Assembly: GCF_000504285.1 (NCBI RefSeq)
Contig: NZ_KI632511.1
Coordinates: 5,252,154 to 5,316,153 of the forward strand
From: Actinospica robiniae DSM 44927
Lineage (GTDB): Bacteria > Actinomycetota > Actinomycetes > Streptomycetales > Catenulisporaceae
Direction of reading: 5' to 3'
Length of the DNA: 64,000 bases
Shown: positions 1-64,000 of the stretch, piece after piece
Position numbering within the stretch: position 1 is the stretch's first letter
How the letters are laid out: every line of letters begins with the position of its first letter
Notes under the pieces: generated by a model
Seen by the model: the letters and a program-made list of their open reading frames with translations, nothing else
What the model was told of the DNA's origin: nothing
Databases searched by the model: none
Position numbers and translations under genes: made by a program

Positions 1-559
1 GCGGCGTGGCCGGGACGAACACGACCGCTGAGACACTCTCGTCCGGCTCCGAGCGCAGCACGTCCACCATGCCCTCGCCGTCCATCCACGCGGTGGTGAA
101 CCCGCCGACGAGACAGGGGGCGACGTTGTCCGGATGGCCCTCGAGCTCGGTGGCCAGATCGAGCGCGCCGTAGGCGTCCATCCGCAGTTCGCCGTCGGCG
201 ACCGCGGCCCGCGCGGCCATGATGCCGGCGCAGATCGCGGCCGAGGACGAACCGAGGCCGCGCCCGTGCGGGATCCGGTTGACGCAGTGCACGCGCAGCC
301 CCGGCGGCTGGCCGCCGAGCCGGTCGAACGCGGCTCGCAGGGACCTGACGACCAGGTGCGTCTCGTCCAAGGGCACTGATCCGGCGCCCTCGCCCTCCAC
401 GGTCACCTCCAGCCCGGACCCGGTCACCTCGACGGTGACCTCGTCGCGCAGTTCGAGCGCGAGTCCGAACGCGTCGAAACCCGGGCCCAGGTTGGCGCTG
501 GTGGCCGGCGGCCGGACGGTGACCGGCCCGGGGGCGTACGAGGCGGGCACCGGGCTCAC
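1..559 (-). CDS. thrB: Homoserine kinase, C-terminus beyond window edge
   Basis: Phosphorylates L-homoserine to O-phosphohomoserine, the substrate of the adjacent threonine synthase. The visible N-terminal 186 residues start [11 protein letters not shown] and contain the GHMP-kinase ATP-binding loop [11 protein letters not shown], preceded by the conserved [12 protein letters not shown] segment. The GTG start overlaps the thrC stop by four bases (GTGA), so translation is probably coupled to thrC. The gene runs off the left edge, so the C-terminal GHMP domain is not seen. Identification is secure from motif and context. Confidence 0.95.
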
Positions 560-1638
560 GCGAGCCCCAGCACCCCGGCGGCGGAGACCACGTCGCACGC
601 CACCTTGGGCGGCTGCGGCGCGCCGTTGATGGCCCAGTCCGCGTCCTTGAGCCCGTTGCCGGTGACCGTCACGGTGATCCGCTGGCCCGGGTCCAGCCGG
701 CCCTCGCGGGTCAGCTTGAGCAGCCCGGCCACGCCGGCCGCGCTGGCGGGCTCCACGAACACGCCCTCCTTCGAGGACAGCAGCCGGTAGGCGGAGAGGA
801 TCTCCCGGTCGGTCACCGCCTCGATCAGGCCGCCGGAGTCCTCGCGCGCGGCCACGGCCAGGTCCCAGGACGCCGGGTTGCCGATCCGGATGGCGGTGGC
901 GATGGTCTGCGGGTGGCTGACCGGGCCGCCGGAGACGAACGGGGCCGCGCCCGCGGCCTGGAAGCCGAACATCCGCGGCCGGTGCGTGGCGATCCCGTCG
1001 CGGGCGTACTCCGAGTAGCCCATCCAGTAGGCCGAGATGTTGCCCGCGTTGCCCACCGGCAGCACGTGCACGTCCGGCGCGTCGCCGAGCTCGTCCACGA
1101 TCTCGAAGGCGGCGGTCTTCTGGCCGGCCAGCCGGTCCGGGTTGATGGAGTTGACCACGGCCACCGGGTACTGCTCGCCGAGCTCGCGCACCATGGTCAG
1201 GCAGTCGTCGAAGTTGCCCGCCACCTGCAGGATCTTCGCGCCGTGGGCCAGCGCCTGGCTGAGCTTGCCCATGGCGATCTTGCCGTCCGGGATCAGCACC
1301 GCGCACATCATCCCGGCGCGCACCGCGTACGCGGCCGCCGAGGCGCTGGTGTTGCCGGTGGACCCGCAGATCACGGCCTTGGCCCCGGCCTCGGCGGCCT
1401 TGGAGATGGCCATGGTCATGCCGCGGTCCTTGAACGAGCCGGTCGGGTTCATCCCCTCGACCTTCAGGTGCACCTCGCAGCCGGTGAGCTCGGACACGGT
1501 CGGCGCGTAGACCAGCGGCGTGCCCCCCTCGCCCAGCGTGACCACCGGGGTGTCCGCGGACACCGGGAGCCGGTCCCGGTACTCCTCGATCAGCCCGCGC
1601 CATGCTCGCCCGACCCGCTGGCCAGTCTGGACCGTCAT
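556..1638 (-). CDS. thrC: Threonine synthase
   Basis: PLP enzyme converting O-phosphohomoserine to threonine. The 360-residue protein has the PLP-lysine motif SFKDRG (Lys about residue 70) and a Gly/Ser/Thr-rich phosphate-binding loop, GSTGNTSAS. Length fits the short bacterial class of threonine synthases. ATG is preceded by AGGAG about 8 nt upstream. It is the middle gene of hom-thrC-thrB, about 95 bp after hom and overlapping thrB by 4 bp, so the threonine branch is probably one transcript. Confidence 0.97.
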
Positions 1639-1733
1639 GCTGCGCTCTCCTGTCGGATTCCGATCGTCCCGTCGGACTCTGGGGTTGTCATGGTGCTGGA
1701 TGGGCCGGGCGCGTGTCGATACCGCGAGCGCGG

Positions 1734-3026
1734 CTATTCGCCCTCGACGCGCATGACCGAGGCGACCGCGCGCACCGTCGGCAGCGCCCGCAGCCGCTCC
1801 ACCGTGCCGCTCAGCGCCGCGTCCGAGGCCACGTGGGTGGCCACCACCAGCCGCGCGTCCTCGTTCCGGCCGGACTGGCGCACGGTCTGGATGGACACGT
1901 CCTGCTGCGCGAAGATCTGGGCGACCTGCGCGAGCACGCCCGCCTTGTCGTCCACGTCGAGCGAGATGTGGTAGCGGGTGCTGGCCTCGCCCATCGGGCC
2001 CACCCGCAGGTCGGCGTAGGCGGAGACGGCCGGGGCGCGGCCGCCGTTGACCTTGTTGCGGCAGACCGCGACCAGGTCGCCGAGCACCGCGCTGGCCGTC
2101 GGGGTGCCGCCCGCGCCGGGGCCGTAGAACATCAGCTGGCCGGCCGCCTCGGACTCGACGAACACCGCGTTGTACGCCTCGCGCACGCCCGCCAGCGGGT
2201 GGGTGCGCGGGATCATCGCCGGGTGCACCCGCGCGGTGACCGACTCGCGCGCCGCGTCCACCTCGCAGATCGCCAGGAGCTTGACCACGGAGCCCATCTC
2301 GCGGGCCGAGGCCACGTCCGACGCGCTCACCTCGGTGATGCCCTCGCGGTACACGTCCGCGGCGGTGACCTTGGTGTGGAAGGCCAGGGAGGCGAGGATC
2401 GCGGCCTTCGCGGCGGCGTCGAAGCCCTCGACGTCCGCGGTCGGGTCGGCCTCGGCGTACCCGAGCTCGGTGGCCTCGTCCAGCGCCTCGTCGAAGCCGG
2501 CGCCGGTGGAGTCCATCCGGTCCAGGATGAAGTTGGTGGTGCCGTTGACGATGCCGAGCACCCGCTTGACCTTGTCGCCCACCAGCGACTCGCGCAGCGG
2601 GCGCAGCAGCGGGATGGCCCCGGCCACCGCGGCCTCGTAGTACAGGTCGACGCCGTGCTTCTCGGCCGCCGCGTGCAGCTGCGCGCCGTGCTCGGCCAGC
2701 AGGGCCTTGTTCGCGGTCACGACGCTCGCGCCGTTCTCCATCGCGGCCAGGATCAGGCTGCGCGCGGGCTCGATGCCGCCGATCACCTCGATGACCACGT
2801 CCACGCCGGGCCGGGACACCAGCTCGCGGGCGTCGCTGGTGAACAGCGCCGGGTCCACCGGGAGGTCGCGGGCGCGGCCGGGACGGCGCACGGCGATGCC
2901 GGCCAGCTCGACCCCGGCCCCTATCCGCGCGCCCAGGTCGGCCGCGGTGCTCGTCATGAGCCGGGCCACCTCGGAGCCGACGACCCCGCAGCCCAACAAC
3001 GCCACCTTGAGTGGGCGTTCGCTCAT
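1734..3026 (-). CDS. hom: Homoserine dehydrogenase
   Basis: Reduces aspartate semialdehyde to homoserine with NAD(P)H, the entry to the Thr/Met branch. The 430-residue protein has an N-terminal Rossmann motif GCGVVGSEV (about 12-20), the catalytic domain with [11 protein letters not shown], and a C-terminal ACT domain (about 350-430, [18 protein letters not shown]) that in this family mediates threonine feedback inhibition. I chose ATG at 3026 ([12 protein letters not shown]) because it begins just before the Rossmann strand and has AGAGG upstream. A hairpin lies in the 107 bp between this start and the lysA stop. Confidence 0.97.
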
Positions 3027-3064
3027 GATCCGAAACCTCTCGTATCTTCGCTCGTGTTGCCTAA

Positions 3065-3113
3065 GTCTCACCCGTCGATCCGCGGAAATCCTCCGGCGTC
3101 CGCAGGGTGAGAC
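3065..3113 (-). terminator. Inverted repeat between lysA and hom
   Basis: GTCTCACCC (3065-3073) pairs perfectly with GGGTGAGAC (3105-3113). Inside the loop GCGGA (3082-3086) can pair with TCCGC (3099-3103), giving a two-part hairpin. No T-tract follows on either strand, so it could be a weak lysA terminator, a processing site or an attenuator in the hom leader. Confidence 0.45.
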
Positions 3114-3133
3114 CGGAAATTTCAGATGCCGCG

Positions 3134-4558
3134 CTAACCGAGATCCAGCGCGAGCAGATCGTCCTCGGTCTCCCGCCGCACCAGGACCCGGTCGGTCCCG
3201 TCGTGCACGGCGACGACCGGCGGACGCAGCGCGTGGTTGTAGTTCGAGGCCATCGACCGGCAGTACGCGCCGGTCGCCGGCACCGCGAGCAGGTCGCCCG
3301 GGCGCACGTCCGCGGGCAGCCAGACGTCCTTGACCACGATGTCGCCCGCCTCGCAGTGCTTGCCGACCACGCGCGCCAGCATCGGCTCGGCCTCCGAGGT
3401 GCGCGAGACCAGCGCACAGCTGTAGACCGCGTCGTAGAGCGCCGTGCGGATGTTGTCGCTCATGCCGCCGTCCACCGAGACGTACGTGCGCAGGCCCTCG
3501 AGCACCTTGACCGTGCCCACCTCGTAGAGCGTGATCCCGGGCGGACCGGAGATGGCCCGGCCCGGCTCCACCGTGATCCGCGGCGTCGGCAGCGAGTAGC
3601 CGAAGCACTCGCGTGCCACGATCGCCTTGAGCGCGGCGACGATGCTGAACGCGTCCTGCGGGTCGTCCTCGCTGGTGTAGGCGATGCCGAGGCCGCCGCC
3701 GAGGTCGAGCTCGGGCAGCACCAGGCCGTGCTCCTCGCGGATCGCGGCCAGCAGCCCGACGGCGCGGTGCGCGGCCGTCTCGAAGCCGGCCGTGTCGAAG
3801 ATCTGCGAGCCGATGTGCGAGTGCAGGCCGACCAGCTCCAGCGCGGCCGGCTGGTCGCCGCCCGCCTGGAACTTCAGCACGTGCCGCACCGCCTCGGCCG
3901 CCTCGCCGCCGGCCAGCGAGAAGCCGAACTTCTGGTCCTCGTGCGCGGTGGCGATGAACTCGTGCGTGTGCGCCTCGACCCCGACCGTCACCCGGACCAT
4001 GACCGAGGCCGTCACACCGCGCTCGAGCGCAGCCGCGCCGAGCCGGTCTATCTCGTCGTGCGAGTCGAGCACGAACCGGCCGACGCCGGCGTCGAGCGCG
4101 CGGCCGAGCTCGGCCACCGACTTGTTGTTGCCGTGGAAGGTGATCCGGTGCGCCGGGAACTCGGCCGCCAGCGCCACCGCGAGCTCGCCGCCGGAACAGA
4201 CGTCGAGCCCGAGGCCCTCCTCGGCCGCCCAGCGCGCGATCGCCTTGGACAGGAAGGACTTGCCGGCGTAGTGCACCGGCGGCTCCTGCGGATCGAAGCT
4301 GCCGAACGCGGCCAGCCAGGTACGGGCCCTGCGACGCCAGTCCGCCTCGTCGATGACGTAGCTGGGCGTGCCCTGACGCCGCGCCAGTTCGCGCACGCCG
4401 AGCCCGCCGAGGGTCAGCTCGCCCTCCTCGTCGCGCGCGGCGGTTATCGGCCAGACCTTCGGATCCAGCGCGTTCAGATCGGCCGGCGGCGCGCCGACCC
4501 CGCCGGCGGTCAGGACGTCGGCGTAGCGGGGTCCGGCCGGATGCGCGGCTCGGCTCAT
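3134..4558 (-). CDS. lysA: Diaminopimelate decarboxylase
   Basis: Decarboxylates meso-diaminopimelate to L-lysine using PLP. The 474-residue protein is a fold-III PLP enzyme: the Schiff-base lysine lies in HYAGKSFL (Lys about 100), the GNNKS motif follows, GGGLGI supplies the phosphate-binding loop, and a C-terminal beta domain carries GAYCRSMASNYN. ATG at 4558 has GAGGTGG upstream. It lies between argS and hom, the usual actinobacterial arrangement. Confidence 0.97.
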   Translation of the reverse strand: MSRAAHPAGPRYADVLTAGGVGAPPADLNALDPKVWPITAARDEEGELTLGGLGVRELARRQGTPSYVIDEADWRRRARTWLAAFGSFDPQEPPVHYAGKSFLSKAIARWAAEEGLGLDVCSGGELAVALAAEFPAHRITFHGNNKSVAELGRALDAGVGRFVLDSHDEIDRLGAAALERGVTASVMVRVTVGVEAHTHEFIATAHEDQKFGFSLAGGEAAEAVRHVLKFQAGGDQPAALELVGLHSHIGSQIFDTAGFETAAHRAVGLLAAIREEHGLVLPELDLGGGLGIAYTSEDDPQDAFSIVAALKAIVARECFGYSLPTPRITVEPGRAISGPPGITLYEVGTVKVLEGLRTYVSVDGGMSDNIRTALYDAVYSCALVSRTSEAEPMLARVVGKHCEAGDIVVKDVWLPADVRPGDLLAVPATGAYCRSMASNYNHALRPPVVAVHDGTDRVLVRRETEDDLLALDLG

Positions 4559-4681
4559 ACGACCACCTCGCTAGCGCCCGGTCGGCGCATTCGCGCGGGC
4601 ACTGTGCTTGACGATTCGCTCGCAAGCTCGCTCATTCGGTCCCCTCGGGAATCAAGTACAGCCGGCGACTGGAGGGCGGGA

Positions 4682-6358
4682 TCACATGCGCTCGGGCGCG
4701 GACACGCCGAGCAGGCCGAGGCCGTTGGCGAGCACCGTCTGCGCCGCCTCGGCCAGCCACATCCGGGCCCGGGTGAGCTCGAGCGGCAGCTCCAGGTCGC
4801 CCTTCGGCAGAATCCGGCACTCGTCGTAGAACCGGTGGTAGTCCCGCGCCAGCTCCTCGAGGTACTGCGCGATCCGGTGCGCCTCGCGCAGCTCGCCCGC
4901 CTGGGCGATCACCCGCGGGAACTCGCCGAGCTTGCCGAGCAGCTCGTTCTCCTTCGGGTGGGTCAGCAGCGCCGGGTCGAAGTCCCCGGCCGAGCCCCTG
5001 TCGATGTCCAGCTGCGCGGCCATCCGCTTGACCGAGCACATCCGCGCGTGCGCGTACTGGATGTAGTAGACCGGGTTGTCGGTGGCCTGCTTGGTCAGCA
5101 GGTCGATGTCGAGGGTGATGTTCGAGTCGGTCGACTGGCGCACCAGCGAGTAGCGCGCCGCGTCGACGCCGATCCACTCCACCACGTCGTCGATCGTGAT
5201 GATGTTGCCGGCCCGCTTGGACATGCGGACCTCTTCGCCGTCCTTGAGCATCTTCACGAACTGCCCGATCAGGACCTCGATGTCCTTGTCCGGGTCGGCA
5301 CCGGCGCAGGCCACGATCGCCTTGAGCCGTCCCACGTACCCGTGGTGGTCGGCGCCGAGCAGGTAGATCGCCGGCGCGAAGCCGCGGTCGCGCTTGTTCA
5401 GGAAGTACGCCGCGTCCGAGGCGAAGTACGTGGTCTCGCCGCTCGAGCGCACCAGCACCCGGTCCCGGTCGTCGCCGAAGTCGGTGGTGCGCAGCCAGAC
5501 CGCGCCGTCCTGGTCGAAGACGTGCCCCTGCTCGCGCAGCCGCTCGATGGCCTGGGCCACCGCGCCCGAGTCGTGCAGCGACTGCTCGGAGAACCAGACG
5601 TCGAAGTGCGTGCCGAAATCCTCGGTGGACTGCTTGATCTGAGCGGTCATCAGCTTCAGGCCGGCCGCGCGGAAGACGGCGAGCTGCTCGTCCTCGGGCA
5701 GCGCGAGCACGCCCGTGTTCTCCTCGACGATCCGCCGGGCGATGTCGCCGATGTACTGGCCGACGTAGCCGTCCTCGGGCACCGGCCGGCCGTGCGCGGC
5801 GGCGTGCAGCGAGGCGGCGAACTTGTCGATCTGGGTGCCGGCGTCGTTGATGTAGTACTCGGCGACGACCTCGGCCCCGCTCGCCCGCAGGATCCGCGCC
5901 AGCGAGTCGCCGACCGCGGCCCAGCGCACGCCGCCGATGTGGATCGGGCCGGTCGGGTTGGCCGAGATGAACTCGAGGTTGATCCGCTGCCCGGCGAAGG
6001 TGTCGGTGCGCCCGTACTCGGCGCCCGCCTGCACGACGGTGCGGGCCAGCTCGCCCTGCGTCGCGGCGTCGAAGGTGATGTTGAGGAACCCGGGCCCGGC
6101 CACCTCGGCGCTCTTGATCCCCGCGGCGTGCGCCAGCCGCGTCGCGAGCAGCCCGGCCACGTCCCGCGACGCCAGCCCGGAGGGCTTGGCCAGACGCAGG
6201 GCGACGTTGGTGGCGTAGTCGCCGTGCTCGCGGTTCTTCGGCCGCTCGACGACGACCTCCAGCGAAGCCAGGACGTCGGCGGGCAGGGCAAGCTCCCCGG
6301 CGTCCACACTGGTGCGGATCGCGGTGAGCACGGTGGCGGAGAGTTCTGCGGGGGTCAC
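4682..6358 (-). CDS. argS: Arginyl-tRNA synthetase
   Basis: Charges tRNA-Arg. I place the start at GTG 6358 (MTPAELSATVLTAIRTS), giving 558 residues; longer readings add Arg-rich sequence unlike the family. The N-terminal Add-1 domain is followed by the class I signature as PTGPIHIGG (HIGG about 140-143) and a KMSKS variant RMSKRAGN, then the all-alpha anticodon-binding domain. TAGCCT lies 7 nt before the GTG with no Shine-Dalgarno, which argues for a leaderless start. lysA follows 123 bp downstream. Confidence 0.96.
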   Translation of the reverse strand: MTPAELSATVLTAIRTSVDAGELALPADVLASLEVVVERPKNREHGDYATNVALRLAKPSGLASRDVAGLLATRLAHAAGIKSAEVAGPGFLNITFDAATQGELARTVVQAGAEYGRTDTFAGQRINLEFISANPTGPIHIGGVRWAAVGDSLARILRASGAEVVAEYYINDAGTQIDKFAASLHAAAHGRPVPEDGYVGQYIGDIARRIVEENTGVLALPEDEQLAVFRAAGLKLMTAQIKQSTEDFGTHFDVWFSEQSLHDSGAVAQAIERLREQGHVFDQDGAVWLRTTDFGDDRDRVLVRSSGETTYFASDAAYFLNKRDRGFAPAIYLLGADHHGYVGRLKAIVACAGADPDKDIEVLIGQFVKMLKDGEEVRMSKRAGNIITIDDVVEWIGVDAARYSLVRQSTDSNITLDIDLLTKQATDNPVYYIQYAHARMCSVKRMAAQLDIDRGSAGDFDPALLTHPKENELLGKLGEFPRVIAQAGELREAHRIAQYLEELARDYHRFYDECRILPKGDLELPLELTRARMWLAEAAQTVLANGLGLLGVSAPERM

Positions 6359-6365
6359 GAGGTCA

Positions 6366-6371
6366 AGGCTA
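6366..6371 (-). promoter_or_regulatory. Predicted -10 of argS
   Basis: TAGCCT on the minus strand, 7 nt before the GTG start of argS; no convincing -35 is seen. It decides the short start over the N-terminally extended reading. Confidence 0.5.
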
Positions 6372-6491
6372 CGGGACCGCGAGGGCGCGGCCCCAATCCG
6401 CCCGGCTCGCGGACACGCGCTGCGTCGACGCCGTGTTCGACGTCGGGTGCGTCGGCGATCCGGCGCGGCGACCCGGCGAGCATCCGAACCG

Positions 6492-7022
6492 TCAGCGACC
6501 CTGCGGTCGTCCACCCGCGCGGCGCGGCGGCAGCGGCTCTTCGCCCGCGTCGAGCACCTCGAGGATCCGCCGCAGCTCTCCCTGCTCGGCCGGCCCGAGC
6601 TTGGCGAACAGCTGCTCGGCCGCCTCGGCGCGCATCCGCCCGACTCGGCTGAGCACGTCCTCGCCGGCGTCGGTGAGCACCACGATGGTCGCCCGGCGGT
6701 CGGTCGGGTCGTTCTGCCGGGCCACGAAGCCGGCCGACTCGAGCGTGTCCACCATGGACGTGATCGACCGCGGCACCACCTCGAGCGCCTGGGCCAGGTC
6801 CGCCATCCGCGGCCGCTCGTAGCGGGAGATCACCCGCAGCGCCCTGGCCTGCGCCTCGGTCAGGCCGAACTGGTCGTACGAGGGCGCCGAGCGCCGTCGG
6901 ATACGGTGCGCGGTGCGCAGGTAGAGCTCGGCCAAGCCCGGCTCCGCCCCCGCCGTCTTCGCCGTGTCGCGCGCCGTGTCCGTCGGAGCGCCTGCGGATT
7001 CAAGGTCGGACGCTAGGGTCAT
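6492..7022 (-). CDS. MarR-family transcriptional regulator
   Basis: Dimeric winged-helix repressor, 176 residues. The helix-turn-helix and wing can be read as RPRMADLAQALEVVPRSITS followed by LESAGFVARQNDPTDRRATIVVLTDAGE, the typical MarR recognition helix and DxRR wing (about 65-115). The protein ends in an Arg/Pro-rich tail. No adjacent transporter or enzyme hints at the ligand. ATG 7022 is preferred because TAGACT lies 8 nt upstream; a GTG two codons further upstream is possible. Confidence 0.9.
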   Translation of the reverse strand: MTLASDLESAGAPTDTARDTAKTAGAEPGLAELYLRTAHRIRRRSAPSYDQFGLTEAQARALRVISRYERPRMADLAQALEVVPRSITSMVDTLESAGFVARQNDPTDRRATIVVLTDAGEDVLSRVGRMRAEAAEQLFAKLGPAEQGELRRILEVLDAGEEPLPPRRAGGRPQGR

Positions 7023-7030
7023 GGTCACAC

Positions 7031-7036
7031 AGTCTA
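7031..7036 (-). promoter_or_regulatory. Predicted -10 of the marR gene
   Basis: TAGACT sits 8 nt before the marR ATG. Its first three bases are the stop codon of the upstream receiver gene, so marR probably has its own promoter despite the 11-bp gap. Confidence 0.45.
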
Positions 7037-7519
7037 TTTGTAGGAAGTGTCGGGAAGGCGGGCCCCGGCCGGAAAAGCTGAAGCCCGACTGAAGACTACC
7101 TTCCGGACCGTACGGACCAGCTCCTGCGGATCGAACGGTTTGGTCAGATACGCCTGCACGCCCAACTCCCGCCCCCGCACCAGGTCGCACTCCTGCGCGC
7201 ACGCCGTCACCATGACCACCGGCAGCTCGCGCGTCGCCGCCGCGCCGCGCAGCCGCGCCAGCGTGGCGAAGCCGTCGAGCCGCGGCATCACGACGTCCAG
7301 GGTGATCGCGTCCGGCACGAGCGAGCGGAGCTGCTCGAGGCAGTCCTGCCCGTCCTCGGCCAGGAACACCTCGAAGCCCTCGAGCTCCAGGTTCACCGCG
7401 ATCAGCTGCCGGATCACCTCGCTGTCGTCCACCACCAGCACCCGCGGCGCACGCCGCCGGCCCGAGGGATCACGCAGCTCAGAGCCGGTTTCCGGGGAGG
7501 GTTCAGGTGCGTCGGCCAC
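7034..7519 (-). CDS. Stand-alone response-regulator receiver (CheY-like)
   Basis: Single phospho-acceptor domain with no output domain, 161 residues from GTG 7519. The acidic pair is in LVVDDSE (Asp31/32), the phospho-acceptor in ITLDVVMPR (Asp75), the switch Thr in MVTAC (about 105) and the invariant Lys in LTKPFD (about 127). A flexible 25-residue leader precedes the domain and a 25-residue tail follows. No histidine kinase is nearby. Start is uncertain: GTG 7528 or TTG 7543 would add 3 or 8 residues, but only GTG 7519 has a TANNNT hexamer (TACCGT) 7 nt upstream. Partner and output unknown. Confidence 0.85.
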   Translation of the reverse strand: MADAPEPSPETGSELRDPSGRRRAPRVLVVDDSEVIRQLIAVNLELEGFEVFLAEDGQDCLEQLRSLVPDAITLDVVMPRLDGFATLARLRGAAATRELPVVMVTACAQECDLVRGRELGVQAYLTKPFDPQELVRTVRKVVFSRASAFPAGARLPDTSYK

Positions 7520-7526
7520 AGTTGAC

Positions 7527-7532
7527 ACGGTA
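7527..7532 (-). promoter_or_regulatory. Predicted -10 of the receiver gene
   Basis: TACCGT, 7 nt upstream of GTG 7519 on the minus strand; supports that start over the two upstream candidates. Confidence 0.4.
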
Positions 7533-7573
7533 CCGCCGGACAAACCCGTGCGCGGGGCGTTCCGCGGAACTGG

Positions 7574-7579
7574 TACAGT
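7574..7579 (+). promoter_or_regulatory. Predicted -10 of tRNA-Arg
   Basis: TACAGT ends 13 nt before the first base of the tRNA. The -35 region is not recognisable. Confidence 0.45.
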
Positions 7580-7592
7580 TCTTCACGTTGCC

Positions 7593-7667
7593 GCCCCCGT
7601 AGCTCAGGGGATAGAGCACCGCCCTCCGGAGGCGGTGGCGTAGGTTCGAATCCTACCGGGGGCACCA
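7593..7667 (+). tRNA. tRNA-Arg, anticodon CCG
   Basis: Complete cloverleaf of 75 nt with encoded CCA. Acceptor GCCCCCG pairs with CGGGGGC, D-stem is GCTC/GAGC, anticodon stem CCGCC/GGCGG encloses loop CTCCGGA (anticodon CCG, reading CGG), and T-stem GTAGG/CCTAC encloses TTCGAAT. CGG should be a frequent arginine codon in this GC-rich genome. Confidence 0.97.
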
Positions 7668-7680
7668 CGAGTCACACCGC

Positions 7681-7715
7681 AAGCCGCAGCCGGTCAGGCC
7701 GCGGCTTTCTATTTG
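7681..7715 (+). terminator. Rho-independent terminator of tRNA-Arg
   Basis: AAGCCGC (7681-7687) pairs with GCGGCTT (7701-7707), extended by GCC/GGC across one mismatch, and is followed by TTTCTATTT. It lies 14 nt after the tRNA CCA end. Confidence 0.85.
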
Positions 7716-7831
7716 TCCGTACGGCGTTTACCGGCCGCGACCCGACGCCAGCGACACCTCGCCATCTCATGTTTACTTAATGCCCGAGCCCTAGCTTGGG
7801 GCGCACAACGCTCGCTGCGAAAGCTGAACTG

Positions 7832-9286
7832 ATGACGTCTGACGTACTTCACCGGGACCGAGTCGATGAGGAGCCGGAGTCTCCGGGCGAGCCGGAGGAG
7901 CCGGAGGAGCAGGCGGGCCGGTTGATCGCCGGGGAGCCGGCGCGGCGGTTCGTGTGGGTGGCGCTGGGGTTGTTCGCCCTCGCGGTCGCGATGGTGTTCA
8001 TCGCGGTGGTGCGCGCGCCGGAGATGTCGATCACAGACGAGGCACCGCACGCGGATTACGCCTACCGCGCCTCGACGCTGCACTTCCCGGCCAAGGGCAC
8101 GCTCATCGCGCCGGAGATGAACTACGAGTCGTACTGCCACGATCAGGCCGGCCTCACGGGCGGTGCCCCGTGCACCGGCCAACCCTCGTTCCCCACCGGG
8201 GTGCCGCAGGACTACACCTTCGGCGACCCGCCGCTCTACTACGTCGTGACCGGCCTGATCGCCCGCGCGGTCAGCCCGATCATGCCGGGGACGCACAACT
8301 TCATCACGGCCGGGCGGGCGGTCGGCGCGCTCTGGCTCTTCCTGGCGATGATGGTGTTCTACCTGGCGCTGCGCCGGTTCCGGGCGGCGTGGCAGTACGC
8401 GGCGGCGGGCGCGGCGTTCCTGCCGCTGGTGCCGGGGGTGCTGGCGTCCACGACGCAGATCACGAGCGACGCGCCGGCCGCGCTCTCGGGGGCGTTGGCC
8501 CTGTTGGTGCTGGCGCGCTACGTCGTCGAGAAGAAGACCGGCTGGGTGCTGCCGCTGCTGGCCACCGTCTTCGCCAGCGCCACCAAGACGCTCAACGGCA
8601 TGCCGATGGTGATCGTGGCCGCGGTGCTCGGGTGCATCGCGATCTCGGCCGCGCGCAAGCGGGACTGGCCGGCGGCCAAACGCGCGGCGCTGGTGGGCTC
8701 GGTCATCTTCGTGTCCTTCTGCGCGGTCTATCTCGTCTGGACGCATTGGCAGAACGGGCGCGGCGTGGCGGACTGGGTGAACCCGAACGCGGCCAACGGC
8801 GTGCCGATAATGGGCTGGACGCTCGGCGACATACTCAGCAACCTGTTCAACACCTTCCAGCACCTGGCCACGATGTACCAGCTGCAGCAGCAGATCAACG
8901 GCGAGACCGTGGTGATCTGGGCGACGCTGCTGACGGTGCTCTTCTGCGCCGCGCCGCTGATGCTGATGACCGCGAGCAAGTCCTACTCCTGGGGCTGGAT
9001 GCTGGGCGCGGCCACCTTCGTCGGGGTCACCTCGATCGCGATCGTGGTGGAGCTTCAGGTGTTCACGGCCAACGACGAGTACTTCGTCCTGGTCTCGGCC
9101 CGCTACGCGCTCGCCTTCATTCCGTGGGTCATCGCCTGTCTCGCGGTGGTCGCCAGCCGGCGCCGGCTGCTGCGCACGAGCACCGGCTTCGTCGTGTTCG
9201 GCTTCGTGCTGATGCTGCTGGCGGAGATGGAATGGTTCACCATGGGCCCGGCGCTGACCAGTAACGCGACCCTGCTCGTCGGCTGA
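7832..9286 (+). CDS. Polytopic membrane protein, glycosyltransferase-C/DUF2142-like
   Basis: 484 residues. A short acidic cytoplasmic N-terminus rich in PEEPEE is followed by about ten hydrophobic segments. The first extracytoplasmic loop carries SITDEAPHADYAYR; an acidic motif at this place is typical of lipid-linked-sugar-dependent GT-C enzymes, and the overall layout recalls the DUF2142 family. A role in transferring a sugar from a polyprenyl phosphate carrier outside the membrane is inference. The GT2-GtrA gene 3 kb downstream could supply such a donor. ATG 7832 chosen over TTG 7796, which adds 12 unlikely residues. No clear Shine-Dalgarno. Confidence 0.7.
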   Translation: MTSDVLHRDRVDEEPESPGEPEEPEEQAGRLIAGEPARRFVWVALGLFALAVAMVFIAVVRAPEMSITDEAPHADYAYRASTLHFPAKGTLIAPEMNYESYCHDQAGLTGGAPCTGQPSFPTGVPQDYTFGDPPLYYVVTGLIARAVSPIMPGTHNFITAGRAVGALWLFLAMMVFYLALRRFRAAWQYAAAGAAFLPLVPGVLASTTQITSDAPAALSGALALLVLARYVVEKKTGWVLPLLATVFASATKTLNGMPMVIVAAVLGCIAISAARKRDWPAAKRAALVGSVIFVSFCAVYLVWTHWQNGRGVADWVNPNAANGVPIMGWTLGDILSNLFNTFQHLATMYQLQQQINGETVVIWATLLTVLFCAAPLMLMTASKSYSWGWMLGAATFVGVTSIAIVVELQVFTANDEYFVLVSARYALAFIPWVIACLAVVASRRRLLRTSTGFVVFGFVLMLLAEMEWFTMGPALTSNATLLVG

Positions 9287-9329
9287 TTCCCGCTAGCGGC
9301 GCGGGTGCGCGCAACGATCTAATGGCGGT

Positions 9330-10160
9330 ATGACTCTGCACGACAAAGCTCTGGCATTCTCCGCCCTGCACATTCCCGGCTCCCCGCTCGCCCTCGCCAA
9401 CGCCTGGGACGTCGCCAGCGCCCGGATCGTGGCCACGACCGGCGCTCCGGCCGTGGCCACCACGAGCGCCGGCGTGGCCTGGGGGCTCGGCGCCGCGGAC
9501 GGCGACCACCTGGCCCGCGATCTGATGCTGGACCTGGTCCGGCGCATCGCCGACGCGGTGGACGTGCCGGTGACGGCCGACATCGAGTCCGGCTTCGGCG
9601 CCACGCCCGCCGAGGTCGGCGAGACGGTCGGCCTGGTGATCGCGGCCGGGGCCGTGGGCGTGAACATCGAGGACGGCCGCCGGGACGGGTCCACCCCGAT
9701 CCGGCCCGTGACCGAGCAGGTGGAGCGGCTGGCCGCGGCTCGCGCGGCGGCGGACAAAGTCGGGGTGCCGCTGTACCTCAACGCTCGGGTGGACCTCTAC
9801 CTGCGCGGCGTCGGCGAGGGCTCCGAGCGGCTGGAGGAGACCCTGGCCCGCGCCGAGGCCTACCTGGCGGCGGGGGCGAGCGGCGTCTTCGTGCCCGGAG
9901 TCTCCTCGCCGCAGGAGATCTCGGCGCTGACCGCGGGGATCGGCGCGCCCGTCAACGTCCTGGTGCAGCCCCAGACGCCGAGCGTGTCCGAGCTCGGTCG
10001 GCTCGGCGTGGCCCGGGTCAGTCTGGGCTCGGCCGTGGCGGAGGCCGCTTACGGCCTGGTGCGGCGCGCCGCGCTGGAGCTGGCGGACGCCGGCACCTAC
10101 GCCTCGGTACGCGAAACCATGTCCTACGGGGAGATCAATGCCCTCATGATGAAGAGGTAG
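9330..10160 (+). CDS. Isocitrate lyase/PEP mutase superfamily enzyme
   Basis: 276-residue single-domain TIM barrel. Metal-site motifs TADIESGFG (about 82-90) and VNIEDG (about 111-116) and the N-terminal LANAWDVASAR match the carboxyPEP-mutase/oxaloacetate-hydrolase-like clade. The catalytic loop has no Cys of the isocitrate lyase KxCGH type, so it is not an isocitrate lyase; the exact 2-oxo-acid substrate cannot be read from sequence. The gene stands 43 bp after the membrane protein with TCTAAT 6 nt before the ATG, a weak leaderless signature. Confidence 0.85.
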   Translation: MTLHDKALAFSALHIPGSPLALANAWDVASARIVATTGAPAVATTSAGVAWGLGAADGDHLARDLMLDLVRRIADAVDVPVTADIESGFGATPAEVGETVGLVIAAGAVGVNIEDGRRDGSTPIRPVTEQVERLAAARAAADKVGVPLYLNARVDLYLRGVGEGSERLEETLARAEAYLAAGASGVFVPGVSSPQEISALTAGIGAPVNVLVQPQTPSVSELGRLGVARVSLGSAVAEAAYGLVRRAALELADAGTYASVRETMSYGEINALMMKR

Positions 10161-10195
10161 CGGGTGTTTCCGCTGCGCCCGGCCTCGTGGGTGAG

Positions 10196-10201
10196 CACAA
10201 T
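10196..10201 (+). promoter_or_regulatory. Predicted -10 of the GNAT gene at 10208
   Basis: CACAAT followed by 6 nt and ATG. The same hexamer and spacing precede the gene at 33455. Favors ATG 10208 over the GTG at 10187. Confidence 0.4.
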
Positions 10202-10207
10202 GGCGCC

Positions 10208-11122
10208 ATGTACCAGGACACCTGGATCTTCGCGCGGGACATAGCCGAGTTCGACGAGACGGCGATTCCTTTGCTGTCCGCCGACCCGGCGGCGAACACC
10301 TTGCTGCTGACCACGTTCGCGCGGCTGCGCCGGCACGGATCGCACGCCTTCGGCGAGGCGGATCCGCAGCTCGCGGTGTGGTTCGGCGGGGACGGGCGGC
10401 CGGGCGGAGCGGTCGTGCGCACCCCGCCGTTCGGCTATCTGCTCTCGCACGTCCCGGCCGAGGCGGCGGAGGCGTTCGCGGAGCTGATGCTGGCCGCGGA
10501 CACCGGGCTCGACGGCCGGGAGGTCAATCTGCCCGACACCGTGCTCGAGCCCTTCGTCGCCGCCTGGACCGCGCGCACCGGCAATCAGCCGCGGGCCGCG
10601 GAACGGCAGCGGCTGTACCGGCTCGAGCGGCTCGTCGCGCCGGATCCGGCGCCGGCCGGCCGGATCAGGCCGGCCGACTCCGGGGACGTGCCGCTGGTGG
10701 CGCGGTTCCTGGAGGAGTTCTGGGCCGAGGTGGACTACACCCAGCCGCCGGGCAGCCTGGTCAATCCGCAGCGCGTGGCCCAGGCCCGGATCGAGGAGGG
10801 CCTGTTCCGGGTCTGGTGCGACGGCGCGGACCGCGTGGTCTCCCTGGCCGGCCACGCCCCGATCGTGGCCGGGGCGGGCCGGATCGGGCCGGTCTACACG
10901 CCGAAGGACGCGCGCGGCCAGGGCTACGCGGGCGCCGCCACCGCGGCCGTCTGCCGCGCTCTGCTCGACGACGGCGCCGAAGAGGTCCTGCTGTTCACCG
11001 ACCTGGCCAACCCCACCAGCAATGCGCTCTACCAGCGCCTCGGCTTCCGCCCGGTGGGCGACCGGATCCGGCTGGAGCTCGCGGACCGACCGGCGCCGGG
11101 ATGCGGCCTGATCCGACGCTAG
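10208..11122 (+). CDS. GNAT-family N-acetyltransferase
   Basis: 304 residues with a degenerate N-terminal half and a C-terminal GNAT domain (about 155-290). The acetyl-CoA-binding strand and loop read IGPVYTPKDARGQGYAGAATAAV, matching the Q/RxxGxG/A motif, and LANPTSNALYQRLGFRPVGD is the usual GNAT motif B. Substrate unknown. Its stop codon shares CTAG with the stop of the convergent esterase gene. Confidence 0.88.
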   Translation: MYQDTWIFARDIAEFDETAIPLLSADPAANTLLLTTFARLRRHGSHAFGEADPQLAVWFGGDGRPGGAVVRTPPFGYLLSHVPAEAAEAFAELMLAADTGLDGREVNLPDTVLEPFVAAWTARTGNQPRAAERQRLYRLERLVAPDPAPAGRIRPADSGDVPLVARFLEEFWAEVDYTQPPGSLVNPQRVAQARIEEGLFRVWCDGADRVVSLAGHAPIVAGAGRIGPVYTPKDARGQGYAGAATAAVCRALLDDGAEEVLLFTDLANPTSNALYQRLGFRPVGDRIRLELADRPAPGCGLIRR

Positions 11123-12111
11123 TTCGAAGACACGGCCTGGTCCTTGAGCAGCTTGCGCACGAACTCGAGCTGGCTGGGGGCGTTGAACGGGCCGCCGCCT
11201 TCGTGGCCGTTGTACGGGAAGACCGAGATCTCCTTCGGGCCCGCGTAGTGGTTGTAGGACGCGAAGACCGTCGAGGGCGGGCAGATGTCGTCCATCAGCG
11301 CGACGGTGTAGAGCGCGGGGGCGTTGGCGCGGGTGGCGAAGTTGAGGCCGTCGAAGTACGACAGGGTGCTGAAGACCTGCTCGACCCGGTCGCGCTGGGT
11401 GGCCAGGAAGGCCGCGATCTCCTTGTACGGGTATCCGTCGGTGATCTCGGTGGCGCGGCGGAAGTGCTGCAGGAACGGCACGTCGGCGAGCACGCCGGCG
11501 AGGTCCGGCACCAGGCCCGCCACGGCCAGCGAGATCCCGCCGCCCTGGCTGCCGCCGGCCGTGATGATGCGAGCCGGGTCGACGGCGGGGTGCTGCCGGG
11601 CTGCCTGCACCGCGCGCACCGCGTCGGTGAACAGCCGGCGGTAGTAGTACGTCTCCGGGGACTGGATGCCGCGGGTCATGTACCCGTTGATGCTCGGGCC
11701 CGCGCCGTCCGCGCCGTCGTCCGGGGTGTGCCCGACCCGCCAGCCGCCGCCCTGGCCGCGGGTGTCCATCAGGAAGTGGGCGTAGCCGGCGTTGGCCCAG
11801 AACAGCTGCTCGTGCGGCAGGCCGCGGCCGCCGCCGTAGCCGCAGAACTCGACGACGCAGGGCAGCGGGCCCTCGGCCTGGGCCGGGCGCACCAGCCAGC
11901 CCTTGATCGGCTGGCCGTCGTAGCCGGCGAACGTGACGTCGTCCACGGACACCAGCCGCAGACCGGTGTCCACCGGCTCGAAGGCGGCGGCGATCGGGTG
12001 GGCGTCCGCGGCGGAGAGCGTCTGCGCCCAGAACTGGTCGAAGTCCTCGGGCTCGACGCGCTCCGGGCGGTAGTCGCGCAGCTGGTCCAGACTCAGATCG
12101 ATCAGTGCCAT
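11119..12111 (-). CDS. Acetyl xylan esterase / cephalosporin-C deacetylase family hydrolase
   Basis: Alpha/beta hydrolase of the AXE1 type, 330 residues, which in this family removes acetyl groups from xylo-oligosaccharides or cephalosporin C. Nucleophile Ser188 lies in AGGSQGGG, the acid is in ALMDDICPP (about 274) and the catalytic His in NGHEGGG (His303); RGQGGG near residue 118 is another family landmark. No signal peptide, so it acts in the cytoplasm on imported sugars, a common arrangement. TACTGT 7 nt before ATG suggests a leaderless mRNA. Confidence 0.92.
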   Translation of the reverse strand: MALIDLSLDQLRDYRPERVEPEDFDQFWAQTLSAADAHPIAAAFEPVDTGLRLVSVDDVTFAGYDGQPIKGWLVRPAQAEGPLPCVVEFCGYGGGRGLPHEQLFWANAGYAHFLMDTRGQGGGWRVGHTPDDGADGAGPSINGYMTRGIQSPETYYYRRLFTDAVRAVQAARQHPAVDPARIITAGGSQGGGISLAVAGLVPDLAGVLADVPFLQHFRRATEITDGYPYKEIAAFLATQRDRVEQVFSTLSYFDGLNFATRANAPALYTVALMDDICPPSTVFASYNHYAGPKEISVFPYNGHEGGGPFNAPSQLEFVRKLLKDQAVSSN

Positions 12112-12118
12112 GGATCGG

Positions 12119-12124
12119 ACAGTA
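12119..12124 (-). promoter_or_regulatory. Predicted -10 of the acetyl esterase gene
   Basis: TACTGT, then 7 nt, then ATG; no Shine-Dalgarno in between. Confidence 0.45.
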
Positions 12125-12172
12125 ACATCGAACCCCGGCTTCGACGAAGGCCCGTCTCACCCGCGACGCGGC

Positions 12173-13393
12173 TCACCCGGCCTCGATCGCGGTCTCGGCC
12201 AGGGCGACGGGCTCCAGCACGGCGGCCGGCTCGCCCTTGCGGCGGTAGAGCGCGCGGTCGGTCACCACGAAACGGACCGCCGAGGCCGCCAGCAGTGTGA
12301 CGCCGGTGGCCCAGACGGGCCCGAGGTGCGCCACCCGCACCAGAAACGACAGCAGCGGGATCCGGCCGACCAGATCGAAGTTGGCCAGCACGGTGAACCG
12401 GCCGAGCCGCGCGGCCCAGTGGCCGGACCGGCGGTGGTGGAAGAGCAGCAGGTCGATCAGCAGAAAGTTCCACAGCATCGCGGCCTGGTTGGCCAGGATC
12501 GCGGCGACCACGTAGCCGACCCCGCTCCAGCGCACCAGCGCCCAGGTGACGGCGAGGTTGGGCAGCAGGCCGGAGGCGCCGATGAGGCCGAACGCGAGCA
12601 TCTGGGCCCGGGTGCCGGAGGCCCGCAGCACGGTCAGGTTCCGCAGGAAGCGCAGGCCCACGAGCGGGCCGGCCTTGGAGGTGCCCTCGCGCCTCGGCTG
12701 GAAGCCGCAGGGCAGTTCGGCGACGGCGCTGGGGCGGGTGCGCACGGCCAGCTCCAGCAGGATCTTGTGACCGTCCGGTTGGAGCTCGGCGGACTCCCAC
12801 AGGTCGCGCCGGACGGCGAAGAAACCGCTCATCGGGTCGCTGATGCCGGACAGGATCCGGGGGAAGGAGAGCCGGGCCAGCAGGCCGCAGGCCGCCGATA
12901 TCAGAGGGCGTATGGATGTGTCGGAGCCCTCGGCCCGCGGCCCGCCGCGGTACCGGGTGCCGACCACGAGCTGGGCGTCGCGGCGTTCGCCCTCGGCCAC
13001 GAGCGCGGGCACCAGCCGCGGCGGGTGGCGCAGGTCCGCGTCCATGACCACGCACCAGGGCGTCTCGGCCGCGGACAGGCCGGCGGCCACGGCCCCGCCG
13101 AGCCCGCCGCCCGGCGATTCCCGGTGCAGCACCTGGATTTCCAGGCCGGTCGACGGTGCCAGTGCCCTGATCAGCTCGTCGGTCCCGTCGGTGGAGTCGT
13201 CCACGAACAGCACCCGGGCCGACGGCAGTCCGACGAGGGCCTCGGCGAGTCCGGCCAGCAGCGCTTCGACGTTCTCGGCCTCGTCCCGGCTCGGGATCAG
13301 GACCGTGAAAGGGCTCTGCGGCCGGGCCGGCGCGGCTGCCGCATCCGGAGCGGTGAGCGATGCGCCCGAACCGGATCGCATGGTGGCGCTCAT
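12173..13393 (-). CDS. GT2 glycosyltransferase fused to GtrA membrane domain
   Basis: 406-residue bifunctional protein. Residues about 28-250 form a GT-A domain of the dolichyl/polyprenyl-phosphate mannose synthase type (TVLIPSRDEAENV, LFVDDSTDGTDE, VVMDADLRHPP as the DXD-like site). Residues about 260-395 are a four-helix GtrA domain thought to help flip polyprenyl-linked sugars. This architecture makes and exports a polyprenyl-phospho-sugar donor for GT-C transferases such as the protein at 7832 (inference). ATG preceded by GGAGG. Confidence 0.9.
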   Translation of the reverse strand: MSATMRSGSGASLTAPDAAAAPARPQSPFTVLIPSRDEAENVEALLAGLAEALVGLPSARVLFVDDSTDGTDELIRALAPSTGLEIQVLHRESPGGGLGGAVAAGLSAAETPWCVVMDADLRHPPRLVPALVAEGERRDAQLVVGTRYRGGPRAEGSDTSIRPLISAACGLLARLSFPRILSGISDPMSGFFAVRRDLWESAELQPDGHKILLELAVRTRPSAVAELPCGFQPRREGTSKAGPLVGLRFLRNLTVLRASGTRAQMLAFGLIGASGLLPNLAVTWALVRWSGVGYVVAAILANQAAMLWNFLLIDLLLFHHRRSGHWAARLGRFTVLANFDLVGRIPLLSFLVRVAHLGPVWATGVTLLAASAVRFVVTDRALYRRKGEPAAVLEPVALAETAIEAG

Positions 13394-13775
13394 GGGTACC
13401 TCCAGGAAACGACGATCGCCGACGCTGCGGGCGCCGTCGCCCGTCGCGGTTGGAGCAAGTTAGCAGAAGCCGGATGGACTTCTGCCCCCGTCGTGACGCG
13501 CGCATGCACGGGTTCGAGACCCCAGATCATCGCCTGCCCCCTCGGCGGTGCCCGGTGCGGCCGTGAGCCGTCCGGCACCACACCAAAGTTAGGTCAAGGG
13601 AAGGCAAGATTTCCATCAAAAGCCCTCCGTGCGCCCCATCTCGCCGAGAGCGCCGGGTCCGGGCGGACGGCGGCCGGCTCCGCGCGGGCCGGCAGAGCGC
13701 TGTTTCGCTCCGGCCGGGCCGGCGTGCGATGATCGGCGAAATTTCCACGCCGCACGCCACGGCGCGGACGCCGGG

Positions 13776-13804
13776 AAGGGCGGTTCCGGTTGGGAACCGC
13801 CCTT
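13776..13804 (-). terminator. Perfect 12-bp hairpin downstream of the LPXTG gene
   Basis: AAGGGCGGTTCC (13776-13787), 5-nt loop, GGAACCGCCCTT (13793-13804). No T-tract follows, as is common for actinobacterial terminators. It lies about 110 bp after the LPXTG stop. Confidence 0.65.
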
Positions 13805-13817
13805 CGGGGTGACAGCG

Positions 13818-13838
13818 CCTCCGGCCGTCGGCCGGAGG
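13818..13838 (-). terminator. Second perfect hairpin, 9-bp stem
   Basis: CCTCCGGCC, loop GTC, GGCCGGAGG. With the hairpin at 13776 it forms a tandem stop downstream of the LPXTG gene. Confidence 0.55.
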
Positions 13839-13916
13839 TCCGGTCCGGGGCGGTGGCCCCGGGGACCGATCGGGGGGCCTGGCGGCGTGCTCAGGCCGCG
13901 GTCGCGGTCGACCGGC

Positions 13917-14939
13917 TCACTGGTCGCGCCGGCGGTGGCGCGCGGCGCCGCTCAGGCCGGCGCCCGCGAGCAGGGCGGCACCGGCCACACCGAGCGCCAC
14001 ATCGATGTCGGCACCGGTCTGCGGCAGGCGGCTCATGGTCGGCGGGGCCGTCGGCGGAATGCTGTGGGTGACCGGCGACGGCGGCGCGGTCGGCGGGCAC
14101 TTCGGCGGCGGGGGGCAGGTCGGGTGGTGCGACGGGATGGTCGGGTACCACTCCGGGCTCGGCAGGCAGGGGTCGTTCGTCTGCGAGGCGGCGGCGGACT
14201 GCGGGTCCGCGCCGAAGGCCGGGGCGTCCTCGTCGGTGCAGCCCATCGGCGCGCCGGAGCGCATCATCGGCATCGACACGGGCACGGCGATCGGCATGCG
14301 GCCGAAGCCCGGCGACGGGGCGGTGGCGCTGGCGCCGTAGGAACCCGCTGCCGATGCGTCCGGCAGGGGCGCGGCGCTGCCTTCCGCAGTCACGCAGGGG
14401 GAACGGCGCGCGTCGGCCTGGGCCTGCCCGAGGTGCGCGGCGGTGACCATGCCGGCGCAGTCGGGCCGCGCCGGACCGGCCGGGTACTGGGCGCCCGGGC
14501 CGGCTCCGGTGTCGGCGCCGCAGGCGCTCTCGGCAGCGGCGGCGGCCGAGAACTCGGCGCGCACGGAGTCGCACAGCTGCCGGCCGAGGTCGACCGGCAC
14601 CTGGAAGGGATCGCGGCCCTGGGCGGTGCCGGGGTCGAGCGCGTGCGGGGCGCCGGCGTCGGCCGGATCCCCGGTCGACGCCTGCGGGAAGAGCAGATCG
14701 GGCGGCTGCGCCGCGCCGTGCGGCACGGCCGGTGCCGCCGCCTCGCCGGATCCGGATGCTGTCGCCGCGTGCAGGGCCTGGTACGCGCTGACGGCGTCCG
14801 CCGACTCCTGCGCGTGCGTCGGGCCCTGAGCCGGGCCCAGTCCCTCGGCAGCCATCGCCGGGGAGAAGGCCGAGCCGGTTAACAACAGTCCGCCGGTGGC
14901 GACCGTCAAGACCAGGCTGCGCTTGGCCAAGTCGTACAT
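13917..14939 (-). CDS. LPXTG-anchored cell-wall protein, possibly chaplin-related
   Basis: 340 residues. Signal peptide about 1-30 (SAFSPAMAA). The long Ala/Pro/Gly-rich body contains FQVPVDLGRQLCDSV, then SACGAD 15 residues on, which recalls the VPV...C...C pattern of chaplin domains but is diverged. A Pro-rich stalk precedes sortase signal LPQTG (305-309), a hydrophobic segment and the Arg-rich tail RHRRRDQ. It is therefore probably attached to peptidoglycan by a sortase. Other Cys residues (NDPCLPSP, HPTCPPPPKCPP) could form disulfides. AGAGG precedes the ATG. The chaplin link is tentative. Confidence 0.75.
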   Translation of the reverse strand: MYDLAKRSLVLTVATGGLLLTGSAFSPAMAAEGLGPAQGPTHAQESADAVSAYQALHAATASGSGEAAAPAVPHGAAQPPDLLFPQASTGDPADAGAPHALDPGTAQGRDPFQVPVDLGRQLCDSVRAEFSAAAAAESACGADTGAGPGAQYPAGPARPDCAGMVTAAHLGQAQADARRSPCVTAEGSAAPLPDASAAGSYGASATAPSPGFGRMPIAVPVSMPMMRSGAPMGCTDEDAPAFGADPQSAAASQTNDPCLPSPEWYPTIPSHHPTCPPPPKCPPTAPPSPVTHSIPPTAPPTMSRLPQTGADIDVALGVAGAALLAGAGLSGAARHRRRDQ

Positions 14940-15330
14940 GGGGACCTCTACTGATCAGTCGGAGGAAACGAGGCGGTCGAAGGACCGGCCCTTCCCGGGG
15001 CAACGCCGCAATCCGACGGAGGTCACTCAGGTTTACGCTACAAGGATGAATATTGATAAAAGTATTTAGTTAACAGCCGCGGCGGCGATCCGCCCGCGGC
15101 CTAACCGAATGCCGCCCGCGAGGCCCGCACCTGCGGCTGCGCCCGCGGAGGCGGCCGGGGCCCACTCGAAGTAGATCATCCGCTCACTGATTCAGTGGAG
15201 GTTCGCCGCGGGAATCGCCGAGCCGGCCGGCCGATGTCATCCGAGCGGACGAGCGGACGAACGCACCGCAGCGCCGCCCGCCGCCGTCACCCTTACCCCT
15301 GCCGAAGCCGCCGAAGCCGCCGAAGCCGCG
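14940..15330. other. Intergenic region, 391 bp, with AT-rich island
   Basis: No gene seen. A perfect palindrome ACTGATCAGT lies at 14950-14959 just before the LPXTG Shine-Dalgarno. An unusually AT-rich stretch at about 15030-15075 (AATATTGATAAAAGTATTTA) probably belongs to the LPXTG promoter. At 15301-15329 a 9-bp unit, CCGAAGCCG, is repeated about three times just after the desaturase stop. Confidence 0.5.
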
Positions 15331-16314
15331 CTAGCCCTTGCGGGCCGCCTCGCGGGCCCGCCGGGCCTCGCACTTCTCCTCGAACCGCGCGGCCGCCCCG
15401 TCGAGCGCGTCCATGATCTCGGCGAGCTCCTCACGCGACTGCTCGCCCGCGGCGTGCAGGTCGGTGCGCTCGAACACGCGCAGGTGGCGCAGCACCGGGG
15501 CGAGCACCTCGTCGCGGTGGATGCGCAGGTTGTAGATGCCGGCCACGGCGATCTGCACCGACTTGCGGCCGAAGTTCTCCACCCCGGCGCCGGGCATCGC
15601 GAAGTTGCGCACCACGTCCACCACCGCGCGCATGGCCTGGTCCGGGCTGAGCTCGAAGGCCGCGCCGAGCAGGTTGCGGTAGAAGACCATGTGCAGGTTC
15701 TCGTCGTTGGCGATCTTCTGCAGCAGCTGGTCGCACAGCTTCTCGTTGGAGTACGAGCCGGTGTTGCGGTGCGAGATGCGGGTGGCCAGCTCCTGGAACG
15801 AGACGTACGCGATCGAGTTGAGCGCCAGGTGCGAGTTGGGCGAGACGTAGCCGGCGGACATGTGCGTCATCCGGGCCCGCTCGAGCTCCACCGGGTCCAC
15901 CGCCCGGGTGGTGAGCAGGTAGTCGCGGATGGCGATGCCGTGCCGGCCCTCCTCCGCGGTCCACCGGTGCACCCAGTTGCCCCAGGCGCCGTCCCGGCCG
16001 AAGAGCACCGCGATCTCGTGGTGGTAGCTGGGCAGGTTGTCCTCGGTGAGCAGGTTCAGGATCATCGAGGTGCGCGCGGTCTCGTCCAGCCGGGACTGGC
16101 CCACCTCCCACGCCTCGCCGTCGAGCGGGCCGTCGAAGTCGCGGCCTTCGCTCCAGGGCACGTAGGAGTGCGGGAACCACTCCTTGGCCACGCCGAGATG
16201 CCGGTTGAGGTTGGCCTCGACCACCGGCTCGAGCTCGCGCAGCAGCTCGGACTGGCTCAACTCCGCGCGCAGCGGCACACTCGGGGCCTGCGACTGCTCT
16301 GCGATGAGGCTCAC
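15331..16314 (-). CDS. Acyl-ACP desaturase (fatty acid desaturase type 2)
   Basis: Soluble di-iron enzyme that introduces a cis double bond into acyl-ACP. 327 residues from GTG 16314, which has AGGAG upstream. Iron ligands are visible: EDNLPSYH (Glu91), EEGRH (121-125), FQELATRISH and NDENLH (204-208), the two ExxH-type motifs of the ferritin-like family. The C-terminus is charged. It stands alone, with a palindrome 56 bp before its start that may be a regulator site. Confidence 0.92.
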   Translation of the reverse strand: MSLIAEQSQAPSVPLRAELSQSELLRELEPVVEANLNRHLGVAKEWFPHSYVPWSEGRDFDGPLDGEAWEVGQSRLDETARTSMILNLLTEDNLPSYHHEIAVLFGRDGAWGNWVHRWTAEEGRHGIAIRDYLLTTRAVDPVELERARMTHMSAGYVSPNSHLALNSIAYVSFQELATRISHRNTGSYSNEKLCDQLLQKIANDENLHMVFYRNLLGAAFELSPDQAMRAVVDVVRNFAMPGAGVENFGRKSVQIAVAGIYNLRIHRDEVLAPVLRHLRVFERTDLHAAGEQSREELAEIMDALDGAAARFEEKCEARRAREAARKG

Positions 16315-16369
16315 GACGGTTCTCCTGGCTGGACCGGGTTTTCGGGGGGTTGGGGTTACGGTTACGGAT

Positions 16370-16382
16370 GCGTAAGTTACGC
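16370..16382. promoter_or_regulatory. 13-bp palindrome upstream of the desaturase gene
   Basis: GCGTAAGTTACGC is a perfect 6-1-6 palindrome. Next to it the GGTTACGGTTACGG direct repeat continues the motif. Position in the expected promoter suggests an operator for a TetR- or GntR-type regulator; no such gene is adjacent. Confidence 0.4.
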
Positions 16383-16566
16383 CACCGTAGCCCAAGATGG
16401 GGCTGCGCGCCAGCACTGTCGGGTAACCCGGTGCCGGGAAGTCAAGCAATTTTCCGGCCGGTGCGCCGACGTGCCGCATCGAGCCGGTTCGAGGGCTGTG
16501 TCAGGCGGCGCGGCGCGCGCGTCCGTGTACGCAGGGTGGCCGAATAGGGCAATTTTGTTGCCGCAG

Positions 16567-16730
16567 TTGACAAATTGGGTGACGTGGGCCACGCTAGCTT
16601 GCGAGGGTGGACCCCGGCCGCCGTGAGTGCGCTGGGGCCCGAACCGCTTCGCCAGGTCCCTGAGCCCGGGCGAACCGGAGAGAAACCAGACATCGCCGCG
16701 CCGCCGCACCGGTGCGGCGATGCGTTTCTC
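16567..16730 (+). other. Promoter and structured leader-like region
   Basis: TTGACA (16567-16572), 17 bp, CACGCT (16590-16595) looks like a vegetative promoter. The next 130 nt have no ORF but fold well: GAGAAAC (16680-16686) pairs with GTTTCTC (16724-16730), and inside it CATCGCCGC (16691-16699) pairs with GCGGCGATG (16714-16722). I could not match it to a riboswitch class I know. It could be a small RNA with its terminator, or an attenuated leader for the gene at 16799. The rest of 16315-16798 shows nothing else. Confidence 0.35.
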
Positions 16731-16786
16731 CGCTCCACTTCCACTCCTCTCCGCCTCGGCCCCTGTCTCAGCCGCCGAGCGCCGGT

Positions 16787-16792
16787 TACCCT
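16787..16792 (+). promoter_or_regulatory. Predicted -10 of the small membrane protein gene
   Basis: TACCCT, 6 nt, ATG 16799. Together with the lack of a Shine-Dalgarno this fixes the start inside the longer open frame. Confidence 0.5.
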
Positions 16793-16798
16793 CTTCGC

Positions 16799-17035
16799 AT
16801 GCCGACCAAGCCCTCCGCGCCCGCCGATCCGGCCGCAGACCCGAGCGGCGAGCCCCCGCGCGCCGCGGGATCCCTGCGGGCCGATCTCGCGCCGAGCGCG
16901 GGCGTCGGCGTCGTCATGGGCTTCCTGGCCGCCACCGAGGGCGCGGGACCGGGTTACGGCGCGGTCGTCGGCGCGGTCGGCTGCGGCGTGGTGCTCGGCA
17001 TGCTCGCGCTCAAGCGCGCCTTCTACGGGTCCTGA
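16799..17035 (+). CDS. Small two-helix membrane protein, unknown function
   Basis: 78 residues. A Pro/Ala-rich, probably cytoplasmic, N-terminus (about 1-30) is followed by two Gly/Ala-rich hydrophobic segments (about 33-48 and 52-70) and the tail KRAFYGS. The family is not recognised. It is transcribed toward the GDT1-type transporter 97 bp downstream, which has its own predicted promoter. Coding potential is supported by codon pattern and by the -10 at the right distance; it is otherwise a hypothetical gene. Confidence 0.65.
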   Translation: MPTKPSAPADPAADPSGEPPRAAGSLRADLAPSAGVGVVMGFLAATEGAGPGYGAVVGAVGCGVVLGMLALKRAFYGS

Positions 17036-17120
17036 GCGCCCGCGCCCACCGCACCGTCCCACGCCCGCATTCGCCAAGGTCCGCTCGCTGCGGAGCGATG
17101 TGTCCGCTCGACCGTTGACG

Positions 17121-17126
17121 TACACT
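17121..17126 (+). promoter_or_regulatory. Predicted -10 of the GDT1-type gene
   Basis: TACACT, 6 nt, GTG 17133. The TTGACG just before it is too close to be its -35. Confidence 0.5.
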
Positions 17127-17132
17127 CGGCCG

Positions 17133-17714
17133 GTGAGCTTCGCCGTCCTAGCCACCACGTTCGCCCTGATCTTCCTCTCGGAGCTGCCGGACAAGACGGC
17201 ACTGGCCTCGCTCGTCCTCGCCACCCGCTACCCGGGCCGCTACGTCTTCATCGGGGCGGCCGCCGGGTTCACCGTGCAGGTGGCCATCGCGGTCGCGGCG
17301 GGCTCGCTGCTCGCCCTGCTGCCGCACCGCGCGCTCGAAGGCGTGGTCGCCGCGCTGTTCCTGATCGGCGCCGGGCTCATGCTCTGGCAGTCCCGCGACG
17401 GCGCCGCGCAGGAGGAGGAGCCCGAGGTCAAGCAGGTCTCCAGCCCGTGGCGGGCGACGCTGGTGAGCTTCAGCGTCATCACCGTGGCGGAGTTCGGCGA
17501 CCTGACCCAGATCGTCACGGCGAACCTGGCGGCGAAGTACGACTGGCTGCCGGTCGCCATCGGCGCCGTGCTGGCGCTGTGGGCGGTGGCCGCCATCGCG
17601 ATCCTCGGCGGTCAGGCGCTGCTGCGCGTTGTACCGCTGAAGTTCGTCATCCGGGCCGCGGCCGCGATCATGCTGGCGCTGGCCGGCTTCTCGCTCTACT
17701 CCGCCCTCGCCTGA
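17133..17714 (+). CDS. TMEM165/GDT1 (UPF0016) family cation transporter
   Basis: 193-residue membrane protein with about six helices in two homologous halves. Each half carries the family's acidic signature: SELPDKTALASL in the first helix (first Gly replaced by Pro, usual in actinobacteria) and AEFGDLTQIVTANLA in the second half. Family members export Mn2+ or Ca2+ in exchange for H+. The central loop EEEPEVKQ is charged. GTG 17133 is chosen from the hydrophobic onset and the -10 placed 6 nt upstream. Confidence 0.92.
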   Translation: MSFAVLATTFALIFLSELPDKTALASLVLATRYPGRYVFIGAAAGFTVQVAIAVAAGSLLALLPHRALEGVVAALFLIGAGLMLWQSRDGAAQEEEPEVKQVSSPWRATLVSFSVITVAEFGDLTQIVTANLAAKYDWLPVAIGAVLALWAVAAIAILGGQALLRVVPLKFVIRAAAAIMLALAGFSLYSALA

Positions 17715-17721
17715 GCCGCTT

Positions 17722-17744
17722 ACCCGCCCGCGGCCCGGGCGGGT
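17722..17744. terminator. Hairpin between convergent genes
   Basis: ACCCGCCCG, loop CGGCC, CGGGCGGGT; a 9-bp perfect stem between the ends of the GDT1-type gene and the LCP gene, able to act in both directions. Confidence 0.6.
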
Positions 17745-17755
17745 GCGGGCCCCGG

Positions 17756-18946
17756 TCAGGAGACGGTGTTGAGCAGGCCCGACGGGATCGGCTTGTCCGC
17801 CCGCATGGCCCCTATCACCTCGGCCGTCTTCGTCTTGTCGAGCAGCACGGTGTCCCCGAGGCCGGAGACCGAGTAGCTCTCGTCCGCTATCGGCAGGGTG
17901 CCCGAGGTCCCGCCGCCGGAGGAGAGCGCGCGCACGCTGCGGGCCATCCCGATCAGGTTCGTCAGCCCGGTCCCGTCGTCCGCGGCCACCGAGGTGAGCA
18001 CGCCGCCGACGAACGGATAGAACGAGAACGGGTTGAACAGCACGCTCGGCCGGTCCGCCGCTTTCAGCAGCGCCCTGATGAAGGCCTGCTGGTCCGACAT
18101 CCGGCTCACGTCCGAGTTGGGCAGCGAGTAGCGCGAGCGCACGTAGGCCAGCGCCTGGGCCCCGTTCAGCGTCTGGCAGCCGGCGCCGAGGTTCGCGCCG
18201 GAGTAGTGGTCGTGCACGGCCGAGGACAGGCACATGTGCACCCCGCCGACGGCGTCGACCATGTTCACGATGCCGAGGAAGCCGATCTCCAGGTAGTGGT
18301 CGACCCGGATGTCGAAGTTCTGCTCGACCGTGCGCACCAGCAGCTGCGGGCCGCCCTCCTGGTAGGCGGCGTTTATCTTCTCGTGCGAGGCCGAGTGCGA
18401 GGCGCCCTTCGCGTCCGTGTACGCCGGGACCTCGACGTAGGAGTCACGCGGGATGGAGATGAGGTCCGGGCCGCTGGCGCCGTAGTGCAGCAGCATGATC
18501 GTGTCGGTGCGGCTGCCGATGATCGATCCGGCCGAGCCGGTGTGGTACTGCTTGACCTGCTCCGGCGTGAGCGTGTCCCGGCCGTCCGAGCCGGCCAGCA
18601 GCCAGGTCGTACCGGCGCCCGCGGCCGGCTGGCCGGCGTACGCGGGCAGCGCGCCGACGTGCGTGATCTTGCCGGAGGCCCAGACCCAGGTGCTGATGGA
18701 CCCGCCGATGACGATCAGCACCAGGGCGAGCACGGTGAATCCGATGATCCGGCCCCAGCGGCGGCGCTTGGGGCCCTCGCCGCCCTCGGTCCGCGGCGGA
18801 CCGCCTGGCTCGCCCGGTCCGCCGCCGTCGTACGGGTCGGGCAGCGGATCCGGCGCGGGCTTACGCCGCTTCGGCCGTTTGCCGCTCACGCCGCCGTAGG
18901 TGGACGACTGTTCCGGCAACATCTCGTGGGGATCGAGACCGCTCAC
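17756..18946 (-). CDS. LytR-CpsA-Psr (LCP) family protein
   Basis: LCP enzymes transfer polyprenyl-linked glycopolymers such as teichoic acid or arabinogalactan to peptidoglycan. 396 residues: a basic, Pro-rich cytoplasmic tail (1-66), one membrane anchor (about 67-90), then the LCP domain with LLAGSDGRD, SRTDTIMLLHY, ISIPRDSYVEVP and AYVRSRYSLPNSDVSRMSDQQ, which include the conserved Arg and Asp ligands. I use GTG 18946, since TACGGT lies 7 nt before it; the frame is open a few codons further. Confidence 0.93.
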   Translation of the reverse strand: MSGLDPHEMLPEQSSTYGGVSGKRPKRRKPAPDPLPDPYDGGGPGEPGGPPRTEGGEGPKRRRWGRIIGFTVLALVLIVIGGSISTWVWASGKITHVGALPAYAGQPAAGAGTTWLLAGSDGRDTLTPEQVKQYHTGSAGSIIGSRTDTIMLLHYGASGPDLISIPRDSYVEVPAYTDAKGASHSASHEKINAAYQEGGPQLLVRTVEQNFDIRVDHYLEIGFLGIVNMVDAVGGVHMCLSSAVHDHYSGANLGAGCQTLNGAQALAYVRSRYSLPNSDVSRMSDQQAFIRALLKAADRPSVLFNPFSFYPFVGGVLTSVAADDGTGLTNLIGMARSVRALSSGGGTSGTLPIADESYSVSGLGDTVLLDKTKTAEVIGAMRADKPIPSGLLNTVS

Positions 18947-18953
18947 ACACACC

Positions 18954-18959
18954 ACCGTA
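18954..18959 (-). promoter_or_regulatory. Predicted -10 of the LCP gene
   Basis: TACGGT, 7 nt, GTG 18946. Selects this GTG among three close in-frame GTG codons. Confidence 0.45.
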
Positions 18960-19005
18960 ATCCGAATGCAGGAACGCGGGTGCGGACACTACGCCGGGCA
19001 GGCGG

Positions 19006-19350
19006 TCAGGACACGGTGGGGTACGCCGCCGTGAGCCGGCCGGTCGGGTCGGCCAGCAGCACCTGAACCGCCTTCAGATCGCGAGCCGGGGCGAGCGCGG
19101 CCTCGGCCAGCTCGGTCGCGCCGGACACCACGGCCGCGGCCTCGAGGCCCTCGGCCCCGGACGAGACCGCCATCGCCACCGCCACCTCGAGGGCGCTCAG
19201 CCGCAGCGAGGGCAGCATCACCTCGACCGCCGAGTAGGTGCGGCCGGTAGTGTCGCGCACGGCCGCTCCGCTCTGCGCGCCGGACCTGGCCCGCGCCGAA
19301 CGGGCCAGGGTGATGATCTTGGCGTCTTCCGGGTCCAGCTCAAGGTCCAT
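19006..19350 (-). CDS. Cytidine deaminase-like protein lacking catalytic motifs
   Basis: 114 residues that follow the cytidine deaminase fold (SGAAVRDTTGRTYSAVEVMLPSLRLSALEVAVA aligned by eye over two blocks). The zinc motif C/HAE is replaced by LRLSALEVA and there is no PCxxC, so deaminase activity is not expected. Orthologues sit in the same phoH-ybeY-corC neighbourhood in Streptomyces, usually just before era. Here an extra lipoprotein gene lies between it and corC, and era is not in the window. TAGTCT 6 nt before the ATG indicates a leaderless start. Confidence 0.8.
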   Translation of the reverse strand: MDLELDPEDAKIITLARSARARSGAQSGAAVRDTTGRTYSAVEVMLPSLRLSALEVAVAMAVSSGAEGLEAAAVVSGATELAEAALAPARDLKAVQVLLADPTGRLTAAYPTVS

Positions 19351-19356
19351 GCGGCA

Positions 19357-19362
19357 AGACTA
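19357..19362 (-). promoter_or_regulatory. Predicted -10 of the deaminase-like gene
   Basis: TAGTCT, 6 nt, ATG 19350; separates this gene from the lipoprotein gene upstream. Confidence 0.5.
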
Positions 19363-19403
19363 TCGGCTCGCGCACGGCGGCGTCCGGGCTCGGCCGGATC
19401 CGC

Positions 19404-20123
19404 TCAGCCCGCGGACGCGACCTTCGTCATCAGCTGCGTCATCAATGACTTCGCGGAGAGGCTGGGAGTCTCGCCGAGGATGTTCGCGGGACTCACGCAA
19501 TACACGTCCGCGCCCTTCAGCACGTACACCATGGAGCCGTTCATGGTGGTGCTCGGCAGAGTGACCTTGAGGGTGTCCGCGAACGCCATGTCACCGAGAC
19601 CACTCGGTGCTGAGATCGGCGCGATGGTCACCTTCCCGGTCACGCTCGTGGTGACGGTGAAGCTGGCGCACGAGTTCCACTTCGCTTGCAGCGAGGTGAA
19701 GACCACATTGGCCTCCGACGCCGAGGCGAACTGGTAGACAGACTCATCGAGCTCGTCACCGCTACTGCCGTTCGACAGCTCGTCGTACGCCATGGCGCTC
19801 TCGCCGTAGCCGGGTCGCCCCACGTCTTCCATCAGGTCAGTGCAGCTCAGGCTCTCGGGCTTGTACTTCGCCGCCGCCGTGGTCAGGGAGCCGCCGGAAT
19901 TCACCGCGGAGCTCTGGTTGGACGCGAACCCGGATCCGATCTCCGAAGCAGTCAGCAGGGTGCTCGCCAGCTGGGTTCCGGTCAGGTGGCTGGTCGGGGC
20001 GGCGGCCGGCGTGGTGACCGCCGCGCCGCCGGCGTCGGGGGTGGAACCGGCGCTGGAGCAGCCCGCCAGCACCAGGGGCAGGGCAGCGAGCAGGCCCGAA
20101 ACTATGAGCTTACGACTTGTCAT
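19404..20123 (-). CDS. Secreted lipoprotein, PknH-C/LpqQ-like sensor fold suspected
   Basis: 239 residues with lipoprotein signal MTSRKLIVSGLLAALPLVLAGC (lipobox LAGC, Cys about 22), a Ser/Ala/Thr-rich linker, then a globular domain. The pattern LLTASEIG ... CTDL ... QFASASEANVVFTSLQAKWNSC is reminiscent of the extracytoplasmic sensor domain of mycobacterial PknH and LpqQ, with paired Cys. That match is by eye and tentative. TACTGT lies 8 nt before the ATG. It interrupts the otherwise conserved corC-deaminase order. Confidence 0.75.
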   Translation of the reverse strand: MTSRKLIVSGLLAALPLVLAGCSSAGSTPDAGGAAVTTPAAAPTSHLTGTQLASTLLTASEIGSGFASNQSSAVNSGGSLTTAAAKYKPESLSCTDLMEDVGRPGYGESAMAYDELSNGSSGDELDESVYQFASASEANVVFTSLQAKWNSCASFTVTTSVTGKVTIAPISAPSGLGDMAFADTLKVTLPSTTMNGSMVYVLKGADVYCVSPANILGETPSLSAKSLMTQLMTKVASAG

Positions 20124-20131
20124 GGCGCATC

Positions 20132-20137
20132 ACAGTA
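20132..20137 (-). promoter_or_regulatory. Predicted -10 of the lipoprotein gene
   Basis: TACTGT, 8 nt, ATG 20123. Suggests the lipoprotein gene is transcribed independently of the corC operon. Confidence 0.45.
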
Positions 20138-20239
20138 CCTTGCCGCGCCGACGCCGACGGCCCGGACGATCTCGAAAGCGACACGTTCTGGGATGTTCCC
20201 GAGGACGGCCGCGCCCGCCGTCCGGCGCGACTGGGCCGT

Positions 20240-21535
20240 TCAGTCGGCCGGCTCCTCGGGCAGCTCGCGCACCAGGATCGTGCCGACCCGGCGGCGCCGG
20301 CCCTCGGCCGACTCGGCCACCAGGGAGAGCCCGTCCACGGCGACCGAGGCGCCGGGGATCGGCACCTTGCCCAGCGCCTTCGCCAACAGACCGCCGACCG
20401 TCTCCACGTCCACGTCCTCGAGGTCCCGGTGGAAGAGCTCGCCGAGCTGGTCCAGGCCGAGCCGCGCGGTGACCCGGGCGCCGGCCGGCAGGTCGCCCGG
20501 TTCGCCGAGCCACTGCACCGCCTCGCGGCCCTGGTCGTACTCGTCGGTGATCTCGCCCACGATCTCCTCGAGGATGTCCTCGATGGTCACCAGGCCGGCC
20601 GTGCCGCCGTACTCGTCGATCACGACGGCCAGGTGGATGCGCTGCGCCTGCATGTCGCGCAGCAGTTCGTCCGCGTGCTTGGAGTCGGGCACGTAGGTGG
20701 CCGGCCGCATCACCGACTCGACCACCTCGGTGCTCTCGCCGGCGTGGTGCTCGTGCACCCGGCCGGCCAGATCCTTGAGGTAGACGATGCCGAGCACGTC
20801 GTCGGTGTTCTCGCCCACCACCGGGATCCGGGAGAACCCGCTGCGCAGCGCCAGCGTCAGCGCCTGACGCAGGGTCTTGCCACGCTCGATGAAGATCATG
20901 TCGGTGCGCGGCACCATCACCTCGCGCACCAGGGTGTCGCCGAGCTCGAAGACGGAGTGCACCATCCGCCGCTCGTCCGCCTCGATCTCGCTGTGCTGCT
21001 CGGCGATGTCCACCAGCGCGCGCAGCTCGGCCTCGGTCGCGAACGGGCCCTCGCGGAAGCCGCGGCCCGGGGTGAGCGCGTTGCCGAGCACGATCAGGGC
21101 CCGGATGAGCGGGTTGAGCAGCCGGCTGAGCAGGAGCAGCAGGCTCGAGCCGGCCAGCGCCACGCGCGGCGCGTGCTGGCGGCCCAGGGTACGCGGGGCC
21201 ACGCCCACGACCACGTACGAGACCACGGCCATCACCGCGGTGGCGATCGCCCCGGCGTACCAGGTCAGTCCCCACTGGCGCACGCAGACCATGGTCACCA
21301 GAACCGCGGCCGCGAGCTCGCCGACCACCCGCGCCAGCAGCACCAGGTTGAAGTAGCGGGCCGGGTCGGCGGTGATCCGCTCCAGCCGCGCCGCCCCCGG
21401 CACTCCCTGCTCGACCATCTCCGCGGCGCGCACCGGCGAGACGCGGGCCAGCGCGGCGTCGAGGGCTGCGGCGAGTCCGGCCACGGCCACCGCGGCCAGC
21501 GCGCCGACCAGCAGCCACACCTGGGAGGCGGTCAC
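20240..21535 (-). CDS. CNNM/CorC family protein with CBS pair
   Basis: 431 residues. An N-terminal DUF21/CNNM membrane domain (about 1-150, several helices) is followed by a cytoplasmic CBS-domain pair (about 190-330, [12 protein letters not shown] and [25 protein letters not shown]) and a C-terminal CorC/HlyC domain. Family members are linked to Mg2+/Co2+ efflux or homeostasis. The GTG start overlaps the ybeY stop by four bases, so it belongs to the phoH-ybeY-corC operon. Confidence 0.93.
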
Positions 21536-22005
21536 CTCGCGGCGCCCCCGCGCTGTTCGGCCCAGGCGCCGAGCAGGTCCCGCTGCAGCCCGAACATCTC
21601 CTCGTGCTCCTCCGGCTCGGCGTGGTCGTAGCCGAGCAGGTGCAGGATGCCGTGCGTGGTGAGCAGCTCGAGCTCGGCGCCGGTGGAGTGGCCGGCCGCG
21701 GCGGCCTGCTTCTCCGCCACCTCGGGGCACAGCACGATGTCCCCGAGCAGGCCCGGGGTGGGCTCGTTGTCGTCCTCGGCCCGGGCCGGGCGCAGCTCGT
21801 CCATGGGGAAGGAGAGCACGTCGGTGGGGCCGGGCTCGTCCATCCACTGGATGTGCAGCTGCTCCATCGCGCCGACGTCCACGAGCAGGATGGAGAGCTC
21901 CGCCAGCGGGTGGATGCCCATCTCGCCCAGGACGAAGCGGGCCAGCGCGACGATCGAGGCCTCGTCGGCCTCGATCCCGGACTCGTTGTTGATGTCGATG
22001 GACAT
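21532..22005 (-). CDS. ybeY: Endoribonuclease YbeY
   Basis: Zinc-dependent RNase acting in 16S rRNA maturation and ribosome quality control. 157 residues beginning [10 protein letters not shown], the typical actinobacterial start, though ATG 22017 (overlapping the phoH stop) is in frame and possible. The metal motif [11 protein letters not shown] is intact and is followed by the EHEEMF segment. It lies between phoH and corC, as in most actinobacteria. Confidence 0.96.
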
Positions 22006-22013
22006 AACCCGCA

Positions 22014-23042
<1,029 letters not shown>

Positions 23043-23172
23043 AGGCTCGGCCTTACGGCCTTGGAATCACACCCTTAAGAAACTCGATCGACTCGGCCTG
23101 GTACGCGAGACCATGCTACTGCGCGGGAACGCGCCGGTCGCGGGCTTTTGTTCCGGCTGCGCCGCGACCCGG

Positions 23173-23580
23173 TCAGTCGGGTGTGCCGAACCGGCCGAGC
23201 GCGTCCCCGCCGAGCACGTGAAGATGGACGTGGAAGACGGTCTGACCTGCGTAGTCCCCGGTGTTGAAGACCATCCGGTACCCGTCCTCGACCAGTCCCT
23301 CGGCCTTGGCCAGCTCGCCCGCCTCGCGCAGCAGCTCGGCCGCCAGGCCCGGGTCGCCCGCGGCCAGCTCGGCGGCGTTGGCGTAGGCGTGCGTCTTCGG
23401 GACGACCAGCAGGTGCGCCGGCGCCTGCGGCGCGATGTCGCGGAAGGCCAGCGTGCGCTCGGTCTGGCGGACCACCGTGGCCGGGATCGTTCCGCGCACG
23501 ATCGAGCAGAAAATACAACCGGGCTCGAAGGTTGTATCAGCGCCCGGAGTTTCGCTCGATGCGGTGATCTCCTGTCCCAC
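23173..23580 (-). CDS. HIT-family nucleotide-binding protein (Hint type)
   Basis: 135 residues. Cys-x-x-Cys at FEPGCIFCSI, the fold core DIAPQAPAHLLVVPKTH, and the catalytic triad HVHLHV near the C-terminus define a purine nucleoside phosphoramidase-type HIT protein. GTG 23580 is preferred because AGGAAAGGA lies about 8 nt upstream; the ATG at 23634 would add 18 residues outside the domain. It stands just upstream of phoH on the same strand, the usual order. Confidence 0.93.
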   Translation of the reverse strand: MGQEITASSETPGADTTFEPGCIFCSIVRGTIPATVVRQTERTLAFRDIAPQAPAHLLVVPKTHAYANAAELAAGDPGLAAELLREAGELAKAEGLVEDGYRMVFNTGDYAGQTVFHVHLHVLGGDALGRFGTPD

Positions 23581-23708
23581 GTTCGAGTCCTTTCCTTTCA
23601 GGGACGGCGATCCTCGGGCTCGCCGTGAGTCCAACTCTGTGTAACGTCACGCCAGACGTCGCAAAAGCTATCAGACGCCCGATTCATCAGATCTTCCAAG
23701 GGGAAGCC

Positions 23709-24122
23709 ATGGACCGTCTCGCCGTCCACGTCATCGCCACCGCCGCGTTGACCTTGACCCTCGCCACGGTACCCGTGCTGTTCGCCGACGCCTGCCACGC
23801 CTCCTCGTCCGCCGCTCCCCAGACCGCTACCACCCGGGCCGCGACCCATGCCTCGTCGACTCTCGCGCTGGCTCCGGCCATCGCCGTCCTGCCTGCCCTC
23901 TCCGGCCAGACCCAAACCAAGGCCGCCGCGGCCGCCGCGGCCGGATCCGCCTTCGCCCCGCCCGCAGCCGACGGCTCCGCCCCGGCCCCGGCCGACCGGC
24001 GCCCCGGGCACGGCAGGGTGCTGCTGCCGGAGCTGCGCGAGCACCCCTGTGTCAGTACTCTGCTGGTCGAGGACGGCTTCGCGCCGCGGCACCCTTCGGC
24101 CTGTCAGTTCCTGCACGGATAG
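23709..24122 (+). CDS. Small secreted Ala-rich protein, unknown function
   Basis: 137 residues from ATG 23709, preceded by GGGGAAG. A signal peptide (about 1-32, ending near CHASSSAA) is followed by a low-complexity Ala/Thr/Pro region and a distinct C-terminal 35 residues (RVLLPELREHPCVSTLLVEDGFAPRHPSACQFLHG) with two Cys. No family recognised. It is a + strand gene placed between the minus-strand HIT and rsmE genes, so it interrupts the conserved order. Confidence 0.6.
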   Translation: MDRLAVHVIATAALTLTLATVPVLFADACHASSSAAPQTATTRAATHASSTLALAPAIAVLPALSGQTQTKAAAAAAAGSAFAPPAADGSAPAPADRRPGHGRVLLPELREHPCVSTLLVEDGFAPRHPSACQFLHG

Positions 24123-24153
24123 CCCTCGACCGGACCGCGGGGCCCGAGAAGCC

Positions 24154-24181
24154 AGGGCGCGTTTGAGAAGTAACGCGCCCT
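24154..24181. terminator. 10-bp hairpin between convergent genes
   Basis: AGGGCGCGTT, 8-nt loop, AACGCGCCCT. The right arm overlaps the rsmE stop codon (24180-24182), so it can terminate both the secreted-protein gene and rsmE. Confidence 0.65.
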
Positions 24182-24920
24182 AGTCCCAGCGCCCGGATCG
24201 GGCGAGCAGCACCGCCGCGGCGGCCGTGCCCGCGGTGGAGGTGCGCAGCACGGTCGGTCCCATCCGGTAGGGCGCGGCCCCCGCCTGAGCGAACTGCATC
24301 AGCTCCTCCGGCGTGATCCCGCCCTCCGGGCCGACCACCAGCACCACCTCGTCCGAGCCGCCGGGCAGCTCGATCCCGGCCAGCGGCAGCTCGGCCTCCT
24401 CGTGCAGCACGATCGGCACGCTCGCGCCGGCCAGCAGCTTGGCCACTCTGGCCGTGGACGCGGGCTCGGTCACCTCCGGCCACCAGCAGCGGCGCGCCTG
24501 CTTGGCCGCCTCGCGGGCGGTGCTGCGCCACTTCGCCAGCGACTTGGCGCCGCGCTCGCCCTTCCACTGGGCGATCGAGCGGCCGGCCGACCACGGCACG
24601 ATCACGTCCACGCCGATCTCGGTCATCGTCTCCACGGCCGTCTCACCGCGCTCGCCCTTGGCCAGCCCCTGCACCACCGTCAGCCGGGGGCGCGGCGCCG
24701 GGTGCATGCGCAGCTCCTGCACCTCGAGGTCGAGCGCGTAGCCGTCGGACTGCAGGATGACGCACTCGGCCACCAGGCCGGCGCCGTCGGTCAGATCGAT
24801 CCGCTCGCGCGGCTGCAGCCGGCGCACCAGTGCGGCGTGCCGGCCCTCGGGTCCGTCCAGCCGGACGGTGGACGAGCCGGCCAGCAGCTCGCGGGAGGCG
24901 TGGAAGACGGGGACAGTCAT
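24180..24920 (-). CDS. rsmE: 16S rRNA m3U1498 methyltransferase
   Basis: SPOUT methyltransferase, 246 residues. An N-terminal PUA-like domain is followed by the knotted SAM-binding domain with VVGPEGGITPEEL and MGPTVLRTSTAGTAA, the diagnostic RsmE motifs. ATG 24920 lies 2 nt past the dnaJ stop, so the two are co-transcribed and probably co-translated. Confidence 0.96.
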   Translation of the reverse strand: MTVPVFHASRELLAGSSTVRLDGPEGRHAALVRRLQPRERIDLTDGAGLVAECVILQSDGYALDLEVQELRMHPAPRPRLTVVQGLAKGERGETAVETMTEIGVDVIVPWSAGRSIAQWKGERGAKSLAKWRSTAREAAKQARRCWWPEVTEPASTARVAKLLAGASVPIVLHEEAELPLAGIELPGGSDEVVLVVGPEGGITPEELMQFAQAGAAPYRMGPTVLRTSTAGTAAAAVLLARSGRWD

Positions 24921-24922
24921 CG

Positions 24923-26050
24923 CTAGCGGTTGTTCAGCGCGTCCTTGAGCCGGGAGAACAGCCCCTGCTGTCCCGGCGCGAACGTCCCGGACGGACGCTC
25001 TTCGCCGCGCAGCACGGCCAGCTTGCGCAGCAGTTCCTCCTGCTGGGGGTCGAGGTTCTTCGGCGTCTGGACCTCGATGTGCACCACCAGGTCGCCCCGG
25101 CTCGTGCCGCGCAGGTGCTGGATGCCGCGCCCGCGCATGGTGATCGACTGCCCGGACTGGCTGCCCGGCCGGATGTCCAGCTCGACCTGGCCGTCGAGGG
25201 TCTGCAGCGGGAGCTTGGTGCCCAGCGAGGCCGCCGTCATCGGCATGGTCACGGTGCAGTGCAGGTCGTCGCCGCGGCGCTGGAAGATCTCGTGCGGCTC
25301 CTCGACGATCTCGATGTAGAGGTTGCCCGCGGGCCCGGCGCCCGGGCCGACCTCGCCCTCGCCGGCCAGCTTGATCTGGGTGCCGTTGTCCACGCCCGGC
25401 GGGATCTTCACGGTCAGGGTGCGGCGGGTGCGCACGCGTCCGTCGCCGGCGCACTCCACGCACGGGGTGGGCACGATGGTGCCGTAGCCCTGGCACTGCG
25501 GGCACGGCCGCGAGGTCATCACCGGGCCCAGGAAGGACCGGTTGACCTGGCCGACCTCGCCGCGGCCGCGGCACATGTCGCAGGTGATCGGCACGGTGCC
25601 GGGGGCGGCGCCGTCGCCGGAGCAGGTCGGGCAGACCACCGCGGTGTCCACCTGCAGGTCGCGCTGGGTGCCGAAGGCGGCGTCCTGCAGCGAGATCTCC
25701 ACCCGGATCAGCGCGTCCTGGCCGCGCTGCACCCGGGAGCGGGGGCCGCGCTGGCCGCCGCCGCCGAAGAACGCGTCGATCATGTCGCTGAAGGCGAAGC
25801 CCGGGCCGAAGCCGCCCGCGCCGGACACGCCGCCCTTGCTCGGGTCCATGCCGAGGTCGTAGAGCTGGCGCTTCTGCGGGTCGGACAGGACCTCGTAGGC
25901 CAGCCCTATCTCCTTGAACCGCTCCTGGGTCGCCGGATCCGGGTTCACATCCGGGTGCAGCTCGCGGGCGAGACGGCGGTACGCCTTCTTGATCTCGTCC
26001 TGGGTGGCGTCCTGCCTGACCCCGAGGACCGCGTAGTAGTCGGTCGCCAC
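24923..26050 (-). CDS. dnaJ: Chaperone DnaJ (DnaJ2 type)
   Basis: 375 residues. J domain with HPD at 32-34, a Gly/Phe region ([15 protein letters not shown]), four zinc-finger CxxCxGxG-type repeats ([32 protein letters not shown]) and the C-terminal substrate-binding domains. The GTG start has GGAGAAGA upstream. It is the second gene of hrcA-dnaJ-rsmE, 56 bp after hrcA, and should follow hrcA heat-shock control. Confidence 0.97.
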
Positions 26051-26106
26051 TTAAGTCTTCTCCACTGCTTTCGGTCTGGTGCCCGGTGTTCGGCCCACGC
26101 CCCAGG

Positions 26107-27180
26107 CTACGCCTGTTCGAGAATACGGCCGACGTATCTAGCAACGGCGGAGACCGCCCCCATCGTGCCCGGGTAGTCCATTCTCGTCGGTCCGAGCACG
26201 CCGAGCTGCGCCAGGGTGTCCTCGCCCCGGCCGTAGCCGCTGGTGACCACGGAGGTCGTGGTGAGCTGGTCGAAGCCGTTCTCCCGGCCGATCCGGACGG
26301 TCAGCAGCGAGGGCGCGGTGGCCTCGCCGAGCAGCTTGAGCAGCACCACCTGCTCCTCGAGCGCCTCGAGCACCGGCCCGATGGAGTCGGGGAAGTCCTG
26401 CCCGAACCGGGCCAGGTTGGCCGTGCCGCCGAGCACCACCCGCTCCTCGCGCTGCTCCACGATCATCTCGAGCAGGCTGGCGCACAGCGCGTCCACCGCG
26501 GCCGGCTGCGGGCCGCGGGCGCCGTCCTCGGCCGGCTCGGGGCCGGACAGCGGCCGGGAGTGGGTGAACTCCTCGACCAGGGCGGCCACCTCGGCCAGCC
26601 GGCGGCCGTCGATCAGCGCGTTGAGCCGGGCCCGGAACTCGCCCAGGGTGGCCTCGTCGATCGCGCTGACCTCGACCACCCGCTGCTCGACCCGGCCGGT
26701 GTCGGTGATCAGCACCAGCATCACCCGGCTCGGCGAGAGGCTGACCAGCTCGACGTGGCGCACCGCGGAGCGGGAGAGCGAGGGGTACTGCACGACGGCC
26801 ACCTGCCGGGTGAGCTGGGCCAGCAGCCGGACCGTGCGGGAGACGACGTCGTCGAGGTCGACCGCCTCGTCCAGGAAGCTGTGGATGGCCCGGCGCTCGG
26901 CGCCGGTGAGCGGCTTGACGTTGGTGAGCCGGTCCACGAACAGCCGGTAGCCCTTGTCGGTGGGCACCCGGCCCGCGCTGGTGTGCGGCTGGTGGATGTA
27001 GCCCTCCTCCTCGAGCAGGGCCATGTCGTTGCGTATGGTCGCGGGCGAGACGTTCAGGTTGTGCCGTTCGACCAGGGCTCGCGAGCCCACCGGCTCCTGG
27101 GTGGCCACGTAGTCCTCGACGATGGCCCGCAGCACCTCGAGGCGGCGGCGGTCCAGCTTCGGCTCGTCCATCGTGCGCAC
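26107..27180 (-). CDS. hrcA: Heat-inducible transcription repressor HrcA
   Basis: Binds CIRCE operators and represses chaperone genes. 357 residues with the N-terminal winged-helix domain ([25 protein letters not shown], then [19 protein letters not shown] and [13 protein letters not shown]), followed by GAF-like and dimerisation regions. ATG has AGGAGGTG upstream. A CIRCE element lies about 95 bp upstream, predicting autoregulation. Confidence 0.97.
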
Positions 27181-27274
27181 CTCCTGTGAGCGGGGCCGGT
27201 CCGGCCTGGGCGGGCGCCGCCCGGCGGTCGGCGGCGCGGGGGCGGGCGGCGGCGGTCCGCCGGTCGCCGGGCTG

Positions 27275-27301
27275 TTGGCACTCGTTCACCGGGAGTGCCA
27301 G
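27275..27301. promoter_or_regulatory. CIRCE operator
   Basis: TTGGCACTC, 9-bp spacer, GAGTGCCAG; 8 of 9 positions are symmetric and it matches the CIRCE consensus TTAGCACTC-N9-GAGTGCTAA closely. It sits between the divergent hrcA and DUF3097 genes, within about 45 bp of the DUF3097 -10. Confidence 0.9.
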
Positions 27302-27343
27302 ATTTCGCAAGACCAGTGTACGGCGTGCCCCCGACCCTTGGTC

Positions 27344-27349
27344 TACCCT
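27344..27349 (+). promoter_or_regulatory. Predicted -10 of the DUF3097 gene
   Basis: TACCCT, 6 nt, GTG 27356; identical hexamer and spacing to the small membrane protein gene at 16799. Confidence 0.5.
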
Positions 27350-27355
27350 CGGCGT

Positions 27356-28210
27356 GTGGTGAGCTCGAAGCGCTATGTACCCGAAGACCTGCTGCCGACG
27401 CATCGGCGGCGCCAGAAGCCGGTGGAACTCGAGGCGTCGGCCGGGCTGGTGGTGGAGGAGACCTCCACCGGCTACTGCGGCGCCGTGGTGCGGCTGGAGA
27501 AGACGCCGGGCGGATACACCGTCACCCTCGAGGACCGCGCGGGCAAGCACCGGGTCTTCCCGCTCGGCCCCGGCTTCCTGTTCGAGGGACGGCCGGTCAC
27601 GCTCGTGCGCCCGAAGCCCGCGCAGCAGGCGCCGTCGAAATCCGGGCGGACCGCGTCGGGCTCGGTGGCGGTCTCCGGGCTGCGGGCGAAGGTGGCCCGG
27701 GCCGGCCGGATCTACGTGGAGGGCAAGCACGACGCCGAGCTGGTCGAGCGGGTCTGGGGCGACGACCTGCGGATCGAGGGCGTGGTGGTGGAGCTGCTCG
27801 GCGGCGTGGACGAGCTGCACGAGATCGCCGCGGCGTTCGATCCGGGCCCTGGCCGGCGCCTCGGCGTGCTGCTCGACCACCTGGTGCCCAACAGCAAGGA
27901 GACGCGCACGGCCGACCGGCTCCAGCGCGGCCGCGAGGAGTTCATCCTCGTCCTGGGCCACCCGTACGTGGACATCTGGCAGGCGGTCAAGCCCGCCTCG
28001 CTCGGCATCCCGGCCTGGCCGGTGGTGCCGCGCTCCGAGGACTGGAAGACCGGGGTGTGCGAGCGGCTGCACCGCAAGGACCCGTCCTGGCCGCTCGACC
28101 CGCGCCAGGCCTGGGCCCGGATCCTGTCCCGGGTCGGCTCGTACCGGGACCTCGAGCCGAACCTGCTCGGACCGGTCGAGGCGCTGATCGACTTCGTCAC
28201 CGCGCCCTGA
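27356..28210 (+). CDS. DUF3097 family protein, TOPRIM-like segment
   Basis: 284 residues, actinobacteria-specific family of unknown function. An N-terminal basic stretch (RYVPEDLLPTHRRRQK) and a small beta domain (about 25-85) precede a linker and a second domain with IYVEGKHDAELVERVWG (about 118-134) and RRLGVLLDHLVPNSKE, which resemble the Glu-Gly-Lys start and Asp strand of TOPRIM nucleotidyl-transfer/nuclease domains such as RNase M5. That resemblance is my inference. Start is GTG 27356 from the -10 spacing. Confidence 0.85.
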   Translation: MVSSKRYVPEDLLPTHRRRQKPVELEASAGLVVEETSTGYCGAVVRLEKTPGGYTVTLEDRAGKHRVFPLGPGFLFEGRPVTLVRPKPAQQAPSKSGRTASGSVAVSGLRAKVARAGRIYVEGKHDAELVERVWGDDLRIEGVVVELLGGVDELHEIAAAFDPGPGRRLGVLLDHLVPNSKETRTADRLQRGREEFILVLGHPYVDIWQAVKPASLGIPAWPVVPRSEDWKTGVCERLHRKDPSWPLDPRQAWARILSRVGSYRDLEPNLLGPVEALIDFVTAP

Positions 28211-28253
28211 CCGCGGCGCCCCGGCCAGGCCGGACGGCTCGGCCGGGGCCGGC

Positions 28254-29474
28254 TCAGTCGGTCAGGTCCCGCACCACGGCGTCGGCGAGCAGCCGGCCGC
28301 GCCGGGTGAGCACCGCGTGCCCGTCGGCGAACGGCAGCGGCTCGACCAGCTCCTCCTCCAGCGCGCGCTGCGCCGCGGCCCGGCCCTTCTCGGTGAGCAG
28401 GGTCAGATCCAGGCCGTCGGAGATGCGCAGCTCCAGCAGGATCCGCTCGATCCGGCGGTCCTCCGGCGAGAGCACCTCGCGGGCGTGGCCGGGCGAGAGG
28501 CCGGCGTCGAGGCGCTGGGTGTAGGCGGACGGGTGCTTGACGTTCCACCAGCGGGTGCCGCCGATGTGCGAGTGCGCGCCCGGGCCGACGCCCCACCAGT
28601 GGCCGCCGGTCCAGTACAGCAGGTTGTGCCGGCAGTGCGCGTCCTCGGACACGGCCCAGTTCGACACCTCGTACCAGCGGTATCCGGCCTCGGCGAGCAG
28701 CTGGTCGGCCATCAGGTAGCGGTCGGCGTGCACGTCGTCGTCGATCATCGGCAGCTCGCCGCGCTTGATCCGGGCGGAGAGCCTGGTGCCCTCCTCGACG
28801 ATCAGCGAGTAGGCCGAGACGTGGTCCGGGTAGGCCGAGATCACCGACTCCAGCGAGGCGCGCCAGTCCTGGTCGCTCTCCCCCGGCGTGCCGTAGATCA
28901 GATCCAGGTTCACCTGCTCGAACCCGGCGTCGTAAGCCCACCGGACGCACTGCTCGGCGCGGCCCGGGGTGTGCCGGCGGTCGAGCACGTCCAGCACGTG
29001 CGGACGGGCGGACTGCATGCCGAAGGAGATCCGGTTGAAGCCGCCCTCGGCCAGCTCGACCAGGTACCGCTCGTCCACCGACTCCGGGTTGGCCTCGGTG
29101 GTGATCTCGGCTTCTGCCGAGAGCCCGAACTCGGCCTTGATCGCCTTGAGCATGGCCACCAGGTCCGCCGCGGGCAGCAGGGTGGGCGTGCCGCCGCCGA
29201 AGAACACCGTCTCCACCGGCACGTAGGCCTCGCCGAGCGAGCGCCGGGCCAGCCGGATCTCCTCGATCGCGCTGTGCGCGTACCCGGCCTGGGACGCGCC
29301 CCCGCCCAGCTCGGAAGCGGTGTAGGTGTTGAAGTCGCAGTAGCCGCAGCGGGTGGCGCAGTACGGGACGTGCACGTAGAAGCCGAAGGGCTGGGACCCG
29401 AAGGATTCCAGCGATGCGGCCGGGAGCGCGCCGTCCGAGGGGACCGGATCGCCGTCGAGTTGTACGGAAGGCAT
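28254..29474 (-). CDS. hemW: HemW-type radical SAM heme chaperone
   Basis: 406 residues. The radical-SAM cluster motif is HVPYCATRCGYCDF (Cys39, 43, 46), i.e. CxxxCxxC, followed by the GGGTPTLLP motif and a C-terminal HemN-like domain. HemW, unlike HemN, lacks coproporphyrinogen oxidase activity and delivers heme; assignment rests on the lone N-terminal motif and the conserved position next to lepA and hrcA. ATG 29474 is preceded by GACAAT and 6 nt. Confidence 0.92.
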   Translation of the reverse strand: MPSVQLDGDPVPSDGALPAASLESFGSQPFGFYVHVPYCATRCGYCDFNTYTASELGGGASQAGYAHSAIEEIRLARRSLGEAYVPVETVFFGGGTPTLLPAADLVAMLKAIKAEFGLSAEAEITTEANPESVDERYLVELAEGGFNRISFGMQSARPHVLDVLDRRHTPGRAEQCVRWAYDAGFEQVNLDLIYGTPGESDQDWRASLESVISAYPDHVSAYSLIVEEGTRLSARIKRGELPMIDDDVHADRYLMADQLLAEAGYRWYEVSNWAVSEDAHCRHNLLYWTGGHWWGVGPGAHSHIGGTRWWNVKHPSAYTQRLDAGLSPGHAREVLSPEDRRIERILLELRISDGLDLTLLTEKGRAAAQRALEEELVEPLPFADGHAVLTRRGRLLADAVVRDLTD

Positions 29475-29480
29475 TGGGAC

Positions 29481-29486
29481 ATTGTC
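29481..29486 (-). promoter_or_regulatory. Predicted -10 of hemW
   Basis: GACAAT, 6 nt, ATG 29474; a CACAAT-like variant of the leaderless pattern. Confidence 0.35.
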
Positions 29487-29565
29487 TCAGCCGCACCGGC
29501 GGGCGGGCGAACCTTCCGGCCGACGCCGGACCGGGGCCCGGGGATTTGCCCCGATCGCACCAACG

Positions 29566-29609
29566 GCTGGGCCGCTCGGCTCACGCCGCTGGGCCGCTCG
29601 GCTCACCCC
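29566..29609. repeat. 22-bp tandem direct repeat
   Basis: Two adjacent copies of a unit beginning GCTGGGCCGCTCGGCTCAC (29566-29587 and 29588-29609, one mismatch). It lies in the divergent region between hemW and the GNAT gene. Confidence 0.7.
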
Positions 29610-29679
29610 CGGCCGGGCATGCGGTGGAAACCCGCCGGTAACCCGTCGGGGGAGGCCGCGCGCGGGTAACGGGCTGTCC

Positions 29680-30543
29680 ATGTCCAGTTCAGCAGCTTCA
29701 GCTTCAGCGACAGACCTACCGGTGCGGCGGCTGACGGCGGCCGACCGCACGCGGTGCAGCGCGCTCGCCGTCAGCCGGGACTGGGGGACCGAGGAGAAGA
29801 AGTGGGAACTCCTGTTCGAGTTGGGCGAGGTCTACGGGGTCGAGGACCCCGGCGGTGACCTGATCGCCACCTCCGTGCTCACCCGGTACGGGGCCGACCT
29901 GGCGGCGGTGAGCATGGTGCTGGTGGCCAAGAGCCACGAGCGGCGCGGCTTCGGCACCAAGATGGTGCGGCACGCGCTCGAGCAGGCCGACGGCTCCTGC
30001 GTGACCCTGCACGCCACCCAGCCGGGCCGGCCGCTCTACGACAAGCTCGGCTTCAAACGCTTCGCCACGGTCGAGGCGCACCTGGGCACCTTCGACCCGA
30101 CCGGCGCCAACGTGGGCCGCTCGGACGAGGCGAACGCGGCCGACTACGCCGAGATCGCCCGGCTCGACCGGGACGCCTACGGCGCCGACCGGGCCGCCCT
30201 GCTGGCCCGGCTGCCGCAGCTGGCCGAGCGCATCCGGGTGCTGCGCGGCGAGGGCGGCAAGCTCACCGGCTACGGCGCCACCTGGCGCAACGGCGAGACC
30301 ACGGTGGTCGGCCCGGTGGTGGCCCCGGACGTGGCCGGCGCCCGCGACCTGGTGACCGACCTGGCCGTGGACGCGGGCGGGCCGGTGCGGATGGACATCG
30401 ACCACGAGGGCGACGACCTGTCCGCCTGGGCCTGCGGGCACGGCCTGCAGCCGACGTATTCGTGCACGCACATGGCGCACGGCCGGCAGGTCCCGATGGA
30501 CCAGAGCCGGCTGCACGCGCCGCTGATGTGCGCGCTCGGCTAG
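29680..30543 (+). CDS. Tandem-GNAT acetyltransferase
   Basis: 287 residues. The N-terminal half is a full GNAT domain: VSMVLVAKSHERRGFGTKMVRHALEQA includes the RxxGxG acetyl-CoA loop and GRPLYDKLGF is motif B. The C-terminal half (about 145-280) is a second, degenerate GNAT-like domain. ATG 29680 begins the recognisable domain after a short Ser/Ala stretch. Substrate unknown. Confidence 0.85.
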   Translation: MSSSAASASATDLPVRRLTAADRTRCSALAVSRDWGTEEKKWELLFELGEVYGVEDPGGDLIATSVLTRYGADLAAVSMVLVAKSHERRGFGTKMVRHALEQADGSCVTLHATQPGRPLYDKLGFKRFATVEAHLGTFDPTGANVGRSDEANAADYAEIARLDRDAYGADRAALLARLPQLAERIRVLRGEGGKLTGYGATWRNGETTVVGPVVAPDVAGARDLVTDLAVDAGGPVRMDIDHEGDDLSAWACGHGLQPTYSCTHMAHGRQVPMDQSRLHAPLMCALG

Positions 30544-30584
30544 CCGTTCAGCCAGCCGCACGGCGGCTCCACGGCAGGCGGACA

Positions 30585-30617
30585 GGCGCTGCGTCGCGTT
30601 CCCGGCGACGCAGCGCC
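30585..30617. terminator. 13-bp perfect hairpin, bidirectional
   Basis: GGCGCTGCGTCGC, 7-nt loop, GCGACGCAGCGCC, between the convergent GNAT and DUF899 genes. Outer GGCAG/CTGCC can lengthen the stem. Confidence 0.8.
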
Positions 30618-30648
30618 CTCGTCTGCCCGGCTCCCGACGCCGCGGCCG

Positions 30649-31368
30649 CTACTCGGCGAAGTCCGGCACGGCCGCGCGGGCGCGCTCGTAGCGGCCCTTC
30701 GGCTCCTCCCACGCCTCCTGCCGGCCGAGCGCGGTCAGGTCGAGCAGGCCGTACGCGCCGCCGCTGTCAGTGCCCCGGGCGTAGGTCGAGTAGGTGTGGA
30801 AGATCTCGTCGCCCTCCTTCAGGAAGGCGCTGACGCCCGGCTGCTCCGAGGTCTCGCCGGCCGCGACGAACTCCGGGTGCGGCGCGTAGTTGTACTCGAT
30901 CTGGCCGGCGTCCGGGTCCAGCGTCACCCGGAAGTCGCGGTTGAAGCTGGAGCCCTGCGACGAGTACCAGTTCAGGAACCAGCCGCGCTGTTCCGCGTAC
31001 GCCTTGAGCTTGGGGTAGGGAGCCCGGGAGACCAGCACGTACTCCGTCTCCCGCGCGTGCAGGTGCTCGAGCAGGCCGGTCGAGAACTCGTCGATGCCGG
31101 CGGTGCAGCCCGAGCAGGCCTTGTCCCAGTCCGGGTGGAACATGACGTGCTGGAGCAGCAGCTGGCGCTTGCCGCGGAACAGGTCGGCCAGGCCGACCCG
31201 GCCCTCGGCGCCTTCGAACGCGTAATCGGCCTCGACCCGGACCATCGGCAGCCGGCGCCGGTCGGCGTTGAGCGCGTCCCGCGCGCGGGTGGCCGCCTTC
31301 TCCCGCACCAGCAGGGCCTTGCGGGCGGCGAGCCACTCCTCGCGCGAGACGACATCGGGCAGAGCCAT
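30649..31368 (-). CDS. DUF899 family thioredoxin-fold protein
   Basis: 239 residues, beginning with EEWLAARKALLVREKAATRARD, the usual DUF899 opening. The core HPDWDKACSGCTAGIDEF has CSGC at the place of the thioredoxin CxxC, followed by FLNWYSSQGSSFNRDF and a C-terminal dithiol-disulfide-type DLTALGRQE. Family function is not established. A strong Shine-Dalgarno AAGGAGGAGG precedes ATG. Confidence 0.9.
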   Translation of the reverse strand: MALPDVVSREEWLAARKALLVREKAATRARDALNADRRRLPMVRVEADYAFEGAEGRVGLADLFRGKRQLLLQHVMFHPDWDKACSGCTAGIDEFSTGLLEHLHARETEYVLVSRAPYPKLKAYAEQRGWFLNWYSSQGSSFNRDFRVTLDPDAGQIEYNYAPHPEFVAAGETSEQPGVSAFLKEGDEIFHTYSTYARGTDSGGAYGLLDLTALGRQEAWEEPKGRYERARAAVPDFAE

Positions 31369-31455
31369 AGTCCTCCTCCTTCAGTGCAGTCCGTTCACCT
31401 TCGCTCTCACGACGGTAACGACCGGCACTGACAGACAGGACGGGCCAGGTTTTTA

Positions 31456-33318
31456 CTACTTCTTTGCCTTGTCCGCCGGGCTGTCGGAGTCGGAGGAGAG
31501 CGCGGCGATGAAGGCCTCCTGCGGGACCTCCACCCGGCCGACCATCTTCATCCGCTTCTTGCCCTCCTTCTGCTTCTCCAGCAGCTTGCGCTTACGCGAG
31601 ATGTCGCCGCCGTAGCACTTCGCCAGCACGTCCTTGCGCATCGCCCGGACCGTCTCGCGGGCGATCACCCGGGCGCCGATGGCCGCCTGGATCGGCACCT
31701 CGAACTGCTGACGCGGGATCAGGTCCTTGAGCCGCTCGGCCATCTTCACGCCGTAGTTGTAGGAGCGGTCCTTGTGCACGATCGCGGAGAAGGCGTCGAC
31801 CTTCTCGCCGTGCAGCAGGATGTCCACCTTCACCAGGTCGGCCTGCTGCTCGCCGTCCACGTCGTAGTCGAACGAGGCGTAGCCGCGGGTCTTGGACTTG
31901 AGCTGGTCGAAGAAGTCGAAGATGATCTCGCCGAGCGGCAGGGTGTAGCGCAGCTCGACCCGGTCCTCGGACAGGTAGTCCATCCCGAGCAGGTTGCCGC
32001 GGCGACCCTGGCACAGCTCCATGATCGCGCCGATGTAGTCGCTCGGGGCCAGCACGGTGGCGCGCACGGTCGGCTCGAAGACCTCGGCGATCTTGCCGTC
32101 GGCCGGGAACTCGCTCGGGTTGGTGACGATGTGCTCCTCGCGGCTCTCCATCACCACCCGGTAGACCACGTTCGGCGCGGTGGCGATCAGGTCGAGGTTG
32201 AACTCGCGCTCGAGCCGCTCCCGGATGATCTCCAGGTGCAGCAGGCCGAGGAAGCCGACCCGGAAGCCGAAGCCGAGCGCCGCCGAGGTCTCCGGCTCGT
32301 AGACCAGGGCCGCGTCGTTGAGCTGGAGCTTGTCCAGGGCGTCGCGCAGCTCCGGGTAGTCGGAGCCGTCGATCGGGTAGATGCCGGAGAACACCATCGG
32401 CTTCGGTTCCTTGTACCCGGTCAGCGCTTCGGTGGCGCCCTTGTGCTGCGCGGTGATGGTGTCGCCGACCTTCGACTGGCGCACGTCCTTCACGCCGGTG
32501 ATCAGGTAGCCCACCTCGCCCGGGCCGAGGCCGTCGGCCGGCTTGGGCTCGGGCGAGATGACGCCGATCTCCAGCAGCTCGTGGGTGGCGCCGGTGGACA
32601 TCATCAGGATGCGCTCGCGCTTGGAGAGATAGCCGTCCACCACCCGGACGTAGGTGACCACGCCGCGGTAGGAGTCGTAGACCGAGTCGAAGATCATCGC
32701 CCGGCTCTTGCCGGCGACGTCGCCGGTCGGCGACGGCAGGGTGCGCACCACGTGGTCGAGCAGCGCGGGCACGCCCTCGCCGGTCTTGCCGGAGACCCGC
32801 AGCACGTCCTCGGGCTCGCAGCCGATCAGCTTGGCGAGCTCCTCCGAGTACTTCTCCGGCTGCGCGGCCGGCAGGTCGATCTTGTTGAGCACCGGAACGA
32901 TCGTCAGATCGTTCTCCAGCGCCATGTACAGGTTCGCCAGCGTCTGCGCCTCGATCCCCTGCGCCGCGTCCACCAGCAGGATCGCGCCCTCGCAGGCGGC
33001 CAGCGAGCGGGAGACCTCGTAGGTGAAGTCCACGTGGCCGGGCGTGTCGATCATGTTGAGCACGTGCGTGACGCCCTCGACCTGCCAGGGCAGCCGCACG
33101 GCCTGGGACTTGATGGTGATCCCGCGTTCGCGCTCGATGTCCATCCGGTCGAGGTACTGGGCGCGCATCTGCCGCTCGTCGACGACGCCGGTCAGCTGCA
33201 GCATCCGGTCTGCCAGGGTGGACTTGCCGTGGTCGATGTGCGCGATGATGCAGAAGTTGCGGATCAGCGCGGGGTCCGTCTTCGACGGCTGCGGGATGTT
33301 GGACGGCAGGGCAGGCAC
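31456..33318 (-). CDS. lepA: Elongation factor 4 (LepA)
   Basis: Ribosome-associated GTPase. 620 residues from GTG 33318. G1 is [14 protein letters not shown]2/G3 include RGITIKSQ and DTPGHVDF, G4 is NKIDLP, then domains II, III, V and the LepA-specific C-terminus ([41 protein letters not shown]). Neighbouring rpsT and hemW fit the conserved order. The open frame continues upstream without family similarity, so GTG 33318 is chosen. Confidence 0.96.
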
Positions 33319-33442
33319 GCGGACAATCCATTCGACTGGTAGGGACCGCCACCATGGTCCCATAGCGAGCTTCCCGGGGAACCACCGAAGAGCTCCGCGC
33401 CGCGACGCGGGGCGAATCGGCCACGCCGTCCTCGGAGACTGG

Positions 33443-33448
33443 CACAAT
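33443..33448 (+). promoter_or_regulatory. Predicted -10 of the gene at 33455
   Basis: CACAAT, 6 nt, ATG; same hexamer and spacing as upstream of the GNAT gene at 10208. Confidence 0.4.
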
Positions 33449-33454
33449 CGCCGC

Positions 33455-34810
33455 ATGAGCCCCGTGAGCCGTAGCCGCAAGCCGAAGCGCCCCGTGAAGC
33501 CCGCGCACCATGTACCCGCCTCTCCGTACTCGCACGTGGTGGAGGAGGCCAAGGCGCTGCTCGACCCCGAGACCGAGGTGATGGACGCGGAGCTGTGGGC
33601 CTCCTTCGTCCTGGGCGGGGTGTTCGACGCCGCCTGGCGCGAGGCCGAGGAGACCGAGGACGACCCGGACGAGCTGTTCGAGCGGATGCTCGGGGAGCTG
33701 CTGGACTACCTGGCCAAGCAGAAGCGCCGGCCGGAGGCGCTGGCCGGGCTGCGCGCGCTGGTCATGGTGGGCGAGGAGTGGAGCCGGCAGGAGGCGCTGG
33801 ACGCGGCCAACTGGCTGGCCGAGCAGGGGCTGAAGGAGCCGGCCTGGCTGCGCCAGGCGGAGGAGGTCAAGCCGGTCGCGGTGTTCCGGGCGGGCGACCT
33901 GTTCGGCGACGTCGGCGCGGTGAACCTGGGCTTCTCCCGGGGCGGGCAGCAGCACACCGTCTGCTGCTACGTGGCCGACCGGGGCGGTCCGGTGCTCGAC
34001 CGGGTGCTGATCGTGGCCGGTTCGGCCGAGTCGCTGGCCGAGGAGATGCGGGCCGAGGACGAGGAGCAGGGCCTGCACGTGAGCCGGCTGGAGCTGGAGG
34101 CGGCGCGCACGCTGCTGGCCGAGGCGGTCGACCGGCTGCTGTCCGAGGGCCCGGACGATCCGGAGGAGTTGGCCGAGCTGGCCGAGGAGGCCGGGCTCGA
34201 CCCGGAGGAGCTGGAGATGACCAGCCCGGTGGGCCTGTGGCCGCTGGTGGCGGCCCGGCTCGACTTGCTGCCCGAGCCGCCGGTGGCGCAGACCGCGGTG
34301 GGCAGCGCCGAGGACGTGCACGAGACGGTGGCCGCGTTCCTGGGCTCGGGCCCGGCCGCGGACCTGGACCGGGACTTCGCCGGCGCGTTGGCCACCGTGA
34401 TGGCCGACGCCGCGGCGCTGAGCGACCGGACCGCGGTGGGCTTCGGGCCGCAGAGCCTCGGCGGCTTCCTGCTCGAGGAGTTCGCCGAGTCGATCGTGCT
34501 CACCGACGCCGAGCTCATCGAGGCGCGCGCGGTGATCCCGGCCTGGGCCGAGTTCACCAACGGCCGGCGCGGCTTCGGCGAGGAGGGCATGCGGCTGTGG
34601 CGCGAGGCGCTGCCGCAGCTGCTCGAGGCCTTCGTGGACGTCTACGAGGACCCGGAGATGGCCGCCCTGCGCGCGGAGTTCGAGGCGGTGCCGGTGCGCG
34701 AGTACCAGGTCAACGCCGGTGCGGACCTCTCTGAGCTGCTGGCCCAGCTGGTGGCCGAGGCGCGCAGTGCCGAGGGCCTCGACGACGAGGACGAAGACGA
34801 GGACGAGTAA
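33455..34810 (+). CDS. Acidic protein of unknown function
   Basis: 451 residues, no family recognised. A basic N-terminal tail ([15 protein letters not shown]) is followed by a largely helical, Glu/Asp/Leu/Ala-rich body and a C-terminal DEDEDEDE tail. Segments such as [16 protein letters not shown] and [21 protein letters not shown] look like folded domain rather than low complexity. It lies 57 bp before the YhaO/YhaN pair on the same strand and might act with it, but the pair has its own predicted -10. Confidence 0.75.
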
Positions 34811-34850
34811 CGAGACGGAGAACCGGCGGACGCCGTCGGCGGGTCGGAGA

Positions 34851-34856
34851 TAGGGT
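34851..34856 (+). promoter_or_regulatory. Possible -10 of the yhaO-like gene
   Basis: TAGGGT, 11 nt, ATG 34868; would give a very short leader rather than a leaderless mRNA. Confidence 0.3.
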
Positions 34857-34867
34857 CGTTCGACATC

Positions 34868-36124
34868 ATGATGAAGCTGCTGCACGCCGCGGACCTGCAC
34901 ATCGACAGCCCGCTGCGCGGGCTCGAGCGCTACCCGGACGCCCCGGCCGACCTGTTGCGCGGCGCCACCAGGCGGGCGACCGAGAACCTGGTGGCGCTGG
35001 CCCGGTCGGAACGGGTGGACGCCGTGCTGCTGGCCGGCGACGTCTTCGACGGGGACTGGCGCGACTTCGAGACGGCGCTGTTCTTCCGGCGCCAGCTGGT
35101 CGCGTTGGAGGAGGCCGGGATCCCGGTCTACCTGGTCTCCGGGAACCACGACGCGGCCAGCCAGATCAGCAGGACCCTGTCGTACCCGGCGAACGTCACC
35201 GTGTTCGACACCCTGCGCCCGCAGACCGCGCGCCCGGCGGCCGACGCGGGCTTCGTCGTGCACGGGCAGGGCTACGCCCGCCGGGACGTGACGGAGAATC
35301 TCGCCGTCGGCTACCCGGCGGCGATCCCGGGCCTGTTCAACATAGGTCTACTGCACACCGCGCTGACCGGCCGGGACGGGCACGACCGGTACGCGCCGTG
35401 CACCGAGCAGGAGCTCACGGCGCTCGGCTACGACTACTGGGCGCTCGGCCACGTGCACACCCGTGAAGAGGTCTCCACCGCGCCGCACATCGTCTTCCCG
35501 GGCAACATCCAGGGCCGGCACGCGAAGGAGGACGGGCCCAAGGGCTGCACGCTGATCACCGTCCGACCGGGCCGGACCGAGCTGGAGCACCGGGATCTGG
35601 ACGTGGTGCGCTGGGCCCGGCTCGAGGTGGACGCGAGCGGCGCGGCCGATCTGGACGAGGTGTGCGCCCTGGCCCGGGAAGAACTCGACCGGGCGCGGGC
35701 CGAGGCGGGCAAGCCGCTGGCCGCGCGGATCGTGGTGGTGGGCCGTTCCGAGGCGCACGCGGAGCTGTGGCGGGAGCGCGAGCGGCTCGGCGCCGAACTG
35801 CGCGCGCTCGCCCAGGATTACGACGACGTGTGGCTGGAGAAGGTGCGCGCCGCCACGTCGCCGCCGCAACTGGCCACGGACCCGGCTGAAGAAGGCGCCG
35901 GCGCGGGCGAACTGGTCCGGGGGATCCTGCAGACCGCGCGGGAGCTGCGCGCGGACGAGGACTCGCTGCGCAAGGCGATCGAGAAGAGCGACCTGTGGGG
36001 CAAGCTCCCGCCCGAGGCGCGCGGCCGGGACCGGCTCGACGTCACGGATGCGTCGTGGTGCGGGCAGCTGCTCGACGAAGCCTCCGATCTGCTCACCGCG
36101 CTGCTGGAGGAGAAGTCGGCATGA
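34868..36124 (+). CDS. SbcD/YhaO-type metallophosphoesterase nuclease subunit
   Basis: 418 residues. Calcineurin-like phosphoesterase motifs in order: LLHAADLHIDSPL (DxH), LLAGDVFDGD (GDxxD), YLVSGNHDA (GNHD), LLHTAL and ALGHVHTRE (GHxH). These coordinate two Mn2+ ions in the Mre11/SbcD family. The C-terminal 150 residues are helical and probably bind the partner. It overlaps the downstream ATPase gene by ATGA, the arrangement of yhaO-yhaN. Confidence 0.9.
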   Translation: MMKLLHAADLHIDSPLRGLERYPDAPADLLRGATRRATENLVALARSERVDAVLLAGDVFDGDWRDFETALFFRRQLVALEEAGIPVYLVSGNHDAASQISRTLSYPANVTVFDTLRPQTARPAADAGFVVHGQGYARRDVTENLAVGYPAAIPGLFNIGLLHTALTGRDGHDRYAPCTEQELTALGYDYWALGHVHTREEVSTAPHIVFPGNIQGRHAKEDGPKGCTLITVRPGRTELEHRDLDVVRWARLEVDASGAADLDEVCALAREELDRARAEAGKPLAARIVVVGRSEAHAELWRERERLGAELRALAQDYDDVWLEKVRAATSPPQLATDPAEEGAGAGELVRGILQTARELRADEDSLRKAIEKSDLWGKLPPEARGRDRLDVTDASWCGQLLDEASDLLTALLEEKSA

Positions 36125-39100
36125 GGATCAGAAGCCTGAATCTGGTCCGCTACGGCCGGTTCACCGATCGCGCCCTGGACTTCTCCGCACCCGGCCTGCA
36201 CGTGGTCGTGGGGGCGAACGAGGCGGGCAAGTCGACGCTGCGCTCCTCGGTCGGCGAACTGCTCTACGGCATCCATCCGCAGACGAAGCTCGACTTCCTG
36301 CACGCCATGCAGGATCTGCGGATAGACGCGGTCTTACAGGGTACTGACGGCACCGTGCTCGAAGTGGTGCGGCTGAAGAAGAACAAGGACCCGCTGCGCA
36401 CGCCGGACGACCAGCCGCTACCGCAGGGGACGCTGGAGAGCCTGCTGGCCGGTGTCGACAAGGACGACTTCCTCCACGTGTTCGCCCTCGATCACGAGGA
36501 GGTGCGGGCCGGTGGGCAAGCGCTACTCAAGGGCGAGGGGGACCTCGGCGAGGCCCTGTTCGAGAGCCGGTCGAGCGCACGGCTGACCTCGATCCAGGAG
36601 CGACTGCGCGAGCAGTACAAGGACCTTTACACTTCGCGCGGCAAGAACCAGCCGCTCAATCTGCTGCTGGGCACGAACGGCCGCGTGGCTCAAGCGAAGC
36701 GCGAACGCGAGTCGGCGCTGCTCGATCCGCGCGAGTACCAACGGATCCGGGACGCGGCGGAGCAGGCGCGCGCCGACCTGCTGGAACTGACCGGCACACT
36801 GCGCGCGGACCAGACCGAGCTGAATCGGATGCGTCGGATCCGCCAGGCCTACACGGCCGTGAGCGAGCGCACGCGGCTGGCGAACGACCGCGCCGCGCTG
36901 CTGCTGCAAGGCACGGCGGCACCGGCCCATGCTCAGGACACTTACAGCGAACTCGACAAGGACCGCAGGGCTCTGACCGACGGCGAAGGCGCGGCACACA
37001 GCGAACTCGAGAAGATCGAGACGCAGCTCGCCGAGCTCCAGCTGCGCGCGGAAGCCGCCGGCGTGCTCACCAGTGAGGGTGCGTCATCGGGCCCTGAGTA
37101 CGTCGCCCGGCTCGAGGATCTGCTGGTGCAGGTGGAGGATCTGCGCGACACCGGTCGGGAAGCCGACGTGCGCTGGGATGAGGCACGCAAGACGGTCCTC
37201 AAGCGCGAGCAGGAGCTGGCCAGGCACGAGGCCGCTTTCGCCGAACTGGCCGCTCCGGTGGATTCGACTGCGCTGCGCGCCGGACTGAGGGCACTGCCGG
37301 AAGGGCTGACCGCTCGGGTCGAAAGCCTTCGCCGGCAAGCGGATGCGGCGCAGAAGAAGCTGGCGACGGCGCGCAAGCGGCACACTCGCTTCGCGCTGCC
37401 GGAAGAGCTCGGCGCGCTGCCGATGCCGGGCGAGCGCGAGTTGGCGGCGCAGCTCAAGCGGATCGCCGAGGCCGAGGCTCGGTTGGCTGAGGCCACTCGC
37501 CGGCTCGACGAGGAGACCGCGCGGGAGCGCGAGCAGCGACGCACACTGGACAACTTCCTCGCGCAGGACCCGCCGCCGTCCGAGGAGGACCTCGAGCAGA
37601 TCAGGGCTCGGCGAAACCAGCTGTGGACCCGACTGCGGCCGAGCCTGTTGGAGGGCAACGCATCTTCGTCGCCGGAGTTCGTGCCCGAATACGAGGCGGC
37701 CGTCTCAGCCGGGGACGAGACGGCAGACCGGATGCGCCGCGAGGCTCAGCGCCTGGCCGAGCGGCGCGGGCTGGAACTGGCCGTGCGGGAGTCCGCGGAT
37801 CGCGTCGTCGAACTCGATGATGCTCTCGCGGTGGCGCGAGCTGCCCGGGACGAACTCGACATCGACTGGCGGCGGCTGTGGGAGCCCAGTGCCATCGCCT
37901 CGCCGGCACCGGAAGCTGCGGACGACCTGATGCGCGCATGGGCGGAGCTGCGCGAACTCGCCGACGCGCACGCCCAGCACCTCCTCGATCTCACGGCTGA
38001 CGAAGCAGCGTCCGACACCCATGCCGCACGCCTGCGCGTGCTGTTGACCGAAGCCGGAGTGAGCAATGTCAGCGCCAGCCTCAGCCTGCCGGAGCTGCGC
38101 GAACTCGCGGACCAGCGGGAGACGCGGCTGGCCGAAGCCGCGCGCGAGCACGCGGCGGGGATCGCCAAGATCAGCGACGTGCGGGCCGAACTCGGCGAAG
38201 CGCAGCGCGAAGAGAGCGAGATCGCAGAGTTCGTCGAAGGCATCAAGCGAGCCTGGGCGCAGCTGACCGCCGCGCACGGCGTCGACGGCACTCCGGACGT
38301 CGTCAAGACTGCGATCGAGCGGATGCTCAAGGTCGAAGAGGACCGGTCGCGGCTGCACGCGCAGCGCGAGGACCTCGGCTCGGCGCTGCGCAAGACGCAG
38401 GAGCAGCAGGAGCGGACGCAAGCCGACTTCCAGCGGCTGCTGGGCGAATGCGGAGCCGAATCAGAGGACGATCTCCGCGAGGCCATCGCCCGCGGCACGC
38501 AGCTGCGCCGCATCGAGGACCGGCTGGAGTCGGTGCTGACCGCGTTGGACGGGCAGGGCTTGAGCATCGAGCAGCTCGAGCGTGAGGTGGCCGAGCACGA
38601 TGTGGACGAACTCGACGCGCTGATCGCCGAGCGGGAGAAGACCGTCGAAGCACTCGACGACACCCGCGCCGCGAAGAACACCGAGCTGGCGCAACGCGAA
38701 CAGGACCTGCGCCGGATGGACGGTTCGGCCGCGGCGGCCGAGAAGGCCGAAGCCGTGGAACAGGAACTGGCCTCCGTCGTCGCCCACAGTCAGGAGTACC
38801 TGCGGCTCTACCTCGCCGAACGTCTGCTGCTGGAGAACATCGAGACCTACCGCCAGCAGCACCAGGGGCCCGTGCTCAACCGGGCCCAGCAGGTCTTCGC
38901 CGAGCTCACCAGCGGCCGTTTTGCACAGCTTGTGGACGACACCGGCCCCGACGGCAAGGCCGTGCTGCGCGCACGGCGTGCGGCAGACGGCGGCGCGGAC
39001 GGCGCGCTCGTCGGCGTCGAGGGGATGAGCGAAGGCACCCGCGACCAGCTGTACCTCGCCCTGCGGCTGGCCACCCTGGAGCGGTACGCCGACGAGGGCC

Positions 39101-39291
39101 GGGCGATGCCGCTGCTGCTCGACGACGTGCTGATGACTTTCGACGACGGGCGCTCGGCCGCGGCTCTGCGCGTGTTCGACGAGCTGTCCGAGCGGTTCCA
39201 GGTGATCCTGCTCACCCACCACACGCACCTGATCGACGTCGCGGCCGGAGTGCTGCCGGCCGAGCGCCTGCACGTCCACCGCGTCGGGTAG
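36121..39291 (+). CDS. SbcC/YhaN-type AAA ATPase with coiled coil
   Basis: 1056 residues. Walker A GANEAGKST (31-39) is preceded by IRSLNLVRYGRFTDRALDF; the centre is long heptad-rich coiled coil rich in Glu, Arg, Ala; the C-terminus has the ABC-type signature GMSEGTRDQLYLALRLA, Walker B LLLDDVLMTFDDGR and the H-loop LLTHHTHLI. This is the Rad50/SbcC-like partner of the upstream phosphoesterase. ATG 36121 overlaps the yhaO stop. GAA glutamate codons are noticeably more frequent than in neighbours. Confidence 0.9.
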   Translation: MRIRSLNLVRYGRFTDRALDFSAPGLHVVVGANEAGKSTLRSSVGELLYGIHPQTKLDFLHAMQDLRIDAVLQGTDGTVLEVVRLKKNKDPLRTPDDQPLPQGTLESLLAGVDKDDFLHVFALDHEEVRAGGQALLKGEGDLGEALFESRSSARLTSIQERLREQYKDLYTSRGKNQPLNLLLGTNGRVAQAKRERESALLDPREYQRIRDAAEQARADLLELTGTLRADQTELNRMRRIRQAYTAVSERTRLANDRAALLLQGTAAPAHAQDTYSELDKDRRALTDGEGAAHSELEKIETQLAELQLRAEAAGVLTSEGASSGPEYVARLEDLLVQVEDLRDTGREADVRWDEARKTVLKREQELARHEAAFAELAAPVDSTALRAGLRALPEGLTARVESLRRQADAAQKKLATARKRHTRFALPEELGALPMPGERELAAQLKRIAEAEARLAEATRRLDEETAREREQRRTLDNFLAQDPPPSEEDLEQIRARRNQLWTRLRPSLLEGNASSSPEFVPEYEAAVSAGDETADRMRREAQRLAERRGLELAVRESADRVVELDDALAVARAARDELDIDWRRLWEPSAIASPAPEAADDLMRAWAELRELADAHAQHLLDLTADEAASDTHAARLRVLLTEAGVSNVSASLSLPELRELADQRETRLAEAAREHAAGIAKISDVRAELGEAQREESEIAEFVEGIKRAWAQLTAAHGVDGTPDVVKTAIERMLKVEEDRSRLHAQREDLGSALRKTQEQQERTQADFQRLLGECGAESEDDLREAIARGTQLRRIEDRLESVLTALDGQGLSIEQLEREVAEHDVDELDALIAEREKTVEALDDTRAAKNTELAQREQDLRRMDGSAAAAEKAEAVEQELASVVAHSQEYLRLYLAERLLLENIETYRQQHQGPVLNRAQQVFAELTSGRFAQLVDDTGPDGKAVLRARRAADGGADGALVGVEGMSEGTRDQLYLALRLATLERYADEGRAMPLLLDDVLMTFDDGRSAAALRVFDELSERFQVILLTHHTHLIDVAAGVLPAERLHVHRVG

Positions 39292-39345
39292 CCGGGTGGG
39301 GCTTGCTCTGGGCGCGAGGCGGCCGGAACGACCTTCGGCCGCTGG

Positions 39346-39492
39346 TAGACTGGCGATCGCGTGGCCTCGTAGTGCGGTGTTGCCAGCCTGAGCAACCAGT
39401 GGTGATCAGACACCGCACGGTCGGCCCCGAACGGGAGATCCGGCTCGCCGCGCTTACCACGGAGTTCCAACAGAAGAGGCTGTCTCACACTC
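39346..39492 (+). promoter_or_regulatory. rpsT promoter and structured leader
   Basis: TAGACT (39346-39351) is a likely -10, giving a leader of about 135 nt. GTGCGGTGT (39372-39380) pairs with ACACCGCAC (39410-39418), a 9-bp perfect stem. Ribosomal proteins often bind their own leaders, so autoregulation by S20 is possible. Confidence 0.5.
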
Positions 39493-39759
39493 ATGGCTAA
39501 CATCAAGTCGCAGATCAAGCGGATCAAGACCAACGAGAAGGCCCGGCTGCGCAACAAGGCGTACAAGTCCGAGCTGAAGACGGCGATCCGCCGCACCCGC
39601 GAGGCCGTCGCCGCCGGCGACCTGGCCAAGGCGCAGGAGGCGGCCGCGTTCGCGTCCCGCAAGCTGGACAAGGCCGTCTCGAAGGGCGTCATCCACGCCA
39701 ACCAGGCCGCCAACAAGAAGTCCGCGCTGGCCAAGGCCGTCAACACGATCAACGCCTGA
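39493..39759 (+). CDS. rpsT: 30S ribosomal protein S20
   Basis: 88 residues, [22 protein letters not shown] to the end, the standard bS20 sequence that binds the 5-prime domain of 16S rRNA. AGAAGAGG lies a short distance before ATG. Opposite strand from holA, convergent with it. Confidence 0.98.
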
Positions 39760-39773
39760 TCTGGCTGATCTCC

Positions 39774-39813
39774 CCGAGGCCCCGCCGTCCGATTCGGACG
39801 CGCGGGGCCTCGG
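39774..39813. terminator. Bidirectional hairpin between rpsT and holA
   Basis: CCGAGGCCCCGC pairs with GCGGGGCCTCGG and encloses a second stem CGTCCG/CGGACG, giving a 40-bp imperfect palindrome between the convergent stops. Confidence 0.8.
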
Positions 39814-39831
39814 TCGTTCTCCGGACGCGTC

Positions 39832-40752
39832 CTAGAGGGTGAGCACCAGCTTCTCCAGCGCGTAGCCCGGATCCGCGCCGGCGCCCTTGACCGCCGCGTC
39901 GGCCGCGGCGACCGCGCGCATCGCCGTGGCCAGCCGGGCCGGATTCCAGCTGCGGGCCTGCTTGCGCAGCTTGTCCACCTGCCACGGCGGCAGCCCCAGG
40001 TCGCGCGCGCCGCCGCCGGACGCCGCGACCTTGCCGAGCCGGCGCAGCCCGGTGGCCAGCGCGCTCACGATCAGCACCGGCGCGACGCCGGTGTCGAGCG
40101 CGAACCGCAGCTGCTCCAGCGCCTCGTAGCGCCGGCCCTCGATCGCCAGGTCCGCGATGGTGAAGCCGGAGACCTCGGCGCGCCCCTGGTAGTAGCGCGC
40201 CACCACCGACTCGTCCACCGTGCCCTCGGTGTCCGCGGCCAGCTGGCTCACCGCCGCGGCGAGCTCGCGCAGATCCGAGCCGATCGCGTCGGCCAACGCG
40301 CGGGCGGCCTCGTCCGTCACCGCGCGCTTGGACCGGCGGAACTCGCTCTTGACGAAGCCGACCCGGTCCCCCGGCTTGGTCAGCTTCGGGCAGTCGACCA
40401 CGTTCGGCTTGTGCTTGCGCACCGCGTCCAGCAGCGCCTTGCCCTTGGCGCCGCCGCTGTGCACCAGCACCAGCACCGTGGTGTCCGCCGGGTCGCCTAG
40501 GTAGCGGGTGACCTCGGTCGCCTGATCTGCCGTCAGATCCTGCACCGCGCGCAGGATCACCACCTTCGCCTCGCCGAACAGCGAGGGCGAGACCAGCTCG
40601 GCGAAGGAGCCCGCGGCGAGCTGCCCCGGGGCGGTGTCGCAGATCTCCACGGCCGGGTCGGCCGCCCGGGCCGCGGCCACCACCTCGGCCACGGCCCGGT
40701 CGGCGAGCAGCTCCTCCGGGCCGGTGACCAGGGTGAGCGGGGGAACCGTCAC
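39832..40752 (-). CDS. holA: DNA polymerase III delta subunit
   Basis: Clamp-loader subunit that opens the beta sliding clamp. 306 residues with the N-terminal LTLVTGPEELLADRAVAEV, the AAA+-like fold without a functional P-loop, and the C-terminal collar (PPWQVDKLRKQARSWNPARL). GTG start overlaps the ptrB-like stop by GTGA, so it is co-translated with the peptidase gene, an uncommon partner. Confidence 0.93.
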   Translation of the reverse strand: MTVPPLTLVTGPEELLADRAVAEVVAAARAADPAVEICDTAPGQLAAGSFAELVSPSLFGEAKVVILRAVQDLTADQATEVTRYLGDPADTTVLVLVHSGGAKGKALLDAVRKHKPNVVDCPKLTKPGDRVGFVKSEFRRSKRAVTDEAARALADAIGSDLRELAAAVSQLAADTEGTVDESVVARYYQGRAEVSGFTIADLAIEGRRYEALEQLRFALDTGVAPVLIVSALATGLRRLGKVAASGGGARDLGLPPWQVDKLRKQARSWNPARLATAMRAVAAADAAVKGAGADPGYALEKLVLTL

Positions 40753-42926
40753 GCCCCCGCCTCACTCGCCTCCGCGTCGGCCGCCGCGGTCTCGGCGCCC
40801 TCCGCGTCCGCCGGGTCGAGCACGCCGACCGTGGCGCACACCCACGCCAGCGCGAAGGCCTCCTGCCGCCAGGCGTCGTAGCGCCCCGACTTGCCGCCGT
40901 GGCCGGCCGACTCCATGTCGGTCTTGAGCAGGATGTCGGAGGTGCTCCCGTTCAGCGCCGTCACCCTCAGCCGGGCGACCCACTTGGCCGGCTCGTGGTA
41001 CCCGACACGCGTGTCGTTCACGCTGGTGCGCACCAGTATGGCCGGGTAGTGCACCGGCTCGACGTTCTCGTACGGGCTGTAGGACTTCATGTAGGCGTAG
41101 ACCTCGGCCGACTCGAGCGGGTTGCCCCACTCCTCCCACTCCATCACCGTCAGCGGCAGGCTCGGGTCCAGGATGGTGTTGAGCGCGTCCACGAACGGGA
41201 CCTCGGCCAGCACGCCGTGCCACAGCTCCGGCGCCAGGTTCGCGGCCGCGCCCATGAGCAGGCCGCCGGCCGAGCCGCCGCGCGCGATCAGCCGCTCCGG
41301 CGAGGTCCAGCCCTGCTCGACCATGGCCCGGCCGGCCGCCACGAAGTCGGTGAAGGTGTTGCGCTTGTGCAGCAGCTTGCCCTGCTCGTACCAGATCCGG
41401 CCCATCTCGCCGCCGCCGCGCACGTGCGCGATCGCGAACACGAACCCGCGGTCGAGCAGGCTCAGGCGGGCCACCGAGAAGTACGGGTCGATCGACGACT
41501 CATAGGAGCCGTACCCGTAGAGCAGGCAAGGCGCATTGCCGTCGGGCACCAGGCCCTTGCGATGCACCACCGAGACCGGGACCTTCGTGCCGTCCTCGGC
41601 CGTGGCCCATACCCGGCGCTGCTCGTACTCGTCCGGGTCGAACCCGCCGAGCACCGGAGTGCGCTTGAGCAGCGTCAGCTCGCCGGTCGAGATCTCGTAG
41701 TCGTACACGGACGAAGGCGTCACCATCGAGGTGTAGCCCAGTCGCAGCCGGTCCGAGTGGTACTCCGGGTTGGCCCCGGTGCCCACGGTGTAGATCGGCT
41801 CCTCGAAGGCGATCGGCACGCCGACGGCGCTCGGCACCCCGTCCTCGAACGGGTGCACGGCCACGCCGGTCAGGCCGTCCTTGCGGTAGGAGACCACGAA
41901 GTGGTCGGCGAACACCTCGGCCTCCACCAGCCGCACGCCCGCGTCGTGCGGGATCAGCGGCGTCCACTCGCCCGGCTCGCCGATCGGCGCCGTGGCCAGC
42001 TCGAAGTTCTCGCCGCCCGCGTTGTGCACGACGAACAGCACGTCGCGCGACGCGTCGTCCGGGTGCGCCCAGTGGTCCACCGAGTACTCGACGCCGGTCT
42101 CGCGCGCCCGCACGAGCCGGAACTCGCCGAGCGGGGCGTCGGCCGGCAGCAGCCAGGACTCGCTGGTGATCTTCGAGCCGAGCTCGATCCCGATGTAGCG
42201 CTCGCTGCGGGTGAGCCCGACCCCGAGCCAGAACTTCTCGTCGGACTCCTCGTAGACCACCACGTCCTGCTCGGCCGGGGTGCCGATGACGTGCCGCATC
42301 ACCCGGTAGGGCCGCCAGGCCTCGTCCGCGACCGTGTAGAAGAGCACGGAGTTGTCGATCGACCAGGCCGTCGAGTAGTGCACGTCCGGGATGACGTCGG
42401 CCAGATCGGCTCCGGTGGCGAGATCCCGCACCCGCAGGGTGAAGCGCTCATCGCCGTCGAAGTCGGTCGAGTACGCCAGCAGGCGGTCGTCCGGGGAGAG
42501 GTCGTAGGAGCCGAGGGAGAAGAAGTCGTGCCCCTCGGCCAGTACGTTCCCGTCCAGCAGGATCTGCTCGCCGGGCAGCGCCGAGCCGTCCTCGGACAGC
42601 TCCGGCGGGTTCGGCCCGGAGGCCGCGAGCCGGCAGTGAATGCCGTACTGCTTGCCCTCCTCGGTCCGGGAGTAGTGCCACCAGTCGCCCTTGCGCTCCG
42701 GCACGGACAGGTCGGTCTCCTTGGTGCGCCGCTTGATCTCCTGGAAGATCCGCTCGCGCAGTCCCGCCTGCCCGGCCGTGGCCTCGGTGGTGAACGCGTT
42801 CTCCGCTTCGAGGTAAGCGGTGGTGTCCTTGTCGTCCTTGTCGATCAGCCAGTAATAGGGGTCCACAACTAGGTCGGAGTGCTGGACACGCTCATGCGGC
42901 ACGGTTTTGGCGACGGGTGGCTTCAT
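40749..42926 (-). CDS. ptrB: Oligopeptidase B-type prolyl oligopeptidase
   Basis: Serine peptidase that cleaves small peptides after basic residues. 725 residues: a beta-propeller N-terminal domain (about 70-420) and a C-terminal alpha/beta hydrolase with the nucleophile in ARGGSAGGLLMGA, preceded by LYGYGSYESSIDPYFSVARLSLLDRGFVFAIAHVRGG split by eye into shorter landmarks, and a C-terminal GHGGKSGR that holds the catalytic His. No signal peptide. TAGGAT lies 6 nt before ATG. Confidence 0.94.
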   Translation of the reverse strand: MKPPVAKTVPHERVQHSDLVVDPYYWLIDKDDKDTTAYLEAENAFTTEATAGQAGLRERIFQEIKRRTKETDLSVPERKGDWWHYSRTEEGKQYGIHCRLAASGPNPPELSEDGSALPGEQILLDGNVLAEGHDFFSLGSYDLSPDDRLLAYSTDFDGDERFTLRVRDLATGADLADVIPDVHYSTAWSIDNSVLFYTVADEAWRPYRVMRHVIGTPAEQDVVVYEESDEKFWLGVGLTRSERYIGIELGSKITSESWLLPADAPLGEFRLVRARETGVEYSVDHWAHPDDASRDVLFVVHNAGGENFELATAPIGEPGEWTPLIPHDAGVRLVEAEVFADHFVVSYRKDGLTGVAVHPFEDGVPSAVGVPIAFEEPIYTVGTGANPEYHSDRLRLGYTSMVTPSSVYDYEISTGELTLLKRTPVLGGFDPDEYEQRRVWATAEDGTKVPVSVVHRKGLVPDGNAPCLLYGYGSYESSIDPYFSVARLSLLDRGFVFAIAHVRGGGEMGRIWYEQGKLLHKRNTFTDFVAAGRAMVEQGWTSPERLIARGGSAGGLLMGAAANLAPELWHGVLAEVPFVDALNTILDPSLPLTVMEWEEWGNPLESAEVYAYMKSYSPYENVEPVHYPAILVRTSVNDTRVGYHEPAKWVARLRVTALNGSTSDILLKTDMESAGHGGKSGRYDAWRQEAFALAWVCATVGVLDPADAEGAETAAADAEASEAGA

Positions 42927-42932
42927 AGGTCG

Positions 42933-42938
42933 ATCCTA
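42933..42938 (-). promoter_or_regulatory. Predicted -10 of ptrB
   Basis: TAGGAT, 6 nt, ATG 42926 on the minus strand. It would also transcribe holA through the overlap. Confidence 0.5.
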
Positions 42939-42996
42939 AGACCCGGACCCGACAGCCGACCCGAATATCGCCACGGCGCGTGGAGCGCGCTCCGGC

Positions 42997-44334
42997 TCAG
43001 TACTGCGGGGGCTGCAGCACCGCCGCCAGCTGCTCGCCCTGCTTGCCCGGCATCATCGTGGCCACCATCGAGCCGTCGGTGAAGTGCAGCTCCGCCCGCG
43101 GCGTACGCCCGTGCTTGAGAGCCTCCTTGCCGCCCTCCAGCCGCACGCCGGCGATCGCCGTGCGCGGTACCGCGTAGACGAGGCGCATGGCGGCTCCGCC
43201 GAGCCGAGCACCACGGAAGACGAGGTAGCGCTGGTTGGTGACGGCCCCGTAGGCGCCGGGACCGTAGTCCTCGGAGGTGGCCCGGATGTAGCGGATGAGC
43301 CAGCCCGCCTGGCTCACCCAGCCGCCGACGAACACCGGCCCGGCCAGCGCCTTGAACATCGCGTCGGTGGCCTTCTCGGCGAGCTTCTCGGAGAGCGCCT
43401 CGCCCGGGGCCACCGCCCACTTGATGCCGCGGTTCATCTTGCCGCTGGCCCGGTTGATGTCGCCGAGCAGGTGGTGCTGGCCCTCGATGGCGATCTTCAG
43501 CTCGTGCGGCGTCTCCTCGATGGTGGAGTCGAGCTTGAGCATGAAGCCGTAGAAGACCTGCTCGCCCGGCTGCAGGAAGGGGCCGGCGCCGGTGAGGAAG
43601 GCGTCGCGCACCTTGGGCAGGTTCGGCGGCGGCGGGAACGAGACCGGCGCGCCGCCGGACTGGTCCATCGGCGGCAGAGTCGCCGAGGACTGGGAGGAGG
43701 AGGGCGAGAACTGCTGCGGGATCTGCGGGGCGGGCGGCTGCTGCGGCTGCGGATACTGCGGCTGCTGTTGCGGCGGGGCCGGCGGGGCCATCGGCGCCTG
43801 GACGGCGCCGGAGCTCTGGCCGAACGGCGGGACGTAAGCCTGCTGCGGCGGGGGCTGCTGCTGGAACTGCGGCTGAGGCTGCTGCTGCTGCTGGGGCGGA
43901 GCGTAGGGCTGCTGCGGCGGGGCGTACTGCTGCGGGTAAGGCTGCTGCGGGTACTGCGGGGGCGGCGGAGCGTACTGCTGCGGAGCCGGGGGCTGCGGCG
44001 GGTAGGGCTGCTGCGGATACTGCGGCTGCGCGTACTGCTGCTGCGCGTACTGCTGCTGCTGTGGGTACGGCTGCTGGGGCATCGGCGGCGGGTACGCGGG
44101 GGCCGGGTACTGCGGCTGCGGGTATTGCTGCGGCGGGTAAGGCTGCTGCGGATACTGCGGCTGCGCATACTGCTGCGGCGGCACGTACTGCTGCTGCGGC
44201 GGCGGGGCGTACTGAGCCGGCGCGCCGTAATGAGGGGCCTGATGGCCTGGCGCCGCGACTGGCTGCTGCGGCGCGTCGACCGGTTCCGGCTCAGGTGTCC
44301 ACTGCTGCGGGAACTGCTGAGCCGACTGGTCCAT
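42997..44334 (-). CDS. Pro/Gln/Tyr-rich low-complexity protein with C-terminal PH-like domain
   Basis: 445 residues in two parts. Residues 1-235 consist almost only of P, Q, Y and A in irregular repeats such as YPQQPYPPQ, QYAQPQYPQQ and QYAPPPPQY; such composition predicts disorder and resembles prion-like or self-associating regions. Residues about 238-445 look folded: KVRDAFLTGAGPFLQPGEQV, then YGAVTNQRYLVFRGARLGG, AIAGVRLEGG and AELHFTDGS, a beta pattern like bacterial PH domains or membrane-associated proteins. No signal peptide. Function unknown. GGTGGGG precedes ATG. An 11-bp inverted repeat lies in its promoter region. Confidence 0.8.
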   Translation of the reverse strand: MDQSAQQFPQQWTPEPEPVDAPQQPVAAPGHQAPHYGAPAQYAPPPQQQYVPPQQYAQPQYPQQPYPPQQYPQPQYPAPAYPPPMPQQPYPQQQQYAQQQYAQPQYPQQPYPPQPPAPQQYAPPPPQYPQQPYPQQYAPPQQPYAPPQQQQQPQPQFQQQPPPQQAYVPPFGQSSGAVQAPMAPPAPPQQQPQYPQPQQPPAPQIPQQFSPSSSQSSATLPPMDQSGGAPVSFPPPPNLPKVRDAFLTGAGPFLQPGEQVFYGFMLKLDSTIEETPHELKIAIEGQHHLLGDINRASGKMNRGIKWAVAPGEALSEKLAEKATDAMFKALAGPVFVGGWVSQAGWLIRYIRATSEDYGPGAYGAVTNQRYLVFRGARLGGAAMRLVYAVPRTAIAGVRLEGGKEALKHGRTPRAELHFTDGSMVATMMPGKQGEQLAAVLQPPQY

Positions 44335-44346
44335 GACCCCACCCGT

Positions 44347-44393
44347 AATCTCTAGACAATGAACTGATTCAAAGCCATCCGAGTCTAGAGATT
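44347..44393. promoter_or_regulatory. 11-bp perfect inverted repeat upstream of the PQY gene
   Basis: AATCTCTAGAC (44347-44357), 25-bp spacer, GTCTAGAGATT (44383-44393), in the 62 bp between the PQY start and the stop of the upstream gene. The spacer holds a TTGAAT-like hexamer on the minus strand and the start-proximal arm contains TAGAGATT, so the arms would flank or cover a promoter. Most likely an operator; less likely an RNA hairpin. Confidence 0.6.
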
Positions 44394-44396
44394 GGA

Positions 44397-45611
44397 CTAC
44401 ATACGGGCAAGGGGGCTGACATGGACCGGATGCTCCGCGTGACTCCGACGGCCGCGACGGCTGTGGCCGCGGCGCCGCTCGGACGGCGTCGGCTCAGCCG
44501 TCGGGACGACGCCGTCGCCCTTGGCCGCGCTCACCGGGATCGGCGCGCTCGGGCCGTCGGGAGCGCCGATGAGCACCATTCCGTCGACGTCGGTGCGCAG
44601 GACCCGGGCGCCGTCCGCGCCGGCCAGGTACACCGTGCGCGGCGAGGGGTGGCCGTACGGGTTGCCCGCGCCCACCGAGATGACGCTGACGCTCGGGTGC
44701 ACCGCCGCGAGGAACGCCGGGTCCTGATTCGCGCTGCCGTGGTGCGGGACCTTGAGTACGTCGGCGGCGAGGTACTGCGCCCGATCCGCCAGCAGGATCT
44801 GCTGTACCGGCGTCTCGATGTCGCCCGTGAGCAGGATCCGCAGCGGGCCCTTGCCGGCCTCGACGGTCAGGGCCATGACGATGGAGGAGTTGTTGGGGCC
44901 CGAGTTCTCGCCCGGTCCGTCCTCGGCCATGCCGCCGCCGGGCCCCGCCATGCCCGGCATGCCGCCCGAGCCCCTGGCGTCGCCGCCTTCCGACGGCGTG
45001 AGCGGATGTCCGGCCTGCGGCCACAGCACCCGCCAGGACAGCGGCCCGATCGTGCGCTGCTCGTCCGGCATCACCCGGGCGACCGGGATCCCGGCGGCCG
45101 CGGCGATCCGGCGCACCTGGTCCGCCCCCGAGGGCGGATCGTCCACCGTCGTGGTCTCGATCGCGCCGACGCTGCGGCCCTTGATCAGTCCCGGCAGGCC
45201 GTCGATGTGGTCGGCGTGGAAGTGGGTGAGGATGACCAGCGGGATCCGGGTGATGCCCAGCCGCGTCGCGCAGGCGTCCTCCTTCGCCGCGTCCGGGCCG
45301 GTGTCCACGGCCACCGCCTCGCCGGGGCCGAGCGCCAGGAAGAGCGCGTCGCCCTGGCCGACGTCGCAGGCGGCCAGGATCCAGGGCGCCGGTGCGCCCG
45401 GCGGCGTGCACTGGCGCAGCAGGAGCACTGTGCCGAGCAGCGTCACCGTCAGCAGGCAGACGAGCGCGATCGTCGAGAATCCGCCCTGCTTTCGGTACCG
45501 GCCTGTCAGCTCCCCTCCGGACGTCAGGCCGCTCGTCCCCGCCGCGCCGCTCGCGCCCTTGGCCGTAGGCCGGTCGTGGGCGCCGCGCGAGCGAACGCGT
45601 GGGTCACCCAT
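44397..45611 (-). CDS. ComEC C-terminal metallo-beta-lactamase domain as a separate protein
   Basis: 404 residues. A charged cytoplasmic N-terminus (about 1-45), one membrane helix (STIALVCLLTVTLLGTVLLL), then an extracytoplasmic metallo-beta-lactamase domain: ACDVGQGDA, LTHFHADHIDG (HxHxDH), LLTGDIE and KVPHHGSAN, with a Gly/Met-rich insertion. These are the motifs of the C-terminal nuclease-like domain of ComEC, which is normally part of one long polypeptide. The gene overlaps the ComEC membrane gene by 8 bp in another frame. A 30-residue Arg/His-rich tail ends the protein. Confidence 0.85.
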   Translation of the reverse strand: MGDPRVRSRGAHDRPTAKGASGAAGTSGLTSGGELTGRYRKQGGFSTIALVCLLTVTLLGTVLLLRQCTPPGAPAPWILAACDVGQGDALFLALGPGEAVAVDTGPDAAKEDACATRLGITRIPLVILTHFHADHIDGLPGLIKGRSVGAIETTTVDDPPSGADQVRRIAAAAGIPVARVMPDEQRTIGPLSWRVLWPQAGHPLTPSEGGDARGSGGMPGMAGPGGGMAEDGPGENSGPNNSSIVMALTVEAGKGPLRILLTGDIETPVQQILLADRAQYLAADVLKVPHHGSANQDPAFLAAVHPSVSVISVGAGNPYGHPSPRTVYLAGADGARVLRTDVDGMVLIGAPDGPSAPIPVSAAKGDGVVPTAEPTPSERRRGHSRRGRRSHAEHPVHVSPLARM

Positions 45612-47136
45612 TCAGATCACCGAGAGGGCCATTGCGTTGCATGGCGCGGCAAAGTTTTACTCCGAGCGCGTAAACGAACAGGAGCGCGAAGCACCCGACC
45701 GCCCCGTTCGGCCACGGCACGGCGGCCCCGGGAATGCCCGCGATCATGCGCGCTACCAGGCAGATCCAGCGGGTGGGCCACTGCGCCAGCCACGCCGCGG
45801 CGGGTCCGGCGGGCGGGAAGAGCGCCTCGGCGGCCATGGCGGCCACGCCGAGCACGGTCGCGGGCGGCGCGGCCGGAACCGCTAGAACGTTCGCAGGCAC
45901 CGAGAGCAGGGGCAGCCGGCCGGTGAAGGTGACCAGCAGCGGCTCGCAGTAGAGCTCCGCGGCCGCCGTGAACGCCGCGGCGGTCGCGATCGGGTTCGGC
46001 ACGCCGCGGATGATCAGGCGGTCGCGCCAAGCCGGCGCGCTGATGAGCAGCCCCGCGGTGGCCGCGACGGACAGGATGAAGCCGTAAGCATTGGCCAGCC
46101 AGGGATCGAGGAGCAGCAGGATCAGCGCCGCGCCCGCCGTGGCGGTCAGCCCGCGGAAGCGCCGTCCGGTCGCCAGCGCGGTGCTGGCGAGCAACGCCGT
46201 CACCGTCGCCCGGACCATCGGCGGCCCGGGCCGGGCCAAGGCGGTGAAGCCGAGCGCGAGCAGCGCGCCGAAGAAGGCGAGAGCGCGGGCGCGCAGCCCG
46301 ATCCGCTTGGCCAGCGGCAGCATCGCCGCGCTCACGAACATCAGGTTCTCCCCGGATACGACCGTCAGAAAGCTCAGCCCGGCGGTCTTGAGGTCTGCGG
46401 CGGTCTGCGGCGGTACGGCCGACGTGTCGCCGAGAGTGAGCGCGGGCAGCACCCCGGCCGGCTCCGGCGGCAGTCCGGCGACCGCTCGGCGCAGATCGGC
46501 GCGCAGCGAGCCGGCGAGGCGCTGCAGCAGGTCCGGGCCGCCGATGATCTGCGGGGCCTGATTCGCCAGGATCGTTGCGGTATCAGGGGAATCCGGGTCG
46601 CGCGGCGTGGCGAGGCGGCCGCTGAGGCGGATGCGCATCGACGGCAGCATCGCGGTCCACGCGGCGGTGTTCTGCGGAACTCGGGCGAAGGCGAGCACAG
46701 TCGCCTTCGCCCGCACTCGGTAGTCGTGGCCTCGATCCCCGTCGCCCGCTTGGGATTGCAGTTCCTCGATGCGGACGGGGATCAGAATCACGTTCTTGAC
46801 GATCTTCGGGTCGCCGGTGACGGTGGCGTCGATCCGGGCATGCGCGCCGGACGCCGCGAGCACCGCGATCGGCCCGCCCCGTACCGCGTCCGCGCGCAGC
46901 GCAGCCGCGGTGGTGAGGACCGCGCCGACCAGCAGCGCCGCTCCGATCGGCAGCAGTACGACAGTGCCCGCATATCGACCCGGCACGCACAGGCAGCCGA
47001 TGCCGGCGACGAAGACCGCGCCGGCCAGCACGTACGCGTCGACGCCGGGGAGGCTCAGCCCGAGCCGGGTGCCGACCAGGCCGGCGCACACAGGAGCCAG
47101 CAGCCGCAGATCGGGGACGTTCTTGCGCGGGCTCAC
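45604..47136 (-). CDS. comEC: ComEC/Rec2 membrane channel part
   Basis: DNA-uptake channel component, 510 residues, with about ten hydrophobic segments, the N-terminal DUF4131-like OB region (about 60-200) and the Competence domain ([32 protein letters not shown] is its hallmark, read in parts). It lacks the C-terminal metallo-beta-lactamase domain, which is encoded by the next gene. GTG start overlaps comEA by GTGA. Either gene fission or a frameshift; see findings. Confidence 0.9.
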
Positions 47137-48077
47137 AGCGCGAGCAAGGGTTCGACGGTCTGGAAGCGAGCGCCGCCGAAACCGCTGACCTGCTGCAGAT
47201 CGTCGACGCTGCGGAAGGGACCGTGCTCGTTGCGGTAGTCGAGGATGCGCTGGGCGAGCGCCGGTCCGATACCCGGCAGCTGTTCGAGGTCTGCCAAGCT
47301 CGCCGAGTTCAGCCGCACCGGCGTGACCACCCCGCCGCCGCGCCCCTTGCCGCCGCGGCCCTGCGGCGCCGCGCCGGACGGATTCGGCGGCGGGCTGACG
47401 CCGACCAGGATCTGCTGGCCGTCGACGAGCACCTGGGCCTGGTTGAGCGTGGTCAGGTCGGTGCCCGGCCGCGCGCCGCCGGCCGCCGTGATCGCGTCGA
47501 TCACCCGCGAGCCGGCCGGCAGCGTCCGCACCCCGGGTCGCGACACCTTTCCCTCCACGTCGACGACGACGCTCGGGCCCGCGTCGGCCCCGCCGGCCGG
47601 CACCGGACCGCCGTCGATCTGCGGGAGCGGCAGCGGCGTCGGCCGGCCCTGCGGCTGCTCGGGGGCGGGCCGGGGCGGCGGCAGCTCGGGCAGCGGAGCC
47701 GCGTCGCCGCTGTCCGTGCCCTGCGCCGCCGGGCGGGTACGTGCGACGGACAGCTCGTGCGGGCGGTCGCGCAGCCAGCTCCAGCCGCCGAGGACGAGCG
47801 CGGCCAGCAGCACGCTGACGGCGAGCACGACGGCGGTGGTGCGGTCCATGCTCCAGCGACCGCGCAGCGTGGCCGGCAGCCGGTCGGCGACGGCGGCCCG
47901 CCACCTCTCGGCCCGCGTCGGCGCGGCCCCGCCGACCTCAACGCCCGCCACGAGCGTCGAGCCGGTGCCCGCACCGCCCGCACCGCTGCCCGTGGCCCCG
48001 GCGCCGTCGCCGGCGGGCGTGGGCGCGAGCAGGGGCTCGGGCGTCGCCCATCGCCAGTGGTTGTCCTGATCCGTCAT
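47133..48077 (-). CDS. comEA: ComEA-type DNA-binding competence protein
   Basis: 314 residues. A cytoplasmic N-terminus with Pro/Gly-rich stretch, one membrane helix ([22 protein letters not shown], about 95-115), a SLBB domain ([20 protein letters not shown] to [15 protein letters not shown]) and a C-terminal helix-hairpin-helix pair ([37 protein letters not shown]) that binds DNA. ATG 48077 is 7 nt after TAGCGT. First gene of comEA-comEC-MBL. Confidence 0.95.
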
Positions 48078-48084
48078 GGCCACG

Positions 48085-48090
48085 ACGCTA
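48085..48090 (-). promoter_or_regulatory. Predicted -10 of comEA
   Basis: TAGCGT, 7 nt, ATG 48077; selects this ATG over the in-frame GTG at 48083. Confidence 0.5.
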
Positions 48091-48254
48091 GGCGCGGCTC
48101 CCGGCGGCGGGCGAGGCCGGATTGGCCGACTGTGGACAAACCCCGCCTGTGGATAAAGGGCGACGCCCGAAGGGAGGGACGATTCGTAGGACTATGACGC
48201 CGATTGAGCGAGTAGTCGGGCGCCGCGCCTCCTGTCTGGTGAGCGATCTTCGGC

Positions 48255-48260
48255 TATCGT
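48255..48260 (+). promoter_or_regulatory. Predicted -10 of degV
   Basis: TATCGT, 7 nt, ATG 48268; divergent from the comEA promoter 165 bp away. Confidence 0.5.
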
Positions 48261-48267
48261 GCGATTT

Positions 48268-49125
48268 ATGAGTGGCCCGACGGTGGTGGTGACGGACTCG
48301 ACGGCGTGCCTGGCGCCGGAGCGTGCGGCTGCGGCGGGGATCGTCGTGGTGCCGCTCCAGGTGGTGGTGGGCGACGAGACCTTCACCGAGGGCACCCCGG
48401 ACGCCCAGCACGCGCTGATGAACGCGCTGCGGCGGCGGCTGCCCGCGACGACCTCGCGCCCCTCCCCCGAGCAGTTCGCCGCCTGCTACCGCGCGCTGGC
48501 CGAGCAGGGCGCCGGCGGCATCGTCTCGGTGCACCTGTCCGAGCAGCTCTCCGCGACCGGCGAGGCGGCCCGGCTGGCCGCCAAGGGCGCCCCCGTGCCG
48601 GTCGAGGTGGTCGACTCGCACAGCGTGGGCATGGGCCTCGGCTACGCCGCGCTCTCCGCCGCCCGCCTCGCCGCCGACGGCGCCGGCCCGCTGCTGTGCG
48701 CCGACGTCGCGTCCAAACGGGCGACCATGACCACGATCCTGTTCTACGTCGACACGCTGGAGTACCTGCGCCGCGGCGGGCGCATCGGCAAGGCCGAGGC
48801 CTTCGTCGGCTCCGCGCTCGCGGTCAAGCCGCTGCTGCACCTGGTCGACGGCCAGGTCGCGCCGCTGGAGAAGGTGCGCACCGCGGCCCGCGCCCTGGCC
48901 CGGATCGAGCAGGTCGCGGTGGAGCGCGCCGGCGACGGCCCGGTCGACGTGGCCGTGCACCACCTGCACTCGCTCACCCGCGCCGAACTGCTCGCCGAGC
49001 AGCTCCGCGGCCGGCTGCCCGGCCTCGGCGAGCTGGCCATCAGCGAGGTCGGCGCGGTCATCGGCGCGCACGCCGGGCCGGGCGTGCTCGGCGTGGTCAT
49101 CTCGCCGCGCGTGCTCGGGCCTTAG
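48268..49125 (+). CDS. DegV family fatty-acid-binding protein
   Basis: 285 residues. The N-terminal domain starts VVVTDSTACLAPE; TSRPSPEQFAACYRAL follows, and SVHLSEQLSATGEAA forms part of the ligand pocket. The C-terminal domain has LEYLRRGGRIGKAEAFVGSALAVKPLL. Bacterial DegV/FakB proteins present fatty acids to a kinase; no fakA gene is visible here. Its position next to comEA is the usual actinobacterial context. Confidence 0.95.
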   Translation: MSGPTVVVTDSTACLAPERAAAAGIVVVPLQVVVGDETFTEGTPDAQHALMNALRRRLPATTSRPSPEQFAACYRALAEQGAGGIVSVHLSEQLSATGEAARLAAKGAPVPVEVVDSHSVGMGLGYAALSAARLAADGAGPLLCADVASKRATMTTILFYVDTLEYLRRGGRIGKAEAFVGSALAVKPLLHLVDGQVAPLEKVRTAARALARIEQVAVERAGDGPVDVAVHHLHSLTRAELLAEQLRGRLPGLGELAISEVGAVIGAHAGPGVLGVVISPRVLGP

Positions 49126-49136
49126 GAGCGGGCCGG

Positions 49137-52100
49137 CTAACCGGCCTCCACCGCGCTCGAGGGCGCGAGCTCGCCGATCAGGGCCTCGGTGCGCGGGTGC
49201 AGCTCGCGCACGCCGTGCACCCGCCAGGTGCGGTCGCGCAGGTCTGCGATCGCCCGGGCCAGCCGCTCCGCGTCTCCGGTGGCGAAGACGGCGCGCAGCA
49301 GGCCGCGCCAGAGCTCCTCGTCCTCGGGGCTCGCCCGCAGGCCTGCCTCGACGGCTGCGATGGCCCGCTCGGCGGCGCCGTTGGCGATGCGGGCGTCGGC
49401 GAGGCGCAGGGCGGTGTCGGCAATCGTCGCGGGGATCTGCGCCTCGACGATCTCGTAGGCCAGCCAGCCGTAGCGGCCCTTGGCCCGGTTGGCCAGGAAC
49501 CTTCCGCGCACCAGGTCGAGGGCGGCGTTGAGCAGGTGGTCGAGGTGCACCGGGGACTGCAGGTTCACGTCGTAGAGCGCGCGCGACTGCAGCGACTCGA
49601 ACAGGTCCCAGTCCGACCACACGTAGCGGCCGAGGCGGATCCGGCCGTCGGCCTCGATCAGCAGGTTCGGGGCCCCGTGCGGGTCCGCACCGAGCCAGTC
49701 GCCGAGCCGGTCCACGGTCGCGCGGGCGACGTCGGCGGTGGTGCCGCGGGGCCACAGGGCCGCGGCGAGCACGCTCGGGTGCACGCCGTCGCGGTGGTGC
49801 AGCAGGAACACCAGCGCCTCGTTGAGCAGCGGGAGCCGCTCGGTGTCGGCGAACTCGCCGAACCTGGTGCCCACGGTCTCGAGCTCGCCGAGCACCCGCA
49901 CGAACACCGACGGCTGCTCGTCCGGCAGCGGCCCGGTGTAGCCGACCCCGGTCACCCGCGCCATCCCGCCGCCCCCGCCGCTCAGCGGCACGCCCTCGAC
50001 GTCGCCGACGGCCCGGAACAGGCCCAGGATCGCCGCGTACTGGTCCGCCGGCAGCAGCTGCGCCTTGGCTTCGAGGCCGAGCCTGGACTCGCGCACGACG
50101 CCTGAGTCGTCGATGTCGAGCCGGCCCGCCGCGCCCGCGACGTCCGCGCCCACCACGAAGCCCATGCCGACGCGGGTGGTCTTCGGCGCGATCGAGATCA
50201 GACGGCTGAGAAGGGCCGGATGCGGCTCCTCGGCGATCAGCACGAAGTGCGGGGCGAAGGATCCGGCCTGGGTGGCGCGGGCCCGGGAGCCGAGGATCGA
50301 GTCGAGGCCGGCCGCCGAGAGCGCCTCGGCCCGCTGGGCGGCTTCGGCCTCGAGCACGGGCAGGATCTCGTCGAGCAGCTTCACGTGCTTGACCCGGGCC
50401 GGGGCCAGCGGCGAGAGGTCGCCCGGGAAGCCGACCAGGGTCACCGACATCCGGTCCGACCAGGCGTTGGTGGCGAGCTCGACGGCCATGGCCGAGATCA
50501 TCGCCGAGACCTTCTCGGCCGGGCCGCACACCGCGAGCACGCCGGGGACGGCCTCGAGGTCCACCAGGATCCGCTCGTCCCCGCGCTCTCCGCCGCTGCC
50601 GATGGACACCAGGCCGGGGTACGGGGCGAAGCGCACCCGCGCGGCGTCCCCGTCGACCTGGCCGATGGCCGGCCGCGGGAAGTTCCAGGACCGGCCGTCG
50701 GCCGCGGTGAACCAGGGCAGCGGCGCCTGCTCGGGGGCGGTCGGGTCGGCGGGCTCGTCCAGCATCAGCTCGATGCCCTGCGCCCGCAGCCGCAGCCCGG
50801 CGGCCGGGGGCAGCGGCCGGTCGCGGCGCACGAGCTCGGCGGACAGGCCGCGCAGGGCCAGGTCGAGGAACCAGACCTCGACCTCGCCGGCGCCGACCCG
50901 GATCGACTCCTCGGCCACCGCGGCGTCCCCGGTCGGGGTGGTCGGCCGACGGCCGCCGACCCGGTTCCACAGCTGGCGGCGGCGGTGCCGGCCGAGCGCC
51001 AGCAGCAGCCCGGCGGCCATCAGCGGCGCGCCGGCGATGCCGTAGAGCACCCGCTCCTCCACCGGCCCGAGCTGCCGCTCGTCCGCGGAGGCGGTGCCGC
51101 GGTGCGAGGTGCGCGGGGCGCCGGCGTCGATGGTGCCGCCGTCGTCCCCCTGCCCGGCCGATTGAGCGGCCTGAGAGACCACGGAGGCGATGTCCTCGGC
51201 GGTCTGACGGACCTTCACGCCCTGCGGGTTGGCCGGAGTGAGCTTCGTGTGCGCCGTGGCGGACGTGCCGGACGCGGATCCGGCTTGCCCCTGCTGTCCT
51301 TGCTGCCCCTGCTGCGCGCTCGCGGACGCCGCGGAGGTCCCGGCCGAGGAGTCGTCCGTCGTCGGCGCGGACGATCCGGAGGCCGTGGACGAGGATCCGG
51401 CGGTGGACGGGGGCATCTGCGTGATCAGGTCCCCGCCGGTCGCGTCGGCCGGCATCTCCAGGATCCAGCCGGGCCGGATCAGCGAGGCCTCGGTGAGCTT
51501 CTGCCCGTCCGGCTGCACCCGGTCCTTGTTGAGCTCGTAGATCTCCTTGTAGCGGCGGCCGTCGCCCAGATGCCGGTCGGCGATCTCCCAGAGCGAGTCG
51601 TGGTTGCGCCCCTGCGGCGGCTGCACCCGGTAGAGCTTGGTCCCGGAGGTGCTGTCGACCGAGACCGAGGTCAGCGTTCCGCTGTCCGGCCGGGCCAGCT
51701 GCTGCCCGGGACGCACCGACGGCAGGTTGCTCGCGCTCGCGATCACCCCGGCCGCCTTGAGCGCCGCCGAGGCGCCGGAGACGTTTGCGGACACGGGCTG
51801 TCCCGGATACAGCTGCGCGGAAGCGGCGGTCTGCGCCCTCGGCATCGCGACCGGCGTGTGCCCGAGGTGCGTGATGTCGGGCGCGAACGAAGCGGCGGTG
51901 GCGGTGAGCATCAGCAGCGCGGCGACGAGCTGGCGGGCCAGGAACTGGCTCGGCCCCGCCCCCGGCACCCGGGCCGGCAGGCCGACCCCGCGCCGCGCGT
52001 TGGCCAGCTCCACCAGTACGCACGCGGTGAACTGCGCCCAGGCCAGCCACACCACCACGGCCAGCGCCTTGAGCAGGATCTGGCTGCTCAGCGGCTGGCG

Positions 52101-52295
52101 GAAGGTGTCCTGGCTCGGCATGTGGTGCGGCAGCGGCCAGCCGATGAAGTGCACGAGCGCCAGGGGGATGCCGCCGAGCAGCACGGCGAGCAGGAGCAGC
52201 GCCCCGAGCGCCCGGAAGACGTCGCCTATCGTGCGCCGGTACTTCCTGGCCCGCCCGGTCTGCAGTTTCACCGGTTGTGGCGGTGTGTACGTCAT
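49137..52295 (-). CDS. Transmembrane LysM / winged-helix / BTAD regulator of the Tad locus
   Basis: 1052 residues. Three N-terminal membrane helices (about 28-52, 72-97, 119-140), an extracytoplasmic LysM domain (about 218-283, GRNHDSLWEIADRHLGDG, IYELNKDRVQPDG, LIRPGWILEMP), a Ser/Thr/Gln-rich linker, a fourth helix (about 415-435) and a long cytoplasmic part. This ends in a winged-helix-like stretch (HPSVLAAALWPRGTTADVARATVDRLGDWLG in pieces) and a BTAD repeat region (about 930-1040) as in SARP regulators. A peptidoglycan-sensing membrane-bound regulator is the inferred role. GGGGGA precedes ATG 52295. Last gene of the pilus operon. Confidence 0.85.
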   Translation of the reverse strand: MTYTPPQPVKLQTGRARKYRRTIGDVFRALGALLLLAVLLGGIPLALVHFIGWPLPHHMPSQDTFRQPLSSQILLKALAVVVWLAWAQFTACVLVELANARRGVGLPARVPGAGPSQFLARQLVAALLMLTATAASFAPDITHLGHTPVAMPRAQTAASAQLYPGQPVSANVSGASAALKAAGVIASASNLPSVRPGQQLARPDSGTLTSVSVDSTSGTKLYRVQPPQGRNHDSLWEIADRHLGDGRRYKEIYELNKDRVQPDGQKLTEASLIRPGWILEMPADATGGDLITQMPPSTAGSSSTASGSSAPTTDDSSAGTSAASASAQQGQQGQQGQAGSASGTSATAHTKLTPANPQGVKVRQTAEDIASVVSQAAQSAGQGDDGGTIDAGAPRTSHRGTASADERQLGPVEERVLYGIAGAPLMAAGLLLALGRHRRRQLWNRVGGRRPTTPTGDAAVAEESIRVGAGEVEVWFLDLALRGLSAELVRRDRPLPPAAGLRLRAQGIELMLDEPADPTAPEQAPLPWFTAADGRSWNFPRPAIGQVDGDAARVRFAPYPGLVSIGSGGERGDERILVDLEAVPGVLAVCGPAEKVSAMISAMAVELATNAWSDRMSVTLVGFPGDLSPLAPARVKHVKLLDEILPVLEAEAAQRAEALSAAGLDSILGSRARATQAGSFAPHFVLIAEEPHPALLSRLISIAPKTTRVGMGFVVGADVAGAAGRLDIDDSGVVRESRLGLEAKAQLLPADQYAAILGLFRAVGDVEGVPLSGGGGGMARVTGVGYTGPLPDEQPSVFVRVLGELETVGTRFGEFADTERLPLLNEALVFLLHHRDGVHPSVLAAALWPRGTTADVARATVDRLGDWLGADPHGAPNLLIEADGRIRLGRYVWSDWDLFESLQSRALYDVNLQSPVHLDHLLNAALDLVRGRFLANRAKGRYGWLAYEIVEAQIPATIADTALRLADARIANGAAERAIAAVEAGLRASPEDEELWRGLLRAVFATGDAERLARAIADLRDRTWRVHGVRELHPRTEALIGELAPSSAVEAG

Positions 52296-52318
52296 CGTGC
52301 TCCCCCTTCCACCTCGCG

Positions 52319-52813
52319 CTATCGAATACCCGCTTGGACGGTCGCCGTACCCGTCTCCGTGACCGTGATGGATCCGCCGCCGAAGATGGCGTCGAACACC
52401 AGCGGCTTGTAGGTGATGTGGACCGAGACCGTGACGGTGTTGCCCGGCCCGAGCTGGCAACCGTCAGCGCTCTTATTCGCGCCTTCGTTGCCGAAGCTCG
52501 TGTCGAGCGCGACCACCCCGCCGGCGTCCACGGTCTTACGCACTCTCGGGTCGAGCAGATAGGCCTTCGCCCGCGCGCACCCGTCGTTCGCGATCGCCGC
52601 GGTCCCGGACTGCTGCAGAGTGCCGAGGTCGAGGTTCTGCGCCTCGGCCCGCGCGGCCTGGTCGGCGAAGTCGGCGGCCCGCTCCCGCTGCGAGATGGCG
52701 AGGCCGACGTCCACGACCACGGAGAGCAGCACCCACACGACCAGCGCCCAGCCGATCATGATGAACGTCGCCGAGCCCTGCTCCCGATCCTCCCGCGCGC
52801 ATCGCGATCTCAT
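52319..52813 (-). CDS. TadG-like pilus-assembly protein
   Basis: 164 residues. After a basic leader (MRSRCAREDREQGSATF) one hydrophobic segment (IMIGWALVVWVLLSVVVDVGLAI) with Gln-Gly-Ser-Ala just before it fits the N-terminal processing region of TadE/TadG pseudopilins. The rest is extracytoplasmic with two Cys (GCARAKAYL, DGCQLGPG). ATG overlaps the upstream TadE-like gene by ATGA. Confidence 0.8.
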   Translation of the reverse strand: MRSRCAREDREQGSATFIMIGWALVVWVLLSVVVDVGLAISQRERAADFADQAARAEAQNLDLGTLQQSGTAAIANDGCARAKAYLLDPRVRKTVDAGGVVALDTSFGNEGANKSADGCQLGPGNTVTVSVHITYKPLVFDAIFGGGSITVTETGTATVQAGIR

Positions 52814-53280
52814 CGCTGCTCCCGGAAGTAGTCGAAAGGTGCGTAGGACGACTCCGTGAGCGAGAGATTCTGGCCGAACAGGGTGAAGTCACAGGTCACG
52901 GTGATCTGGACGACTTCCGTGAACGACTGCGCCGAGGTCGTCCCGGTGGCCTGCTTCGACGGAAGCTGGATCCGCATCGTCGCCGGCGTGATCGGCAGGT
53001 CGTTCTGGTCGTCGCGGGTGCAGGTGCCCTGCAGGTCCGCCCAGGCGGCTTTTCGGGCTGGGCCCGTCATATCGTTCGCAGGGTTCTGGACGGAGGCCAT
53101 GCGCGCGGCGTCGGCGGCGGCCTCCCGCACCTTGGAGACGTCCTCGGCGTAGAAACCGCATCCGACGCAGATCAGGAAGAAGACCATCATGACCGGCACC
53201 GCGATCACGACCTCGACGGTCGAGATGCCTGCCTCTCCGCGCTCACGCCGCGCTCTAGCCGTTCGGGCCGACACACGCAC
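52810..53280 (-). CDS. TadE-like pseudopilin
   Basis: 156 residues. Arg-rich leader then GEAGISTVEVVIAVPVMMVFFL, a class III-type prepilin signal with Glu at the fifth-position region, followed by helix (VREAAADAARMASVQN) typical of TadE. Start taken as GTG 53280, overlapping the previous gene by 26 bp; GTG 53274 is an alternative. Part of the flp-tadE-tadE-tadG run. Confidence 0.82.
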   Translation of the reverse strand: MRVSARTARARRERGEAGISTVEVVIAVPVMMVFFLICVGCGFYAEDVSKVREAAADAARMASVQNPANDMTGPARKAAWADLQGTCTRDDQNDLPITPATMRIQLPSKQATGTTSAQSFTEVVQITVTCDFTLFGQNLSLTESSYAPFDYFREQR

Positions 53281-53722
53281 CCGCCTGGGTGTAGTAGCAC
53301 TCGACCGGGCCCTGACTGGCGGCGTCGAGATGGAACTGCCAGTCCGGCACCACGGAGACGATCGAGAACGAGACCTCCATGCCGACCTCCGGATACGCGC
53401 CGCGGGTGACCGGGATCGGCGTCGCCTGCAGCGAACCGTCCGAGACCAGTCCGCCGATGAGCTGGTTCACCCACGTCTTCGCGTCCTTCTCGGCGGGTAC
53501 CTGCCAGGTTTTGGGATTGGCCGCCGCCTGCTCCCGCGCCGTACGAGCCCCTTCCTGGGCAGCCGTCTGCGCCACATGGCGGGCGAACATGGCCAGCCCG
53601 AACTGAACCGAGCCGAACATGAACAGGAACAGGAGCGGGGTCCACAGCACGAACTCGATGGCCGTGGCCCCCGACTCCTTGTCCTGCCTGTTCCGGCGAG
53701 CGGAACGGGGCGTTGCCTTCAT
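53255..53722 (-). CDS. TadE-like pseudopilin
   Basis: 155 residues from ATG 53722 (MKATPRSARRNRQDKES). GATAIEFVLWTPLLFLFMFGSVQFGLAMFARH matches the TadE family signal helix; the Glu after GATAI is the conserved acidic residue. C-terminus carries two Cys (ECYYTQAGACVG). It begins 13 bp after the pilin gene. Confidence 0.87.
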   Translation of the reverse strand: MKATPRSARRNRQDKESGATAIEFVLWTPLLFLFMFGSVQFGLAMFARHVAQTAAQEGARTAREQAAANPKTWQVPAEKDAKTWVNQLIGGLVSDGSLQATPIPVTRGAYPEVGMEVSFSIVSVVPDWQFHLDAASQGPVECYYTQAGACVGPNG

Positions 53723-53735
53723 GGCGTACTCGACG

Positions 53736-54008
53736 TCAATTACCGGGGCCGACACCGGCGCAGGCGGCACCCGGGGCGGCGCCCTTGCCCGTGCCGTTGA
53801 TCTGGTCGCAGACCTGCTGGCCCTTGGCCTCCAGGGTGGTCAGCAACCAGAAGCCGACCGCGACCACGATGGCGACCACGATGGCCGAGATGATCACCCA
53901 CTCGACCGCGGATGCACCGCGTTCGGACTCCTCGGATCTCGCCCTCGCGTAGCGCGCCGTGAATGAGACGCGTAGGTACTGCAGCGCCGGGCCGAACACC
54001 GTGTTCAT
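53736..54008 (-). CDS. flp: Flp-type major pilin
   Basis: 90 residues. A long basic leader of about 30 residues ends in ESERG, followed by ASAVEWVIISAIVVAIVVAVGFWLL, the hydrophobic assembly helix of class IVb Flp prepilins with conserved Glu at position 5 after the predicted cleavage. The mature protein is about 60 residues with two Cys in the tail (QQVCDQ, GAACAGV), unusual for Flp. Processed presumably by the prepilin peptidase at 61169. Confidence 0.92.
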   Translation of the reverse strand: MNTVFGPALQYLRVSFTARYARARSEESERGASAVEWVIISAIVVAIVVAVGFWLLTTLEAKGQQVCDQINGTGKGAAPGAACAGVGPGN

Positions 54009-54033
54009 GGCAGTGCTCCCTTCTTCGGACTTG

Positions 54034-54936
54034 CTACCTGAGGCCCGAGATCTGCATGATCGCCGGGAAGATCAAATAGATGAGAAAGCCGGTGCACAGC
54101 AGCAGCTGCGCCACCAGCATCGACTGCGACTGCTGGCCCGCCTTGCCCTCGATCTCCGCCAGTTCCCGGCGCCGCATGGTCTCGGCCCGGGAGGCGAGGG
54201 ATTGGCGGATCTTGGCGCCGTCGTCCGCGGTGAGCGCGATCGCGTGTCCGAGGTCGACGAGTTCTTCGACACCGAGCGTGTCGCCGAGCGCGCTCAGCGC
54301 CGCCCATTGGGTCTGGCCGGAGAGCCGCGCGGCGGTCAGCGCGTCGCGGATGCGGCGCACCGCCCAGCTGTTGCTGATCTCCGCCGCCGACATGATGGCC
54401 TCGGGCAGGCCGCGGCCGCCGGAGAGGTTCATCGACACCAGATCGAGGAACGCGGTGACCACCCGGCGGAAGTCCGCACGCCGTTCCTTGGCATCGCGGC
54501 GCACCTCCAGGTCAGGCAGGACGAAGAACAATGCCGCACAGCAGAGCGCGAGCCACACCGGGACCAGGGCACTGAGGTGGAAGCCGACGAGCCAGAGCGC
54601 GACGAAGAACAGCGGCGGCAGGAAGAACCCGACCGCGGCGAGCCCGAGCTTGGTCGTCAGGAAGGCTTCCCAGCCGCGGTCCAGAATCGCCAGGTCGGCC
54701 CGCAGGGACCGCATCTGCCAGCCCTGACTCGCGTAGAACTCGGCCGCCTTCCGGCCGATCAGCTCCCTGACGGACTCGGCCCGCTCCCGCCGCTCGGCGC
54801 TGTGCGGGCCGAGTTCGCGCAGCGCGTCGATCTGGGCCACGGTCACCGCGGCGCTGGGCCGCGACGGTATCAGGGCCCGGATCAGCAGGAACACTCCGAG
54901 GCCGACCAGCGCGCCGAGGGCGATCTCCACGATCAC
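54034..54936 (-). CDS. tadC: TadC inner-membrane platform protein
   Basis: 300 residues with a T2SSF domain (about 165-285). Membrane helices at about 1-24, 108-127, 129-150 and 275-297. Conserved features: FRRVVTAFLDLVSMNLSGGRGLPEAI and GDTLGVEELVDLGHAIALT. Pairs with TadB to form the platform on which TadA works. Confidence 0.93.
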   Translation of the reverse strand: MIVEIALGALVGLGVFLLIRALIPSRPSAAVTVAQIDALRELGPHSAERRERAESVRELIGRKAAEFYASQGWQMRSLRADLAILDRGWEAFLTTKLGLAAVGFFLPPLFFVALWLVGFHLSALVPVWLALCCAALFFVLPDLEVRRDAKERRADFRRVVTAFLDLVSMNLSGGRGLPEAIMSAAEISNSWAVRRIRDALTAARLSGQTQWAALSALGDTLGVEELVDLGHAIALTADDGAKIRQSLASRAETMRRRELAEIEGKAGQQSQSMLVAQLLLCTGFLIYLIFPAIMQISGLR

Positions 54937-54940
54937 GCGT

Positions 54941-55816
54941 TCACCTGACCCGTAGCAGGAAGCGTTCCGGTGTCTTCATCTCGGCGAGCTTGCGCAGCCA
55001 GAAGAAGCCCGCGGCGAAGAAGGACACCACGATCAGCAGCACGACCTGGCCGACGGCGGAGTCGTACGCCTGGACGTACCGATGGTCGAAGAGCGCGAGC
55101 CCGAGCACGACCGCGGCCACGCTGATGACGATGATCTGGACCGAGCGCCGCGTGCCGGCTCGCTGGGCGATGATGCGCTGGCGCATGTCCACCTCTTCGC
55201 GGGCCGACTTGGCGAGCGCGCCGAGCACCTCGCGAAGCCCGGGGCCGCGCAGTTTCGCGTTGAGGATCAGCGCGGCGATGATGATGTCCGCGCTCGGGTC
55301 GTCGATGTCGTCCGCGAGGTGCTGCAGGGCGTCGGCCAGGGGCATCCGCCCGCGCACCCGGTCCATGAGGGCGTCGAGGTGCGGGATGAGCAACGGCCCG
55401 GCGGTCCGGGCCGCGGACGGGATCGCCTGCTCGAGGCCGACGGCTCCGGCGATGGTGTCGCGCAGCGACTCCGTCCACATGGCGAGGGCTTCCACCCGCT
55501 GCATGCCGAGCCGTTCGCTGCCCAGCCCGCCGAACAGCTGCTTCCAGAAGAAGACCAGCACCGCCACCGCGATGCCGGCGACCGGCCACCGGGTCAGCAC
55601 ACCCGCGACGATCCCGACCAGCAGGGCGATGATGAGCCGCTGTCCGGCGCTGCGCATCCGGTCGCCAATCTTGAAGCCGCCCTCGGCGGGGCGCTCCTTC
55701 GGCCTGAAGCCGACCAGGGCCGCGATCAGCAGGGCGATGCCGCCGCCGACGACCAGGCCGGCCAGGATCGCCTCAAGCGTGGAGATCTGCAGGAGTTCTC
55801 GAGGGTTCATCGCCAC
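54941..55816 (-). CDS. tadB: TadB inner-membrane platform protein
   Basis: 291 residues, T2SSF domain (about 120-250) with LWTESLRDTIAGAVGLEQAI written here by eye as the MWTESLRDTIAGAVGLEQAI stretch, helices near the N-terminus and at both sides of the domain. Start could be GTG 55816 or ATG 55810; both lie inside a 14-bp duplication that also covers the tadA stop. Stop is 4 bp before tadC. Confidence 0.93.
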   Translation of the reverse strand: MAMNPRELLQISTLEAILAGLVVGGGIALLIAALVGFRPKERPAEGGFKIGDRMRSAGQRLIIALLVGIVAGVLTRWPVAGIAVAVLVFFWKQLFGGLGSERLGMQRVEALAMWTESLRDTIAGAVGLEQAIPSAARTAGPLLIPHLDALMDRVRGRMPLADALQHLADDIDDPSADIIIAALILNAKLRGPGLREVLGALAKSAREEVDMRQRIIAQRAGTRRSVQIIVISVAAVVLGLALFDHRYVQAYDSAVGQVVLLIVVSFFAAGFFWLRKLAEMKTPERFLLRVR

Positions 55817-55834
55817 ATCCGGTTCATCGCCACA
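55804..55834. repeat. 14-bp direct repeat at the tadA/tadB junction
   Basis: GGTTCATCGCCACA at 55804-55817 and 55821-55834. One copy holds the tadB start, the other the end of tadA. Confidence 0.85.
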
Positions 55835-57122
55835 GTCCGCTCGGCTGATACCCGTGGGCCAGCAGTTCGTCGATACAGGTGACCGGGGAGTGCGGCATGG
55901 CCCGTCCGTCGGGGCCTTCCATGAACACCTCCGAGGAGAGCACCCGCCCGTCCACGCCGCTGACCTCGCGCACCGAGGTGACCATGCGGCGCACGGTGCC
56001 GCCGCGGTGGTAGTCGTTGCGGCGGGCGATGAAGACCACGAAGTTGATCGCGCCGGCGATCAGCATGTGGCTGGCCTCGACCGGCAGCCGCTCCTGGGCC
56101 TGCAGCGCGTAGGTGGAGATGCGGTTGAACACCTCCTGCGAGGAGTTCGCGTGGATCGTGGAGAGCGAGCCGTCGTTGCCCTGCGACATCGCGTTGAGCA
56201 TCGTGACGATCTCGTCGCCGAGCACCTCGCCGACGATGACCCTGCTGGGGTTCATCCGCAGCGACCGGCGCACCAGCTCCGCCATGGTGATCGCGCCGAG
56301 GCCCTCGGAGTTGGGCAGCCGTTCCTCAAGCGCCACCGTGTTCGGGTGCAGATCGGGGAACTGGTCGAGGCCGAGTTCGAGCGCACGCTCCACCGTGACG
56401 AGGCGCTCGTGCGCGGGGATCTCGTTGGCCAGGGCCCGCAGCAGCGTCGTCTTGCCGGCGTTGGTCGAGCCCGCGATCATGATGTTCTTGCGCGCCTGCA
56501 CGGCCGCGGCCAGGAACGAGCCGAGCTCGGTGAGCACGGTGCCGTTGCCGACGAGGTCGGACAGGAAGACCTTGCCCATGCGCGCGCGGCGGATGGAGAG
56601 CGCCGGGCGGCGGGTGACGTCCATGACCGCGCTGAGCCGGGAGCCGTCGGGCAGGCGCAGGTCCAGCTGCGGGTTGGCTGCGTCGAACGGCCGTGAGCTC
56701 AGACCCGAGTAGGCGCCGAGGATCTGGATGAGCTCGACCATCTCCTCGTCCGACTCGGCGATCGGCTCCACCATCGCCTCGCGGCCGTCCGCGTAAGAGA
56801 CGAAGACCCGGTCGCAGCCGTTGACGTCGATGTTCTCGATGTCCGGGTCGTCCAGCAGCGGCTGGAGCCGGCCCACGCCGAACAGCGCGGCGTGGATGCC
56901 GGCGGCGAGGGCCTCCTCCTCCTCGGCGGTGGGCGGACGCCGGCCGGCGGTCATCTCGGTGTGCGCGTGCTCGGACAGCGTCTGGCCGATCACGGCCCGG
57001 GCGTACTGCCGCTCGTCCTGCGCGGTCATCACCGGCAGGCCGCTGATCTGGTCGAGCCGGCGCTGCTCGGCTATCCGGTCGCCGACTTCCTGACGCAGCC
57101 GTTTGACGAGGCCGTGGTCCAT
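55824..57122 (-). CDS. tadA: TadA/CpaF secretion ATPase
   Basis: 432 residues from ATG 57122. An N-terminal domain is followed by the hexameric ATPase core: Walker A IAGSTNAGKTTLLRAL, the Asp box, Walker B as VIVGEVLGDEI (Arg replaced: family usually GEVRG) and the His box LSTIHANSS. Powers pilus assembly at the TadB/TadC platform. It starts 1 bp after the tadZ-like stop. Confidence 0.95.
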   Translation of the reverse strand: MDHGLVKRLRQEVGDRIAEQRRLDQISGLPVMTAQDERQYARAVIGQTLSEHAHTEMTAGRRPPTAEEEEALAAGIHAALFGVGRLQPLLDDPDIENIDVNGCDRVFVSYADGREAMVEPIAESDEEMVELIQILGAYSGLSSRPFDAANPQLDLRLPDGSRLSAVMDVTRRPALSIRRARMGKVFLSDLVGNGTVLTELGSFLAAAVQARKNIMIAGSTNAGKTTLLRALANEIPAHERLVTVERALELGLDQFPDLHPNTVALEERLPNSEGLGAITMAELVRRSLRMNPSRVIVGEVLGDEIVTMLNAMSQGNDGSLSTIHANSSQEVFNRISTYALQAQERLPVEASHMLIAGAINFVVFIARRNDYHRGGTVRRMVTSVREVSGVDGRVLSSEVFMEGPDGRAMPHSPVTCIDELLAHGYQPSGLWR

Positions 57123-57123
57123 C

Positions 57124-58260
57124 TCAGCCCACCGTCCGATCGCTCGGATGCGGCACGCTCTTGAGGTTCGCGGCCGTGGTCGCGCCACCGCGCGGGTTGC
57201 TGAAGTACGGGTTGGTCGAGTTCGGGTTCGAACTCCCGTTGCCGTTCGCGCCGCCGCCGGGCGTCACCGAGGTCGGCGTGATCGGGATCGAGGTCATGGT
57301 CTCCGCGTTGACCGAGGCGGCGTACGCGGGCTGCGGCGGCGGCGTCGGCTGAGGCGGCGTCGGCTGCGGCGGCGTCGGCTGCGGCGGCTGGAAGCCGGGG
57401 TGCTGGGGGTACGCCGCGGGCCGGCCCTGGGGCTGCGGCGGCTGTGCGGACTGCGGCGCCTGCGGGCGCAGCAGTCCGTAGCGGTGGGAGACGGTCGCGG
57501 CCAGTTCCCGCGCGCTGCGGGTGACCAGTGCCTTGTCGACGCGGCCGCGGGCCCGGCCGTTCAGCGCCGCGGCGCCGGTCTCGTCGTAGGCGATGACGCC
57601 GACCACCTCGGCCCCGGCGGTCGTGGCCGAGAGCAGGTCGCCGACCTGCTTGACGGTCTCCTTGGCCCGTCCGGGCGGGACGATCAGCACGATGCCGATG
57701 GGCGGCCGGGCCAGCGAGACCGAGCTGTTCTGGCTGGCGTGCAGGCGGGCGGAGAGGCTGTTGGCCCGGTCCCGCACGTGCGCGATCTGCTCCGCCTCGG
57801 CGCGCGCGATCAGCAGCACCAGGCCCGCCTGGCCGAGCAGGTCGACGCTGGGCGAATCAGGGCCGATACGTCCGCAGTCGGCGATCACGTCGGCCCCGCC
57901 CGGCAGCTCGCCGAAGCGGTCGAGGGCGCGGCCGAGGGTCGGCCACAGCCCGGTCATGCCGCGCGCCTGGTCCGCGTTGCCAAGTCCGACCAGGATCTCC
58001 AGGCCGCCGCGCAGCCGCTGGGTGTGCTGGGCGAGGGTGCCCGGATCCAGGCCGCGGCGGGCCTCCACCGCGAGCGAGACGAGGCCGCGGTTGGGGTCGA
58101 GCGGGCCGCCGTGGTCGGCCGGCATGCGGTAGACCAGGTCGCCGCCGTGCGGATCGCATTCCGCGAACAGGGCGCGGCGGGGCCAGACGGCGGCCAGGGC
58201 CACGGCCGAGGTGGTGACCCCGGGGGAACCCTTGTCCGCCGCGAGAGCGATGAGCGTCAT
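57124..58260 (-). CDS. TadZ/CpaE-like MinD-superfamily protein with Pro-rich tail
   Basis: 378 residues. A MinD/ParA-like domain (1-270) starts LIALAADKGSPGVTTSAVALA. The deviant Walker A keeps the first Lys but has Val where the catalytic Lys would be (KGSPGVTT rather than KGGxGKT), so ATP hydrolysis is doubtful. The C-terminal third is disordered and contains three PQPTP repeats (57346-57390 in DNA, 15-bp period) and a Gly/Asn/Ser-rich end. TadZ proteins position the pilus machinery at a pole. Confidence 0.85.
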   Translation of the reverse strand: MTLIALAADKGSPGVTTSAVALAAVWPRRALFAECDPHGGDLVYRMPADHGGPLDPNRGLVSLAVEARRGLDPGTLAQHTQRLRGGLEILVGLGNADQARGMTGLWPTLGRALDRFGELPGGADVIADCGRIGPDSPSVDLLGQAGLVLLIARAEAEQIAHVRDRANSLSARLHASQNSSVSLARPPIGIVLIVPPGRAKETVKQVGDLLSATTAGAEVVGVIAYDETGAAALNGRARGRVDKALVTRSARELAATVSHRYGLLRPQAPQSAQPPQPQGRPAAYPQHPGFQPPQPTPPQPTPPQPTPPPQPAYAASVNAETMTSIPITPTSVTPGGGANGNGSSNPNSTNPYFSNPRGGATTAANLKSVPHPSDRTVG

Positions 58261-58271
58261 GAGGACACGGC

Positions 58272-59075
58272 CTAGTTCCCAGCGCTCGCCGTGCCGCCGG
58301 GCGCGGAACCGTTGCCGCCGGCGGAGGGGGCGGCGCTCGCGTGCGTGGAGGCCACGCCGTTCGCGCCGGTGGTGAACACCAGGTTGCCCTCCTGCGAGGC
58401 GGTCAGCAGGTTGGCCGCGTCCGCCTTGTCGACGGAGATCTCGAACACGCCGGCCGAGTTGGAGGAACCGTTGTCGCCGGGCAGCTCAACGATTCTCACC
58501 GAAGTCGCCAGCAGAAGCGTGACGTCCGCGCCACCGGTGGTGCCGGGCTGTGTCCCGACGTAGTACGCGGAGACCGTGTCGCCGACGCCGAGGCTGGGCG
58601 GGTACTGGGAGGCGGTCAGGGAGACCGCGAAGGTCATCAGGTTGCCGTCGGCGGCCGGCGAGCTGTTGAGCATCTGCCCGATCAGCAGCGTGCCGGGCAC
58701 CAGGTCGGTCTCCGCCGTGTACTGACTCAGCTGGCCGCGCTGCGACCAGGTCACGTAATTGATGGAGGAATCCTGCGCCACCATGGCTTCGCTGATATCG
58801 GCGTCAGTGATCTGCTGTCCCTGGGCGACGTGTCGCGTCACTTGGATCACTCCGACTCGGTTTCCCGCCTGCATCTGCAGGTAAACCGAAGCGAGCACGC
58901 CTGCTGCGATGAGAAGCAGGGCCAGGGCGGCCAGCGCGGGCTTGCGTTCGCGCGAGGTGGTGGGCGGACGTACCGGTCCGGGGGGCGGGGCAGGCGCGCT
59001 CGGCCGGGCGGCGGGGGAGCCGGCAGGCTTCCATCCCGTCATCCCGGCGACATTGTTCTCCGTGCTGCTGCTCAC
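58272..59075 (-). CDS. CpaB/RcpC-like SAF-domain protein
   Basis: 267 residues from GTG 59075, with GGGGG 9-14 nt upstream. A Pro-rich cytoplasmic N-terminus, one membrane helix (LAALALLLIAAGVLASVYLQM, about 47-67), then a SAF/CpaB domain (VTRHVAQGQQITDADISEA and LVPGTLLIGQML). In diderms RcpC works with the secretin; in this monoderm no secretin is present and the protein probably contacts the wall side. First gene of the pilus operon. Confidence 0.87.
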   Translation of the reverse strand: MSSSTENNVAGMTGWKPAGSPAARPSAPAPPPGPVRPPTTSRERKPALAALALLLIAAGVLASVYLQMQAGNRVGVIQVTRHVAQGQQITDADISEAMVAQDSSINYVTWSQRGQLSQYTAETDLVPGTLLIGQMLNSSPAADGNLMTFAVSLTASQYPPSLGVGDTVSAYYVGTQPGTTGGADVTLLLATSVRIVELPGDNGSSNSAGVFEISVDKADAANLLTASQEGNLVFTTGANGVASTHASAAPSAGGNGSAPGGTASAGN

Positions 59076-59109
59076 GATCCGTACCCCCGGAGTGGCCGAC
59101 TGGCTCCTG

Positions 59110-59137
59110 ATAGTAGCGGCGCAGTCGGAAAACTCAA
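59110..59137 (-). promoter_or_regulatory. Predicted promoter of the tad operon
   Basis: TTGAGT, 16 bp, TACTAT on the minus strand, about 35 bp upstream of the CpaB-like start. It is the best -35/-10 pair in the window and would drive all ten genes down to the LysM/BTAD gene, which are packed with gaps under 30 bp. Confidence 0.6.
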
Positions 59138-59344
59138 CAGGGTCCGCGGCCGAATATGTGGCAAACCGCAACCAGGCGTGCAAGATCATCGCAGTGTTCT
59201 GGCTAGAGGCGTCGAAGGACACGTTTTCGCTACACGTATACGCTCCGGCATTATCGGGCTACCGGTGCCGCGGTTGGCCCGGTACGATCCGGTGTCGACC
59301 CATCTGTCTTCGATGGGCGATCCGGGACCTACGCAGGGGGAACT

Positions 59345-60001
59345 GTGCGTTCGCGGACAACTGCCCTCGTCACCGCCATGATGCTATGCGCGGCGCTTTA
59401 CGGTTGCTCGAGTTCCGTACAGCAAAGCGGTGGAATCAGCGGTGCGGCCACGGGAGCCGCGTCCTTTGCGCCCGGCTCGGCGGCCACGGCCTCGCTCGCA
59501 CCGGTCTCGGGATTGTCGATGAGCTTCAAGATCCCCTCGGATCTGAGCCTTCAGTTCCAGACCACGGATCAGGGTTCGGTCACGGCCGATGAGATTCAGA
59601 CGATCCTGGTGTATCAGTATGAAGGCTTCATCGAGGCACTCAGCTCCGGCGAGGCGACCGAGGCGAACTTCCGCTATCTCACCGCCGGCGACGCGCTGAG
59701 CACCGAGAACTCCCAGCTGGCCTGGTGGAAGAAGCAGAACGAACGGCTCACCGGCGTCGACCGGCTCTACGCCTTCACGGTCTCGGCGAGCGGAAAGGGC
59801 CAGGCCGAATACTCGTATTGCGAGGATTCCACCCGGCTCGACTACGTGGACCTGGGCGACGGCCGGACGATCCAGAACACCGCGGGCACCACGGAAAACT
59901 ACACCCTGCGCCAAGGCATCCTGGTGCAGGGCAAGGGCGAACTGTGGGCGGTCGAACAGGTCTTGACCAAGGACGGAGCGTCCTCATGCATCGGAAAGTG
60001 A
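59345..60001 (+). CDS. Secreted lipoprotein next to the Tad operon
   Basis: 218 residues. Signal peptide with lipobox ALYGC (Cys about 21), a Ser/Ala-rich linker, then a globular domain about 65-215 starting SFKIPSDLSLQF, with AEYSYCEDST and SSCIGK, two Cys that may pair. Fold resembles small alpha+beta (NTF2-like) domains in other secreted actinobacterial lipoproteins, without certainty. GTG has GGGGGAA upstream. Its end overlaps the next gene by 16 bp. Confidence 0.75.
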   Translation: MRSRTTALVTAMMLCAALYGCSSSVQQSGGISGAATGAASFAPGSAATASLAPVSGLSMSFKIPSDLSLQFQTTDQGSVTADEIQTILVYQYEGFIEALSSGEATEANFRYLTAGDALSTENSQLAWWKKQNERLTGVDRLYAFTVSASGKGQAEYSYCEDSTRLDYVDLGDGRTIQNTAGTTENYTLRQGILVQGKGELWAVEQVLTKDGASSCIGK

Positions 60002-61149
60002 AGGGGCGGGCGGCTTTGTCCGCCGCGGTCCTGGTCTCCTCCAGCGTCCTGGCCACGGTCGGGTCGGTCACACCCGCCATGGCGGACAGCGTGGCCATCT
60101 GCCCGAGCAGCGGCGGCAGCAGCGGCGGAGGCGGCGGCGGAGGCGGCGACACCTACAAGATGTGGGAGGTGGTGAACCAGCAGATCACCTCGTGCTCCAA
60201 CGGAGGCAACGCCGCGCAGAGCGACGGCAGCAGCGGCTCTGCGAGCATCGTCCCGTGCTGGTGGGCGCCAGCCTACGACCCGGCGGGCCTGCAGGGCTAC
60301 GTCCAGGCCTTCGAGTCCACAAGCTCCACGGACAACTGGTACACGATGCTGGCCAAGGAGTACGACACAAACGGCACCGACGCCCCGCCCTCCGACTACA
60401 AGTCGGACTCGGGACCGCCGTGGGACAGCTACAACGTCGGTACGACACCCCTGGGCGAGTGGTACGGCATGTTCTACAACAGTGCCGCCTCCGGGGACCA
60501 GCTGGACACCTGCTCCCATGAGCTGGCTGCTCTGGGGGCCAAGCAGTTCTACTGGGCCGACAACGAAGACCAGCCGACCGGAACGCCGGCGGAAATACCC
60601 GTCTTCACCGATCTTGAACTCGCCCAGTACGTCGAGAGCGTAGTGCTGCTGCCCGCGGCGCAGGTGAAGTCGAGTCAGGGACGCAATGACGCCGCGGGCG
60701 ACCCGGCGAGGGCGACCGTCGGCCTGCCCATCTGGTACTGGCAGGATGAGGGCACTACCCACACGAAGGTGGACCAGGAAGTCTGCGTCTTCGGTACGCG
60801 GTACTGCGTGGACTTCACCGCCTACGCCGTCTCCTTCACGATCGATCGCGGCTCCGCCCCCGGCCGAGCCTGGAGCGGCGACTGCGTCCATCAGTCCTCG
60901 AACACACTGGGGCCGGAGTGGCACGGCCAGTCCGCGTCGGTGAATCCGACCTGCGGCGTGGAGTACTCGACGCTGGCCAGGGGCGTGACGCCGACGGTCT
61001 ATACGACCTGGCACGTCCACATCACCTGGGACGGGGGCGACTGGAGCCCGCCGAACGACCCGGTGATCGCCACGACCCTCGATCCCTTCGACGTGCAGGA
61101 CATCCAGGCCTACAACCGGACCTCGCCGAGCGCGACGCCGAGCTCCTAG
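59986..61149 (+). CDS. Secreted Trp- and Cys-rich protein, Tad-associated
   Basis: 387 residues with a signal peptide (about 1-33, ending TPAMA). Then Gly-rich SSGGGGGGGG, a Trp/Cys-rich body with VPCWWAPAYDP, LGEWYGMFYN, VGLPIWYWQDE, AGRAWSGDC-like turns and TTWHVHITWDGGDW. The LPIWYW segment is like that in Streptomyces secreted proteins found beside Tad loci. Eight Cys suggest disulfides. No transmembrane anchor. Probably made with the lipoprotein, whose end it overlaps. Confidence 0.7.
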   Translation: MHRKVKGRAALSAAVLVSSSVLATVGSVTPAMADSVAICPSSGGSSGGGGGGGGDTYKMWEVVNQQITSCSNGGNAAQSDGSSGSASIVPCWWAPAYDPAGLQGYVQAFESTSSTDNWYTMLAKEYDTNGTDAPPSDYKSDSGPPWDSYNVGTTPLGEWYGMFYNSAASGDQLDTCSHELAALGAKQFYWADNEDQPTGTPAEIPVFTDLELAQYVESVVLLPAAQVKSSQGRNDAAGDPARATVGLPIWYWQDEGTTHTKVDQEVCVFGTRYCVDFTAYAVSFTIDRGSAPGRAWSGDCVHQSSNTLGPEWHGQSASVNPTCGVEYSTLARGVTPTVYTTWHVHITWDGGDWSPPNDPVIATTLDPFDVQDIQAYNRTSPSATPSS

Positions 61150-61168
61150 CGAAAGCGACACCGCGCGG

Positions 61169-61645
61169 TCAACCCCGGATCAGCTCCACGGCCTGGGCGG
61201 CCAACGCCGCCCAGGCCCCGAGTATCAGGTACGGCCCGAAGGCGACCATCGACTTGCGCCCGACCCGGCCCAGCGCCATCCCGCCGAGCGCGGCCACGCA
61301 GGCGGCGAGCATGCCCAGCAGCAGCCCCGCCACGGCCACTGGCAGCGCCGCCCAGCCGAGGAAGAGCCCGAGCACGCCGACCAGCTTCACGTCGCCGAAG
61401 CCCATCGGGCCGAAGAACCACAGCAGCCAGAACAGTCCGTAGAAGAGTGCTGCCGCGATGGCCGCGACGGCCAGGCGCCACCAGGCGCCGCCCGCCCAGG
61501 ACGCCGCGGTCAGCCCCAGCAGCCCCCAGCCGCAGAGCGGGAAGAGCACCTTGTCCGGCAGGCGCTTCGTGCGCGCGTCGATCCACGCGAGGATCCCGCT
61601 CGCAAACAGGAATCCCGCGTACACCACCCCGACTACCCACTCCAT
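61169..61645 (-). CDS. Prepilin peptidase (TadV/CpaA, family A24)
   Basis: 158-residue polytopic aspartic protease. The two catalytic Asp are in WIDARTKRLPD (about residue 24) and MGFGDVKLVG (GxGD). About six membrane helices. ATG 61645 begins right before the first helix (MEWVVGVVYAGFLF). It should cleave the Flp, TadE and TadG precursors. It is separated from the pilus operon by the two secreted-protein genes. Confidence 0.9.
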   Translation of the reverse strand: MEWVVGVVYAGFLFASGILAWIDARTKRLPDKVLFPLCGWGLLGLTAASWAGGAWWRLAVAAIAAALFYGLFWLLWFFGPMGFGDVKLVGVLGLFLGWAALPVAVAGLLLGMLAACVAALGGMALGRVGRKSMVAFGPYLILGAWAALAAQAVELIRG

Positions 61646-61807
61646 GCGCCCGACGATACCCCGACGGACAGCACCGGGGCCGGTGCGCAGCGTGCGCACC
61701 GGCCCGTGGAGGGAACTTCCGCGCGAACCGGCGCCCGAAGCACCGGATTCACGTCAGCCGACCGCGTCCGGACCCGTCACCCGGGCGCCGGCCGCGCGCC
61801 GGCCGGG

Positions 61808-64000
<2,193 letters not shown>

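Follow-up and report, generated by a model that had tools for sequence, protein, structure and literature searches.

A gene on the minus strand of the 64,000-nucleotide stretch of Actinospica robiniae DSM 44927 analysed here (the window) encodes a protein in which a low-complexity segment is joined to an ordered one. What these two parts are, and what the cell might gain from their combination, is the question raised by this locus. A first-pass annotation had described a prion-like region of irregular repeats rich in Pro, Gln, Tyr and Ala, attached to a PH-like domain, and had proposed a new membrane- or wall-linked condensate protein. The composition bears out the first part of this description: residues 1–230 contain 31.3% Pro, 30.9% Gln, 10.9% Ala and 9.1% Tyr, and these four residues account for 82% of this segment and for 56% of the full-length protein, whose ordered part begins at about residue 236. 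Residues 1–230 carry no Lys or Arg and five Asp or Glu. The features of the locus are the following.

42997–44334, minus strand: whole gene, 445 amino acids, ATG start, stop codon at positions 42997–42999
43630–44334, minus strand: P/Q/Y/A-rich tail, residues 1–235, putatively disordered as judged from its composition
43000–43629, minus strand: conserved, predicted folded domain, residues 236–445, made up of a PHb-like core and an insertion
43258–43530, minus strand: 91-residue insertion, residues 269–359, at the β1–β2 junction, with ends uncertain by several residues
44347–44357 and 44383–44393, no strand assigned: arms of an 11-bp perfect inverted repeat just upstream of the start codon

A gene of the Catenulisporaceae

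The gene is real, given that its domain is kept in nine of the 60 relatives' genomes (own genome included) and that dN is 0.05 at a dS of 0.98 between two Catenulispora copies (L004 and L005). The corresponding values between the two Actinospica copies are 0.13 and 0.34. The domain is under purifying selection, and the tail diverges fast but retains its make-up. In the protein search, the domain is present in two of three Actinospica genomes and in seven of ten Catenulispora genomes, and is absent from the single genome of a third genus of the Catenulisporaceae and from all 46 genomes belonging to other families of the order. The gene is seen in the Catenulisporaceae only (9 of the 14 genomes of the family searched), and its absence from the other five is uncertain, since these are drafts, two of them no more than 81% complete, and in three of the domain matches the contig ends within the tail. 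A profile search across the class, with seven candidates per genome scored among the matches listed, gives hits at E ≤ 0.1 in 8 of 394 genomes. The hit in the window's own genome is the only convincing one; the seven others (E 0.004–0.08) are short stretches. The gene is present as a single copy in its own genome.

Proline-rich stalks are common in wall proteins, and a secreted or wall-linked adhesive protein with such a stalk would account for a tail of this kind. This reading is most improbable, because the protein lacks a signal-peptide-like N-terminus (neither a basic nor a hydrophobic part was found in its sequence), an LPxTG-like end and any TM-like segment (the best 19-residue Kyte–Doolittle mean is 1.24). 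The wall link suggested earlier is not supported, for the same reasons.

A predicted PH-like fold with a long insertion

Searches of Pfam, NCBIfam and PDB sequences return no usable match for the domain, and no enzyme family matches the C-terminal part; a match of this kind was one of the outcomes that the first-pass annotation had named as speaking against its proposal. The closest known proteins are the PHb proteins (PF08000, bPH_1, DUF1696), which include Shew_0819 (PDB id: 3dcx), YozO, YvbH and YjqA of B. subtilis and SCO3793 of S. coelicolor. PF08000 is absent from the Pfam matches at E ≤ 10 in all nine family members; as the Pfam profile test failed, the domain is called PHb-like here and is not filed as a member of PF08000.

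AlphaFold models built from five sequences are weak for both the window protein (mean pLDDT 50, pTM 0.47) and its C. rubra orthologue (mean pLDDT 55, pTM 0.52). Both are predicted to consist of an N-terminal helix, one strand, the long insertion, six strands and a C-terminal helix, which is the PH order. The insertion is modelled with very low confidence, as helices in both cases, with two short strands also in the C. rubra model. Foldseek finds 3dcx as the best match of the window model (E 3.7e-3, with none at or below 1e-3) and GRK2 (PDB id: 7k7z) as that of the C. rubra model (E 7.4e-4, with 3dcx at 1.6e-3), so that a single E value lies below 1e-3 across the searches with both models. VIA places 3dcx first for the window model (Z 8.4, rmsd 3.6, 102 aligned), tied with other PH domains, and for the C. 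rubra model (Z 7.2, rmsd 3.5, 100 aligned), again tied with others, and notes itself that a Z of 7–8 can be background. The top structural match is 3dcx in three of the four lists, the exception being Foldseek on the C. rubra model. Most of the listed neighbours are named as PH, DH/PH or GLUE domains or are proteins that carry them; 8qsz_H, from an RNA polymerase II complex, is a listed neighbour of the C. rubra model without a PH-type domain.

At the sequence level, a cut of 85–97 residues was slid along the nine domain sequences, which were aligned locally with one same-order PHb protein, from a genus that we take to be Streptomyces. In eight of the nine copies the best cut has one and the same position and a length of 91 residues; in the A. 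durhamensis copy it is 97 residues long. Shuffle controls with equal cut freedom (200 each) were run for three of the nine copies. The Catenulispora copies L004 and L005 score 66 and 67 (shuffle maxima 48 and 46), and the window copy scores 44, a value reached by 6 of its 200 shuffles. A wider test compared six of the nine sequences with 30 PF08000 proteins and with 60 unrelated 118-residue pieces of other proteins of the window. For the Catenulispora copies L003, L005, L007 and L009, the PF08000 maxima are 73, 75, 75 and 67 against control maxima of 44, 43, 48 and 48, and 16–18 of the 30 PF08000 proteins exceed the control maximum. The window copy reaches 62 against 48, with three of 30 above the control maximum, and the A. 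durhamensis copy 56 against 52, with one of 30. Free-end global alignments with PHb proteins are significant in all three pairs for L005, and in none of six pairs of the two Actinospica copies with same-order PHb proteins. Averaged over nine copies and five PHb proteins, the global score is 30.3, whereas the best of 200 column shuffles reaches 20.0, and hhalign of the cut profile gives 22.4, above all 100 column shuffles (maximum 20.4), over 16 columns and with a probability of 11%. Given the 91-residue cut, homology with PF08000 proteins is clear for the four Catenulispora copies and marginal for the two Actinospica copies; the claim of PHb likeness is extended to the window copy because orthologue domains share 64–67% identity.

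Three residues, E258, T366 and R369, are invariant in all nine copies and align with Glu31, Thr47 and Arg50 of PHb (PHb1, numbers carried over by spacing). These form a buried triad that is expected by the authors of the structural work to matter for structural integrity (PMC2817789). The binding face of PHb, according to the same paper, includes Asp42, Asp55, Glu80, Asp86, Asp88 and Glu90. Glu90 is aligned with the invariant E415; Glu80 falls on the invariant E400 only when residues are counted without gaps from the proline that is aligned, outside the alignment made by the program; and Asp42 would correspond to D269, provided that the insertion begins behind this residue. In our reading of the alignment, Asp55, Asp86 and Asp88 have no acidic counterpart, and a ring therefore cannot be assumed. 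Eukaryotic-type PH domains that bind lipids have a basic pocket for phosphoinositides; the present core, counted without the insertion, contains 14 Lys and Arg and 7 Asp and Glu. With the insertion set aside, the domain has in common with PHb proteins a PH topology, as predicted by the weak models, and the buried triad with its corresponding spacing, and it differs from them in the insertion of about 91 residues, in the aromatic tail of about 235 residues, in some acids of the binding face and in lying below detection by the Pfam model.

The PH-like assignment made earlier for the C-terminal part is in agreement with the two weak models, the fold searches and the alignment to PF08000 with the 91 residues removed, which support a divergent PHb-like (PF08000-related) PH domain carrying the insertion at its β1–β2 junction. 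It is highly unlikely that the folded part has another or a new fold, with its PH matches being chance resemblances of weak models. The low pLDDT and pTM, the single Foldseek E value below 1e-3 and the lack of a family-model match would be expected in that case, but the topology is the same in both models, PH domains are present in most of the structural neighbours listed, and the alignment to PF08000 proteins, with the cut in an unchanged position, scores above shuffles as well as above unrelated pieces.

Other candidate matches were tried and dropped. Considering how many models and sequences were tried, BP74_N at E 0.2 and PHROG 27635 (four of nine members, best E 0.0037, 26–28 residues inside the insertion) both lie close to chance. 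The bPH_3 family (PF14470) is found in 20 of the 60 relatives and in none of 14 Catenulisporaceae; 12 of these 20 places lie inside PF08000 matches, the other 8 are in genomes outside the PF08000 searches, and all 20 look alike. The hhalign probability of the family alignment against them is 4%, and with the insertion cut 2 of 50 column shuffles lie above 18.6, so not all shuffles are beaten.

Many bacteria have PHb domains, whose physiological function was not understood (PMC2817789). Of 296 genomes of the class, 41 encode canonical PF08000 proteins, as do 5 of 21 genomes of the nearest relatives and none of the 13 Catenulisporaceae genomes searched; in this family, the tailed form may take the place of the canonical PHb protein. 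Among the 43 PF08000 matches in the class, the 30 inspected (L075–L104) have no insertion of such size and no upstream open frame averaging more than 25% P/Q/Y/W (an average over stop-to-stop frames, in which a short rich stretch could hide), and the remaining 13 each span no more than about 130 codons.

A tail of spaced aromatic residues

In the DNA of the tail, TRF detects a degenerate tandem repeat (15-bp period, 69% matches) with irregular units. Tyr recurs about once per five residues, and exactly five residues separate Tyr/Phe neighbours in 9 of 24 cases. Amyloid-type prion domains are typically Q/N-rich and proline-poor. With 31% Pro and a longest proline-free stretch of 12 residues (within residues 1–225), amyloid formation by the tail is unlikely, and the earlier prion-like label does not hold in the amyloid sense.

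Six complete tails (from the window, A. durhamensis and four Catenulispora genomes) were compared with their last ten residues left off. They are 203–298 residues long and contain 20–26 aromatics, at most two Lys and Arg and 2–7 Asp and Glu; in the window tail, 232 residues were scored and contain 26 aromatics, five Asp or Glu and neither Lys nor Arg. In none of the six do two aromatics lie within three residues of each other, and this is not due to chance, as no more than 3 of the 2000 shuffles of any one tail match it. In the four Catenulispora tails, none of 2000 shuffles reaches the evenness of spacing (CV2); in the two Actinospica tails 105 and 80 of 2000 do, and the evenness there lacks significance. 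By eye, the tails of the two genera are unlike in sequence: those of Actinospica contain 8–9% Tyr and one Trp each, those of Catenulispora 4–6% Trp and 3–6% Tyr, often in APAWQQPA-type units. Aromatic number, minimum spacing and low charge are kept in this swap while the remaining tail sequence changes. Repeat expansion alone could be the source of the aromatic spacing, and a hint of selection comes from the pattern being kept across differing repeat units. With many spaced aromatics in nearly uncharged spacers, the tail fits the sticker–spacer description.

A search with the tail in its own genome, in which 150 of the 265 candidates were scored, returns only itself. The triple-QPY pattern, absent from this genome in a search of 41 genomes, is present in 18 of the 41, compared to two for a read-backwards control. 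Examination of 20 of the 30 triple-QPY loci (L045–L074), one per gene, places the pattern in one frame in 19 of them (probably the wrong frame in L060); one locus belongs to the tailed PHb-like family and one is cut by a contig end. A TM-like segment is carried by 10 of the 20 loci, unlike the tailed PHb-like protein, and Pfam assigns a family to six of ten loci. QPY-rich tails recur beside the folded parts of unrelated, often membrane-bound proteins of the order, such as DUF4190/Septum_form, VTT and CDP-alcohol phosphatidyltransferase proteins. As similar P/Q/Y tails are found on many unrelated proteins, the tail type is ordinary and need not condense. The novelty attributed to the protein is hence smaller than originally stated: the tail type is common and the domain type known (PMC2817789), and what is new is the lineage-restricted combination of PHb-like domain, insertion and tail. 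None of the papers listed in the literature searches deals with this protein or with PHb proteins that carry a tail.

A possible scaffold and its alternatives

We tentatively favour a cytoplasmic scaffold of the Catenulisporaceae in which a PHb-like ring carries sticker–spacer tails. The solved PHb domains are C5 or C12 rings, for whose base a protein-binding role was suggested (PMC2817789); by analogy, the domain may assemble into a ring. Several tails would then radiate from one hub, each presenting 20–26 spaced Tyr or Trp in nearly uncharged Pro/Gln spacers, and weak aromatic contacts, both between tails and between tail and partner, would create a multivalent particle able to cluster. Such clustering might take place near the membrane: relatives of PHb were recovered with membrane or insoluble fractions, although a direct binding to the membrane is contested by the authors of that work (PMC2817789). 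The scaffold is favoured because a multi-tail hub would be strongly multivalent and because there is a precedent in an engineered system, where fusion of the Tyr-bearing FUS IDR to a multivalent protein lowers the phase-separation threshold 8-fold, an effect that depends on the number of tyrosines and not on their position (PMC5704491). In both cases tyrosines are distributed across a low-complexity IDR, with multivalence being presumed here. The motifs of FUS are Gly/Ser-Tyr-Gly/Ser, and the tailed protein has Pro/Gln spacers with 31% Pro. Ring formation, condensation, membrane contact and a partner are all inferred for the tailed protein.

It is also quite possible that the PHb-like domain does the work and that the tail is a passive spacer or bristle, generated by repeat slippage in GC-rich DNA, with the aromatic spacing as a by-product. 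The degenerate tandem repeat, the recurrence of triple-QPY on DUF4190, VTT and CDP-alcohol phosphatidyltransferase proteins, the dissimilar tail sequences of the two genera and the 4–5% of shuffles that reach the evenness of the Actinospica tails are all consistent with this explanation, but tail length, low charge and aromatic number persist in all six tails despite their differing repeat units. The stronger proposition that condensation itself is under selection, with a ring-forming hub and a natural replacement of Tyr in Actinospica by largely Trp in Catenulispora, would build on this persistence and is rather unlikely. A further explanation is decidedly unlikely, namely that the protein is nucleoid-associated or associated with a protein complex and that it replaces, in the Catenulisporaceae, the canonical PHb protein of the order, represented by SCO3793. 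The canonical protein is indeed absent from the 13 Catenulisporaceae genomes searched and present in some of the nearest relatives, and SCO3793, mentioned also in PMC13033682, is among the candidate nucleoid proteins of S. coelicolor (PMC3784963). However, the latter paper only names SCO3793 as a candidate of unknown function, the tail carries no positive charge, and the orthology of the same-order PF08000 loci to SCO3793 is presumed.

The large insertion and the sticker-type tail provide a handle on PHb domains. Should the tails cluster the proposed ring, PHb domains would turn into modules for building scaffolds, with rules of assembly that can be tested, and the exchange of Tyr for Trp from one sister genus to the other would amount to a test, made by nature, of sticker–spacer rules in bacteria. 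The interest of the scaffold is modest and would grow if the swap proves functional.

Neighbouring genes and the upstream inverted repeat

The gene sits between a prolyl-oligopeptidase-family gene (PF02897/PF00326, 40749–42926) and a metallo-β-lactamase ORF, beyond which lie a ComEC-type (PF03772) gene and a ComEA-like (SLBB, HHH) gene. The comEC side of the A. durhamensis locus looks alike by sequence, and the contig ends just past the gene. In the two of seven Catenulispora genomes inspected, the orthologue is located elsewhere and follows a same-strand ORF (L022:9743–10492 and L023:6667–7344), which we take to be acetate-transporter-like. An operon link with ptrB or comEC as an explanation is rejected, as the neighbour ORF is a different one in L022 and L023. 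The earlier remark that the neighbours, ptrB and the competence genes, do not explain the gene therefore stands: with the gene lying elsewhere in the two Catenulispora stretches inspected, its neighbours do not define its function.

The arms of the inverted repeat, AATCTCTAGAC and GTCTAGAGATT, are located between the tailed gene and the upstream metallo-β-lactamase ORF and contain both TCTAGA sites of the whole 64-kb window. The A. durhamensis sequence retains 10 of the 11 bases of the gene-distal arm, TCTAGA among them, and 9 of the 11 bases of the gene-proximal arm, where TCTAGA is lost. The distal arm overlaps TAGACT, which is −10-like. A scan for promoters and terminators came back empty; judged from its sequence, the repeat is a possible promoter or operator candidate, whose TCTAGA core presumably recalls the DasR site of Streptomyces. 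On the far side of the repeat, the metallo-β-lactamase part (44397–45611) and the ComEC membrane part (45604–47904) are separate ORFs with an 8-bp overlap, and in A. durhamensis (L018) the two parts are likewise separate overlapping ORFs.

Follow-up and report, generated by a model that had tools for sequence, protein, structure and literature searches.

What does a protein do that combines a putative peptidoglycan-binding LysM domain with a SARP-like regulatory module and that is encoded at the end of a Tad pilus operon? Such a gene is found in Actinospica robiniae DSM 44927, in the 64,000-nucleotide stretch of DNA analysed here (the window), whose source genome is one 9.9-Mb contig. The first-pass annotation had read its product as a membrane-bound one-component transcription factor with a wall-sensing input. 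The gene and its neighbours, the predicted membrane topology, the fold of the cytoplasmic part and the distribution of the family are considered in turn below.

The ORF of the LysM-BTAD protein (49137-52295, minus strand) starts with ATG, encodes 1052 aa and begins 23 bp past the stop of a TadG-like gene. Nine tad genes precede it, collinear and in the order CpaB-CpaE-TadA-TadB-TadC-Flp-TadE-TadE-TadG, and it is the last gene of the operon, as had been claimed; beyond it lies a convergent degV gene. Going upstream on the same strand, the operon encodes a TadG/TadE-like pilin-like protein (52319-52813; Pfam Tad PF13400), two TadE-like proteins (52810-53280 and 53255-53722; Pfam), and a 90-aa Flp major pilin candidate (53736-54008), which contains GASAVEWVIISAIVVAIVV, was recognised from its sequence and is kept in the loci of relatives. 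These are followed by TadC (54034-54936) and TadB (54941-55816), both matched by T2SSF, and by the TadA/CpaF ATPase (55824-57122; T2SSE and TIGR03819), for which the listed ORF runs from 57188 and relatives begin MDH.LVKRL. The CpaE/TadZ-like protein (57124-58260) and the SAF-type CpaB/RcpC-like protein (58272-59222) were assigned by their position as in annotated Tad loci and by similarity to the same genes of relatives, and the true start of the latter is probably near 59040, compared to the ORF start at 59222. Further upstream, 61169-61699 (minus strand) encodes a prepilin peptidase-like protein; in most Streptomyces loci, the gene for its relative comes immediately after that of the LysM-BTAD protein.

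Two other genes lie upstream of cpaB and diverge from it, namely a lipoprotein-like gene (59345-60001, plus strand) and a gene for a secreted protein of ~387 aa (59986-61149, plus strand). In 36 of the loci that were read, relatives of the secreted protein are encoded close to the LysM-BTAD gene, and in S. coelicoflavus (locus L065) the pair is present twice and stands between tadG and the LysM-BTAD gene; it is possible that both are Tad accessory or tip proteins. Elsewhere in the window, 42997-44334 (minus strand) encodes a 445-aa protein with a long N-terminal Pro/Gln/Tyr-rich repeat region (PQQYPPQQPYPQ...).

Membrane topology was predicted from hydropathy and the positive-inside rule. Instead of the single membrane helix supposed at first, about four transmembrane (TM) helices were obtained, all given here with their minus-strand coordinates: TM1 (aa 30-48; 52152-52208), whose flanking charges place the N-terminus in the cytoplasm, TM2 (aa 77-95; 52011-52067), TM3 (aa 123-141; 51873-51929), which is marginal in hydropathy (1.69), conserved in position and runs into the extracytoplasmic part, and TM4 (aa 416-434; 50994-51050), after which the chain continues with RHRRRQLWNR. 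The LysM region (aa 215-290; 51426-51653) and an Ala/Ser/Gly/Thr/Gln-rich linker (aa 291-415; 51051-51425) are thus predicted outside, and the C-terminal ~615 aa, including the winged helix (wHTH) and BTAD, inside. This sidedness agrees with the one proposed by the first-pass annotation.

The LysM domain itself scores 11.7-16.8 bits in this protein (Pfam: 11.7), under the Pfam cut-off of 20.9, and is also matched by NCBIfam NF008399 (E 4e-4). Given that 25-68 bits are reached by several relatives with this layout, among paralogs as well as plasmid-encoded proteins, and that the segment is the best conserved part of the protein, we consider the domain secure despite its sub-threshold match; hence the earlier assignment stands by way of the relatives and fails the cut-off in the protein itself. 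Indeed, mean column identity is 0.86 in the LysM segment, compared to 0.80 in the winged helix, 0.78 in the middle domain and 0.75 in BTAD. Likewise, aa 215-290 are 61-97% identical to this protein in relatives and the cytoplasmic part mostly 41-45%, the nearest relatives, from Actinospica species, having 83-89% identity across the cytoplasmic part.

An AF2 model of aa 436-1052, built from 35 sequences (pLDDT 79), splits into two parts. Residues 26-330 of the model (aa ~461-765; 50001-50915, minus strand) match the FtsK motor 6t8o (Z 16.7, 3.4 A across 218 residues) and also EccCb1-D2 (Z 14.5) and the EccC5 DUF domain (Z 13.4). When the middle domain was predicted and searched alone the same fold was obtained (Foldseek E 7e-8, VIA Z 16.1), while a sequence-only search found no relative of it in the PDB. 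According to these models, an FtsK/EccC-type domain between the membrane and the winged helix is a feature that the first-pass annotation overlooked. Such a fold, with Z up to 16.7, could belong to an active or nucleotide-binding FtsK/EccC-like translocase, driving a substrate across the membrane part. However, residue checks make this very improbable: the P-loop carries no Walker A GxxxxGK[ST] in 35/35 alignment members, reading for example VCGPAEKVSA, so that the Walker A lysine is missing, and the acidic residues at the Walker B-like positions are not constant, Streptomyces having Ala there. Since GK[ST] is missing from every sequence aligned, the motor is probably inactive.

The second part of the model (residues 355-612) matches AfsR (8hvr_I, Z 15.5; 8k60_I, Z 15.3) and EmbR (2fez, Z 14.4). 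It consists of a SARP-type winged helix (aa ~796-890; 49626-49910, minus strand), delimited by AF2, Foldseek and profile comparison, with the recognition-helix equivalent VARATVDRLGDWLG (aa 856-869; 49689-49730, minus strand) placed by alignment with SARPs, and of the BTAD domain (Pfam PF03704 match at aa 895-1009; 49269-49613, minus strand). BTAD, named from the start, reaches 27.2 bits against a cut-off of 22.1 and is matched in 34/35 relatives. As to the winged helix claimed beside it, the predicted structure bears out the fold and Pfam gives no Trans_reg_C match in the protein. Compared profile to profile with SARPs from this genome, the module matched with a probability of 98% and E 1.5e-12 across 241 columns, the SARP profile being made from eight sequences only. 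The predicted layout has LysM outside, four TM helices and, inside, a catalytically degenerate FtsK/EccC-type motor and then a SARP-type winged helix and a TPR-like BTAD.

In AfsR, the residues contacting DNA are S46, Q48, W74, P79, S80, Q81, R87, T88, S91, R92, R94 and K95, and among them Q48, W74, P79, T88, R94 and K95 are the contact residues conserved in SARPs (PMC10936776). The equivalents of Trp74 and Arg92 are invariant in 35/35 relatives of the LysM-BTAD protein. The other positions have largely changed: Thr88 is replaced by Ala in 35/35 and Arg87 by Asp or Glu in 31/35, the Lys95 equivalent is mostly Asp, Ala or Glu and that of Ser91 mostly acidic or Ala, the R94 equivalent is kept as Arg in 20/35 and is Gly in this protein, the Q48 equivalent is not Gln, and the HTH loop, which holds P79 in AfsR, is 3 residues shorter in 35/35. 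Furthermore, in a 14-residue window the net charge of the recognition helix is 0 in 20 sequences and +1 in 15, compared to a range of +2 to +4 for eight SARPs encoded in this genome. In the five divergent paralogs linked to Tad loci the helix has +1 to +4, in windows that are longer and were placed by eye. The protein thus has the SARP order of winged helix then BTAD and keeps W74, and it lacks the conserved set of DNA-contact residues.

These residues bear directly on the regulator proposed by the first-pass annotation. In such a regulator, LysM would report the state of the wall or the occupancy of the pilus, the tethered SARP module would bind tad promoters and BTAD would recruit RNA polymerase. 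Tethered regulators do exist, and those of such logic include ToxR and CadC. The AfsR/EmbR fold (Z 14-15), the SARP profile match (E 1.5e-12), the invariant Trp74 and Arg92 equivalents and the predicted cytoplasmic placement of the module all speak for regulation, whereas the loss of Thr88, Arg87 and Lys95, the shortened HTH loop and the near-neutral recognition helix speak against it, and so does the fact that the winged helix is not the most conserved domain. What stands of that proposal is the predicted winged-helix fold and its predicted place inside the cell, so that neither of two outcomes named beforehand as refuting it, a lack of that fold or a BTAD on the outer side, came about; most AfsR DNA contacts are gone and, as the following shows, the gene behaves in genomes as a fixed Tad component. 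A layout like that of ToxR or CadC has to be given up, as four TM helices and a pseudo-motor come before the winged helix, which is C-terminal.

Relatives were searched for in genome contigs with a five-sequence alignment as query, a single-protein query having returned nothing, and 484 genome relatives were obtained; with 214 plasmid records besides, the family is widespread. The best 80 of the 484 were kept as loci and read, with synteny in draft loci derived from a crude gene caller and tblastn. In most of the 80, the LysM-BTAD gene is preceded by tad genes, followed by a prepilin peptidase gene, or both. It is itself the final gene of the tad operon in Actinospica and Actinomadura; many Streptomyces have it together with the prepilin peptidase gene, with inserted genes between it and tadG. 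Fourteen loci have little or no tad in the flank, 13 of which are in searchable Streptomyces genomes, and TadA was found there at 76-79% identity in 13/13. Complete Tad loci on plasmids of Glutamicibacter, Kineococcus, Streptomyces, Xylanimonas and Rhodococcus have the gene in the corresponding position, where automatic annotation calls its product, for example, 'LysM peptidoglycan-binding domain-containing protein' or 'bacterial transcriptional activator domain-containing protein'.

Of 98 genomes sampled from the class, 19 have TadA at E<=1e-100, 25 have the LysM-BTAD family and 18 have both. The family is thus found in 18/19 genomes with close TadA vs 7/79 of the others (Fisher p 4e-13, a value inflated by genome relatedness), and 14 TadA/LysM-BTAD pairs on one contig lie on the same strand, 5.4-6.9 kb apart. 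One sampled genome (G013) has TadA and no family member, and the single-contig genome G090, where the best TadA and LysM-BTAD matches lie far apart, is a counter-example, in which a more divergent TadA may be present beside the LysM-BTAD gene. Querying the whole class with only the wHTH-BTAD part was not informative, as the candidate list (9 of ~50 scored) was taken up by the numerous SARPs. Together, the loci and the sampled genomes show that the LysM-BTAD protein is encoded with a Tad machine nearly everywhere it occurs.

The arrangement itself varies in some Streptomyces, where inserted genes part the LysM-BTAD gene from the tad operon, both being kept, as at 2.4-7.5 kb of locus L065 and, over up to ~20 kb by contig coordinates, in L035 and L038.

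The genome of A. robiniae has five paralogs of this layout, each within its own Tad locus. An ICE/T4SS context considered for these five was rejected, as the loci proved to be Tad loci. Six Tad-type loci in one genome, each with its own LysM-membrane-SARP-type protein, represent an unusual redundancy, perhaps a sign of different pili or of specificity. The sequence stops early in BTAD in three of the five paralogs.

Given the constant linkage to the machine, the strongest constraint on LysM, the inactivated motor and the loss of most DNA contacts, a scaffold fits better than a canonical regulator. We therefore favour, with a probability of about 0.5, a peptidoglycan-anchored assembly or docking part of the pilus machine, dedicated to one clade of actinomycete Tad (type IVc) machines. 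LysM would fasten the platform in the inner membrane to the peptidoglycan at the point where the pilus passes through the wall. In the cytoplasm, the block of pseudo-motor, winged helix and BTAD would oligomerise and form a platform on which TadA, CpaE/TadZ or TadB/C dock, by a principle that could be analogous to the use of LysM-TM-TPR by FimV/HubP for polar machines. The winged helix would largely have been re-purposed from promoter recognition to protein contact, though it may still make weak or non-specific contact with DNA. The truncated BTAD of three of the five paralogs is counted for the scaffold and against regulation, and a gene with a constant place in or beside a structural operon more typically encodes a machine part than a regulator.

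Several observations count against the scaffold. A whole wHTH-BTAD module in SARP order with invariant Trp74 and Arg92 equivalents would be surprising in a protein that had lost DNA binding altogether, the recognition helices of the paralogs are more basic, and in Streptomyces the LysM-BTAD and prepilin peptidase genes often form a separate unit several genes from tadG. The kept R92 and W74, the intact order and the basic helices of the paralogs make regulation the chief rival, although we consider it rather unlikely. Less probable still is a pilus-base scaffold with transcription feedback, whose SARP part would for example bind DNA only when free of TadA/CpaE and so couple assembly state to expression. 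Such a protein would account for the mixture of kept (Arg92, Trp74) and lost residues, the basic helices of the paralogs and the fixed linkage to the Tad machine, but it requires two functions where one suffices. Furthermore, no LysM-BTAD-type protein is named in the gene set reported for the working tad clusters of M. luteus (PMC4322843), and given the TadA-only genome G013 as well, the LysM-BTAD protein is not a universal Tad part.

How monoderm Tad machines hold together without secretin-linked parts is a question raised before (PMC6916266), and no peptidoglycan-processing enzyme has so far been tied to Tad pili (PMC12307814). For the anchoring of these machines, the conserved, membrane-spanning subunit that bears LysM, and whose gene is linked to that of TadA in many actinomycetes, offers a concrete candidate. 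Tentatively, and with less confidence than in the docking role, we suggest that monoderm actinomycete Tad pili own a peptidoglycan-anchoring or alignment subunit, made of LysM, an inactivated motor and a SARP module turned to protein binding, that does the anchoring job of diderm secretin-linked parts. Should the protein bind DNA after all, it would be an unusual SARP, tethered to the wall. In databases it is a trap, being automatically named 'putative transcriptional regulator' despite a recognition helix largely devoid of SARP-type DNA contacts.

In the open-access literature, subscription papers being outside the scope of the search, no functional work on a LysM+BTAD Tad protein was found, and the sole description is a table entry. 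This is PAGK_2369, an ORF of a Cutibacterium acnes plasmid tad locus for which LysM and BTAD were tabulated together in 2013 under the label 'TadB' (PMC3666418, Table 2). It shares both domains with the LysM-BTAD protein and is the last but one gene of its Tad locus, after three TadE genes; the entry tabulates domains only and describes no motor domain, topology or function. Two other leads were rejected: for extracellular contractile injection systems (eCIS), LysM and BTAD are given only as separate shell domains of the loci (PMC8213781), and the 'BTAD' matches behind a Myxococcus Kil-pilus parallel were journal article numbers.

Among known systems, FtsK has a membrane part of several helices, then its motor and then a winged helix. 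This order recalls the LysM-BTAD protein and is treated here as a curiosity. The fold of aa ~461-765 is common to the FtsK/EccC/EssC motors (PDB 6t8o, 2ius, 9jv8, 8rin), but unlike them the LysM-BTAD protein has no Walker A, its winged helix is SARP-type and it carries LysM outside. With AfsR/SARP regulators and EmbR (PMC10936776; PDB 8hvr, 8k60, 2fez) it shares the wHTH and BTAD fold and order in the C-terminal ~260 aa, whereas its module is C-terminal and membrane-tethered and has lost most DNA contacts and the charge of the recognition helix. ToxR and CadC likewise have a winged helix inside and a sensor outside in one polypeptide; in these, however, the wHTH is N-terminal with a single TM, in contrast to four TM helices, a C-terminal wHTH-BTAD and a pseudo-motor between. 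The FimV/HubP polar organisers, which act on polar machines including type IV pili (PMC12918733), have the same general layout of LysM outside, TM and a long cytoplasmic part ending TPR-like. They have a single TM, a signal peptide and an acidic cytoplasmic region, with neither motor fold nor winged helix, and no FimV family match to the LysM-BTAD protein was found in Pfam or NCBIfam, BTAD and four TM helices being present instead; the analogy is thus one of working principle only. Finally, there is no demonstrated sequence relation to RcpC of the alignment complex of diderm Tad pili, and a CpaB/RcpC-like protein is also encoded at this locus, but that complex (PMC12307814) would fill the same need, namely fixing the inner-membrane platform to the outer envelope layers.
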